From a virus, in the IMG/VR virus record IMGVR_UViG_3300040960_002449, positions 1-40,467 of that record: a stretch of 40,467 nt of DNA; one strand, given 5' to 3'. A program made the translations under genes and the position numbers. Below are positions 1 through 40,467 of the stretch, one piece after another (position 1 is the first letter of the stretch; the number at the start of each line of letters is the position of its first letter). Under the pieces are notes generated by a model, which had not been told where the DNA came from, did no database searches, and saw only the letters and a program-made list of their open reading frames with translations.

Positions 1-2
1 TG

Positions 3-197
3 TTAAAATCATTGGGTATTGAGTTGTCCGAAACCAATATTCTAATAATGATGGATAAAATTGTTGAGGTTATTAATTTAACTAAATCTGGTGTTGTTAT
101 GAGAGATATGGGTAGTGTTGATAAAGACACTAAGTATTTTAAGTTAACAGAATCAGATTTACGAAGAATTGTTAAAAGAGTAATAGATGGAAAATAA
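3..197 (+). CDS. hypothetical protein with a C-terminal tag-like motif, 5' partial
   Basis: The frame is open to the left edge, so the true start probably lies outside the window; a TTG at 12 is the only internal candidate before several ATGs. About 65 residues are visible. The last 19 residues contain FKLTESDLRRIVKRVI, the same consensus found at the N-termini of many proteins here, but placed at the C-terminus. The stop overlaps the start of the next gene by 11 bases, which suggests translational coupling. I do not recognise a family. Confidence 0.55.
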   Translation, partial: LKSLGIELSETNILIMMDKIVEVINLTKSGVVMRDMGSVDKDTKYFKLTESDLRRIVKRVIDGK

Positions 198-693
198 ATA
201 TGTAGACAAATTAATTCCTTTTTTTAGAAATCATCCTCTGAATGATCGTCACGATTTGGATAGGGTTTATGGTTTCACATCTGAAGATAATGACTATTTA
301 ATAAATTATGAGAAGTCTTTATTGGAACCTTTTGTTGGTAGAGTTTTTAACACTTTAGATATAGAGAGGGCGGGTACATTTGATTTCCAATTTGAGGTGG
401 GTGAAGTACAAACCATCAAGTATAATCAGAGTTACTACCCAGTTTCGAATCAAATAGAAAATAACGTCATACGAATTTATATTCATATATTTCCTGGTGG
501 ATTAGTAGATATTAGAGGTGAAGAAACTGTGGATGTTAATTTAGATTTAATTACTAATTCAGATTATGGATGGGAAGTAGAAAGTGAAATCAAAGATATT
601 TTTTACGATTTCTTTATTAGTAAGGTTCCATTTTTTGAGAGTTCAAAATCTTATAACATATGGGAATTATATATTATCTACCCTGAAGATTAA
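187..693 (+). CDS. hypothetical protein, 168 aa
   Basis: The ATG at 187 overlaps the end of the preceding frame. The product starts MENKYVDKLIPFF and lacks the I/L-x-E tag seen in its neighbours. It is rich in acidic and aromatic residues with alternating hydrophobic stretches (around residues 90-125) that suggest beta strands; there is no signal peptide or membrane segment. It ends directly against the convergent nuclease gene, with no terminator visible between them. Family not recognised. Confidence 0.65.
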   Translation: MENKYVDKLIPFFRNHPLNDRHDLDRVYGFTSEDNDYLINYEKSLLEPFVGRVFNTLDIERAGTFDFQFEVGEVQTIKYNQSYYPVSNQIENNVIRIYIHIFPGGLVDIRGEETVDVNLDLITNSDYGWEVESEIKDIFYDFFISKVPFFESSKSYNIWELYIIYPED

Positions 694-1047
694 TTATCTA
701 CTACCACCAAAGTACTCCACACCATGTCCTTCATTAATCAGAGTTCTTTGTAAAGAGGTTTCCCCCAAAGAAGTAACAAATATCTCCCCCAAACATCTAC
801 CATATTTACCAACACCATGTGATTTTAAAACAAACTCATTATTGTTTTCATTTAAAATATCAATAACCCTTTGTTTGGCGAGTAAACCCTTTTCCTTTTC
901 TTCTAAATCTCTGGTTCTACTTTCGTATGCATCAATACCATAAAAACGGATTCTCACTTTTTTCCAAGTGTCAAACCCTAAATCTACTAATGCGTCAACG
1001 GTATCCCCATCAATAACTCTATCTACTTTTGCGTTGTAAGTATACAT
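694..1047 (-). CDS. staphylococcal-nuclease-like (SNase/TNase) protein
   Basis: The product is 117 aa, about one SNase domain. Visible hallmarks are VIDGDTV near residue 11, RIRFYGIDAYE at 32-42, KYGRCLG at 81-87 and a terminal EYFGG. By alignment to the family, Arg34, Glu42 and Arg84 occupy the positions of the catalytic Arg35, Glu43 and Arg87, so it should be an active calcium-dependent nuclease. There is no signal peptide, so it would act inside the cell or virion. It starts 6 bases after the stop of a 33-aa membrane micro-protein on the same strand, so the two are probably co-transcribed. A role in degrading host DNA is inference. Confidence 0.87.
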   Translation of the reverse strand: MYTYNAKVDRVIDGDTVDALVDLGFDTWKKVRIRFYGIDAYESRTRDLEEKEKGLLAKQRVIDILNENNNEFVLKSHGVGKYGRCLGEIFVTSLGETSLQRTLINEGHGVEYFGGSR

Positions 1048-1053
1048 AATAAT

Positions 1054-1155
1054 TTATTTTTTAAAAATTTCGTATAATCCTATTATTGATGCCCCAATTA
1101 AAGACAATGGGCCCAATATGAATAAACAAAAAACAATTTCAACCTTTTTATACAT
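1054..1155 (-). CDS. single-pass membrane micro-protein, 33 aa
   Basis: The ATG at 1155-1153 opens a 33-codon frame ending in TAA at 1056-1054. After a short basic start (MYKK) the product is almost entirely hydrophobic, with a run of about 24 residues including FCLFILGPLSLIGASIIG, and ends in a lysine pair: a typical single transmembrane helix. It lies 6 bases upstream of the nuclease gene, and an ATATTTAT element reads into it on the minus strand. Candidates include a holin-like or inhibitory membrane peptide, but the sequence alone does not say which. Support is the clean composition plus its position. Confidence 0.5.
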   Translation of the reverse strand: MYKKVEIVFCLFILGPLSLIGASIIGLYEIFKK

Positions 1156-1161
1156 TTTAAT

Positions 1162-1180
1162 ATATTTATTAAATAAATAT
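1162..1180. promoter_or_regulatory. bidirectional late-type promoter element
   Basis: ATATTTATTAAATAAATAT is a palindrome except for its central base, so ATATTTAT reads on both strands. The plus copy lies 16 bases before the gene at 1186 and the minus copy lies just upstream of the micro-protein at 1155. It matches the element found before most late genes here. Function is inferred from recurrence. Confidence 0.5.
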
Positions 1181-1185
1181 CCATA

Positions 1186-1497
1186 ATGGGAAGAATTGAA
1201 AAACAAAAGAGGTTAATCATTGAACAAGCGAATAAACGTTTATTGGGTGAGTCTATAGTTAATATGGAAAAAGTAGTAAAAGATATGAAGTATAAATTCG
1301 GACATAATGATTTATCTTCAGATATTATAGATGAGTTTGAGGAACATATGGGAAGTGATCTTATTGATCAGTTATCTACAAATGAATATACTGATTTGTT
1401 TTCTGATTGGATGGATTCTAAAAGAGAAGATGGGTACGATGATAGAGTAAATTATGGTACTGATGATGAATCTAGATATGATGATAGAATGAAATAA
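1186..1497 (+). CDS. tagged hypothetical protein (MGRI-type tag), 103 aa
   Basis: The N-terminus MGRIEKQKRLIIEQANKRLL, followed by GES, is nearly identical to that of the gene at 1760 and is a second class of the tag found in this window: basic, amphipathic and followed by L-x-E. The remaining 80 residues are hydrophilic and strongly acidic, ending in a D/Y/R-rich tail (YDDRVNYGTDDESRYDDR). No catalytic motif is visible. If cleavage follows LLGE, the mature protein would be about 80 aa. The gene is first in a run of three closely spaced tagged genes (gaps of 10 and 15 bases). Capsid cargo is the inferred role. Confidence 0.7.
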   Translation: MGRIEKQKRLIIEQANKRLLGESIVNMEKVVKDMKYKFGHNDLSSDIIDEFEEHMGSDLIDQLSTNEYTDLFSDWMDSKREDGYDDRVNYGTDDESRYDDRMK

Positions 1498-1507
1498 AAC
1501 GTTAGAT

Positions 1508-1744
1508 ATGAAAATTAAAATTACAGAATCACAATACAATAAAATTATAACTGAGTCATATTATGATTCAGATAAACTTTATTCTAAACAATATATAGAA
1601 AATGTAACTAGAAATGCGTCTAGAGACATTAAAAATATGGTTAAGGGTTTAGAGGTAATTGGTTGTACAGATAGAAATGGTAATATGACACAATGTGTTA
1701 GAATACCAGAAGTATTATTTGTATATATTAGCGGTAGATATTAA
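1508..1744 (+). CDS. tagged small protein (TESQ-type tag), 78 aa
   Basis: It begins MKIKITESQYNKIITES, the clearest form of the shared tag, with a predicted prohead-protease site after IITE at residue 16. The remaining 62 residues carry two cysteines (in GCTD and TQCV) and a hydrophobic end (VLFVYIS) and match no family I know. It sits 10 bases after the preceding tagged gene and 15 before the next. The two cysteines could form a disulfide after delivery, but this is a guess. Confidence 0.65.
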   Translation: MKIKITESQYNKIITESYYDSDKLYSKQYIENVTRNASRDIKNMVKGLEVIGCTDRNGNMTQCVRIPEVLFVYISGRY

Positions 1745-1759
1745 AAAATTAAAAGAGGT

Positions 1760-2476
1760 ATGGGAAGAATCGCAAAACAAAAAAGAATCTTAATAGAAGA
1801 GGCCAACAAAAGATTATTAGACGAACAAGAGGTAATAGGTAACTCTTTTAATAAAGCATTATCTAATGCGTTTACATCGGTTGCAGATAATATAGAAAAT
1901 GAACTAACTGACGATAATAGATATTCTGAATATGGGACTGATGTGATGACAGTTGCGAATAAATTTAGTGGTGGTGGTTATAAATGGGGTGGAGTTTCAG
2001 GTGTTTGTATTGCTCTTTTTCATAATGGTAAATTAATTAGAGGGTATAATGAAGGTGGTCCTTCACATTGTTGTGGTTTTACATTATCTGTTGCATATAT
2101 AACTGCAACTAATAGAGGCTTATTAGAAGATAAAACAGAAAAACAAGTTAGTAAATTTTCTTCCGACTGGTATAGTGCAGGTGGGGTTAATGGTAAATTA
2201 TGTGTTGATGCTTTAAAAAATATAGGTATCGGTTATGAAGTTAGTTTAGAAGAAGCGAAAGAAGGTGATTTTTGTCAAATATGGAGAACTAACGGAAGTG
2301 GACATAGTGTCATTTTTATTTCACACATATATGATGGAGATAATATTATAGGATTTAACTATAGAAGTTCACAAAAATCTACGAATGGTATAGGTGATAC
2401 TAAAGAGTATTATTCTGACAGTGGTAAGGGTAGTATGGATAGGAAATATACTTATTTTGGTAGAATGAACTCTTAA
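1760..2476 (+). CDS. tagged papain-like (NlpC/P60 or CHAP-like) hydrolase
   Basis: The product is 238 aa. Residues 1-22 (MGRIAKQKRILIEEANKRLL) form the MGRI-type tag. The rest resembles a papain-fold cell-wall amidase: GGPSHCCGFTLSVAY around 99-113 has a Cys at the start of a helix (Cys104 or Cys105 as nucleophile), and EGDFCQIWRTNGSGHSVIFI around 168-187 has the G-D-x-x-Q and G-H-S-V-hydrophobic pattern that places the catalytic His at 182. NlpC/P60 and CHAP enzymes cut peptidoglycan peptides or amide bonds. With the tag, a role in wall penetration during DNA entry is a reasonable inference. The 3' end overlaps the convergent gene by 4 bases, and its terminator lies inside that gene. Confidence 0.65.
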   Translation: MGRIAKQKRILIEEANKRLLDEQEVIGNSFNKALSNAFTSVADNIENELTDDNRYSEYGTDVMTVANKFSGGGYKWGGVSGVCIALFHNGKLIRGYNEGGPSHCCGFTLSVAYITATNRGLLEDKTEKQVSKFSSDWYSAGGVNGKLCVDALKNIGIGYEVSLEEAKEGDFCQIWRTNGSGHSVIFISHIYDGDNIIGFNYRSSQKSTNGIGDTKEYYSDSGKGSMDRKYTYFGRMNS

Positions 2477-2655
2477 GTAGATTTTTTATTTCCTACACAT
2501 TGAAACTCTGGGTTGTCTTCCCAGAGTTTTTTATTAGTACCTTTTATTTTCATGTGACAGTTATGTTTCTTACCCCATTTTTTAGAATGGTTAATAATAG
2601 TATCATTATTTCTGTTCCTTATAACCCAAGGACATTCTTTACAATTTTTTACCAT
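2473..2655 (-). CDS. small Cys/His-rich protein, possible DUF6283-like metal binder
   Basis: The product is 60 aa. It contains NCKECPWVIRNRN near the start, NCHMKI in the middle and FQCVGN near the end, that is C-x2-C-P-W followed by C-H-M and a last Cys. This spacing resembles the DUF6283 family of small, putative zinc-binding proteins, but I rate this as a resemblance only. It starts one base after the SprT-like gene's stop, so the two are co-transcribed from the promoter at 3203-3234. The coding region also carries the plus-strand terminator at 2503-2532. Confidence 0.6.
   Translation of the reverse strand: MVKNCKECPWVIRNRNNDTIINHSKKWGKKHNCHMKIKGTNKKLWEDNPEFQCVGNKKST
2503..2532 (+). terminator. 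rho-independent terminator embedded in the opposing gene
   Basis: AAACTCTGGG (2503-2512) pairs perfectly with CCCAGAGTTT (2520-2529) across a 7-base loop and runs into six Ts. It would end plus-strand transcription just after the hydrolase gene at 1760, although it lies within the coding sequence of the minus-strand gene 2473-2655. There is no T-tract on the minus strand, so it should not terminate that gene. Confidence 0.8.
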
Positions 2656-2656
2656 A

Positions 2657-3181
2657 TTAAAAGTTTTGAACTACCCTTAGTAAATACCTCTTATCATACG
2701 TAGGACTACAATTCGCACATGAATATTCTGTTCTAGGTTTTCTATGTCTTGGGTAGTTACCACCGCAGGTATCACACACAAGACTATACTTACTTTCTAT
2801 CTTATTAACCTGACTACTATCATAACATCTTTTACCATTACAACCGATAGACTTTGCAACGTGAACCCATCTCTTACAATGTCCTGAACCTTTACTACCA
2901 TGTATCTTATAAGAAAGTGCGTGTGCAATTTCATGTAAGATGGTGTCATTAATCTGATAGAAGTTATTTAAGTTATACTCACAAAGTGGTTTAGACAAAC
3001 TTATTTCTTTGTCTCTATAAGAACAATACCCAAAACGTCTTTTAGCGTTATCGAATTTAAAACGATAACCTAATTTAGTAGGTGTTAACAAATGGGTTCT
3101 CCCATTGACTTCTACTTTATACTCTTTAGCCATTAATTGTTTTGCGTGTGACTCAACGTCCTTAATTGTTTTAAAATTCAT
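2657..3181 (-). CDS. SprT-like zinc metalloprotein
   Basis: The product is 174 aa. HEIAH at residues 83-87 (H-E-x-x-H) and GHCKRW at 100-105, the conserved G-H-x3-W supplying the third ligand, define the SprT-like zincin core. CDTC at 136-139 and CANC at 155-158 form the C-terminal zinc ribbon typical of the family. Eukaryotic SPRTN relatives cut DNA-protein crosslinks; the role of SprT in bacteria and phages is not well defined. There is no tag and no signal peptide. It is driven by a host-type promoter whose 42-base promoter/leader segment recurs before the CAP gene at 5123, which suggests expression early in infection. It leads an operon with the small Cys-rich gene. Confidence 0.85.
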   Translation of the reverse strand: MNFKTIKDVESHAKQLMAKEYKVEVNGRTHLLTPTKLGYRFKFDNAKRRFGYCSYRDKEISLSKPLCEYNLNNFYQINDTILHEIAHALSYKIHGSKGSGHCKRWVHVAKSIGCNGKRCYDSSQVNKIESKYSLVCDTCGGNYPRHRKPRTEYSCANCSPTYDKRYLLRVVQNF

Positions 3182-3220
3182 ATATTATTTAATTTGATAT
3201 TACAAATATACAAAAAATAT
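3179..3220 (-). repeat. duplicated promoter and leader segment, copy 1
   Basis: These 42 bases, from the start codon of the SprT-like gene through the -7 element, match 5121-5162 at 40 of 42 positions. The two downstream genes are unrelated, so the control region itself appears to have been copied. Confidence 0.8.
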
Positions 3221-3234
3221 ATTACTTACACAAA
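3203..3234 (-). promoter_or_regulatory. host-type (Bacteroidetes) promoter of the SprT-like gene
   Basis: On the minus strand TTTG (3234-3231), 20 bases, then TATATTTG (3210-3203) fits the Bacteroidetes housekeeping consensus TTTG/TAnnTTTG. The leader to the ATG at 3181 is about 15-21 bases. Confidence 0.7.
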
Positions 3235-3265
3235 TTAGAATTAATCTTTTTTTTGAACTTTAACC

Positions 3266-3280
3266 ATATTTATAATAAAA
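3266..3280 (+). promoter_or_regulatory. late-type promoter element
   Basis: ATATTTAT followed by AATAAAA ends 13 bases before the ATG at 3294. It is one of about 18 copies of this element placed before late genes in the window. Confidence 0.5.
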
Positions 3281-3293
3281 TAAGTGTATTAAT

Positions 3294-4586
3294 ATGAAAC
3301 GAAATTTAACTGAAGAAATTTATAGAATAAGGAAGTTAATGAACTTCGATTCTAAATCGGATAGAGAAAACACCACATCATTAGATAGGATAACAGAAAA
3401 TAAAATTGTTAATAATTATTTCATTAACGAACAAACAAAAGTAACTTCTAAAGTTTATGGTACAGAGTCAGGATCTTATAATAGACAAGAGTTACCTAAT
3501 ATAATGAACAATTATGATCCAAATAGTGGTTATTTGGTAATTAAAGATGGTAATCCTTGGTTGGCGGAACAAAGGGCTAGGAGTTTAGCTTCTTTTCTAT
3601 CTGAAAATGTTGAAAAACAAGTTGGTGTTCCATTTAATAAAGATAAAGTTAAAGTTTTAGAAACTTCAGTATCCGAAAATAAGGGGGATGAATATCAATA
3701 CGTTGAGGGAACGTTGTATGCGATTATGGGAAAACCTCCAGTACCTGAAGAAACATATGCTTACGACTTATTATATAACTTTTATGAAGTCAATGGTAAT
3801 CCACATATTGTAGTAACTAAAAGGGGTGCTGGTTCACCTTACAAAGTAATAAAAGATCGTTATAATAAGAACCCCGAAGCGTTTATAAATAACGTCACTA
3901 AAAATGCGTCCGAAGCAATTAACGATAAAGGTTTTGCAGTTTATCAGGAAAATGCAGGTGGTGAGGGTAATATAGGTATCTTAGTACCTATCCCTAAAAA
4001 TTATGCAGAAAGAGTAGGTAGTAGATTATACTTTAAAGATAAAGAATCTTTAGAGAATATGAGATCATTTATTGGGAAGTATACTGATGGTGAGGACGAA
4101 TTCACTAAAAACCCCGAATCTAATTATCTGTCATCGAGATGGACTAGTACTATTGGTGGTGGTGGAAATTACATATTTGGTCGTGAGGATGGTGCCAACG
4201 CAAAAATAGTTTCGGGTTCAGATAAAGATAAAGAGATCGTTATAAAAAGAACTTACTTTAAAAAAAGTGGTGAAGGTAAGGGTGCGATTGAAGGGACAGG
4301 TACTGCAGGTAAATGGGTTAAAATAGGTGAGTTTAATTTAAGTAAAGCAGAGGGTGCATTCGCGGATAACATGATAAAAGTACAACAAGGTGCCTACCAA
4401 AAGATTTTTGATGAATTAAAAACTGCAGTAGAAAAATACAAAAAAGAAGAATTAAAAATCAAAGAAATTTCAGCAACAGTTAAAGGATATGCATCTGCAG
4501 ATAGGGCTACTAATAGAACAAATATAGGGAAACCTGATCACGACTGGGGTGTAGGATTCCCTAATGATAAATGGATTACAAAATAA
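3294..4586 (+). CDS. tagged OmpA-like protein, cassette 1
   Basis: The product is 430 aa. The N-terminal 50 residues contain LTEEIYRIRKLMNF, then DRITE and YFINE, both I-x-E sites. Around residues 86-125, NPWLAEQRARSLASFL followed by a strand (VKVLETSVSE) resembles the OmpA C-terminal domain signature N-x2-L-A/S-x2-R-A-x2-V-x2-Y/F-L. Two other tagged genes (15083, 21043) share this N-terminus and the OmpA-like stretch, so they are paralogues. The C-terminal half is G/K-rich and unrecognised. The gene abuts a convergent secreted CAP gene with no space between stop codons. OmpA-like domains bind peptidoglycan, so a role in wall contact during or after delivery is inferred; the domain call is tentative. 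Confidence 0.6.
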   Translation: MKRNLTEEIYRIRKLMNFDSKSDRENTTSLDRITENKIVNNYFINEQTKVTSKVYGTESGSYNRQELPNIMNNYDPNSGYLVIKDGNPWLAEQRARSLASFLSENVEKQVGVPFNKDKVKVLETSVSENKGDEYQYVEGTLYAIMGKPPVPEETYAYDLLYNFYEVNGNPHIVVTKRGAGSPYKVIKDRYNKNPEAFINNVTKNASEAINDKGFAVYQENAGGEGNIGILVPIPKNYAERVGSRLYFKDKESLENMRSFIGKYTDGEDEFTKNPESNYLSSRWTSTIGGGGNYIFGREDGANAKIVSGSDKDKEIVIKRTYFKKSGEGKGAIEGTGTAGKWVKIGEFNLSKAEGAFADNMIKVQQGAYQKIFDELKTAVEKYKKEELKIKEISATVKGYASADRATNRTNIGKPDHDWGVGFPNDKWITK

Positions 4587-5123
4587 TTATCTGTATTCTC
4601 TAAGTTGTAATACGAAGTATTCTCCTTTTTGACCTTTAGGTGTCATTTTCTGAAATGATCCCGCACCGATATATTTGTAATTCGGATCTAGAATATTTCT
4701 TTTATGAGGTGAAGACATTATCCACGAACCGACTACAGATTCCGTCATAGTAAGGTGAGTGTCCCATTGAATAGTTTCATACATCATACAATTCTCCGCA
4801 AAATTTTCCTTTCTATGATCAGTCCAGTATGGTGTTCTTTTATCACTTGTATGACAATAAATTCTAGTTTCCGCCATCCATTTTGCGTGTCTGTTTGAAA
4901 ACCTCATTAAAAGGGTGTCAACGATAAATGGTTCTAATCCATTCTCAACTCTATAATCGTTGATCAATTCAATCATAATCGAGTTAATAGTTTCCGCATC
5001 GAATAATTCTTCTGTGATGGTGTCATTACGATAAGGTTGTTCTAGTATAGTATCATTTAAGGAATCTTGACTAAACCCCAATCCACTAACTAATAATACT
5101 AAAATAAACATTAACTTTTTCAT
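4587..5123 (-). CDS. secreted CAP/SCP-domain protein, cassette 1
   Basis: The product is 178 aa. Residues 1-19 (MKKLMFILVLLVSGLGFSQ) are a signal peptide ending in the FSQ typical of flavobacterial secreted proteins. The rest is a CAP domain: LINDYRVENGLEPFIVDTLL, then NRHAKWMAE with the first His, FAENC corresponding to the G-E-N motif, and SSPHKRNIL followed by YKYIGAG corresponding to the S-x-x-H-R-x-N-hydrophobic motif. The catalytic-like cavity residues (two His, Glu) appear intact. Bacterial CAP proteins are extracytoplasmic and mostly of unknown function. It is the least diverged of three CAP-like paralogues here, each convergent with a tagged OmpA-like gene. Confidence 0.85.
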   Translation of the reverse strand: MKKLMFILVLLVSGLGFSQDSLNDTILEQPYRNDTITEELFDAETINSIMIELINDYRVENGLEPFIVDTLLMRFSNRHAKWMAETRIYCHTSDKRTPYWTDHRKENFAENCMMYETIQWDTHLTMTESVVGSWIMSSPHKRNILDPNYKYIGAGSFQKMTPKGQKGEYFVLQLREYR

Positions 5124-5162
5124 ATATTACTTAATTTGATATTACAAATATATAAAAAATAT
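5121..5162 (-). repeat. duplicated promoter and leader segment, copy 2
   Basis: This segment differs from 3179-3220 at only two positions. It covers the start codon, leader and -7 element of the CAP gene. Confidence 0.8.
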
Positions 5163-5175
5163 TTTAAATAACAAA
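5145..5175 (-). promoter_or_regulatory. host-type promoter of the CAP gene
   Basis: The minus strand reads TTTG (5175-5172), 19 bases, TATATTTG (5152-5145), about 21 bases upstream of the ATG. The -33 element lies inside the T-tract of the preceding DoxX-like gene's terminator, so the end of one transcript and the start of the next share DNA. Confidence 0.7.
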
Positions 5176-5199
5176 AAAAGTCCCACAAAAAGTGAGACT
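5173..5199 (-). terminator. terminator of the DoxX-like gene
   Basis: On the minus strand AGTCTCAC and GTGGGACT (5199-5192 and 5186-5179) pair with one G-T wobble around a 5-base loop, followed by seven Ts. It lies 26 bases beyond the stop of the gene at 5225-5605. Confidence 0.75.
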
Positions 5200-5224
5200 C
5201 TTTTTAAAGTTTATTAGAACTATT

Positions 5225-5605
5225 TTATCGATTTCTCAAAAAATAACCTACCCAAGCGAATGATCCTAACATAAGTGGTCCAGTGATGTTATCGCCACCC
5301 ATAAGTGAAAGATGTAACGCCACTGCGGCGCTCATAATAGATCCAACTAAAACCGCACCATATAAGGAGGTTTTAGGTATCAATAATAAAATAACTGAGA
5401 CAATCTCAACAATTCCGATAAACTCAATGTATGGTAATAAATTCATAAATGTGAAGTTATTTACCATTTCAGTAGTACCAACAATCTTATTGATACCACC
5501 TAAACCTAAAACTAAAAATACAAATAGATTTAAACCTAAACCTATGTTTTTTGTTGTTAGAAGGGAACTTAATCTACCTACTAACTTTTTAAATGTTTCT
5601 ACCAT
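5225..5605 (-). CDS. DoxX-like four-helix membrane protein
   Basis: The product is 126 aa with four predicted membrane helices, approximately at residues 21-40, 55-78 (with the polar IEFIGIVEIVSVILLL), 82-100 and 107-122. The layout, the G-x-x-K after helix 1 (LGGINKIVG) and the I-G-x-x-E-I in helix 2 match the DoxX/DoxX-like family of small inner-membrane proteins, whose bacterial members are linked to redox or thiosulfate metabolism. No tag is present. It has its own terminator and no clear TAnnTTTG promoter. It could be an auxiliary gene acquired from a host; function in infection is unknown. Confidence 0.7.
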   Translation of the reverse strand: MVETFKKLVGRLSSLLTTKNIGLGLNLFVFLVLGLGGINKIVGTTEMVNNFTFMNLLPYIEFIGIVEIVSVILLLIPKTSLYGAVLVGSIMSAAVALHLSLMGGDNITGPLMLGSFAWVGYFLRNR

Positions 5606-5653
5606 AATTTTTATTTTTGTTTAATGATAAAAATATTTTTTTAAAAAGTCAAT

Positions 5654-5668
5654 ATATTTATAAATAAA
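5654..5668 (+). promoter_or_regulatory. late-type promoter element
   Basis: ATATTTATAAATAAA lies 60 bases before the tagged gene at 5729 and 7 bases before a 13-codon open frame. It also contains TATAAATA, the T4 late promoter consensus, but most other copies do not. Confidence 0.5.
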
Positions 5669-5675
5669 TGTAACA

Positions 5676-5717
5676 ATGGAGGATGAGTATATGTGGTATC
5701 CCGATCAGGAAATTTAA
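5676..5717 (+). CDS. possible 13-codon leader peptide
   Basis: An ATG at 5676, soon after the late-type element, opens a frame encoding MEDEYMWYPDQEI that stops 11 bases before the ATG at 5729. Its position and length fit an upstream leader peptide, but such short frames arise by chance and there is no comparative support. Confidence 0.2.
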   Translation: MEDEYMWYPDQEI

Positions 5718-5728
5718 AAAAATATAAT

Positions 5729-6169
5729 ATGAAAATTAAAAAGAACGGAGAAATAATAAATCTAAGTGAATCAGATTTAAATAGAATTATAGAACATACT
5801 AACAGATTAGACGAAGGATTAGGTAGGAGAGTTATGTCTGGATTTAAGGGTATCGGTGGTATGTTTAAAGGTACAGGGTACAGTTACACCAAATACGCTT
5901 ATCAATTAAGTGGGGCAATAAACGAATTAAATGAGGAATTAGAAGAGACTAAGAAAGAGTTACAAAAGATAGTTGATAAATCTAATAAATCTAAGATGTC
6001 AAATGTTTCTTTCGATAGACTAAGTGCACATATTGCAGATGCAATGGATGCTTACCAAATGGTTATCGATACAAATAAAATCATTATGGAGGATTTAGAC
6101 GCTTCAGTTTCAAGTGAAAGAGGTGGTAATAGACCTTCTAGTAACCCAGGAAACCAATTCACCCAATAA
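5729..6169 (+). CDS. tagged helical protein, 146 aa
   Basis: I chose the ATG at 5729 rather than an upstream in-frame GTG/ATG because MKIKKNGEIINLSESDL then NRIIE matches the shared tag (S-E-S-x-L-x-R-I-I-E). A second site, RLDE, follows at about residue 30. The middle is alpha-helical and heptad-like (ELNEELEETKKELQKIVDK), consistent with a coiled coil, and the C-terminus is a low-complexity S/N/P/G tail. No enzyme motif is visible. The 3' end overlaps the convergent gene by 11 bases. It resembles the general style of T4 internal proteins (tag plus helical body); cargo role inferred. Confidence 0.65.
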   Translation: MKIKKNGEIINLSESDLNRIIEHTNRLDEGLGRRVMSGFKGIGGMFKGTGYSYTKYAYQLSGAINELNEELEETKKELQKIVDKSNKSKMSNVSFDRLSAHIADAMDAYQMVIDTNKIIMEDLDASVSSERGGNRPSSNPGNQFTQ

Positions 6170-6431
6170 TTTCATAATAAAAATATAAATCATTACCGTC
6201 AACACCCACAGATAGTTGTCGGTAATTTTTTTTATCTAATAATTCTTTTCTTTTTTCAACATCACCCATTTTAAATCTAACTATCTTACCATTAATACCT
6301 TTTACCTTATCCCATTTAATTTTAGTGTCATTAGGTATATAAGTAATCGGACTTTTTTTCTCTTTAACTTCTTCTCTTTTCTTAGGTGTAGTTTTTTGTA
6401 TTGTGTCAGGTTTTACTTTTTTTCTTCTCAT
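6159..6431 (-). CDS. basic small protein, 90 aa, probably leaderless mRNA
   Basis: The frame is open further upstream, but I place the start at 6431 (MRRKKVKPD) because a host-type promoter ends 4 bases before this ATG, and the longer form would cross both that promoter and the start of the plus-strand gene at 6498. The first 35 residues are Lys/Arg-rich; the rest contains GKIVRFKMGDVEKRKELL and ends in YFYYEIIG, suggesting a small beta-containing fold. It might bind nucleic acid, on composition alone. Its coding region contains the plus-strand terminator at 6192-6233. Family not recognised. Confidence 0.6.
   Translation of the reverse strand: MRRKKVKPDTIQKTTPKKREEVKEKKSPITYIPNDTKIKWDKVKGINGKIVRFKMGDVEKRKELLDKKNYRQLSVGVDGNDLYFYYEIIG
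6192..6233 (+). terminator. terminator embedded in the opposing gene
   Basis: ATTACCGTCAAC (6192-6203) pairs with GTTGTCGGTAAT (6215-6226) with one T-T mismatch, followed by eight Ts. It would end transcription of the tagged gene at 5729, yet lies inside the minus-strand coding sequence 6159-6431. Confidence 0.7.
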
Positions 6432-6435
6432 AATA

Positions 6436-6467
6436 CAAATATATATAATTTTAAATAAAAAACCAAT
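6436..6467 (-). promoter_or_regulatory. host-type promoter, four bases from the start codon
   Basis: The minus strand reads ATTG (6467-6464), 20 bases, TATATTTG (6443-6436), then TATT and the ATG at 6431. A start point a few bases after the -7 element would give a leaderless or nearly leaderless mRNA. Confidence 0.6.
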
Positions 6468-6482
6468 ATTTATATAAATAAA
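6466..6482 (+). promoter_or_regulatory. late-type promoter element
   Basis: ATATTTATATAAATAAA ends 15 bases before the ADP-ribosyltransferase gene at 6498. It adjoins the minus-strand host-type promoter, so early and late promoters sit back to back. Confidence 0.5.
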
Positions 6483-6497
6483 TGTTACTATTATACA

Positions 6498-9212
6498 ATG
6501 GAACAACAAGAATTTTTAGAAAGACTTTTTAATAAATTAATCATAGATCGTTTAAATTATAATCCTGTCACTAATATAGAAATTAATATATGTGAGATCA
6601 ATTCACTATTAGATAAACGAAGTGGTATTAACGTACAACTTAAAAGGTATGGTTATATAGGTATGGAAGTCAGAAAATGTTTAAGGAATATATATGGTGT
6701 TACTGAAGATGAATCTGAAATTTTATGGAATATGATTAGACTTCATTTAAAAAAATTAAATTTTGTAGAACACGCATGTGAGGTTTTATATGGAGATTAC
6801 ATACAATACGAATCCGACCCATATCGTTTTGATGGTTATGATTTGAAGGATATTGATGATTTTATTGATTTTATGGGTGAGATTGGATACGGTTCTAGTC
6901 AAAATGACCCACATAGTAATGAAAGAATTAATTTCTTAAATATGATGGACAGAAGTGACTACGAATACATTCAGAGTGAGTTATTTGAGTTAATAGAATC
7001 TTCTTGGGAACCAGATGATGAATATAGAACAATTAATGAAAGTGATGGACCTTATGGTGGTAAAATGTCTAATGTCGGTTTATTATATAGTAAATTAGAA
7101 GATCTGAAAAGACATGGAATATATAAAGGGGATAAGAAATATGATGATGTATTAAAACAGATAGAACAACTTAAAAAAAGTGGTGAAAAATATACAGAAC
7201 CAAAAAAAGGATTCTTTAAGGGTAAGATAGGCGATTATAAAGATAGAAAAAGATATGATGAATTTTCTGACTTCGAAAAAAAGATTTACGATTACCAAAA
7301 GGGGTATGATAACATAGATAAAAGATTGTTACAATATACAAATGACTTTATTAGTTATTATAATAATGTTTACCCTAAAGAAGTAGGTAACATGTTGTAT
7401 ACACCAAAATTAACCAACAAAGAAATTGCAAAATTTTTAACAAAACATTATAGAGAAGACATATACCCTAAATTGACTGGTTTATATAAAAACAAAATTC
7501 TAACACATGGTACTAAAGATTATAAATCGTTAGATGTCATAGATATAGATAAACACATAACCACAGGTACAGGTAATCAAGGTCATTTTGGTAGGGGTTT
7601 ATATTTAACGTCTAGTAGAAATGTCGGTAAACATTATGGTAAGACACAACCATTAGTTCTTCATAATATACAAAACCCATTTTTTATTATACCAGGAAAT
7701 AAAAATTATTATGGTAGTCATGACTTTAAGGGAGTACAATGTACAGGAAAATTAGATTTTAATTCTTTTGATGTAAGTATTATACCTAAAGAAGATGACG
7801 ATAATCAAAAAATATTAAACACTATAGAAAAATCCCCTAATTATAAAATGGTTTCTTATGGTGAGAGTATACCTGAATTAGATAAAATGTGGAAACAAAA
7901 TGCAAAAAAACTATGTTATGCTGATATGGTTAAGAACTTAGTAAATTATTTTGGGATTAGTGATGAACTAGCCAAAAAATTGGCTAACTATACTGAGTAT
8001 TCATATGAAGAATCTCCTGAGTTTGCTTCACTAACAGGTGCAAAGTCATTAGATAAAATTTACAAACAAAACAAATACGACTTAATTGTAACAAATAAAA
8101 ATACATCAGGAGAAGGTTTAGATCGATTTATGGATGCGGAAGTAATAGTTAAAGAACCAACATCTGTAGTTTCAATATTCCCAACACTAAATGCGATAAT
8201 GAAATCAGATGGTAATTCAATACATAGAGATTTAACTAGTTCGAATATACATAATGAGTCACACAAAAGAATTAAGAAAATATTAAGGGAGTATGATGAT
8301 GAAGATAAAGAGTTCGACCCACTTAACGATGATTTAGTTTCAAAAGAACAATACGAAAAAGTTTTTAAAATATTCGATAGTAATCCAGATAAGATATTTG
8401 AGGTACTAAAAGTTTTTGGGTTTAAAGATAATGAATTGGGTGAGACATACGAAAAAGAATATAATTTCATTCACAAGTATTTAACGGAATATAAAGATAG
8501 AACGCCAAAATATATAAGAATTGTTTTTGATGCAAATGATTTATCGGATATGTTTAAAGATGACAGAGATTATGATATACAAACAATGGTTAAAAATTAT
8601 CTAAGTGGTGATTGGGATTATGAACCTATATGGGAATGTATGGATTTTGATTCTTGGTTGTTCGATAAAATAGATGAATCTAATATTAAAACACTTAAAG
8701 AACACTATTTAGAAAATTTAGAAGGTGAAGAATCTGAAGATGATTTTATGGAGTTTGTTGAAAGTGAGTTTGGTAGTGAAATTGGTTGTGCCGCGAGTGA
8801 CGCTCAATACGCCGCAGATATAGATTATTTACATTCTGATTTTGAAAATGGTATCGAAGATTATCTAAGTGGTTTTGGTGGTAAACTACAGAGACCTGTA
8901 GATAAAGAAGGTAATACAGGATTTGGGTTAGAATATGTTGCAGATTTAGAAATAGGGGAACTTACACAGTCTCCTTTCTTTCAAGATTCTCTTTCGGGAA
9001 TTTTAGAAGATACATATCCTGATGATTTTTACGATATTTATAATGATATCATCGAATCAGAAAAAGAGGGTTGGAGTTCTGAATATAATTATTTCTTACC
9101 TGAAGACAAAATATCTATTAATACTGATAAACATTTTAGATATGGTGGTGCAGGAAATATAGACTGGAATTATTTTAATGAAATATTATCAGACAAACTA
9201 TCTTATTATTAA
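6498..9212 (+). CDS. large ADP-ribosyltransferase-like protein (Alt-like role proposed)
   Basis: The product is 904 aa. The part I recognise spans about 330-560: THGTKDYKSLDVID with His337, GHFGRGLYLTSSRNVGKHYG around 360-380, and MDAEVIVKEP with Glu548 near the end. This is the H...G-x-G-x-Y-L-T...E layout of ADP-ribosyltransferases of the polyvalent-protein/PARP-like type, which move ADP-ribose from NAD to a target. The N-terminus (MEQQEFLERLFNKLI) lacks the canonical tag, though T4 Alt also has a divergent one (MELITELFDE). Tag-like motifs are internal: TINES at about 185 and ESHKRIKKILREYDDE at about 587-602. The last 300 residues are acidic and unrecognised. T4 packages Alt and injects it to modify host RNA polymerase; a similar role is inferred. 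Alternative: a toxin-like polyvalent protein. Confidence 0.6.
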   Translation: MEQQEFLERLFNKLIIDRLNYNPVTNIEINICEINSLLDKRSGINVQLKRYGYIGMEVRKCLRNIYGVTEDESEILWNMIRLHLKKLNFVEHACEVLYGDYIQYESDPYRFDGYDLKDIDDFIDFMGEIGYGSSQNDPHSNERINFLNMMDRSDYEYIQSELFELIESSWEPDDEYRTINESDGPYGGKMSNVGLLYSKLEDLKRHGIYKGDKKYDDVLKQIEQLKKSGEKYTEPKKGFFKGKIGDYKDRKRYDEFSDFEKKIYDYQKGYDNIDKRLLQYTNDFISYYNNVYPKEVGNMLYTPKLTNKEIAKFLTKHYREDIYPKLTGLYKNKILTHGTKDYKSLDVIDIDKHITTGTGNQGHFGRGLYLTSSRNVGKHYGKTQPLVLHNIQNPFFIIPGNKNYYGSHDFKGVQCTGKLDFNSFDVSIIPKEDDDNQKILNTIEKSPNYKMVSYGESIPELDKMWKQNAKKLCYADMVKNLVNYFGISDELAKKLANYTEYSYEESPEFASLTGAKSLDKIYKQNKYDLIVTNKNTSGEGLDRFMDAEVIVKEPTSVVSIFPTLNAIMKSDGNSIHRDLTSSNIHNESHKRIKKILREYDDEDKEFDPLNDDLVSKEQYEKVFKIFDSNPDKIFEVLKVFGFKDNELGETYEKEYNFIHKYLTEYKDRTPKYIRIVFDANDLSDMFKDDRDYDIQTMVKNYLSGDWDYEPIWECMDFDSWLFDKIDESNIKTLKEHYLENLEGEESEDDFMEFVESEFGSEIGCAASDAQYAADIDYLHSDFENGIEDYLSGFGGKLQRPVDKEGNTGFGLEYVADLEIGELTQSPFFQDSLSGILEDTYPDDFYDIYNDIIESEKEGWSSEYNYFLPEDKISINTDKHFRYGGAGNIDWNYFNEILSDKLSYY

Positions 9213-9224
9213 TAAAAATTTATT

Positions 9225-9232
9225 ATATTTAT
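9225..9232 (+). promoter_or_regulatory. late-type promoter element close to the start codon
   Basis: ATATTTAT ends 5 bases before the ATG at 9238. If it is a -10-type element the transcript would be almost leaderless. Confidence 0.45.
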
Positions 9233-9237
9233 AGAAT

Positions 9238-9879
9238 ATGAGAACAAAAGATAAAGGTAAAAACATAAAAAAGGTTAATCTTTTAATGGAAATGAGGAAT
9301 CATTTAATAAATGAAGCACCACCATACCATCCCGAAATGAATGATCCTGTAACCGCACCTAGTGCACAACATGGTTATTTAGAAGGTGACGCACCAGAAC
9401 TAATCGGTAAAGAAGTATGGTTTCACACAAATAGACATAATATAATGCACAATAAGAATGGTGCGTTTGGTGTTTATGGTAGAACTAAAAGTGGTAGAAA
9501 ACATAGTACACCAGGTATTATAGGATATACTAATGATTTATTAATAGGTGGGGACATAAACTTTGATATTAGTCCTGGTTACCACAACATTATGAGAACC
9601 ACAAAAGACGCTGGTGAAATGTCTAAAAGATCGCAAGTTGTTGGTGTTGGTGGTGTAGTACAAGAACTACCTGATGATCCTGTAACATTAAAAGAAATCG
9701 CAGAAGAAATAAAATATAATCCATTTATTTCTGATTATTTTCATACCGCAGATGGTACACATAAAGTGGTAGGTGCGGAGTTCGTATACGCTGAATACCG
9801 TCCAGATGGTAGTTATTCATTACACGCAATTAACCCAGTTTTAGAACCATTTAAAATGGGCGAATATAACCCTATGTAA
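9238..9879 (+). CDS. tagged hypothetical protein, 213 aa
   Basis: The basic start MRTKDKGKNIKKVNLLMEM continues with RNHLINEAPP, giving an I-N-E/A site at residue 27. An in-frame ATG at 9286 is a weaker alternative start. The body has several H/N motifs (EVWFHTNRHNIMHN, ISPGYHNIMRTT, YFHTADGTHKVVGAEFVYAEYRPDGSY) that suggest a compact globular domain, perhaps enzymatic, but I cannot name the family. It is separated by one base from the next gene. Confidence 0.6.
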   Translation: MRTKDKGKNIKKVNLLMEMRNHLINEAPPYHPEMNDPVTAPSAQHGYLEGDAPELIGKEVWFHTNRHNIMHNKNGAFGVYGRTKSGRKHSTPGIIGYTNDLLIGGDINFDISPGYHNIMRTTKDAGEMSKRSQVVGVGGVVQELPDDPVTLKEIAEEIKYNPFISDYFHTADGTHKVVGAEFVYAEYRPDGSYSLHAINPVLEPFKMGEYNPM

Positions 9880-9880
9880 T

Positions 9881-10333
9881 ATGAACCCAAAAGAAAGGTA
9901 TATAAATGCAATAATAGACATACTAAATAAAAAGTATGGTAAATCATCTAACCCAAGAAAAGACTACGAACTTTTTGCGTCAGTATTAGGGTATGCAACT
10001 GAAAAAGTGGGACCAGAATTAGTTAATGTTTATGAGATAGAAGATGTATCTGATTTATATTATGAGATTATTAATAGATATGTAAGGGATAATTATGGTG
10101 ATGGTAATAGGGCGTTACCTGGAGACAGAATACGTTTGATTAATATGCCTGATGACCCCAACCCAATAGAACCTAACACTACAGGTACTGTTACATCGAT
10201 AGATACAATTAATATGTTCGGTGAAGATCACTTAAACGTTGATTGGGATAATGGTAGGAATTTAAATTTGATTGTGGGTGTTGATGAATTTGAGGTTATT
10301 GATAAAGATGAACAAAATAATTTTAAACATTGA
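9881..10333 (+). CDS. DUF4314-domain protein
   Basis: The product is 150 aa. The C-terminal half, from about residue 80, carries the DUF4314 pattern: LPGDRIRLINMPDDPNPI, then GTVTSID, then LNVDWDNGRNL and VGVDEFEVI. DUF4314 is a small SH3-like beta domain of unknown function, common in phages and plasmids. The N-terminal 75 residues are helical (ERYINAIIDILNKKYG) and precede the domain as a separate module. There is no I/L-x-E tag. It begins one base after the preceding stop, and its own stop overlaps the TTG start of the next gene. Confidence 0.8.
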   Translation: MNPKERYINAIIDILNKKYGKSSNPRKDYELFASVLGYATEKVGPELVNVYEIEDVSDLYYEIINRYVRDNYGDGNRALPGDRIRLINMPDDPNPIEPNTTGTVTSIDTINMFGEDHLNVDWDNGRNLNLIVGVDEFEVIDKDEQNNFKH

Positions 10334-11352
10334 AAAGATTAATTAGGAAAATATTAAAAGAGGAGTTTTCACATCCGCAACACCAAAAATTTTTAGATGG
10401 TGTGGTTAATTCTTTATTAGAAACTATATATATTTCATCGTCAAATAACATGACTTCGTTTGGTTCAGTTGGTGAGATGGAAGATTATGGTGTTTTTGGT
10501 GAGGAACTTGATCAAATAAGACATGTAGATAAATATATAAAACAATTAGGGTGGGACTATCATTATGACCCTGAAGACCCATATGGTGAAAGGTATTATT
10601 TTAGAACAGATAACCCAAAACACCAATATAGTTCAGATGAATTTTATTATGAAATAGTCTATGATTGGTTAGATACTTTGGTAGAAAAGGGTATATTGGA
10701 TTATAATGAAGATTTCGGTGATCATGGGGAATGGGTTTTGTTAGAAGATGATTTATTATTAAAAAGTAACTTTTTTAATTTTACTTGTACTCTTTGGAGA
10801 ACATTATTAAAAGATGGGTATGAGTTGGGTGCATGTAATAATCCTAGTAACAGAGTCGCAATAATGAAAAAACTTGAAAGTACCTATGACATTGGTGACT
10901 CATTTTCTATGGACTATGTGATTAATGAATTTTTAAGAAGATTACCATATAAGTTAAAAGATATGGGTGTTAAAATGATTATACCTTCAGATAATGAAAC
11001 ATTAAATGAAAGTATTGTTGATGATTTTATTGAGTTTGGGAAAAAAGAATTGACATTAGGTGATGGATTTAGAGTTAATTTAACTGATAATGGTGATGAT
11101 ATTGAGACATTGGCGAACTATGATATGATGGATGGTGAGATTAATGTTCTGACAAAAGATAGGGCAACTCCAGATATAATTAGATCCATCGCACACGAAA
11201 TGGTACACCATAAACAAAACGAAAGAGGTGATTTAAGAGGTAACCCCGAAGAGGGTGAAGATGGTTCTCCTTGGGAAGATGAGGCGAACGCAAAGGCGGG
11301 CGAGTTAGTTAGACTTTTTGGGAAACAATATCCTGAAATTTATGATTTATAA
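10330..11352 (+). CDS. tagged zincin metallopeptidase-like protein
   Basis: The product is 340 aa. The start is a TTG overlapping the previous TGA (TTGA), chosen because it yields MKRLIRKILKEEF, the RI-type tag with an L-K-E site at residue 11; no better ATG exists. Near the C-terminus, SIAHEMVHHKQ (H-E-x-x-H at 289-293) followed about 25 residues later by WEDEANAKAGELVR gives a zincin with a Glu as probable third ligand. The middle (residues 40-230) is acidic and unrecognised. The tag predicts packaging. The substrate could be a capsid, host or envelope protein. The 3' end overlaps the convergent DUF192 gene by 13 bases. Confidence 0.7.
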   Translation: MKRLIRKILKEEFSHPQHQKFLDGVVNSLLETIYISSSNNMTSFGSVGEMEDYGVFGEELDQIRHVDKYIKQLGWDYHYDPEDPYGERYYFRTDNPKHQYSSDEFYYEIVYDWLDTLVEKGILDYNEDFGDHGEWVLLEDDLLLKSNFFNFTCTLWRTLLKDGYELGACNNPSNRVAIMKKLESTYDIGDSFSMDYVINEFLRRLPYKLKDMGVKMIIPSDNETLNESIVDDFIEFGKKELTLGDGFRVNLTDNGDDIETLANYDMMDGEINVLTKDRATPDIIRSIAHEMVHHKQNERGDLRGNPEEGEDGSPWEDEANAKAGELVRLFGKQYPEIYDL

Positions 11353-11741
11353 ACTTTATCTCCGATAGAAATATTATTTGATTCACAGAAACCATCATTC
11401 ACTTCTAAATTACCGTTTGATTCTACAGAAGGGTATATCGTTGTTTCATCTTGAGCGTTAGCCTTTTTAATGTCTACAATCTGATTATCATTTATGAAAA
11501 TCATTTCTATAGGGAAATTAACGTTTTTCATCCAAAAACCACCATCTACATAATCGTAAAACATACCACAATTATCACATAGACTATCTCTATACATTAA
11601 ACCTGTCATTTTCTCTTCGTCTGTGGATGGTACTTCACAATTTACTACAACTTCTTCACCATCAGAGTTTGTTATTCTTAATATACAACTCTCTTTAAAA
11701 GGTACCGATACATTTTCTAATAATAAGTCCAATAGTTTCAT
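11340..11741 (-). CDS. DUF192 protein, possibly tagged
   Basis: The product is 133 aa. The DUF192 signature is complete: VPSTDEEKMTGLMYRDSL, GMFYDY, GGFWMKNVNFPIEMIFIND and a final D-G-F-C...IGDKVYKS. DUF192 is a small beta-rich domain, usually extracytoplasmic, of unknown function, common in marine bacteria and phages. The first residues MKLLDLLLENVS lack a proper signal peptide but end in L-L-E/N, so this could be a minus-strand member of the tagged set. An ATATTTAT element close to the ATG, instead of a host-type promoter, also groups it with late genes. Two cysteine pairs (CDNC and others) are visible. Confidence 0.8.
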   Translation of the reverse strand: MKLLDLLLENVSVPFKESCILRITNSDGEEVVVNCEVPSTDEEKMTGLMYRDSLCDNCGMFYDYVDGGFWMKNVNFPIEMIFINDNQIVDIKKANAQDETTIYPSVESNGNLEVNDGFCESNNISIGDKVYKS

Positions 11742-11745
11742 ATTA

Positions 11746-11753
11746 ATAAATAT
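11746..11753 (-). promoter_or_regulatory. late-type promoter element, minus strand
   Basis: ATATTTAT on the minus strand ends 4 bases before the DUF192 ATG, a spacing that implies a leaderless transcript if it is a promoter. Confidence 0.45.
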
Positions 11754-11802
11754 TGACTTTTTAATAAAAGATAGTTATACTTATACCATAAAAATTTTAA
11801 TT

Positions 11803-11988
11803 ATGCCAAAAAGTAGACATAGAAAAAATCAAAAACAAAAATCTAAGGCTAGAACAGAAAGAATTAAATCCGATCAAAGGAGAGCCCAAAAATTATTTCA
11901 AGAGGAGTTTATGAAAGAGATAGAAAAACTCAAAGATAGACAACTCGATATCGAAGAAGTAGAAGTACAAGAAAAAACCGATAACTAA
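11803..11988 (+). CDS. basic small protein, 61 aa
   Basis: I place the start at the ATG at 11803 (MPKSRHRKNQKQKSK); the frame is open further upstream but that region is antisense to the DUF192 gene. The first 35 residues are very rich in Lys, Arg and Gln, and the remainder is an acidic amphipathic helix (EEFMKEIEKLKDRQLDIEEVEVQE). The charge pattern suggests binding to nucleic acid or to an acidic protein. The stop codon lies in the loop of the terminator hairpin at 11972-12001. Family not recognised. Confidence 0.65.
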   Translation: MPKSRHRKNQKQKSKARTERIKSDQRRAQKLFQEEFMKEIEKLKDRQLDIEEVEVQEKTDN

Positions 11989-12001
11989 TATCGGTTTTTT
12001 T
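11972..12001 (+). terminator. rho-independent terminator containing a stop codon in its loop
   Basis: AAAAAACCGATA (11972-11983) pairs perfectly with TATCGGTTTTTT (11989-12000) around a 5-base loop ACTAA, followed by further T. The loop contains the TAA stop (11986-11988) of the gene at 11803. Confidence 0.85.
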
Positions 12002-12002
12002 A

Positions 12003-12042
12003 TTTCATATCTAATATTTATAATAAAACATTAGATATGAAA
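12003..12042. repeat. 13-bp perfect inverted repeat spanning a late promoter and start codon
   Basis: TTTCATATCTAAT (12003-12015) and its exact complement ATTAGATATGAAA (12030-12042) flank 14 bases. The arms and spacer include the ATATTTAT element (12014-12021) and the ATG at 12037. It could be an operator, or an RNA hairpin hiding the start codon in read-through transcripts. Confidence 0.7.
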
Positions 12043-12546
12043 ATAAGAATCACAGAATCCCAACTCAAAAGAATTGTTACTGAAGAAGGTGGGTACGATG
12101 ATAGAAATATAATGAATATACATGCACAAAGTGTGCAAGAACCATTACTTCAGACATTCGGTGGAACAGTCGAAATATTAAAAAGTTTCATAAATATGTC
12201 TATGATGGGTAAACTTAATAAAGAAAATATTAAAAATTTCATTTCTAATTTAACTACTAAATTATCTATGGACATTGACATGATCGACAGATTAGAAAAT
12301 GAAATATATGTAGATAAAGATTTCAAAAAAGTGGTTAAAGATTACAAGATGTCATTGAAAAAATTACAAAACTACTTAAGATTACTATATTCAGGTGATT
12401 TCGGTATGGTATACGATATGACTGAACAAGAAATAATAAAAGTAATATTAGGTGAAATAGAAAAACTAGAGGGTGATGTAGAAAACTTATCTAGAATGAT
12501 GAAAACGGTACATAATAGATATAGAAATCGTTTAGGTCTAAATTAA
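12037..12546 (+). CDS. tagged helical protein, 169 aa
   Basis: The protein starts MKIRITESQLKRIVTEEGG, a textbook copy of the tag with an I-V-T-E site at residue 16. The body is predicted mostly alpha-helical (for example NKENIKNFISNLTTKLSMDIDMIDRLENEI and a C-terminal EIEKLEGDVENLSRMMKTV), with no cysteines or enzyme motifs. This matches the build of T4 internal proteins: a short cleaved targeting peptide and a compact helical, DNA-associated body. The function of the mature protein is unknown. Its control region carries the inverted repeat at 12003-12042. Confidence 0.7.
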   Translation: MKIRITESQLKRIVTEEGGYDDRNIMNIHAQSVQEPLLQTFGGTVEILKSFINMSMMGKLNKENIKNFISNLTTKLSMDIDMIDRLENEIYVDKDFKKVVKDYKMSLKKLQNYLRLLYSGDFGMVYDMTEQEIIKVILGEIEKLEGDVENLSRMMKTVHNRYRNRLGLN

Positions 12547-12571
12547 ATAACGTTTTAAAAATTAAAGAAAA

Positions 12572-12766
12572 ATGAATAACGAACAAAAAGCACAACTTTA
12601 CCATTCATTGTTGTTACAACATGATAAATTAGATGGACAAATCGCAGATATTAAATCTGAATCTGCGGGTATGGAACTTAACGAAACACAAAAAGCGAAG
12701 TTAAGTTTATTAGAACAACAAAAGAGTGATTTAGTACGGAAGGCAATTAGTCTAATGAATAGTTAA
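12572..12766 (+). CDS. small coiled-coil protein, 64 aa
   Basis: The sequence is almost wholly heptad-like: AQLYHSLLLQHDKLDGQIADIK and, after a turn, QKAKLSLLEQQKSDLVRKAIS, so it probably forms a helical hairpin or dimer. There is no tag. Its stop overlaps the next ATG by one base (TAATG), a strong sign of co-translation with the tagged protein at 12766, which may be its partner. Confidence 0.65.
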   Translation: MNNEQKAQLYHSLLLQHDKLDGQIADIKSESAGMELNETQKAKLSLLEQQKSDLVRKAISLMNS

Positions 12767-13551
12767 TGTTAAATAAAAGTAACATAAAACAAATTCTTAA
12801 AGAAGAAATAAATAAAACAACCCAAAAAAGATTCTCTGAAGGGGTTTTAAAATATGCCTACAATAAAATTTATAATCACCTAAAAAAAGATGAGGGCGCG
12901 AATACCGATATTTGGCCTGGAGAAACCTATGATTACTTTATTAATTACATAAAAAATAAAATTAATAGTGGTAAAAGACTCGAAGAATCAATAAACTATA
13001 TTTTAGATATAATAGTAAGATATTCTAAGGAATTGATGTATGAAGTTGACCCAAAAAAATATATAAAATGGTTACTAGAATATATAGTTAATTATGGTGG
13101 GGGTAATACTGAATATATTGTCGAGGAGGATAAAGATTTATGGTATTATTTAAGAGAAAATAAATATTTATTCCGTTGTGAAGACTCTTTTTTTGAATTC
13201 ATATGGGATAAATACCTTAATCAGTGGGGTGATAACACAAAGGACAGACTTTGGGATGATATCTCTTATGAGGTTGAAGAAAAAATAGAGGATGAGGAGT
13301 GGCAAGAAGAAAATGGTGTCACTTTTGATGGTTTAGATAGAGAAAAAAGTTACTTTATGAGTTATTGGCACTACCCTATGGACTCTTTAGGTTGGCGTAG
13401 GGATAGATTATGTGATTTTTATGTTGATATAATTGGTGATGATGATAACTTTGAGAAGATTTTTAAGTACTATGAGTCAAAGAACATAAATAAAGTTTTT
13501 ATTGGTGACACATTTTATGTGGTAATGAACAAAAATCTATTTTATAATTAA
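12766..13551 (+). CDS. tagged acidic protein, 261 aa
   Basis: The protein starts MLNKSNIKQILKEEINKTTQ, giving the RI-type tag with an L-K-E site at about residue 13. The rest is unusually rich in Trp, Tyr, Asp and Glu (WPGETYDYFINYI, EFIWDKYLNQWGD, YFMSYWHYPMDSLGWRRD), resembling in composition the genes at 6498, 10330 and 34572, but with no recognisable domain. It is followed after 5 bases by a broken HNH gene on the opposite strand. Confidence 0.6.
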   Translation: MLNKSNIKQILKEEINKTTQKRFSEGVLKYAYNKIYNHLKKDEGANTDIWPGETYDYFINYIKNKINSGKRLEESINYILDIIVRYSKELMYEVDPKKYIKWLLEYIVNYGGGNTEYIVEEDKDLWYYLRENKYLFRCEDSFFEFIWDKYLNQWGDNTKDRLWDDISYEVEEKIEDEEWQEENGVTFDGLDREKSYFMSYWHYPMDSLGWRRDRLCDFYVDIIGDDDNFEKIFKYYESKNINKVFIGDTFYVVMNKNLFYN

Positions 13552-13556
13552 TTTAT

Positions 13557-13709
13557 TTATTTTTTTAGTCTTTTTATCCTTCTTAGTGCGTTTCTAGACT
13601 CATTTGTTACTTTAGATCCCTTATCTAAGTTCTCCGTATAGTGTATAAATCGTAGATTTTTGATGTTCCCTATCTTTTCTGGTGGTATATTTCGCGAAAT
13701 GGTTTCATT
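13557..13709 (-). pseudogene. C-terminal remnant of an HNH homing endonuclease
   Basis: On the minus strand, a frame from about 13709 to the TAA at 13559-13557 encodes NIPPEKIGNIKNLRFIHY, then TENLDKGSKV and a basic tail. This aligns with the end of the intact HNH gene at 14572-14988 (NIPPELIGDIKNLQFIYY, then KENIDKGCKV). No start codon or HNH catalytic part precedes it: a TAA lies just upstream and the sequence runs directly into the 3' end of the GIY-YIG gene. It is what is left of a second HNH copy. Confidence 0.7.
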
Positions 13710-14541
13710 TTAGATGTTTCCAACTTTCTCCACTAGTTATTGAGTAGATAGTTCTAACTTTTACATTAAACATTTTAGCAATTTTTGTTTGTTTATAAAC
13801 TTTATTTTTATATAATCTTCTTATCTCTAACACATCTTTTTCGGTTAACTTAGCACTTGGGTGTTTTTCACCAGTGGACCTCTCACTAATTTTCTTTAAG
13901 CTATCTTCTGTGTGTTTCTTACCATACATCCCATTCTTTTCACCACTATTTTTTTCGGAAATTATTTTTTTTGTTTCTTCACTATGTTTTTCTTTACCTC
14001 TTTGACTATCACCTATAGATTTTTTATGTTCTTCCGTTAATTTTTTACCTAATGTAAATGTATTACCTTTCATTCTTTCTCTTAATTTATTAATATGTTT
14101 TTGACTATGAATTTTTTTACCTAATGTAAATGTATTACCTTTCATTCTTTCTCTTATTTTATTAATACGTTCTTCACTATATTTATGTTCTTTATGATAT
14201 TCTTTAAGTCTATCACTGATTTTTTTTCGTATTATATTACTACAAAAACTAACCCCTTCACCACCATCAGTCATATTGGTTAAATTAAAACCCCATGATT
14301 TAAATAGGTATATGTAAAAAGATTCCCAAAACTGCCAATTTTCTTCCACCTCGTCAATAATTTCCATTATTGGGGTGTTATTTTTAGTTATTAATCCATT
14401 AACCCAATTGTTTTTATACGTATTTTTCTTATAAGATTCTTTGATATGTCCTTTTAATCTATCAGAAGGATTTTTCGTCTTGCCGACATACCTAATTTCA
14501 TTAGTAATTGGGTCTGAAAGAGTATATATAAATGTCATCAT
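13705..14541 (-). CDS. GIY-YIG homing endonuclease with NUMOD repeats
   Basis: The product is 278 aa. The N-terminal GIY-YIG nuclease shows FIYTLSDP (4-11), RYVGKTKNPSDRLKGHI (17-33), and a Glu in FWESFYIYLF (around 71-80). The middle is a DNA-binding linker of NUMOD3-type units: ERMKGNTFTLGKK occurs twice exactly, followed by KKLTEEHKKSIGDSQRGK and NGMYGKKHTEDS. The C-terminus (LTEKDVLEIRRLYKNK...QTKIAKMFNVKVRTIYSI) is a helix-turn-helix of IENR/NUMOD1 type. Such enzymes nick a specific site and promote their own copying. It stands free between two HNH sequences. The ATG is doubled; I use the first. A late-type element ends 4 bases before it. Confidence 0.9.
   Translation of the reverse strand: MMTFIYTLSDPITNEIRYVGKTKNPSDRLKGHIKESYKKNTYKNNWVNGLITKNNTPIMEIIDEVEENWQFWESFYIYLFKSWGFNLTNMTDGGEGVSFCSNIIRKKISDRLKEYHKEHKYSEERINKIRERMKGNTFTLGKKIHSQKHINKLRERMKGNTFTLGKKLTEEHKKSIGDSQRGKEKHSEETKKIISEKNSGEKNGMYGKKHTEDSLKKISERSTGEKHPSAKLTEKDVLEIRRLYKNKVYKQTKIAKMFNVKVRTIYSITSGESWKHLK
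14041..14156 (-). repeat. 72-bp-period direct repeat inside the GIY-YIG gene
   Basis: Bases 14041-14084 recur exactly at 14113-14156. They encode the duplicated motif RERMKGNTFTLGKK, so the linker has grown by one 24-residue NUMOD3 unit, apparently recently as the third bases are also conserved. Confidence 0.8.
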
Positions 14542-14545
14542 ATTA

Positions 14546-14553
14546 ATAAATAT
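14546..14553 (-). promoter_or_regulatory. late-type promoter element, minus strand
   Basis: Minus-strand ATATTTAT lies 4 bases before the GIY-YIG ATG, so the endonuclease is probably expressed with late genes. Confidence 0.45.
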
Positions 14554-14571
14554 TATAATGTGGTGTAAGTG

Positions 14572-14988
14572 TTAATATTTTTTTGATTTTTTAATCATTT
14601 CTTTTAAAATATGTGGTTCTACTTTACAACCCTTGTCTATATTTTCTTTATAATATATAAATTGTAAATTTTTAATATCACCAATTAATTCCGGAGGAAT
14701 ATTATTATAGTACCCGACTGAAATGCTACAAATATGATCCAAATGGTGGTTTTTCCACCCTCTTTTATCAGAATTCTCTAAAATATGTAACGGTTGTTGT
14801 TCTGTAACTTCCCAAACCATAGCGTAATATAATCTTTTATCTAAATCTTTGATATTTTTGATTTTTTGTCTGATTTTTGGGTATTTTTTACAGATTTTAC
14901 GTATTTGAGTGTAGATTTTAGCGTTTCTGGAGGTAATTTTAGACGTTTTTACCCCCTTTTTTCTGTTTTTTGGTGGTATTTTACCCAT
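14572..14988 (-). CDS. HNH homing endonuclease
   Basis: The product is 138 aa. The first 60 residues are very basic (KNRKKGVKTSKITSRNAK), suited to DNA binding. The HNH core is HHLDHICSISVGYYNNIPPE at about 81-100 followed by GDIKNLQFIYYKENIDKG, that is the D-H-I...N-L-Q...N-x-x-K layout of phage HNH enzymes. It lies 30 bases upstream of the GIY-YIG gene on the same strand, and a C-terminal fragment of a related HNH gene lies beyond that. The start ATG at 14988 gives a clean basic N-terminus. Likely a selfish element. Confidence 0.8.
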   Translation of the reverse strand: MGKIPPKNRKKGVKTSKITSRNAKIYTQIRKICKKYPKIRQKIKNIKDLDKRLYYAMVWEVTEQQPLHILENSDKRGWKNHHLDHICSISVGYYNNIPPELIGDIKNLQFIYYKENIDKGCKVEPHILKEMIKKSKKY

Positions 14989-15046
14989 TTTCCTTAGTTT
15001 TATTATCTATAAACTAAAAGTTTTTCGTTATTCTACACTTTTTTTA

Positions 15047-15065
15047 ATAAATATAGGATATTTAT
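15047..15065. promoter_or_regulatory. paired divergent late-type promoter elements
   Basis: Minus-strand ATATTTAT (15054-15047) faces the HNH gene and plus-strand ATATTTAT (15058-15065) faces the gene at 15083, with 3 bases between them, separating the endonuclease island from the OmpA-like gene. Confidence 0.45.
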
Positions 15066-15082
15066 TAATAAAATATTTTACA

Positions 15083-16360
15083 ATGAGAAAAAATAAACCA
15101 CAAAATTTAAATGAACAGTTAAGTCGAATGAAAAGACTTATGAAATTTGATATTGGAGAACATTCACATGATAAGTTAACAGAACAAGAATATAAGAAAA
15201 TTGTTACGGAACAAGAAAATACCAATTTACCTATGAGGGCAAAACAAGACGCATTGCGGAATCAAAAACTATATGGGTATAATATATTTTCAAGACTTTA
15301 TGGAAAACCAGAACCATTAAAAGTTAATCCCCCAAAAGTACAGGCGATATATTATGATAATATGGTTACAATAGAAAATGGATCTAAAAATTCTGATCAA
15401 TTAAAACAACAATTAGATATAGTTATTAAGAATTTACTTGCTACCCCAGGATTTAAAGCGGAAAATGTAATAATGCACATTCAAGGCGCAGCAAATAATT
15501 TAGCACCAACTATAACTCCAGGTGGTAATGCGTCTTCCTTAGATCACCCAGATTCACAACCATTCGGTGGTATCAATGTCAGTGATGAAAAAAACCATAA
15601 TGCGGGAAATTTATATTTGGCTGAAAAAAGGGCCGAATCTGTAAAAAAATATATAGAGGAAAAAATACCAGGTATTACAATAACAACATCAGGTAAAGTT
15701 ATGCCTGGAGAATCAGAAGAGGAGAAATTTATTTTATTAAGTGCAAAGTACAAAGACACTGCCAGATACCCACAAGAAACGGGAGAGCCTAAAATTTCTG
15801 TGGAAATTGGTTTACAAATTAAAACAGGTAAAGAATTAGGTGTAGAAAAAGAAACTAAAATGGGTGGGTCAGTATATTCTCAAGACCCAGATAAAAAATA
15901 CTATTTAGGTCGGAGAACAATAAAAATAACACCAGCGGGTAGCAGTGTACCGATAACCCTATCTTATTTTTGGCACGGAAGTATGGGTGATAATCCATTC
16001 GCATCAGGAGAAAATACTACTGGGGTTGGCGGATCCACTCAAAGACAAGGAGGATGGACAGGTATTAGCACAGGTAGATTATCGACAGGCCCATGGAAAA
16101 ATTTAGACAATACAGAATCTAAAGTTACAACGGCACTAGCAACTAGTGGTTATTTTACGGATAGGGCAGAGGCAAAAAAACTATTAGACATGTTTAAAGA
16201 TGGTACTAACGAAACAGTGCAAAATATGAGTAATGTTAATAATTTTGAGACTTTGGTGAAAACTTTGGGTGTTGGTAATCCGTCTTTTGATTTAGGTTTA
16301 GCCCTGAATAATAAGGCTTATTTATTTGATTACATTAATGGTACCGTCACTGGTGGTTAA
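15083..16360 (+). CDS. tagged OmpA-like protein, cassette 2
   Basis: The product is 425 aa. The N-terminus PQNLNEQLSRMKRLMKFDIG, then HSHDKLTEQEYKKIVTEQ, is shared with the gene at 21043 (PQNINEELSRMKKLMSFKMG) and has cleavage motifs KLTE and KIVTE at about residues 34 and 43. Residues 128-200 look OmpA-like: VIMHIQGAANN, an acidic/His insert, then NLYLAEKRAESVKKYIEEKIPG and ITITTSGKVMPGESEEE. The C-terminal half is G/S/T-rich (GGSTQRQGGWTGIST) and predicted beta. It is convergent with a secreted CAP-like gene across a shared bidirectional terminator. Peptidoglycan binding is inferred from the fold resemblance only. Confidence 0.62.
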   Translation: MRKNKPQNLNEQLSRMKRLMKFDIGEHSHDKLTEQEYKKIVTEQENTNLPMRAKQDALRNQKLYGYNIFSRLYGKPEPLKVNPPKVQAIYYDNMVTIENGSKNSDQLKQQLDIVIKNLLATPGFKAENVIMHIQGAANNLAPTITPGGNASSLDHPDSQPFGGINVSDEKNHNAGNLYLAEKRAESVKKYIEEKIPGITITTSGKVMPGESEEEKFILLSAKYKDTARYPQETGEPKISVEIGLQIKTGKELGVEKETKMGGSVYSQDPDKKYYLGRRTIKITPAGSSVPITLSYFWHGSMGDNPFASGENTTGVGGSTQRQGGWTGISTGRLSTGPWKNLDNTESKVTTALATSGYFTDRAEAKKLLDMFKDGTNETVQNMSNVNNFETLVKTLGVGNPSFDLGLALNNKAYLFDYINGTVTGG

Positions 16361-16371
16361 TATATGGTATA

Positions 16372-16398
16372 AAAAAGGGGGTTAAAGTCCCCCTTTTT
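16372..16398. terminator. bidirectional terminator between convergent genes
   Basis: AAAAAGGGGG (16372-16381) and CCCCCTTTTT (16389-16398) form a 10-bp stem with a 7-base loop, giving a T-tract on both strands. The loop holds the TAA stop of the minus-strand CAP-like gene. Confidence 0.85.
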
Positions 16399-16999
16399 CT
16401 TTTTTATAGTCATCTGTGTATTGACCTACTATTACTGTTATGTACATTCCTGATACTTCGGCACCTTCTTCCTCATCATTTAGGAAATCAATTACAACAT
16501 ATATACAATCCCACTTTACATTTGTTAAATCACTCCAGTGGTTTTTTGAGTTTTTAAAAAGTTTAATAAAGTGATCACTACAAGAGTTAAATGTTGCGGG
16601 ATTATACACCTGCGTTATACTAATTACCCCAGTTCCGATATCCTCACTTAAATCTTCAATTTTATCTCTGTCCAACATGTTTAATCTTGAATTAAGGAAT
16701 CGTTTTTCCTCCATACCCTCAACGTCTTCATCCTCCCAGTGAGTCAGTTTACCCAATTTTCTCATATAAAGAGCGTGATGATCACCTGCTGGTGCTAATA
16801 AAGTATCAAACACCAATGGTTTTCTACCCATCTTAACTCTTTCTTTATTGAGTTTCTCAATAAATAATTGTTCACAGTAAGTAGATGATTCTTTACTGAG
16901 ATCTGGAATGTAATCAGTCGGTTTAAAGTTTTGTGTAAAACCATTTAAAGAAATTAATACTGTTACTAATGTTGTTAAGATTATTTTAATTGTTTTCAT
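16382..16999 (-). CDS. secreted degenerate CAP-like protein, cassette 2
   Basis: The product is 205 aa. A signal peptide (MKTIKIILTTLVTVLISLN, then GFTQ) is followed by a region aligning with the CAP gene at 4587: FIEKLNKERVKMGRKPLVFDTLLAPAGDHHALYMRK against LINDYRVENGLEPFIVDTLL...NRHAKWMAE. SEDIGTG corresponds to the G-E-N segment, but Glu/Asn are not kept, and SKNHWSDL replaces S-P-H-K-R-N. Some CAP cavity residues are therefore lost. It carries a host-type promoter and its leader (AACAACAATT before the ATG) resembles that of the gene at 22519. Extracytoplasmic location is predicted; function unknown. Confidence 0.7.
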   Translation of the reverse strand: MKTIKIILTTLVTVLISLNGFTQNFKPTDYIPDLSKESSTYCEQLFIEKLNKERVKMGRKPLVFDTLLAPAGDHHALYMRKLGKLTHWEDEDVEGMEEKRFLNSRLNMLDRDKIEDLSEDIGTGVISITQVYNPATFNSCSDHFIKLFKNSKNHWSDLTNVKWDCIYVVIDFLNDEEEGAEVSGMYITVIVGQYTDDYKKEKGGL

Positions 17000-17023
17000 A
17001 ATTGTTGTTTTTAATTTATACTA

Positions 17024-17054
17024 TAAAGATAAGTAAAAAGTTTTAATTGGCAAT
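17024..17054 (-). promoter_or_regulatory. host-type promoter of the CAP-like gene, cassette 2
   Basis: The minus strand reads ATTG (17054-17051), 19 bases, TATCTTTA (17031-17024): one mismatch in each element. The leader to the ATG at 16999 is about 20 bases. Confidence 0.5.
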
Positions 17055-17087
17055 GATCTTTTCTGTATTTTTTTTTATTATTCCTTA

Positions 17088-17095
17088 ATATTTAT
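17088..17095 (+). promoter_or_regulatory. late-type promoter element
   Basis: ATATTTAT followed by TAATAAATTAA, ending 16 bases before the ATG at 17112. Confidence 0.5.
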
Positions 17096-17111
17096 TAATA
17101 AATTAATTATA

Positions 17112-18458
17112 ATGAAGAGAATAATCATTACAGAGAGTCAATATAGGCATATATTAAATAATAGACATTTATTGACTGAAGCGGAAACTGAAACATTTAG
17201 TTTTACTTCTGAGTTTCCTGATAATATAGCATTTCCTGTAAAAGATGGGGTTAGTTTCGATACGTTTGGTGAAGTTCCTTTAACATCACTTAACCCAAAA
17301 CTACAAACTTTTATAACCTCACTAAAAAATGCAATGGCTAATAATAAGATTCCAATAGATAGTGTAACAATACAAAGTGGGGCATCACCCAAAGGAGCGA
17401 CTCTTGATGTCCCTAAAGGAACTAGTTTTACACAAGATATAGTTAAGAAATCTTATTATGATAGTGGTAAAGTTAATGTTAACAATAAAGTAATCGCAAA
17501 AAATAGAGGTGAAGCCTTAAAAACTATTCTAACAAGAGAAATTAAACAGTTAGAAGGTAAAATTAAAGTTGACCCTAGTTTAACAGAAAAAAAGGTAACA
17601 TTAACTATACCTGCGGGTATATTAGCCAACCCAGAAACTGAAAAAGATTATAAACCAAAAAATACTCCTTTTAGCAAAGATAAAATAATAAAAGTCAACG
17701 TATGTAATGCTAATATAGAAGCCACAGGTAGTTACGGAACTGCAAATAATAACTATTTAGCGGACATGATAGTTTTAGATATGAAACCAGACTTCACTTC
17801 TAATATGGTTTTAACATATAATACGTATTTGTTACCTGATAAATTCGCAGTATATAGGAGACCTTCTGGATCTGGTGATTATACAGAATTAGTTATAGAT
17901 ACTAAAGGGTACGTTTCAACATCAACACTAAATGAAAAAGACAAAATAGGGTATCAAAACCAATTAAGTGGATACATAAAGGGGGCTAAACTAATACAAG
18001 GTAAAAGTAATAGTACTTTATCTTTTACAAAAGAGGCAAATTATGACTATGCAATTAAAATATACGCACCTTTTGGTGGTACCCAGTGGTCAGCCAAACT
18101 GACATGTTCTGAACAAAAACAACAAGCTGGTTTTAATTGGGATCAGGACTGGAAGAAATCTGAGAAATTGGTTTTTGACAAAAAAGGTAACCCTAAAAAT
18201 ATAAATGATGGTATACGTTATGGTGATATTGTTGTTGTTGGGGAGATTGATAAGACAGGTAAAAAAGGAAAAATTAAAGGGTATAGTGGTTATTTAAATG
18301 TTGGTTTAGTTAATGGTTATGCACTTAGATGTGAACAAGGTACTAAGAGTTGTTCTTCATACGTACAAATTAGACATATTGATGGTGGTCAAAGCGGTGC
18401 TAGATCAATGAATGCAGATAAAATAAAAACCAATTTCGGTATAAGTAACGTGGCATAA
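17112..18458 (+). CDS. tagged OmpA-like protein without a CAP partner
   Basis: The product is 448 aa. The tag MKRIIITESQYRHIL is followed at residue 23 by LLTE/A. Residues 85-170 resemble the OmpA-like stretch of the cassette proteins: VTIQSGASPKG, an insert, then AKNRGEALKTILTREIKQLEGK and a beta strand (KKVTLTIPAG). The central region (190-330) is predicted beta, and the end has a separate small domain (GIRYGDIVVVGEIDKTGKKGKIKGYSG) with three cysteines. Unlike the other three paralogues it lacks the LSRMKRLM segment and has no convergent CAP gene; a 31-aa tagged micro-protein follows 3 bases later. Confidence 0.6.
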   Translation: MKRIIITESQYRHILNNRHLLTEAETETFSFTSEFPDNIAFPVKDGVSFDTFGEVPLTSLNPKLQTFITSLKNAMANNKIPIDSVTIQSGASPKGATLDVPKGTSFTQDIVKKSYYDSGKVNVNNKVIAKNRGEALKTILTREIKQLEGKIKVDPSLTEKKVTLTIPAGILANPETEKDYKPKNTPFSKDKIIKVNVCNANIEATGSYGTANNNYLADMIVLDMKPDFTSNMVLTYNTYLLPDKFAVYRRPSGSGDYTELVIDTKGYVSTSTLNEKDKIGYQNQLSGYIKGAKLIQGKSNSTLSFTKEANYDYAIKIYAPFGGTQWSAKLTCSEQKQQAGFNWDQDWKKSEKLVFDKKGNPKNINDGIRYGDIVVVGEIDKTGKKGKIKGYSGYLNVGLVNGYALRCEQGTKSCSSYVQIRHIDGGQSGARSMNADKIKTNFGISNVA

Positions 18459-18461
18459 ATC

Positions 18462-18557
18462 ATGAGAAATACAATTAGAAGAATATTAAGAGAGGAAACA
18501 CTAAGAGAACAGTGGTTTGAGGAGATTGGTAAACAAGTTGCTAAAGGAACAGTATAA
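18462..18557 (+). CDS. tagged micro-protein, 31 aa
   Basis: The ATG at 18462 opens a 31-codon frame starting MRNTIRRILREETLREQW. The first 11 residues are the RI-type tag with an L-R-E site, so cleavage would leave a peptide of only about 20 residues. It starts 3 bases after the OmpA-like stop and is probably co-transcribed. The match of the tag to the gene at 10330 (MKRLIRKILKE) is what supports this short frame as real. Confidence 0.6.
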   Translation: MRNTIRRILREETLREQWFEEIGKQVAKGTV

Positions 18558-18584
18558 TTTTAATTTTTTAATTGATTTTTTCAT

Positions 18585-18611
18585 ATATTTATTATAAAAT
18601 AATATATTTAT
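18585..18611 (+). promoter_or_regulatory. two tandem late-type promoter elements
   Basis: ATATTTAT at 18585-18592 and again at 18604-18611, with the second only 4 bases from the lysozyme ATG at 18616. The first would give a normal leader, the second a leaderless mRNA. Confidence 0.5.
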
Positions 18612-18615
18612 AAAT

Positions 18616-19167
18616 ATGAAAATTATAATTACTGAAAATCAATTAAAAAGATTAATAATTGAAAGTGACAATAGAAGTGATGGTACTAAATTAATTGCCA
18701 GTCAAAATTTTTGGGACTGGTTAAGGTGGCATGAGGGTAGCCTAACCGAAAAAGGCGAACCGTTATTAAAGGCGTATAAAGATACGGGAGGTGTTTGGAC
18801 TATTGGGTATGGTCACACAGGTGAAGAGGCGTATAAGGGTAACGTAATATCTAAAAGTAGGGCAAATGAATTATTTATCGAGGACGTAAATGAGGCTGCA
18901 AAATGTGTAAAAAGATTTTTAAATTCTTGGAAGAAAAAAAATCATGAAGGATATAAACTTAAATTGAATGAATATGAATCACTCATTTCATTAGTTTTTA
19001 ATAGTGGATGTGAGGGAGTGAGAACATCTGATTTCATTCAAAAACTTAAAAAAGGTGAATATGATGATGCAGCACAACTAATTAAAACTTATAAATCAAA
19101 AGGATTAAAAAATAGACGTAATGTAGAATACGAGTTATTCAAAAACGGTAACTACATTAAGGATTGA
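18616..19167 (+). CDS. tagged GH24 lysozyme
   Basis: The product is 183 aa. MKIIITENQLKRLIIES is the shared tag with an L-I-I-E site at residue 16; no signal peptide is present. The rest is a phage-type lysozyme (muramidase): WLRWHEG places the catalytic Glu at 40, LLKAYKDTGGVWTIGYGHTG places Thr at 68, and YESLISLVFNSG and the C-terminal RRNVEYELF are family-typical. It cuts the glycan strand of peptidoglycan. An ordinary endolysin does not need a capsid tag, so this copy is more likely a virion lysozyme for DNA entry. The alternative, that it is the lysis enzyme and the tag is incidental, cannot be excluded. Confidence 0.88.
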   Translation: MKIIITENQLKRLIIESDNRSDGTKLIASQNFWDWLRWHEGSLTEKGEPLLKAYKDTGGVWTIGYGHTGEEAYKGNVISKSRANELFIEDVNEAAKCVKRFLNSWKKKNHEGYKLKLNEYESLISLVFNSGCEGVRTSDFIQKLKKGEYDDAAQLIKTYKSKGLKNRRNVEYELFKNGNYIKD

Positions 19168-19186
19168 ATTTTTTAATAAAAACGAT

Positions 19187-19194
19187 ATATTTAT
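19187..19194 (+). promoter_or_regulatory. late-type promoter element
   Basis: ATATTTAT followed by ATAATAAAAAC, 17 bases before the ATG at 19212. Confidence 0.5.
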
Positions 19195-19211
19195 ATAATA
19201 AAAACTAAATT

Positions 19212-20855
19212 ATGAAATACATTATATCTGAAAATCAATATAAGATATTACTAAAAGAAGATAGAGTAGAATTCTTAAGAAATCAAAACGTAATAGATCA
19301 GGAAACTTTAGATCAGGCAGTAGAAGGTGAAAATGAAAGAGAAGATGAAAGACCAGAAGGTGGTGGTAGACCTAGAGGGATTACTGTTGAACCTATTGAG
19401 AATCATGAAGGTATTGATATCGCCTATATTGTTACAAATAGAAGAGGTAGACAATCAATAAAATTATCCCCAGAAATATTTCAAGACATCGTAGATGCGG
19501 ATCCATCGAACAATAAACAATATGTTCAGTGGATGATTAAAGTATTTATGAATCACATTAAAGAAAATGATATTGAACAAGCGGTTAGATTTTTAGCGGA
19601 GGATTTACCTGAGGCGAATGAATTCTTAGATGTCTTTGACAAAGTTAAGAACAAAAAAGTATTTAAAAGAAGTGCACCTAATAGACCTAACGCACCTCAA
19701 GACGTAAGAGACATTAACCAATATAATGATCTAGCACATTTATATTCAGTAGTTAGTCCATTTATTGGTGTTGGGGATGATGAGGAAGATGGTGGTGGTG
19801 AAAGTAAACTTTATAAGAGTTTAAAAAAATTCATTGACTTAGGTGAGGCTAGGTTAGCATATAGGGACAATGATGTATTAGTTTATACACCATTAACAAT
19901 AGATTCTAGTTGTGAACCTTTAGGTAATTTAGCGTCTTGGTGTACTAGAAGGGCAGGTAACAGTTATTTTGACAGTTATAGAAGAAATAATCCTAAACCA
20001 GATGGGACACTCTCTGATTATTATGTAATTATGCCTAAAAAACTTTTTGATGGTGATGATGAAGGTGGGTTGTATCCATTACAATTCCATTTTGAATCTA
20101 ATCAGTTACACGATAAAAATAATTCATCTATAGACAGAAGTGGTCAATTAGATAGTGTTTTAAGTAGATTCTCAGGACTTAAAGATTTCTTTAAAAAGGA
20201 ATTAGGGGCATTAGTGGAGATGGACGTAAGAAAAGGAACAGGACTTATGGATAGTCCATATATAAAATATTTAAATAGGTTTGGTGGTTCTGCGAAAGAT
20301 CATATAAGTGGTGAAGCATATGAAGAAGGTGTTAAGAACATTCAGAGGTTAGCTTCAGAACAAACTGTACCACTAAAACAAAACAAATACTTAAATTGGT
20401 TAATTTCTAATGTGGGTGATGTGAACATTACTGAATATTTAGATAAAGATAATCTTGAAATGGCAGATTTCACAGATATGAAGATTAAAGAATTACCAGA
20501 TTTATCAGAATTTAAAAAATTAACTCACATAGTTGCGACAAATTGTGATATTAATAAATTCCCACCTGTAGATTATTTACCTGCAGACTCATTAACAATG
20601 TTATCTATAGGTAATAATAATATAGAGGAAATACCTGGAGAGGGTTATGAAAAATTAAAAAGATTATTCGCAATATCCGCTGGAGGTAACCCAATTAAGA
20701 AAGTTAATACCGAAACATTAAAGAGAATGTGTACTAGCAATGATGGAGCATTTGTTAGACTTTCTTTTGATCCTAGTGGGTTAGAAGGTGAAAATAAAGA
20801 AGAATTCTACAAAACTAAAGAAGAGTTTTGTAGTGGAGTAATGTGGTCAATATAA
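19212..20855 (+). CDS. tagged protein with a C-terminal leucine-rich-repeat region
   Basis: The product is 547 aa. The tag is MKYIISENQYKILLKE/D, cleaved at 16 if processed. Residues 20-60 are charged and low-complexity. A central domain (about 200-330) includes LGNLASWCTRRAGNSYFDSY, DYYVIMPKKLF and YPLQFHFESNQLHDKNN, a W-C-T...Y-x-V-I...Q-x-H/F-E arrangement I associate with recurrent proteins of large phages, without a known role. The last 130 residues have leucine-rich repeats: IKELPDLSEFKKLTHIVATN, LTMLSIGNNNIEEIP and LKRLFAISAGGNPIKKV. Such repeats bind proteins. A delivered host-binding effector is one possibility; this is inference. Confidence 0.65.
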   Translation: MKYIISENQYKILLKEDRVEFLRNQNVIDQETLDQAVEGENEREDERPEGGGRPRGITVEPIENHEGIDIAYIVTNRRGRQSIKLSPEIFQDIVDADPSNNKQYVQWMIKVFMNHIKENDIEQAVRFLAEDLPEANEFLDVFDKVKNKKVFKRSAPNRPNAPQDVRDINQYNDLAHLYSVVSPFIGVGDDEEDGGGESKLYKSLKKFIDLGEARLAYRDNDVLVYTPLTIDSSCEPLGNLASWCTRRAGNSYFDSYRRNNPKPDGTLSDYYVIMPKKLFDGDDEGGLYPLQFHFESNQLHDKNNSSIDRSGQLDSVLSRFSGLKDFFKKELGALVEMDVRKGTGLMDSPYIKYLNRFGGSAKDHISGEAYEEGVKNIQRLASEQTVPLKQNKYLNWLISNVGDVNITEYLDKDNLEMADFTDMKIKELPDLSEFKKLTHIVATNCDINKFPPVDYLPADSLTMLSIGNNNIEEIPGEGYEKLKRLFAISAGGNPIKKVNTETLKRMCTSNDGAFVRLSFDPSGLEGENKEEFYKTKEEFCSGVMWSI

Positions 20856-20877
20856 CAATAGAATAAAAATTAATAAA

Positions 20878-21030
20878 ATGAGAAGAGGTAAAAAAACAAT
20901 TAGACTTACAGAATCAGAAATGGTTGAGATGATCGAAAGAATCGTTAACGAAGTAAAAAGAGAAAAGAGAAATCAAATTTCTGAATCTCGTAGAAGAGGT
21001 GTAACATCCAGAAGAAGTAATAGAAGATAA
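20878..21030 (+). CDS. tagged basic micro-protein, 50 aa
   Basis: The ATG at 20878 opens a 50-codon frame: MRRGKKTIRLTESEMVEMIE, then RIVNEVKREKRNQISESRRR and an R/S-rich tail. The L-T-E-S...R-I-V-N-E consensus ends at residue 25, and a second I-x-E site (ISE) follows at about 36. The C-terminal 15 residues are almost only Arg, Ser and Asn. After processing it would be a very basic, DNA-binding-like peptide. It lies between the repeat protein and the OmpA-like gene at 21043, with 12 bases to the latter, which also starts with MRRGK. Confidence 0.65.
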   Translation: MRRGKKTIRLTESEMVEMIERIVNEVKREKRNQISESRRRGVTSRRSNRR

Positions 21031-21042
21031 AAATCTACTATA

Positions 21043-22467
21043 ATGAGAAGAGGTAAATCCCCACAAAATATTAACGAAGAGTTAAGTAGGATGAAAAAAC
21101 TAATGTCTTTCAAAATGGGCGATAACTCCCATAAGAAATTAAGTGAGGATTTCATCAAAGAAAGTACAAAGAAAAGAAAAGTTGTTTCAGAACAAAAAGA
21201 CGTTAAGGATACGTATCAATTACATCAAACAACTAAGGACACTGGTTGGAGAAATGTTATCACTGGTATCAAATACGATCAGGTTGATGAGGAAGGGTTT
21301 AAAAAGGAGGCTGAGGAGGTTTCTGAATATTATGAAGATAACTTCATTAGACCTAATGAGGATATGGTTGATAATTTCTTAGAAACTGAAGTTTACCCAG
21401 ATATCGATCAATTAATTGATAATGAATTTACAGGGACTCTTTGGTTTACTGTTAACTCTGGAGCTTCAAAATTAAATGCAACTAATAGATGGGACAATAA
21501 AAAAGTTGAAAATCCCCCTCAACATGACTTTGGTGGTTTAATGGGTGATAGAAAATGGACACCAGCCTATGTGAACGGTACATATACAAAACCTAAACAA
21601 GAAAATATAGTAAAAGGTGGTAACACATTCCTAGCAGAAAATAGAGGTTTAGAACTCCTAAAAATGTTAAAAGAAAAACTTAATGACTATGTTGGGGGTA
21701 AATTAAACATTAAACTCCAAAAAGGAGATAGATTTGGTGTTATTGAGGATAAGAAATTTGTTACTATTGATTGGGGTGGTGATTTCACTAAAACAACATC
21801 TAAAACTAAATTAGATATAGGTGGAGAACTTATAGTTATTGCTAAACATGCTGGTATGTCTGGTGATCAAGGACGTGGTGTAGTAACGATAACATGGAAA
21901 CCTAAAGGTGGTGCTGGGGATCCAGCAATTAAATCAGTTACTTTTACTAATATAGTTTCAGGTAAAGAACAAACAAAATTAAAAACGCCTGAGGGTATGA
22001 TGAATATATTCCCATCAGGGTATGGTAAAGGTGTGTTAGGTAATAGAATCAATATTATAGATGGGCAACCAGCAGTAACTTCTATAAATAATGTTCTTAA
22101 ACAAATGGGGTTTGGTATAGGTGTTTTAAATATCGCCAAAGCTTTAGGTGGTGGTATTGGATTTTTCGCTAAAGGAGATTTTTATAAACCCTTTGGTGGG
22201 CTTGGTGATCCTAAGAATTGTAAGGGTGCACAGTGCGTTGGATCTGGCGTCGCTGATCAGGATTTTGGGACGGCGGAAAAATATTGTTGCCCTCTTAATA
22301 ACCCTAATCTTACAGATGGTAACGGTAATGTATCATTTGAAAATCTATTAAAAGGGTTATCAAGTGTAAGTGAATTTTCAGGAAAAGTTCCTTCGTCTAT
22401 ATCGGAAATCCAAAAAAACTTAGAAACAAGTCCTCAAACAATGTATAAGGACACAACTAAAGGATAA
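21043..22467 (+). CDS. tagged OmpA-like protein, cassette 3
   Basis: The product is 474 aa. MRRGKSPQNINEELSRMKKL and the following MSFKMGDNSHKKLSEDF are homologous to cassette 2, with KLSE and KVVSE cleavage motifs near 34 and 50. The OmpA-like part is TLWFTVNSGASKLNATN (132-148), an insert with HDFGGLMGDRKW, then NTFLAENRGLELLKMLKEKL (194-213) and NIKLQKGDRFG. The C-terminal third has a glycine-rich stretch (IAKALGGGIGFFAKGDF) and a Cys cluster (NCKGAQCVG, EKYCCPLNNP). It is convergent with the third CAP-like gene across a bidirectional terminator. Confidence 0.62.
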   Translation: MRRGKSPQNINEELSRMKKLMSFKMGDNSHKKLSEDFIKESTKKRKVVSEQKDVKDTYQLHQTTKDTGWRNVITGIKYDQVDEEGFKKEAEEVSEYYEDNFIRPNEDMVDNFLETEVYPDIDQLIDNEFTGTLWFTVNSGASKLNATNRWDNKKVENPPQHDFGGLMGDRKWTPAYVNGTYTKPKQENIVKGGNTFLAENRGLELLKMLKEKLNDYVGGKLNIKLQKGDRFGVIEDKKFVTIDWGGDFTKTTSKTKLDIGGELIVIAKHAGMSGDQGRGVVTITWKPKGGAGDPAIKSVTFTNIVSGKEQTKLKTPEGMMNIFPSGYGKGVLGNRINIIDGQPAVTSINNVLKQMGFGIGVLNIAKALGGGIGFFAKGDFYKPFGGLGDPKNCKGAQCVGSGVADQDFGTAEKYCCPLNNPNLTDGNGNVSFENLLKGLSSVSEFSGKVPSSISEIQKNLETSPQTMYKDTTKG

Positions 22468-22470
22468 AAA

Positions 22471-22496
22471 AAAAGAGGGTTAAACAACCCTCTTTT
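22471..22496. terminator. bidirectional terminator between convergent genes
   Basis: AAAAGAGGGTT (22471-22481) and AACCCTCTTTT (22486-22496) pair perfectly around a 4-base loop, with A- and T-tracts on each side. It lies between the cassette 3 OmpA-like and CAP-like genes. Confidence 0.85.
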
Positions 22497-22518
22497 TCAA
22501 TTTATATCTTTTCTTCTT

Positions 22519-23043
22519 CTATCTTTCAGTAATATATGTAACAAAAGCCACATTATCACAAGTTTCATTTATGTGGTTAAAGGTGTATAACCCATAAGAG
22601 AATAATATTCTATCCCCTTCCTGTACTGAATCATCTTTAAGGAGTCCTTTAATACGATTTTTAGCCATATTGTCTGACATTTTATCATAAGTATATCTCC
22701 CATCTAACATTAAATAGTAATTACCACCTGTCACCGCTATTTTATTTGGGTTATTGTAGATGTAGTCAAATACTATGTATTTATACCCATCATCATCAGT
22801 ATTAAGTTTTTGTACCTTACTGGAATTATCTAAAATATACGTTGATACACTATCCATTAATGTGTCACGTACTAACGTAATACCGTAGTCAGGTGCAATA
22901 TCTACCATTTTAACGAATACTAAAGAATCAAAGTACTCTTGGTTAAATGTACTATCGGTTACTGGATCCGATGGAGACTGACCCCATACATTAAGACCGA
23001 CTACTACTAAAAGTGTTGATAAAATTAATTTTAAAGTTTTCAT
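22519..23043 (-). CDS. secreted strongly diverged CAP-like protein, cassette 3
   Basis: I start at the ATG at 23043 (MKTLKLILSTLLVVVGLNVW, then GQ), which gives a signal peptide and sits 20 bases after a host-type promoter; the upstream start would begin inside that promoter. The product is 174 aa. FDSLVFVKMVDIAPDYG, then ITLVRDTLMDSVSTYIL, aligns in position with the DTLL-x8-HA segment of the two other CAP-like proteins, but the His is absent and no G-E-N or S-x-x-H-R-N motif remains. The CAP relationship is thus supported mainly by position, signal peptide and this one segment. Predicted extracytoplasmic; function unknown. Confidence 0.55.
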   Translation of the reverse strand: MKTLKLILSTLLVVVGLNVWGQSPSDPVTDSTFNQEYFDSLVFVKMVDIAPDYGITLVRDTLMDSVSTYILDNSSKVQKLNTDDDGYKYIVFDYIYNNPNKIAVTGGNYYLMLDGRYTYDKMSDNMAKNRIKGLLKDDSVQEGDRILFSYGLYTFNHINETCDNVAFVTYITER

Positions 23044-23063
23044 AATTGTTGTGTTTTGTTTTA

Positions 23064-23095
23064 CAAATATAGGGCAAACTTTTTTATCTGCCAAA
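23064..23095 (-). promoter_or_regulatory. host-type promoter of the CAP-like gene, cassette 3
   Basis: The minus strand reads TTTG (23095-23092), exactly 20 bases, TATATTTG (23071-23064), then a 20-base A/C-rich leader. It begins right after the end of the ClpC-like gene. Confidence 0.75.
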
Positions 23096-23100
23096 TTTTT

Positions 23101-25563
23101 TTAAGAGATTTTTATCACAATTTCTTCTTTTGCCTTAGAATAACTTACTTTTATTGTTTGTCCTTCTTCTACTCTACCACTTAGAATTTCTTCAGATACT
23201 GGATCCTCAATATGTTTTTGTATTGCCCTATTTAAAGGTCTCGCACCATATTCCTCATCGTACCCAACATCCACCAAATAATCTTTCGCAGTTTTATTTA
23301 TTTGTAGTGTGTAACCTATTTCGGACACCCTTTTGATTAATTTAACGATTTCTAAGTTAACAATCTTACCGATTTGTTCCTTAGTTAATGGTTTGAATAT
23401 AATAACATCATCTAATCTATTTAAGAACTCTGGTGGGAATTGTTTTTTAAGTTCATCGGTTAATAAACTGTCTTTTATCTCATCTTGTTTTTCCAATTTA
23501 GATTTAGTACCAAAACCAACACCTGTCCCAAAGTCTTGTAGTTTCTTAACGCCAACATTAGATGTCATTATAACCATACAGTTTTTAAAGTTAACCCTTC
23601 TACCTGCACTGTCAGTTAATTGTCCATCATCTAATAATTGTAATAATGTATTATATATTTCCTTATGTGCTTTTTCTATTTCATCAAATAATACAATAGA
23701 ATATGGTTTTCTTCTGACTTTTTCAGTAAGTTGTCCTCCTTCTTCGTGTCCTACATAACCAGGAGGTGAACCTATTAATCTAGAGATAGAGTGTTTTTCT
23801 TGAAACTCAGACATATCTAATCTAATCAATGAATCTTCATCACCGAACATATATTCCGCCAGTTTCTTTGCGATATGAGTTTTACCGACACCTGTGGGAC
23901 CTAAGAACATAAATGAACCTATGGGTTTCTTTGGGTTTCTAATACCTACCCTATTTCGTCTAAGAGACTTTGCAATCTTCTCTAACGCCATTTCTTGACC
24001 AATAATAGATTTCTCCATTTCTTTCTCCATCTCCAACATTCTCTTACCTTGATCACCACTAATTCTTTTTAGTGGGATACCTGTCATAGATGCAACCACT
24101 TCATTAACGTCTTCAGGGATTATTAGTTTTTTATCTTTACTTAAACTTTCTACCCATTTGTCCTTTTCAATGTCTAATTTCTCATTGACTATTCTTTCTT
24201 CGTCTCTTAATCTCGCCGCCTCTTCGTATTTTTGTTTTTTAACTACCTCACTCTTTCTATTTTTTATCTCTAAAATTTTATCTTCTAAGTCACTAATTGA
24301 CTTTGGGGGTTTAACATTAATCTGACTTCTAGAACCAACTTCATCCATAATATCAATCGCCTTATCGGGGAACTCTCTGTCTGTAATATATCTATCCGCC
24401 ATCTTAACACATTGTTCAATCGTCTCTGTTGGATAAGATACTTTATGGTAAGTTTCGTATGAATCTTTGATATTCATTAATATTTTGATAGTATCTTCTA
24501 CTGAAGGTGGCTCAATTATTACTTGTTGGAATCTTCTCGCCAATGCACCATCCTTCTCTATGTTTTCTCTAAATTCATCTAATGTGGTAGCACCAATCAA
24601 TTGTAAATCACCTCTCGCCAATGCGGGTTTTAATACATTCGCAGCGTCCATAGAACCACTTGTATTACCTGCACCTACCACATTGTGAACCTCATCTATA
24701 AATAATATAACATTATCTACCTCCATAAGTTCATCAACGACACCTTTAATTCTCTCCTCAAACTGACCTCTATATTTTGTACCCGCCACTAATGAAGTTA
24801 AATCTAATGATACAATTCTTTTATCTAACAATGTTCTAGGTGCGTCACCTTGCACAATTTTTAACGCCAACCCTTCTACTATTGTAGTTTTACCAACACC
24901 CGGATCACCAATAATAACAGGATTATTCTTTTTCTTTCTCGCCAATATCTGTGCAACTCTTTGGATTGACTCATCCCTACCAATTACAGGGTCAATTTTA
25001 CCTTCAGATGCCCTTTTAGTGACATCGATAGAAAAATTATCTAATATAGGTGTTTCATTAGATTTACTACTTTTTGATTTATTTTTACTTTGTCTACTTT
25101 TATTTTCACCTTCATTTTCCATAGGTTCTATCGCACTAACAATATTACTCTTATATCCTTTATATGAAACTTTCATACTTTTTAACATTGCAGACATTTT
25201 AGTTTTTACTTTAAGTGTTGCTAATAGTATATGTTGAGTGTCTAAATATTCGTCATTTAAGTTATCACACTCTTTTTCTGCACCCTTTAAAATGTTTTCT
25301 GTCATTTCCTCCAAAGGAAAATCTTTATTATTAATCTTCACATCATTATAATCTTCTTCCCTCATCAAAGACTTTTCTATACTTTTATGTAGTTTATCCA
25401 CATCAACACCCATTTTAACTAATGTCTTTATTGCATTATTATTATAATCGTTTATTAATGATATTATAATATGTTCAATTCTAACCTCATAATCACCATA
25501 AAATTTCGCTTGTTTTATGGACATATTTATGATCCTTTTAACTTTAGGTAATACTTTTTTCAT
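23101..25563 (-). CDS. clpC: ClpC-type AAA+ unfoldase
   Basis: The product is 820 aa, the usual ClpC length. Order: Clp N-terminal repeats (about 1-145), a Ser/Lys linker, AAA-1 with Walker A GDPGVGKT (219-226) and Walker B VILFIDEVH, a UVR-like middle segment (KKQKYEEAARLRDEE, about 442-456), AAA-2 with GPTGVGKT (555-562) and IVLFDEIEKAH, and the C-terminal domain. The loop GTGVGFGTKS has V-G-F at 682-684, which fits the [LIV]-G-[FL] ClpP-docking motif, so it could work with a ClpP. No clpP is visible here; the host's ClpP may be the partner. It has no tag. A minus-strand ATATTTAT element lies 19 bases upstream. Confidence 0.9.
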   Translation of the reverse strand: MKKVLPKVKRIINMSIKQAKFYGDYEVRIEHIIISLINDYNNNAIKTLVKMGVDVDKLHKSIEKSLMREEDYNDVKINNKDFPLEEMTENILKGAEKECDNLNDEYLDTQHILLATLKVKTKMSAMLKSMKVSYKGYKSNIVSAIEPMENEGENKSRQSKNKSKSSKSNETPILDNFSIDVTKRASEGKIDPVIGRDESIQRVAQILARKKKNNPVIIGDPGVGKTTIVEGLALKIVQGDAPRTLLDKRIVSLDLTSLVAGTKYRGQFEERIKGVVDELMEVDNVILFIDEVHNVVGAGNTSGSMDAANVLKPALARGDLQLIGATTLDEFRENIEKDGALARRFQQVIIEPPSVEDTIKILMNIKDSYETYHKVSYPTETIEQCVKMADRYITDREFPDKAIDIMDEVGSRSQINVKPPKSISDLEDKILEIKNRKSEVVKKQKYEEAARLRDEERIVNEKLDIEKDKWVESLSKDKKLIIPEDVNEVVASMTGIPLKRISGDQGKRMLEMEKEMEKSIIGQEMALEKIAKSLRRNRVGIRNPKKPIGSFMFLGPTGVGKTHIAKKLAEYMFGDEDSLIRLDMSEFQEKHSISRLIGSPPGYVGHEEGGQLTEKVRRKPYSIVLFDEIEKAHKEIYNTLLQLLDDGQLTDSAGRRVNFKNCMVIMTSNVGVKKLQDFGTGVGFGTKSKLEKQDEIKDSLLTDELKKQFPPEFLNRLDDVIIFKPLTKEQIGKIVNLEIVKLIKRVSEIGYTLQINKTAKDYLVDVGYDEEYGARPLNRAIQKHIEDPVSEEILSGRVEEGQTIKVSYSKAKEEIVIKIS

Positions 25564-25569
25564 TTTAAA

Positions 25570-25601
25570 TTTGTTTTTTTATATAAATATCATTATCTTT
25601 G
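25570..25601 (+). promoter_or_regulatory. host-type promoter of the methyltransferase, overlapping a minus late-type element
   Basis: TTTG (25570-25573), 20 bases, TATCTTTG (25594-25601), then 22 bases to the ATG at 25624. The spacer also contains ATATTTAT on the minus strand (25590-25583) facing the ClpC-like gene, so the two promoters interlock and may exclude each other. Confidence 0.75.
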
Positions 25602-25623
25602 TTTCAAAGTTAATTATAATATT

Positions 25624-26547
25624 ATGGAAAGTCAATACAAATTACAATTAGGTGATACAAAAATCGTACTAAAGGAAATGATCGAGAAGGGTGAAAAGGT
25701 AGATATGATATTTACTTCTCCACCTTATTTCTCAATGAGAAAAAATTATAGTGGAAATGATGATGGAGAAATCGGATCCATTCACGTTGACGATTACGCA
25801 GATTGGTTTTTAGAATTCACTGAATTGTTTTTACAGGTTCTTAAACCTAATGGTAGTTTTTTCTTAAATATAAACGATAAAATTGATAAGGGTGTTGTTC
25901 ACCCTGTTTTAGATGAGTTAAGATATAAGATGAGGAAACAAGGTTGGTATATGGTTGCAAAACCGTATATTTGGTTTAAAAAGAACGCAGTCCCTACAAA
26001 TTGTAAGTATCGGGCAATAGATAGATACGAATACGTATTTCATTTTTCAAATTCTAATAAACCTAAATTTAGGGCGGATAATTGTAGAACAGAACATTCT
26101 GAGGTTACTAAGAAAAGGTTTGAGAAACCTGTTACAACAATTAATTCTAGAGATGGTGTTTATGATTCACAAAAGAAGGAATTAAATGAAAAAGGTTCAT
26201 TACCACACAATGTAGTTATCGCTGCGGCGGAATCTAATCCAGGTATTTTACATCCCGCACCATTTACTGTTGAGTTGGCGGAATGGTTTGTTAAGATTGG
26301 TAGTGATGAAAATGATGTTATTTTAGATCCATTCGCAGGATCATCTACCACAGGTGTTGCATCTCTAAAGAATAACAGAAGGTTCATTGGTATTGATTTA
26401 GTTGAGTTTAATATTAGTTTTGGTAGAAAAAGAATGAATCACTTTTTAGAAACTGGTGAGACATATATTCCTAAAAAAGAATTAGAAGAAAAGGGTATAG
26501 ATGTCAATTATTACAAAATTAAGGGTAAACATATAAACAATCCCTGA
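25624..26547 (+). CDS. beta-class DNA methyltransferase (TSPPY type)
   Basis: The product is 307 aa. Motif IV TSPPYF lies at 31-36 and motif I (SAM binding) DPFAGSSTTG near residue 236, in the order typical of beta-class amino-methyltransferases. The S-P-P-Y form is common in N4-cytosine enzymes, though N6-adenine specificity is also possible. A target-recognition region lies between (WYMVAKPYIWFKKNAVPT, RYEYVFHFS). It moves a methyl group from S-adenosylmethionine to a specific DNA site. No restriction enzyme is adjacent, so protection of phage DNA or alteration of host sites is the likely use. The host-type promoter suggests expression from the start of infection. Its TGA lies in a palindrome. 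Confidence 0.88.
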   Translation: MESQYKLQLGDTKIVLKEMIEKGEKVDMIFTSPPYFSMRKNYSGNDDGEIGSIHVDDYADWFLEFTELFLQVLKPNGSFFLNINDKIDKGVVHPVLDELRYKMRKQGWYMVAKPYIWFKKNAVPTNCKYRAIDRYEYVFHFSNSNKPKFRADNCRTEHSEVTKKRFEKPVTTINSRDGVYDSQKKELNEKGSLPHNVVIAAAESNPGILHPAPFTVELAEWFVKIGSDENDVILDPFAGSSTTGVASLKNNRRFIGIDLVEFNISFGRKRMNHFLETGETYIPKKELEEKGIDVNYYKIKGKHINNP

Positions 26548-26557
26548 CAAATTGTCA
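26545..26557. promoter_or_regulatory. 13-base palindrome, possible operator before hsp20
   Basis: TGACAAATTGTCA is a perfect odd palindrome overlapping the methyltransferase stop codon, 67 bases upstream of the Hsp20 ATG. A second, GTTATAATAAC, lies at 26594-26604. No clear TAnnTTTG promoter is present in this gap, so Hsp20 may use a different signal or read-through. Confidence 0.4.
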
Positions 26558-26624
26558 TAATTTATCCGTTGGTATAACATTTGACTATGGGGTGTTATAA
26601 TAACAATAAAAAATTAAAATAATA

Positions 26625-27077
26625 ATGAGTACAAGTTTTTTAAAATTAATCGAAGAATTTGATTCGATGTTCGGTAGGGATTCTTTCCCAAATTATAACC
26701 TTAAAGGTAGATTAAATAATGGTTATAAGGTATTAGGGTTTAATTCTAATTTCCCTTCTACTAATGTTTTTGAAGATGAGTGGGTGTATAAGTACGAAAT
26801 CATTACACCCGGAATTTCCAAAGAAAATATATCTATCGAAATTAATGGCGAAACATTAACATTTAAAGGTGAACGTAAAATAGAAAAAACAGAAAAGGGG
26901 GATTACGTTTCTAAAGAATATCACTATAACAAATTCTACAGAACTTTCGAAATACCAACGAATGTTGTCAGTGAAGAAATTTACGCAAAAACAGAAAATG
27001 GTATAACAACAATTTACTTACCAAAAGAAAAACCAACTAAAACAAAGTCCTATAGTAGAAAGGTGAGTATAGATTAA
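26625..27077 (+). CDS. small heat-shock protein (Hsp20/alpha-crystallin family)
   Basis: The product is 150 aa. The alpha-crystallin domain spans about 45-140: FPSTNVFEDEWVYKYEIITPGI, then SKENISIEINGETLTFKGERK, YHYNKFYRTFEIPTN and AKTENGITTIYLPKE, the last being the A-x-x-x-N-G-V/I-L hallmark. The N-terminal arm (LKLIEEFDSMFGRD) is short and the C-terminal tail lacks a clear I-x-I/V. Such chaperones hold unfolding proteins; T4-like phages of photosynthetic hosts often carry one. It has its own terminator. There is no capsid tag. A role in assembly or in buffering stress is inferred. Confidence 0.92.
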   Translation: MSTSFLKLIEEFDSMFGRDSFPNYNLKGRLNNGYKVLGFNSNFPSTNVFEDEWVYKYEIITPGISKENISIEINGETLTFKGERKIEKTEKGDYVSKEYHYNKFYRTFEIPTNVVSEEIYAKTENGITTIYLPKEKPTKTKSYSRKVSID

Positions 27078-27104
27078 GTAAATATTAACTACTACTTATA
27101 AAAG

Positions 27105-27136
27105 ATCCATAACTTTACAAGTTATGGATTTTTTTT
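27105..27136 (+). terminator. rho-independent terminator after hsp20
   Basis: ATCCATAACTT (27105-27115) and AAGTTATGGAT (27119-27129) form an 11-bp perfect stem with a 3-base loop and are followed by at least seven Ts. Confidence 0.88.
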
Positions 27137-27145
27137 ATATTTATA

Positions 27146-27177
27146 TTTGTTTAAATAATAAATTTTTTATATATTTG
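27146..27177 (+). promoter_or_regulatory. host-type promoter, four bases from the start codon
   Basis: TTTG (27146-27149), 20 bases, TATATTTG (27170-27177), TAAT, then the ATG at 27182: a perfect consensus with leaderless spacing, as seen at 6436-6467 on the other strand. Confidence 0.7.
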
Positions 27178-27181
27178 TAAT

Positions 27182-27406
27182 ATGATACCAAGTGCACCGA
27201 CATTTAGAAAAATAGTTTTACTACTTAAAGATGAAGAAGGTAAACCTACAGACAGAATAGAATATGAAGATTCTGCGATGGTAATAACAGGTAATTATGT
27301 TTTAATTACTGAAGAGAAAAGAGTTTCAATAAGTGAACCTTCTGAAATAAAGGGTGACGTTTATGAACTTAAAAATATACATTCATATAAACTTTTAAAA
27401 GATTAA
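27182..27406 (+). CDS. small hypothetical protein, 74 aa
   Basis: The first gene of a three-gene operon (followed after 2 bases by the KTSC gene). The sequence (KIVLLLKDEEGKPTDRIEYE, then AMVITGNYVLITEEKRVSI) predicts a small antiparallel beta fold. No tag, signal or metal site is visible. The start is fixed by the promoter ending 4 bases upstream. Family not recognised. Confidence 0.65.
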   Translation: MIPSAPTFRKIVLLLKDEEGKPTDRIEYEDSAMVITGNYVLITEEKRVSISEPSEIKGDVYELKNIHSYKLLKD

Positions 27407-27408
27407 TT

Positions 27409-27705
27409 ATGGTTTTACTAAAACACGAAGAAAACGGATCAATAGAATGTCTTTATGACTCCTCTAATATTTTAGGATCTAAGTACATAGTCAATGAAAA
27501 AAAATTGGCAATAATTTTTAACTCTGGTAGACAATATGTATATGAGGGAGTTACCTTTACTGATTATAGTAAATTTGAGGGTAGTGAAAGTCAGGGTAAA
27601 TTATTACACACAGTAATTAAAAAATATTCTTATTCACAATCAAAAGACATTGTGGATGTACAACCATTAGTTGAACAAATAGAAAACATAAAAAGTACGT
27701 TATGA
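27409..27705 (+). CDS. KTSC-domain protein
   Basis: The product is 98 aa. The KTSC pattern is clear: SSNILGSKYIVNEKKLAIIF, NSGRQYVYEGVTFTDYSKFE and SESQGKLLHTVIKKYSY, that is S...Y...L-x-I-x-F...G-x-x-Y-x-Y-x-x-V...Y...A/E-S-x-G...I-x-x-x-Y. KTSC is a small beta domain, often fused to or next to nucleic-acid enzymes, of unknown activity. The final 20 residues are extra. It overlaps the next gene by 4 bases (ATGA). Confidence 0.8.
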   Translation: MVLLKHEENGSIECLYDSSNILGSKYIVNEKKLAIIFNSGRQYVYEGVTFTDYSKFEGSESQGKLLHTVIKKYSYSQSKDIVDVQPLVEQIENIKSTL

Positions 27706-27893
27706 TTAAAAGTTATCAGATAAAAAAAATTATGGTTAAAAATGGAAAACCTCAACACGTTATTTTGTTAGGTCCAAATAGTGAGGTGTATGAGACTTCA
27801 TGTTTCGGTGAAGCAACAAAATTGTGTGAATTATTAAATATGAACACAGATAGTGGATGGAGGTATGAAATTATTACTATAAGTAGTAAATAG
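27702..27893 (+). CDS. small hypothetical protein, 63 aa
   Basis: Translationally coupled to the KTSC gene by an ATGA overlap. The sequence MIKSYQIKKIMVKNGKPQHV, then ILLGPNSEVYETSCFGEA, and an end of WRYEIITI suggests a compact beta-alpha fold. It closes the operon that starts at 27182; its stop codon lies in the left arm of the 16-base inverted repeat. Family not recognised. Confidence 0.6.
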   Translation: MIKSYQIKKIMVKNGKPQHVILLGPNSEVYETSCFGEATKLCELLNMNTDSGWRYEIITISSK

Positions 27894-27903
27894 AAACGGG
27901 CGT
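27888..27903. repeat. left arm of a 16-bp inverted repeat flanking one gene
   Basis: AAATAGAAACGGGCGT is exactly complementary to 28340-28355. It contains the self-complementary GAAACGGGCGTTTC start and is much richer in G+C than its surroundings. Confidence 0.75.
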
Positions 27904-27940
27904 TTCAATAACAACAATTAAAAATTAAAAACAAAAAGTT

Positions 27941-28330
27941 ATGGAAAAATTATCATTCGCTTTGGGTGTTGCTTCCGTATTGGTTGTGCTTATGGGTATA
28001 GTCATTACTTGGGTTACGCTTAAGGTTAAAAACTTAATTAAAATTAACGAAAACTTAGAAAAATACATATCTGAAACAGATAGAAGTATACATAATAGAA
28101 TAGATAAAACAGAACACAATTATTCTGACGAATTAAAAGAAATATATGACACATTCCATAGACGGATTGATGAGTCGTATAGGATTTTAGATCAGCAGAT
28201 TGAACAAAACCATAAACATGTGGTTGATTTACATAATGAGTCTTTGAGATATATAGACTCTAGAATAGATAAACTAATTAATAATCCTAAATTTTGTTTA
28301 AACAAAGAAAAGGAATTATTAACTGATTAA
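27941..28330 (+). CDS. membrane-anchored coiled-coil protein, 129 aa
   Basis: Residues 5-28 (SFALGVASVLVVLMGIVITW) are a transmembrane helix. The rest is a long amphipathic helix (NRIDKTEHNYSDELKEIYD, FHRRIDESYRILDQQIEQN, HNESLRYIDSRIDKL) likely to form a coiled coil in the cytoplasm. It has no tag and no recognised enzyme domain. The gene sits exactly between the two arms of a 16-bp inverted repeat, unlike any other here, and its leader is A/C-rich (AACAACAATTAAAA). A membrane-linked scaffold or exclusion-type protein is conceivable, but there is no direct evidence. Confidence 0.7.
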   Translation: MEKLSFALGVASVLVVLMGIVITWVTLKVKNLIKINENLEKYISETDRSIHNRIDKTEHNYSDELKEIYDTFHRRIDESYRILDQQIEQNHKHVVDLHNESLRYIDSRIDKLINNPKFCLNKEKELLTD

Positions 28331-28339
28331 AATAAGAAT

Positions 28340-28355
28340 ACGCCCGTTTCTATTT
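28340..28355. repeat. right arm of the 16-bp inverted repeat
   Basis: ACGCCCGTTTCTATTT mirrors 27888-27903 exactly and is followed by more Ts, so the RNA could form a long-range hairpin with terminator character, or the pair could mark the ends of an inserted unit. Confidence 0.75.
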
Positions 28356-28361
28356 TTTATG

Positions 28362-28389
28362 ATATTTATCCATAAAGAAACATATTTAT
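28362..28389 (+). promoter_or_regulatory. two tandem late-type promoter elements
   Basis: ATATTTAT at 28362-28369 and 28382-28389; the second ends 4 bases before the ATG at 28394. The same doubled arrangement precedes the lysozyme gene. Confidence 0.5.
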
Positions 28390-28393
28390 TATT

Positions 28394-29188
28394 ATGGATA
28401 TAAAAAGAATCTCAGAACAAGAAGTTAATGACATATTACAAAAGGAAGATATTGATTTATCTTCTTTTGAAGTAAGATCCACACTTAACCCAAAAATATT
28501 CGATAAAGAACAACACATGCATGAGGATGTAAGAAGAAGACTTCTTATGATTGCGGATGATTTCTTTGAAACACTGAATGTAGGTTGGGTAGATATTGAT
28601 GATATTATTTTAACTGGTAGTTTAGCGAACTTTAATTGGTCAAAATTTTCTGATGTAGACTTACATATATTAGTAGATTTTGGTGAAGTTGACGAAAACG
28701 AAGAATTAGTTAAAGAATACTTCAACTCCAAAAAGAATTTATGGAATGAAAAACACGACATAACTATTAAAGGTTATGATGTGGAATTATATATGCAGGA
28801 TACTGAAGAACCACATGTTTCTAGTGGGGTTTATTCTATTCTTTGGGATGGATGGGTAGTACAACCTGACGCAACTAAAAAAGAAATAGATTCTAAAAAA
28901 GTAGAACAAAAAGTTAATAATATTATAGATGCAATATATGATGTTTATTATATGTACAAAAATGAGGAATACGATAAAACTATCAGAATGGTTAAAAACC
29001 TAAAAGAAAAAATCAAAAAAATGAGACAAACAGGTTTAGATCGTGAAGGTGAGTATTCTTTTGAGAATATTGCATTTAAAGTATTAAGAAGAACTATGTA
29101 TTTAGATAAATTAAGTGAAATTGAGACTAAGGCTTATGATAAATCTTTAACATTAGATGAGTCTATGTTAAGAATAAAAACATTATAA
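28394..29188 (+). CDS. predicted nucleotidyltransferase
   Basis: The product is 264 aa. LTGSLANFNWSKFSDVDLHI (73-92) carries the Pol-beta-fold signature G-S-x9-D-x-D (Gly75, Ser76, Asp87, Asp89), and a third acidic position follows at DVELYM (Glu131). C-terminally there is a helical region (KVEQKVNNIIDAIYDVYYMY). These enzymes move a nucleotide onto a protein, RNA or small molecule. The N-terminus MDIKRISEQEVNDILQKED resembles the tag (S-E-Q...I-L-Q-K-E), so it may be packaged. Relatives occur in structural regions of large phages with unknown targets. Confidence 0.78.
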   Translation: MDIKRISEQEVNDILQKEDIDLSSFEVRSTLNPKIFDKEQHMHEDVRRRLLMIADDFFETLNVGWVDIDDIILTGSLANFNWSKFSDVDLHILVDFGEVDENEELVKEYFNSKKNLWNEKHDITIKGYDVELYMQDTEEPHVSSGVYSILWDGWVVQPDATKKEIDSKKVEQKVNNIIDAIYDVYYMYKNEEYDKTIRMVKNLKEKIKKMRQTGLDREGEYSFENIAFKVLRRTMYLDKLSEIETKAYDKSLTLDESMLRIKTL

Positions 29189-29220
29189 AAATTAATTTGC
29201 GTTTTTTTATAAAAAATGCA

Positions 29221-29228
29221 ATATTTAT
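29221..29228 (+). promoter_or_regulatory. late-type promoter element of the head operon
   Basis: ATATTTATTTAATAAAAC begins 24 bases before the ATG at 29245. It is preceded by an AT-rich hairpin (29197-29221). It is the last such element until 34551, so it may serve the five following genes as well. Confidence 0.5.
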
Positions 29229-29244
29229 TTAATAAAACATAATT

Positions 29245-29565
29245 ATGGGAACATATTTAACGGGGACTTATTCTGTATTACACACAGATGGCACTGCAGA
29301 CTTCACTAATTTCGTATATAGCGCAGTTTATTTCAATTCTGGTGCGACATATACTATTAATGGTACTAACGTTGTTGGGGTTGCGGGTGAGACATTAGAC
29401 ATCATAGTTAAAGAAGATGGTACAACACTAAGTACAGGATATCTTTTATTAGGTAACCCAATAGCACCACAAACTAAAATAAAAACAGGTTTAATTACTG
29501 CAACTGGTGGTACAGAACAATATCAATTCGTAAACATTAAAACAGGTTTACCAACTAACGGATAA
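29245..29565 (+). CDS. small beta-rich, probably structural protein, 106 aa
   Basis: Residues alternate Thr, Gly, Val, Tyr and Asn (MGTYLTGTYSVLHTDGTADF, NSGATYTINGTNVVGVAGET, TLSTGYLLLGNPIAP), giving a predicted all-beta protein with no charged clusters, no cysteine and no tag. The composition resembles virion decoration, collar or fibre-base proteins. It is the first gene of the head operon. Family not recognised, so the structural call is inference. Confidence 0.6.
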   Translation: MGTYLTGTYSVLHTDGTADFTNFVYSAVYFNSGATYTINGTNVVGVAGETLDIIVKEDGTTLSTGYLLLGNPIAPQTKIKTGLITATGGTEQYQFVNIKTGLPTNG

Positions 29566-29585
29566 AACGAAATAAATATAAAAAA

Positions 29586-31424
29586 ATGAGAAAAAATATC
29601 AATCCAAAAACATTAAAAGGTCAAGACAAACTTAACAGGATGCTAGATCTTATGGGGAAAATGAATACTTTAAATGAAAGTAAATCATATTCTGAATTAG
29701 AATTAATCAAAAAAGGACCTAATGGTGTTGTTTATGGTATCATTAGAGAGAATCATGATTACTTTATTAAAACTTCAAATAAAACTTCAGGACAATTCTT
29801 AGCCGAAGACTTTAGTTATATCGGAGGACTGCAAAACAAATATGATGAAAGATATAAGTCATATGCAGAAGCAATCAAACATTTGAATATGAAGTTCGAT
29901 ATGTTGAATGAGTCGTATGGTATTGAATCAAACACAAATATCTTCGAATCAGATGGTGTTGCCTTTGGTGGTGGTGTTGGATTTGGGTTTGTTATGGAAG
30001 AAGAAGACGATGAAGATCAAAATGAAGGAGAAAAAGAAATCATCTCTGACGCAGATGCAGACTTAGAAGAACAAAAGAAAGTTCTTAAGGTTGACGCACC
30101 TAAAGCAGAAGAACCTGTAGAAGATGAAGTGGAGGATGAAGTTGATGTTGATATGGGTGGAGACATTGCAGACGTTGATTTCGGTGAAGAAGAAACTGAA
30201 GAAGGTGGAGATGAGTTCGGAGATGAAGGTATGGAAGATGAAGAAGGTGACGACAACACTAAAAAGATTCAAAAGTACACTGGTAAGATCGGACAGATGT
30301 TAAGAGATATGGATGAAGCAGATTCTGACTTAGAAAAATATGTAATAAATTCAATTATATCGGCAATGCATTTAGATGAAATGGATGATGAAGATAAAGA
30401 AGATATTATTGCGAAGTTAGAAGGTGAGGAAGACGAAGAAGGAATGGATGATTTCGATATGGAAGGTGGTGACGAAGAAGTTGATGTAGATTTAGACGCT
30501 GAAGAAACGCCAGAAGAAGGTGGTGAAGAATTATCTGAAGGTAAAGAAGAAAAAGGTAAGGAACTTGAAATCACCCCAGATATGATTGCAATGTTACTAA
30601 AAAAAGGTGAATGTGACTGTGGAGGACATAAATTAGTATATAAGGCAAAAGAAGAAAAGAAAGAAGAAAAAAAGGAGGATAAAGAAGAAAAAAACGAAGG
30701 TAGAGTTTTTTCTAAAAAACAATTAATGGAATCTTTCTTAAGAAGAGAAACTAAAAAGTCACTTAAAAAAGTTATTAAAGAAAGAAGAGAACTTTGTGAA
30801 CAATGTGGTGGTAGATTAACTGAGGGGATGTGTATGGAATGTGATATGAATGAACACCATATGGGTTCTAAGGCAACTTATGATAGATACCCACATTATG
30901 ATAAAGAAGCATACATTATGGATGAAGAAGACATAATGAATGAAAAACTCGTAGGTAAACAACATAAATTAGATAAAAACAATAACGGTAAGATTGATGC
31001 AGAAGACTTCAAAATGTTACGTAAAGGAAGAAAAGATAGAAGACGTAATATAGATGAGGAGGATATGTCAGTAATGGATGCAATTGCAACAGGACAAGGA
31101 TACTTATCCGCAACAGATGATTTGGATAGAGATTTCGATGGTATCCCTAATCGTTTAGATATGGATAACAACGATGATGGTAAATTAGACTTTGAGATGG
31201 GTAGAGGTGTTGACTTTATTGAATTAGATATCGATTTCTTAAGAAACGATAGTCCTGGTACTAAAGAAAAGGAAAGAACTACAACTTCACCAACGACTAA
31301 ACCAGGAAAAGGTGATAAGTGGAGAACTATTAAACGTCCTAAAGTTGATCCAAGACCTAAGGCGGGAGATCAAAATATAAGTAAACCAAAACCTTCTTAC
31401 AGAAGAAGAGGTATGTTTAGATAA
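29586..31424 (+). CDS. large acidic protein, probable prohead core or internal protein
   Basis: The product is 612 aa. Residues 1-110 include GQDKLNRMLDLMGKMNTLNE and GPNGVVYGIIRENHDYFIK. Residues about 130-345 are dominated by Asp, Glu and Gly. A zinc-ribbon-like LCEQCGGRLTEGMCMECDM lies near 402-420. DKNNNGKIDAEDF is an EF-hand/dockerin-like loop, and DRDFDGIPNRLDMDNNDDGK resembles a thrombospondin type 3 repeat, so calcium binding is likely. The C-terminus is basic. Sites fitting L-x-E (LNE twice, LME, LTE) are spread along the chain, as in T4 core proteins that gp21 cuts to peptides. Scaffold or core is the preferred reading. Its stop overlaps the next ATG by one base. Confidence 0.6.
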   Translation: MRKNINPKTLKGQDKLNRMLDLMGKMNTLNESKSYSELELIKKGPNGVVYGIIRENHDYFIKTSNKTSGQFLAEDFSYIGGLQNKYDERYKSYAEAIKHLNMKFDMLNESYGIESNTNIFESDGVAFGGGVGFGFVMEEEDDEDQNEGEKEIISDADADLEEQKKVLKVDAPKAEEPVEDEVEDEVDVDMGGDIADVDFGEEETEEGGDEFGDEGMEDEEGDDNTKKIQKYTGKIGQMLRDMDEADSDLEKYVINSIISAMHLDEMDDEDKEDIIAKLEGEEDEEGMDDFDMEGGDEEVDVDLDAEETPEEGGEELSEGKEEKGKELEITPDMIAMLLKKGECDCGGHKLVYKAKEEKKEEKKEDKEEKNEGRVFSKKQLMESFLRRETKKSLKKVIKERRELCEQCGGRLTEGMCMECDMNEHHMGSKATYDRYPHYDKEAYIMDEEDIMNEKLVGKQHKLDKNNNGKIDAEDFKMLRKGRKDRRRNIDEEDMSVMDAIATGQGYLSATDDLDRDFDGIPNRLDMDNNDDGKLDFEMGRGVDFIELDIDFLRNDSPGTKEKERTTTSPTTKPGKGDKWRTIKRPKVDPRPKAGDQNISKPKPSYRRRGMFR

Positions 31425-31822
31425 TGAAATTAGTTTATATAAATAAAATCGGACAAAACTGGAAGGGGAATTACATTTATGAATTCCTCTTTTCAGATAT
31501 TTTAGAAGATATAGATGGTGAGGGATGGGATTCGTACCCATCATCTGGAAATCCAGAACCACCAGAAGGAAAATTTATAAAAAAGTCAGGTGTATTAAAT
31601 ACTGATTTAAAATTAGATTTAGTACAAGAATCTGACTCATTTGCAATGTGGGACGCAGTTGACGGAATAGTTGCAATGGCTTGGGAAAATATGGAAGGGT
31701 ATGATGAGTATCCAGAAAAAAGATTATACTTCTCTTTTGGGGAGGATATTTCTTCAGTAGAAGATAAACTATATGAAAAAGATATGGTAATAATATACGA
31801 AAAAGAAACAATAAACACGTAA
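31424..31822 (+). CDS. conserved head-module hypothetical, 132 aa
   Basis: It starts on the last base of the preceding stop (TAATG), so it is coupled to the acidic protein. The first strand KLVYINKIGQNWKGNYIYEF is followed by an acidic proline-rich turn (GWDSYPSSGNPEPPEGKF) and LDLVQESDSFAMWDAVDGIVAMAWE. The overall impression is a small alpha/beta fold with net negative charge. No tag, no cysteines. Likely a structural or assembly factor by position only. Confidence 0.6.
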   Translation: MKLVYINKIGQNWKGNYIYEFLFSDILEDIDGEGWDSYPSSGNPEPPEGKFIKKSGVLNTDLKLDLVQESDSFAMWDAVDGIVAMAWENMEGYDEYPEKRLYFSFGEDISSVEDKLYEKDMVIIYEKETINT

Positions 31823-31825
31823 GAT

Positions 31826-32332
31826 ATGGGAAAGAAAATCAAAATTTATGAATCAGAAATTAAAAGAGCAACTAGACGTAAATTAATGGAACGTTATGTT
31901 GATGAGGACTATGAGATGAGAGATACTTATAGTAAAAGAGATTTTAAACCTACACCAAAAGAAAGAGGTGTTGAGGGTGTATTTGGTAAGTATGGAGACG
32001 ATATAGATCCTGCGGTTGTTAGATATATGAGAAAAAATCCTGATCATATTCTAAGAAGAATGGCAAAATTATATCCTGACATCTATATGAGACATATTCC
32101 ATTACAATCTAATACTGAATTAGAAATGGATGATGTAATGATGGGTGAGGCGGAAGAAACTACTGTTAAGCAAACTAAATATACTCCAGATGAAGTAAAA
32201 AGAGCGGAACAAGAAGGTATGGGTATATCTGTTAATGGTTCAGTTACTTTAGATAAAGATGGAGGTATGACAGTAACAACTAAAAATGAATCTACACAAA
32301 AACTATTTAAAAAATTCTTAAATAGAAAGTAA
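31826..32332 (+). CDS. tagged head-module protein, 168 aa
   Basis: MGKKIKIYESEIKRATRRKL, then MERYVDEDYE, is a longer form of the tag with E-S-E-I-K-R and a V-D-E site near residue 27. The middle contains DIDPAVVRYMRKNPDHILRRMAKLYPDIYM, a conserved-looking helical segment. The C-terminus (ISVNGSVTLDKDGGMTVTTKNE) is a beta hairpin. It lies 3 bases after the previous stop and 3 before the next start. Possibly a minor head or core protein. Confidence 0.6.
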   Translation: MGKKIKIYESEIKRATRRKLMERYVDEDYEMRDTYSKRDFKPTPKERGVEGVFGKYGDDIDPAVVRYMRKNPDHILRRMAKLYPDIYMRHIPLQSNTELEMDDVMMGEAEETTVKQTKYTPDEVKRAEQEGMGISVNGSVTLDKDGGMTVTTKNESTQKLFKKFLNRK

Positions 32333-32335
32333 GTT

Positions 32336-33052
32336 ATGACAAAAGGGGATATCATAAGAAAACTAATTTCAGAAAAATTTGCGTCAAAGGCACAACAAAG
32401 GTTCTTTTATGCGATGGCGAATAAAGACACTAAAAAAGGTAGAAAGTTTAAAAAGTGGGCAAAAGAATTCTCTGATGATACTGATTTTGATGACTTACCT
32501 GAAAAAGTTTCTGAGGAAGAAAAAGAAACTAAAAATCCAAAGATGAAAAAAGGTGATTTAGTAGAATATATAAATTCTAAAAAAATGATGGGTGAACAAA
32601 GAAGAGGTAATAGACCTATAGTTGTACCAGAAATTTCAGGACCTGATTTTCGTATTGTTGTACAATGGTTAGAAAAACTTAGAGAAAGTGGTGTTATTAA
32701 TATGTTTGGTTGTTCCCCTATGTTAAATTGGACAGAAAAAGATTTACATAGATGGTTATATGGACAAAAACAAGATCCAGAGTCTATAGAAGAACAAATA
32801 GAAGAGTTAGAATATGAAAATGAGGATGGTGATAATGATTCTGATATAGAAATGTTAGAAAATCAATTAGAAACTATAAACTATTTATTAGAAAATAAAC
32901 AAGCAGTTAGAGATGTATTAATTAGAACTGCCTTAACGAGAGTAGAAAATACTGATGGTAATTATGAAACTAAAAACGTACAACGTATTTTTGAGAGATT
33001 AGCGAAGGAAGTATTTATTATGTGGACAGAAGTTATTTACGGAAATTTTTAA
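32336..33052 (+). CDS. tagged head-module protein, 238 aa
   Basis: MTKGDIIRKLISE/KFASKAQQ gives a short tag with I-S-E at residue 13. SKAQQRFFYAMANKDTKKG, then RKFKKWAKEFSD resembles the S-K-A-Q-Q-R motif of a small phage domain (DUF3008-like), placed here directly after the tag. A second part (residues 100-238) includes FRIVVQWLEKLRESGVINM and a coiled coil (IEEQIEELEYENEDGDNDSD). Function unknown; gene order suggests a structural or internal protein. Confidence 0.6.
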   Translation: MTKGDIIRKLISEKFASKAQQRFFYAMANKDTKKGRKFKKWAKEFSDDTDFDDLPEKVSEEEKETKNPKMKKGDLVEYINSKKMMGEQRRGNRPIVVPEISGPDFRIVVQWLEKLRESGVINMFGCSPMLNWTEKDLHRWLYGQKQDPESIEEQIEELEYENEDGDNDSDIEMLENQLETINYLLENKQAVRDVLIRTALTRVENTDGNYETKNVQRIFERLAKEVFIMWTEVIYGNF

Positions 33053-33062
33053 AATTTAAATT

Positions 33063-34490
33063 ATGAAAAGAAGAAATATTATTAATGAGGTAACCAAAAG
33101 AATTGTTAATGAAAAATTAAGAATAAATAGGTTAACTGAAGCAATCGAATACGATCCTGAACATCCAGAAAGAATGAATCCGGGATTAGAAAGAAGTCTT
33201 AGAAGTGGTGAACACATATTTGGTAAGAGTAAATCTATTCCTGTTGGTTCAGAATCACAAAATTATTCTGAGAAATTGGCAAGTAAAAGATTTAAAGAAA
33301 TCATTAATAAAGTAAAAAGATATCATGGAGTACAAAACATTAACCCTATGATGATGCAACAGATGTTTCAAATTATGGGTGAAGTTAGTCAGATTGAATC
33401 TAGACATAAAGAAGCTTTAGAACAATTGGCAATCGATATAGTTTCTGAGGAATTCGATATTCCAGATCAAATGTTAGAGGCTACTTTATCACCTCCAGGT
33501 TCAGACTTAGGTTTTGGAGATGACGATGAAGAAGAGGAAGAAGATTATGGTTCTGATTTTGAAACTCCGAAAGCACCAAAAAGTGCGGAAAGAATGGAAG
33601 AATTAGAAATGGAAGTAGATAAAAGAAGAGTAATAAATGCTTTAATGCAAGGGGCTTCTAAAAAAGGACATTATATTTTCCATATGGTTGCAGATGAATT
33701 AGATACCATAGATCCTAGACTTATGGGGTTATATGGTAAACTAATGTCTTTGGCGGACTTCCAATACTGGGTGATTCCTGATACTACTATGACTGGTCAA
33801 GCTGGTGGTGTGGAGAAGATTGAATGGAGAAAGGCTGAAGCACCTGAAGATTCTGATGAGGAAGAAGAAATGGATAAGGTTAATGTAGAGGAAGGTGATG
33901 AGATACCTGTAGTAGTGGCAAAAGCATGGATATTTCCACTTTTAGTGCATGAACTTATTAAAGGGACATTAGAACTATCTGCGATAAATTGGGCAGATGG
34001 TCACTTAGACTTTGAGGAACAAGCGGAAGTAATTAAAAGGGCTGACACACCAGAAGGTGAAATATGGGGAATGAGATTAGGTCCTGGTATGTGGGAAAAA
34101 TTCTTAGATTGTGTAGGGGTAGAAAATTACGATATAAAACAATGGTTATTTCAAGAGTTAACTAAGTTACCAGCAAAACAATTTCATGAATTTATGAAAG
34201 AAATTTTAAGTGGTAGTCAAAAGTGTAAAGAAGTGATTCAAACATTAAAAGACTTACACGAAGAAGATCCTTCAGATAGTTTAGAGGATATGTTTGATGA
34301 CACAGGTTATGATGAAATGGATGATATCTTAGATAACTTAGGGATTGAAACCGAAGAAGAACCAACTACTGACGAACCAAAAGAATTAAATTATTCTGAA
34401 ATGTCACCTAGAGAAATACAAGATTTAATAGACGATGCATTAGATAGAGGTGATTTCGATATGGTATCAAAATTACATAAATACTTATAA
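33063..34490 (+). CDS. tagged conserved head-module protein, 475 aa
   Basis: MKRRNIINEVTKRIVNEKLR and RINRLTEAIEYD give two or three I/L-x-E sites (IINE, IVNE, RLTE) in the first 30 residues. Acidic linkers (DDDEEEEEDYGSDFE near 165, DSDEEEEMDKVNVEEGDE near 275) separate folded regions such as KKGHYIFHMVADELDTIDPR, LMGLYGKLMSLADFQYWVIP and AWIFPLLVHELIKGTLELS. The length and position, two genes before the terminase, suggest an internal or assembly protein, but I do not recognise it. A terminator follows. Confidence 0.6.
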   Translation: MKRRNIINEVTKRIVNEKLRINRLTEAIEYDPEHPERMNPGLERSLRSGEHIFGKSKSIPVGSESQNYSEKLASKRFKEIINKVKRYHGVQNINPMMMQQMFQIMGEVSQIESRHKEALEQLAIDIVSEEFDIPDQMLEATLSPPGSDLGFGDDDEEEEEDYGSDFETPKAPKSAERMEELEMEVDKRRVINALMQGASKKGHYIFHMVADELDTIDPRLMGLYGKLMSLADFQYWVIPDTTMTGQAGGVEKIEWRKAEAPEDSDEEEEMDKVNVEEGDEIPVVVAKAWIFPLLVHELIKGTLELSAINWADGHLDFEEQAEVIKRADTPEGEIWGMRLGPGMWEKFLDCVGVENYDIKQWLFQELTKLPAKQFHEFMKEILSGSQKCKEVIQTLKDLHEEDPSDSLEDMFDDTGYDEMDDILDNLGIETEEEPTTDEPKELNYSEMSPREIQDLIDDALDRGDFDMVSKLHKYL

Positions 34491-34512
34491 TATATTATTT
34501 ATTTATTTATTT

Positions 34513-34539
34513 AAATCCCATCTTAGGTGGGATTTTTTT
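34513..34539 (+). terminator. terminator closing the head operon
   Basis: AAATCCCA (34513-34520) and TGGGATTT (34528-34535) pair across a 7-base loop and lead into seven Ts. Confidence 0.8.
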
Positions 34540-34550
34540 ATTTAAACAAC

Positions 34551-34558
34551 ATATTTAT
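34551..34558 (+). promoter_or_regulatory. late-type promoter element
   Basis: ATATTTATTAATAAAAAG starts 21 bases before the ATG at 34572 and follows the terminator directly, so a new transcript begins here. Confidence 0.5.
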
Positions 34559-34571
34559 TAATAAAAAGACA

Positions 34572-35642
34572 ATGGTAGGTACTTTACATCCTAATTTTAA
34601 AAAATTAATAAGAAAATTTATTGGGTCTCAACACCATAATTATGAAGATGATTACATGAGGTATGTTGAGGATATGATTAAATACTTTGATGATATAGAT
34701 CAAGAAGATATATTTTCAGGTGTTTTTAATTATATTATTGAGGAAGAAGATGAAAATCCTTTAGAATATATAGATACTAATTTATTAAATGGATATTTTT
34801 ATGGTGATGATATAATAAAAATATTAAGAGATTCTGGATGGATGGAAAAATATTTTACTCTTAATAGTTACAAAGATCATGTAACTCCACAAGGTAGAGA
34901 AATATCAGTATTCGATGATATTAAATGGGAAGGTGAAACCCCATATTTAATTCTATATGGTTGGGATGAATTTCAAGAATTATTTTATAGTAAAGATAGA
35001 GATTTAGTAGAACGTGTTTTAGGTGAAGATTGGGCGGAACTTTATAGTATTGATAGAGTTGATTTTATGGATGAAGTATGGAGTGAACTGGATGAAAAAT
35101 CTTTACAACATATAAAAGATTATATTAAGGATAATGGTTTTATTGGTAGAGAATTAGACTATGATGAAGATCCAGATGGTGGTGGATTAAGGGAAGATAT
35201 GTTAGAAGACAACGATTTATTAGGTGAATTAATAAATGATGAGGTTATGTTTGACGAATTAAAAAGAGAGTTAAATAATTTTTATAGATGGGCGTATGAA
35301 AGTGCGGCGGAAGATGAATTGTTTAAATCTTTAAAAGATGAGATAGAATCACTTTTAGGTTCTGAAGGTGAATGGGATATGGTAAAATCAAAAAAAGAAG
35401 GGGGTTCAGATAGACATATTTTAAAATTTGATGTTAGTAAAATATTTATGGATATATTAGAACGGTTTGTTGGATGTGAGGGGAATTTACCAGAAGAAGA
35501 ATATAGTTATTTTTTAGAGGTTTTAGGTAAAACTTTGGACTGTGAGGGTGATTTATTACAGGCGCCTGATATGGGATATTTTTATCCTGACCACACAAAA
35601 GTAAGTGAACATTTAAATTACAATGTATTAGGAAACTTATAA
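34572..35642 (+). CDS. acidic hypothetical protein, 356 aa
   Basis: I use the ATG at 34572 (MVGTLHPNFKKLIRKFIG) because the longer frame starts inside the terminator and crosses the promoter. The N-terminus is basic, and the motif NFKKLIRKFIGSQ is only weakly tag-like. The rest is very rich in Asp, Glu, Tyr and Trp (DDYMRYVEDMIKYFDDIDQ, DWAELYSIDRVDFMDEVWSE), like the gene at 12766 and the end of the gene at 6498, which suggests a shared acidic module. No domain recognised. It is followed after one base by the next tagged gene. Confidence 0.62.
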   Translation: MVGTLHPNFKKLIRKFIGSQHHNYEDDYMRYVEDMIKYFDDIDQEDIFSGVFNYIIEEEDENPLEYIDTNLLNGYFYGDDIIKILRDSGWMEKYFTLNSYKDHVTPQGREISVFDDIKWEGETPYLILYGWDEFQELFYSKDRDLVERVLGEDWAELYSIDRVDFMDEVWSELDEKSLQHIKDYIKDNGFIGRELDYDEDPDGGGLREDMLEDNDLLGELINDEVMFDELKRELNNFYRWAYESAAEDELFKSLKDEIESLLGSEGEWDMVKSKKEGGSDRHILKFDVSKIFMDILERFVGCEGNLPEEEYSYFLEVLGKTLDCEGDLLQAPDMGYFYPDHTKVSEHLNYNVLGNL

Positions 35643-35643
35643 T

Positions 35644-36498
35644 ATGAAAATAAAACTAACAGAAAGTCAATACTTAAAAGTTATTACTGAAAATCAAAAC
35701 CCTAACGTTGATAGGTTATTACAAAAGTTTTTTGATGATATTAGACTCTTAGATGATGACGAAAAACTATATTATTTTTTCGATGTATATGGATTTGATG
35801 ATAGGATGATGGAAGTTAGTGATAGACTATATGATTGGTTTAGATACAGTCTTTTAAGTGGTATTAAAATAATAAATTATAGAACCCTTAGTAAATACCA
35901 AAATAAAATTAATAGTCTTTTAGAAGTGATTGCCACAAAAGAAAGTAAAAAAATAATAGATTCTAATAAAAACGATTTAAAAAAAATTAAAGAATTAATT
36001 AAATTAGAAAGTATTATTCCGAGATATTATGAAAGTAAAATTCTAAAAGAATTGATTGATGGATTATTGTTTGATTCCGTACAATATTTGTTTAAAAACT
36101 ATGAACCTAAAGAAGCGATTAAACAATCATCCATTCTATCCGATCAATTAGGTAGAAAAAGAATGGAAAATATAGTACCATTAGTTAAAGATTTTGCAGA
36201 AAAAAATGGGTTAACTATTATACCTAAACATAAAGGGTTCACTTTCCAAAAAGATGAAGGTAGTATGGTTAGGGATTTAATTAATTATATGAAAGATATA
36301 CCTGAATTACCAAAGAAAACAAAAAGAGGGTTTTTAGATTATATTGGTAGTAATTATGGGGCTGGACAATATTCTACTTTTTGGAGTGCGGTTAATAAAG
36401 CAGGAATCATACAAAAAGTAGGTGGTGGTAATAACGTCACATATGAATTAGGACCTAACTACAAAGCGTATGAAGAAGGTAATGTAGTCGCATTTTAA
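35644..36498 (+). CDS. tagged hypothetical protein, 284 aa
   Basis: MKIKLTESQYLKVITENQNP is a perfect tag with an I-T-E site at residue 16. The body is helical and Lys/Asp-rich (VIATKESKKIIDSNKNDLKK). The last 80 residues (KTKRGFLDYIGSNYGAGQYS, then TFWSAVNKAGIIQKVGGGNN) look like a small winged-helix-type domain and might bind DNA. It lies directly before the terminase gene. Packaged DNA-binding protein is a tentative reading. Confidence 0.65.
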   Translation: MKIKLTESQYLKVITENQNPNVDRLLQKFFDDIRLLDDDEKLYYFFDVYGFDDRMMEVSDRLYDWFRYSLLSGIKIINYRTLSKYQNKINSLLEVIATKESKKIIDSNKNDLKKIKELIKLESIIPRYYESKILKELIDGLLFDSVQYLFKNYEPKEAIKQSSILSDQLGRKRMENIVPLVKDFAEKNGLTIIPKHKGFTFQKDEGSMVRDLINYMKDIPELPKKTKRGFLDYIGSNYGAGQYSTFWSAVNKAGIIQKVGGGNNVTYELGPNYKAYEEGNVVAF

Positions 36499-36508
36499 TC
36501 ATTTATAC

Positions 36509-36516
36509 ATATTTAT
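36509..36516 (+). promoter_or_regulatory. late-type promoter element of the terminase gene
   Basis: ATATTTATATAAAAAAAG ends a few bases before the ATG at 36529. Confidence 0.5.
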
Positions 36517-36528
36517 ATAAAAAAAGTA

Positions 36529-39500
36529 ATGGATAGAGCGGAACAACTTAAAATATTTGCTCGATGTTTAGGTGATCCAACATATGCGATAGAAACGTTT
36601 TTAAAGACATTTGATTTAACTCAGAAAGGTATGGTACCTTTTAAGTTGTATTATAAACAAAAAGAAATCATTAGATCATATGAAGAAAACAATCGTAATC
36701 TGGTAACCAAACCTCGACAGGCAGGTGTATCTACAACTACCGCAGCATATATTGCAGTTAAAACTGCGTTTGGTGATCCAGATAACCCACATAAAGTACT
36801 TATACTCGCCAACAAACAGACATTAGCACAAGAATTCTTAAAGAAAGTAAAAGACTTTTTAGATCAAATACCTTATTGGGTTTGGGGGTTAGATGAATCA
36901 ACAGATTATTTAGAAATAAACTCAAAAGGACATCTTAAATTAAAATCTAATGGGTGTGAGATTAGGGCACTTGCAACATCTAAAGATGCATTAAGGGGTT
37001 TTACGCCTACATTCTTAGTTATGGACGAGGCGGCGTTCATCGACAATGGGGCAGAGGTATTTGGTGCTGCATTAGCGTCATTAGGTACTGGTGGTAAGAT
37101 TGCACTTATATCTTGTGTGACTGATGATACATTTATTTTTACTGATAAAGGTTTAAGGCAGGTTTCTGATTTTGTAAATTATGAAAAACCTGATAATCCG
37201 AATGAGGGTTATTACGTAGATAGTTATGGTATATTAGGTAAAGATGAAGTTAGGGAATCTAATATTATGGTTAATAATGGGTTACAAGATACAATTAAAA
37301 TAACTACTACAAATAGTTTTTTAGAAGGTACATTAACACATAAAGTATGGGCATATAGAAGCGATTCTAATTCGTATGAATGGACACCTATGGGTGATTT
37401 AAAAGTTGGGGATTATGTAAATATACAATACGGGTACGAGATTTTTGGTAATGATGATGAAATTAACCATAATTATAAATTTAATAATAAAGAAAAACAA
37501 CCTAATAAAATTTATAATAAAATAGACACCAACCTAAGTTATTTAATAGGGCTATACCTATCTGAAGGTTCTTGTTATAAGAAATATAATGATAATGGTG
37601 ATTTAGTAGGTGTGGACATAACTATCACTTGTGGTGATTATATTGGTGATTCTATTAGGCGTGCTGGATTTAATTATAGTTGTTATGATGGGTTGCACTA
37701 CAAAATATCTTCTAAGTATCTAGGGTCACTATTAGAGTCTTTAGGGTTAGACTTATCACTAAAAGCAACAGAAAAGTTTATACCTAATAAATTATTATCA
37801 CTATCCAAAGAAAATACATCTGCAATGATAAGGGGGTTTATGGATGGTGATGGTTATTCTGATAGTGTTAGAGGTAGAATAGGGTTAAATATATCTTCTA
37901 AGAAGATGTGTTTACAAATAAGACAATTATTGATGAATTACGGAGTATTAACCGACTACCAAGAAGGTATTAATATGGGTTCTGATTTAGTTCCAGTAGA
38001 AAGTAAGTATTATAGAATATCAGCAACTTCTTTAGATGCATTTACATACTATGAAAAAATAGGTTTTGATTTTGATAGAAAGCAATCTAAAAAAATATCA
38101 CTAAAAGAGGTGAATATAAATAATAGGTATAGAATAATACCCAATGGTAAGACTATCATTAGGGATATCATAGATGATAATGGTTTAGTTAGAAAATTTA
38201 GAGATAGTGAACTAAGCGTTAATTCACTTAGGGTAAGAGAAAAAAATAAAAGTGGTAACCTATCTAAAAACATATTTTCTAATTTCATTGATTATATCAC
38301 AAATACTTTAAATGTTGATATAAATGGGTATGATATAGATAAAATTTTAATGGAGAATAGTAAGTGGGTTCCTATCACTAAAATAGAAGAATCTAAAAAT
38401 AAGACTTATGACTTCTCATTACCACATACCGAAGATTTTTGGTGTCATTCTGTAATATATAACGGTATTTTAGGACACCAAACACCTAATGGAATGGATC
38501 CATTATATTATAAAACATATGATAAGTCTAAAACAGGAGATAACAACTTTAATGTTGTTGAGATGAAGTGGTATCAAGACATTAGATATAATAGAGGTTT
38601 GTATTGGGTTAGAGGTGATGAAAAAGAAGAAGAGATTAAATGTGATACATTGGGTAGAACTAAACTTAGGTGGGAATATATGGATAACATATATGAAACT
38701 GATGAATCAACTATAGATAATTACGAAGTAATGATTAAAGATGGGTGGAAACCATTGTCTCCTTGGTATGAAGAAATGGCGGCAGATATGGGTGACCCTA
38801 AGAAAATCGCACAAGAACTTGATGTATCATTCATCGGATCAGGTGGTAATGTTGTTGATGATGAATATGTAAGTTATCATGAAGAGAATTTTGTTTCTGA
38901 TCCAAACTTCTCCGCGGAGATAGAGAAAACTATGTGGATATGGAAAAAACCCGAAGTTGGTCACAAATATGTTATGGGGGTTGATGTGAGTAGAGGTGAT
39001 GGTAAAGATAGTTCTACTATTGTTATATTAGACTTTGAAAACTTAGAACAAGTTGCGGAATTTAAACATAAGTTACCTCCTGATATGTTGGCAGAAATTG
39101 TTTATAAGTATGGTAATATGTATAATGCATATACAATTGTGGACATTACTGGTGGTATGGGTGTTGCAACAGTCTTAAAACTGTTGGAGATGGAATATAA
39201 ACATCTTCATTATGACGACCCTAAAAGTAGAAAGTTATCTGAGAAATATGCAAAGACTGCATATAAACAAGGTGATAAAGTACCAGGATTTAATGTCGGT
39301 AACACACGTCTACAAATGGTATCTGAATTAGAAGAACATATTAGAGAGAATAAAACTATTATACGTTCACAAAGAATGATATCAGAACTTAAAACATTTG
39401 TTTATAAAAATGGTAGACCCGATCATATGGAAGGTTATCATGATGATATAATTATGGCTTACGCTATGGCGATATTCATTGTACAAACATCGTTTAAAAA

Positions 39501-39699
39501 ATTAGAACAAGTGGAGAAACAGACTAAGGCAATGTTAGAGAGTTGGGTAAATGTATCTAATAAAGAGACAAAACCGATGTTTAGTGATCAACAACACGTT
39601 AATCCTTTCTATACCAATACACCAACGTATAACCCAAAACAACCAAATAATGGTAATAATGATAATGGTGAGTACAATTGGTTATTCGGAATTAAATAG
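36529..39699 (+). CDS. terminase large subunit (gp17-like) interrupted by an intein
   Basis: The precursor is 1056 aa; without the 456-aa intein the exteins total 600, close to T4 gp17 (610). N-extein: a variant Walker A TKPRQAGVSTTT (60-71) and Walker B FLVMDEAAF (162-170). The coupling motif I-S/T-P-N-G is split by the intein after Ser195. C-extein: the nuclease domain with VMGVDVSRGDGKDSST (first catalytic Asp about 819), a second acidic site in TIVDITGGMG, and HDDIIMAYAMA near the end. It packages DNA by ATP hydrolysis through the portal and cuts concatemers. Splicing is essential, because the intein breaks the ATPase motif III. The portal gene follows 55 bases later. Confidence 0.93.
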   Translation: MDRAEQLKIFARCLGDPTYAIETFLKTFDLTQKGMVPFKLYYKQKEIIRSYEENNRNLVTKPRQAGVSTTTAAYIAVKTAFGDPDNPHKVLILANKQTLAQEFLKKVKDFLDQIPYWVWGLDESTDYLEINSKGHLKLKSNGCEIRALATSKDALRGFTPTFLVMDEAAFIDNGAEVFGAALASLGTGGKIALISCVTDDTFIFTDKGLRQVSDFVNYEKPDNPNEGYYVDSYGILGKDEVRESNIMVNNGLQDTIKITTTNSFLEGTLTHKVWAYRSDSNSYEWTPMGDLKVGDYVNIQYGYEIFGNDDEINHNYKFNNKEKQPNKIYNKIDTNLSYLIGLYLSEGSCYKKYNDNGDLVGVDITITCGDYIGDSIRRAGFNYSCYDGLHYKISSKYLGSLLESLGLDLSLKATEKFIPNKLLSLSKENTSAMIRGFMDGDGYSDSVRGRIGLNISSKKMCLQIRQLLMNYGVLTDYQEGINMGSDLVPVESKYYRISATSLDAFTYYEKIGFDFDRKQSKKISLKEVNINNRYRIIPNGKTIIRDIIDDNGLVRKFRDSELSVNSLRVREKNKSGNLSKNIFSNFIDYITNTLNVDINGYDIDKILMENSKWVPITKIEESKNKTYDFSLPHTEDFWCHSVIYNGILGHQTPNGMDPLYYKTYDKSKTGDNNFNVVEMKWYQDIRYNRGLYWVRGDEKEEEIKCDTLGRTKLRWEYMDNIYETDESTIDNYEVMIKDGWKPLSPWYEEMAADMGDPKKIAQELDVSFIGSGGNVVDDEYVSYHEENFVSDPNFSAEIEKTMWIWKKPEVGHKYVMGVDVSRGDGKDSSTIVILDFENLEQVAEFKHKLPPDMLAEIVYKYGNMYNAYTIVDITGGMGVATVLKLLEMEYKHLHYDDPKSRKLSEKYAKTAYKQGDKVPGFNVGNTRLQMVSELEEHIRENKTIIRSQRMISELKTFVYKNGRPDHMEGYHDDIIMAYAMAIFIVQTSFKKLEQVEKQTKAMLESWVNVSNKETKPMFSDQQHVNPFYTNTPTYNPKQPNNGNNDNGEYNWLFGIK
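37114..38481 (+). mobile_element. intein with LAGLIDADG endonuclease and C-terminal Gln
   Basis: Residues 196-651 of the precursor (456 aa) form the intein. Block A is CVTDDTFIFTDKG with Cys1; block B is SFLEGTLTHKVWA (T-x-x-H). Homing endonuclease motifs are LIGLYLSEG (340-347 region) and IRGFMDGDG (434-442). Block F/G is KTYDFSLPHTEDFWCHSVIY, then NGILGHQ, followed by Thr652 of the C-extein. The last intein residue is Gln rather than the usual Asn, which is known in a minority of inteins. The insertion point, in terminase motif III, is a typical conserved target. Confidence 0.9.
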
Positions 39700-39715
39700 T
39701 ATTTAGAATTTCGAT

Positions 39716-39723
39716 ATATTTAT
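39716..39723 (+). promoter_or_regulatory. late-type promoter element of the portal gene
   Basis: ATATTTATTATAATAG begins 39 bases before the ATG at 39755, in the gap between terminase and portal. Confidence 0.5.
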
Positions 39724-39754
39724 TATAATAGTAATAAAGTATATTTAAGAAAAA

Positions 39755-40467
39755 ATGGCAAGAAAAACAGTATTTCAACAATTAAATGATTTATTTGGAC
39801 CAGAGGTTAAAAAACAAAATAAATCAAGATATTCTATTAACGATAAAGAACTTCTTAAAACTAAATCTAAAGAGGAGTATGACTTTGAGAAGTTAAAAAG
39901 ACAACAAGATGCATATCTTTCTAATATGTGGCAAAAGGTGGATAATGAAATCTACCAACACTCCATTTATTATGAGACAACCAGATTGGCATCTTACGCA
40001 GATTTTGAGGGCATGGAGTTTTTCCCTGAAATCGCAGCAGCTTTAGATATTATGATGGAAGAATCTACAACATTAAATTCAGATAACAAAGTTATTAACA
40101 TATTTTCTGAAAGTAGAAGAGTTAGAAGAATACTTGATGACTTATTTTTTAATAGATTAGATATACATACATCATTACCTATGTGGACAAGAAATGTTTG
40201 TAAATATGGTGATGACTTTTTATTCCTTAATATCGACAGTGAAGAAGGAATTACAGGTGTTAAACAATTACCTAACATTGAAATTAGTAGAAAAGAAAAT
40301 GAAGGATTCGGTGAAAACTCAATGAATGCAGAAACAGATAAATTTAACCCTGTTAAGTTTATATGGGGACAAAGAGATATCGAATTTAATGCTTGGCAAA
40401 TTGCACACTTTAGATTATTGGGTGATGATAGAAGATTACCTTATGGGACTTCTATGTTGGAGAAGGC
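39755..40467 (+). CDS. portal protein (gp20-like), 3' partial
   Basis: The frame from the ATG at 39755 runs to the right edge; 237 residues are visible. It starts MARKTVFQQLNDLFGPE. Recognisable portal features are YADFEGMEFFPEIAAALDIM and MEESTT, ESRRVRRILDDLFFNRLDIH, NVCKYGDDFLFL, then WQIAHFRLLGDDRRLPYGTS and MLE at the edge. The last is the conserved H-F-R...P-Y-G-x-S-x-L-E of T4-type portals. It forms the dodecameric ring at the head vertex through which the terminase packages DNA. There is no tag; T4 gp20 also has none. Confidence 0.88.
   Translation, partial: MARKTVFQQLNDLFGPEVKKQNKSRYSINDKELLKTKSKEEYDFEKLKRQQDAYLSNMWQKVDNEIYQHSIYYETTRLASYADFEGMEFFPEIAAALDIMMEESTTLNSDNKVINIFSESRRVRRILDDLFFNRLDIHTSLPMWTRNVCKYGDDFLFLNIDSEEGITGVKQLPNIEISRKENEGFGENSMNAETDKFNPVKFIWGQRDIEFNAWQIAHFRLLGDDRRLPYGTSMLEK

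Follow-up and report, generated by a model that had tools for sequence, protein, structure and literature searches.

The terminase gene and its insert

The window, by which we mean the whole 40,467-nucleotide stretch of viral DNA analyzed here (positions 1 to 40,467 of IMG/VR record IMGVR_UViG_3300040960_002449), contains a single open frame of 1056 aa at 36529–39699 that encodes the terminase TerL. The frame comprises two exteins and, between them, an intein carrying a LAGLIDADG endonuclease, with the following parts:

36529..37113, + strand: N-extein of TerL, 195 aa, from the ATPase P-loop region to ...GGKIALIS (Pfam Terminase_6N)
37114..38481, + strand: intein with LAGLIDADG endonuclease, Cys1 ... 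GlyHisGln456, 456 aa (empty sites, AlphaFold, Foldseek)
37114..37116, + strand: Cys1, putative step-1 nucleophile, block A, invariant among the aligned family members
37330..37341, + strand: block B, T73-L-T-H76, with Ser or Thr at position 73 and His76 in all aligned members
37540..37572, + strand: LAGLIDADG motif 1, YLIGLYLSEGS, with acidic residue E151 (aligned members)
37828..37863, + strand: LAGLIDADG motif 2, IRGFMDGDGYSD, with acidic residue D246 (Pfam LAGLIDADG_3)
38404..38481, + strand: blocks F and G, TYDFSLPHTEDFWCHSVIYNGILGHQ, with D433, H445, H455 and Q456 (family alignment)
38482..39699, + strand: C-extein of TerL, from Thr+1, with TPNG, the C-motif and then the nuclease domain

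When an intein-free allele of the same terminase (L004) was compared to T4 gp17 (3ezk, 3cpe) using phmmer, E-values of 3e-23 to 5e-22 were obtained, and its alistpngmd stretch aligned with tttpngln of gp17 (3ezk, E 2.9e-23). By homology the host protein is a T4 gp17-type terminase, and in the alignment the insert directly precedes the Thr of TPNG, so that it interrupts the ATPase coupling motif (motif III, or C-motif). Judged from this position, TerL is likely to need splicing in order to work, and the unspliced protein would be inactive.

Elsewhere in the window, a ClpA/ClpB-like AAA ATPase of 820 aa is encoded on the minus strand at 23101–25563 (phrog_4871, ATP-dependent protease). Most of the large open reading frames (e.g. 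6498–9212 and 29586–31424) were left without a hit by Pfam, PHROGs and NCBIfam, and nothing in the phage collection matched the region 29000–36498 at the DNA level; the window thus belongs to a poorly sampled phage lineage.

Intein boundaries and empty sites

Relatives were gathered by searching with the C-extein alone, which returned 80 viral contigs. The sequence ...GTGGKIALIS/TPNG... was contiguous in 73 of these (with small variants such as KISLIS and TPHG), while the remaining seven carried an intein at the IS/TP point. The intein-free allele L004 was identical to the window in the N-extein (100%) and nearly so in the C-extein (99%). An earlier note on this DNA had placed an intein at 37114–38481, splitting IS/TPNG in terminase motif III, and had predicted that relatives with contiguous IS-TPNG would exist; the exact empty sites bear out both statements. 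The segment is an in-frame intein, C1VTDDTF...NGILGHQ456, followed by TPNG, and its removal gives a computed TerL of 600 aa, the spliced length that had been proposed.

The residues at the two junctions differ (S/C and Q/T), so the boundary cannot slide and the terminal residue is Gln, as the note had read it. A one-off mutation or sequencing error was ruled out, since the inteins of L002, L022 and others also end in Gln. The note had named a boundary with a canonical Asn as a possible refutation, and an Asn does lie six residues upstream of Gln456. Ending the intein at this N450 (YN/GILGHQT) would, however, place Gly at +1, where it provides no nucleophile, and would leave six extra residues in the product, whereas the 73 empty alleles define IS/TP exactly. 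This boundary was rejected, and we give any alternative of this kind next to no credence.

Intein anatomy and predicted fold

The NCBIfam model intein_Nterm (TIGR01445) matched intein residues 1–78 (25.5 bits, cutoff 24.5), and Pfam LAGLIDADG_3 matched the second endonuclease motif (E 1.9e-8). An AlphaFold model based on an alignment of 46 members of the family (A2) gave a confident intein and LAGLIDADG endonuclease fold (pLDDT 92.6, pTM 0.92). The best solved structures found for it by Foldseek were the TliVMA intein (7qss, E 7.5e-21), PI-PfuI (1dq3) and PI-PkoII (2cw7), and the endonuclease fold was also linked to PI-SceI, PI-PfuI and I-SceI.

The features expected of a class 1 intein were found in Cys1 and Thr+1, T73 and H76, D433 and H445, the predicted fold, and the precise in-frame absence of the insert from homologues. 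Class 1 inteins end in a penultimate His and a terminal Asn; His455 fits this pattern, but residue 456 is Gln. Among the aligned representatives, D433 was invariant, as was H445, although most rows had been retrieved with a pattern that already contained this His; H455 was present in 43 and Gln456 in 41 of 46. H445 was taken as F:13 from its ten-residue spacing to H455. The two endonuclease motifs, which the note had described as intact with an acidic residue in each, indeed have E151 within LIGLYLSEG and D246 within GFMDGDG, as expected together with the fold for a LAGLIDADG homing endonuclease. On motif content and modeled fold, the insert is classified as a class 1 intein that contains a homing endonuclease of the bipartite LAGLIDADG type.

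A family of mostly Gln-ended inteins at the terminase site

Further members were sought in IMG/VR with intein patterns, the block F motif WCHSVx(Y/F)N and the pattern NGxxxH[N/K/Q/H]TPNG. The intein end was defined as the position before T and clusters were cut at 90% identity. Approximately 82 distinct inteins (<90% identical) were found at the TerL site, in diverse TerL proteins; 70 clusters were full-length, and all 70 begin S/C. Gln ended 73 clusters (70 HQ, two EQ and one TQ; one EQ is probably a duplicate fragment) and Asn the other nine (five HN, four SN). The Gln is thus not peculiar to the window intein, and it looks like a stable family trait rather than a defect. Pairwise identity among the first 46 inteins ranged from 24 to 83% (median 39%), and their C-extein identity fell to as low as 15%.

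The last two intein residues were included only in the NGxxxH[N/K/Q/H]TPNG pattern, which admits Asn but demands His before it. A search artefact was rejected as the source of the Gln majority, as the patterns either stop before the last residue or admit Asn, Lys, Gln and His there. Block F residues W443–V447 were partly fixed by the search, and their conservation carries no weight. Nor is Gln imposed by the insertion site, since nine family clusters and the intein of Microcystis phage Mic1, at the homologous site, end in Asn.

Members of the family were found only in environmental phage sequences. A search of genome contigs returned a single locus, L104 (1776–1800), on a contig filed under a Thermoplasmatales MAG. 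Its intein is 83% identical, and block G and the start of the TPNG extein are missing from it in frame; either the allele is broken or the assembly of a phage contig went wrong there. Among the isolated phages of the phage collection no close member was found, the best matches being Perkons and Mic1 at 24–28% identity, of which the Perkons match lies at a different site (the P-loop). No account of this family was found in the open literature (open-licence papers). The TerL-site inteins are a new and sizeable family, while Gln-ended inteins and inteins in the TerL C-motif were already known. In uncultured phages, inteins are thus widespread at the coupling motif of TerL.

Several members showed additional insertions. 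In seven of 70 distinct members a second, Asn-ended intein ended exactly nine residues upstream (HN/TGGxxxLIS/C or close), making the middle extein a nine-residue peptide; examples are L147/L091/L102, and also L110, L123, L140, L154, L196 and L197. L091 carries yet another intein, its third, within the nuclease domain (GYHDD/C...HN/C), for a total of 1800 aa. In three loci (L096:3792-7244, L101:2-5293 and L100:4419-7852) TerL is apparently broken into separate open reading frames inside other inteins, with e.g. ...PRQQGK/CVLDET... on one frame and ...LSHN/TTIS on the next; in L101 there are further frames between. These look like the ‘fractured gene’ split-intein arrangement.

Gln and Asn ends through the tree

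On a phylogenetic tree of 46 members the Asn rows needed five changes, a number that was also obtained over the 5–95% range of bootstrap trees with outgroups, and a tree of 70 members needed six Gln/Asn state changes. The Asn rows sat at or near the tips with Gln sisters adjoining; for this reason the ancestral end residue was most likely Gln, on a tree whose root is not securely placed and whose two outgroups fail to group. Sister pairs with differing ends (L113 HQ and L172 HN; L098 HQ and L096 SN; L145 TQ and L166 HN) point to repeated exchange, in one lineage with loss of the penultimate His as well. Ser-Asn replaced His-Gln in four members (L096, L223, L224 and L228), and those present on the tree adjoined HQ sisters. 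Among the 46 representatives, Gln was always encoded by CAA or CAG and Asn by AAC or AAT, so that each exchange costs at least two base changes. Gln was also retained where the endonuclease was shortened or had lost motif residues (L105, 254 aa; L162, 341 aa; L143, L155, L147 and L148), which suggests selection on splicing and not on homing alone. It would be a bet at even odds that Gln, in this large family of phage inteins, is a stable terminal residue maintained by selection and no stage of decay, and that the active site has repeatedly been readjusted to the last residue.

Gln-ended inteins, few of which have been studied so far, are seen in a review as stages following the loss of a catalytic residue, and the same review accepts Gln as a class 1 variant (PMC4031507). 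The family could accordingly represent a state of decay, with poor splicing or cleavage only, on its way to extinction. The Pol II inteins of Pyrococcus abyssi and Methanoculleus, which are slow with Gln and faster with Asn, would agree with this (PMC4031507), whereas in the Chilo iridescent virus (CIV) RNR intein Gln supports better splicing than Asn does (PMC4031507). Gln-ended inteins, namely those of CIV RNR and Pyrococcus Pol II, splice in the laboratory (PMC4031507, PMC8175363). Since 73 of 82 clusters have retained Gln at a median intein identity of 39%, and an essential gene would be unlikely to keep a dead insert, we regard decay as improbable. The family, with some 82 natural variants of which most end in Gln and several have changed independently to Asn, all at a single site, allows the post-loss-stage reading to be put directly to the test in closely related natural pairs.

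The earlier note had also suggested that a splicing step in a late gene can serve as a switch for timing or conditions. An intein retained as a regulator of packaging, its slow Gln step serving as a delay, would suit an insert in the ATPase coupling motif, and a noncanonical mycobacteriophage intein is known to tune precursor levels (PMC5050341). However, 73 of 80 close relatives have TerL without the intein, so the gene needs no such role in order to work, and Asn-ended sisters share the site; the suggestion is not supported, and we rate it a little lower still than decay. No condition sensor was found, and nothing in the sequence bears on conditional splicing.

Selection and mobility

When compared to its closest well-separated relative (L022, 74% aa identity), the window intein had a dN of 0.18 and a dS of 1.17, indicating purifying selection. 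Between the window and L002, the intein differed at 7 of 1368 bases and the exteins at 32 of 1800 (Fisher p 0.001; one independent pair), and the L002 C-extein was 3 of 1215 bases from that of the intein-free L005. This fits a recent passage of the intein from one terminase allele to another; the excess similarity could also have arisen by ordinary recombination. Active homing, which the note had considered possible, is plausible. In the family as a whole, intein and extein identity were correlated (Spearman 0.38, Mantel 0 of 1000), which points to much descent within lineages as well.

Proposed mechanism and comparison with known inteins

Our preferred reading, to which we assign a probability of roughly 0.88, is that TerL carries a class 1 intein with a LAGLIDADG endonuclease, belonging to a family for which Gln is normal and predicted to splice in four steps via Gln456. 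An acyl shift at Cys1 would be followed by transfer to Thr+1; Gln456, assisted by H445 and H455, would then cyclize to a glutarimide instead of a succinimide, and a final shift to the peptide bond would yield the 600-aa terminase. The endonuclease would copy the element into intein-free terminase alleles.

The inteins of CIV RNR and of P. abyssi and P. horikoshii Pol II resemble the window intein in the terminal Gln at G:7 and the class 1 layout, but reside in other host proteins and at other sites than TerL. The two Pyrococcus proteins are, moreover, mini-inteins (185 and 166 aa, respectively) with Cys+1, in contrast to the Thr+1 and full LAGLIDADG endonuclease of the window intein. TliVMA, PI-PfuI and PI-PkoII (7qss, 1dq3, 2cw7) share the two-domain fold according to Foldseek, with just 12–16% identity and in other host proteins. 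Inteins in mycobacteriophage TerL are well established, including in the C-motif, and that of Chandler gp6 was spliced in a reporter (PMC5050341); this intein, TerL6-f, likewise interrupts the C-motif of a terminase_6-type TerL, a likeness drawn from its published description (PMC5050341). The Mic1 TerL intein (MN013189) occupies the homologous site (ALLTG/C...HN/TPKG) and has the class 1 layout at ~24–28% identity, but it ends in Asn, is 368 aa long and is preceded by Gly, where the window has Ser.
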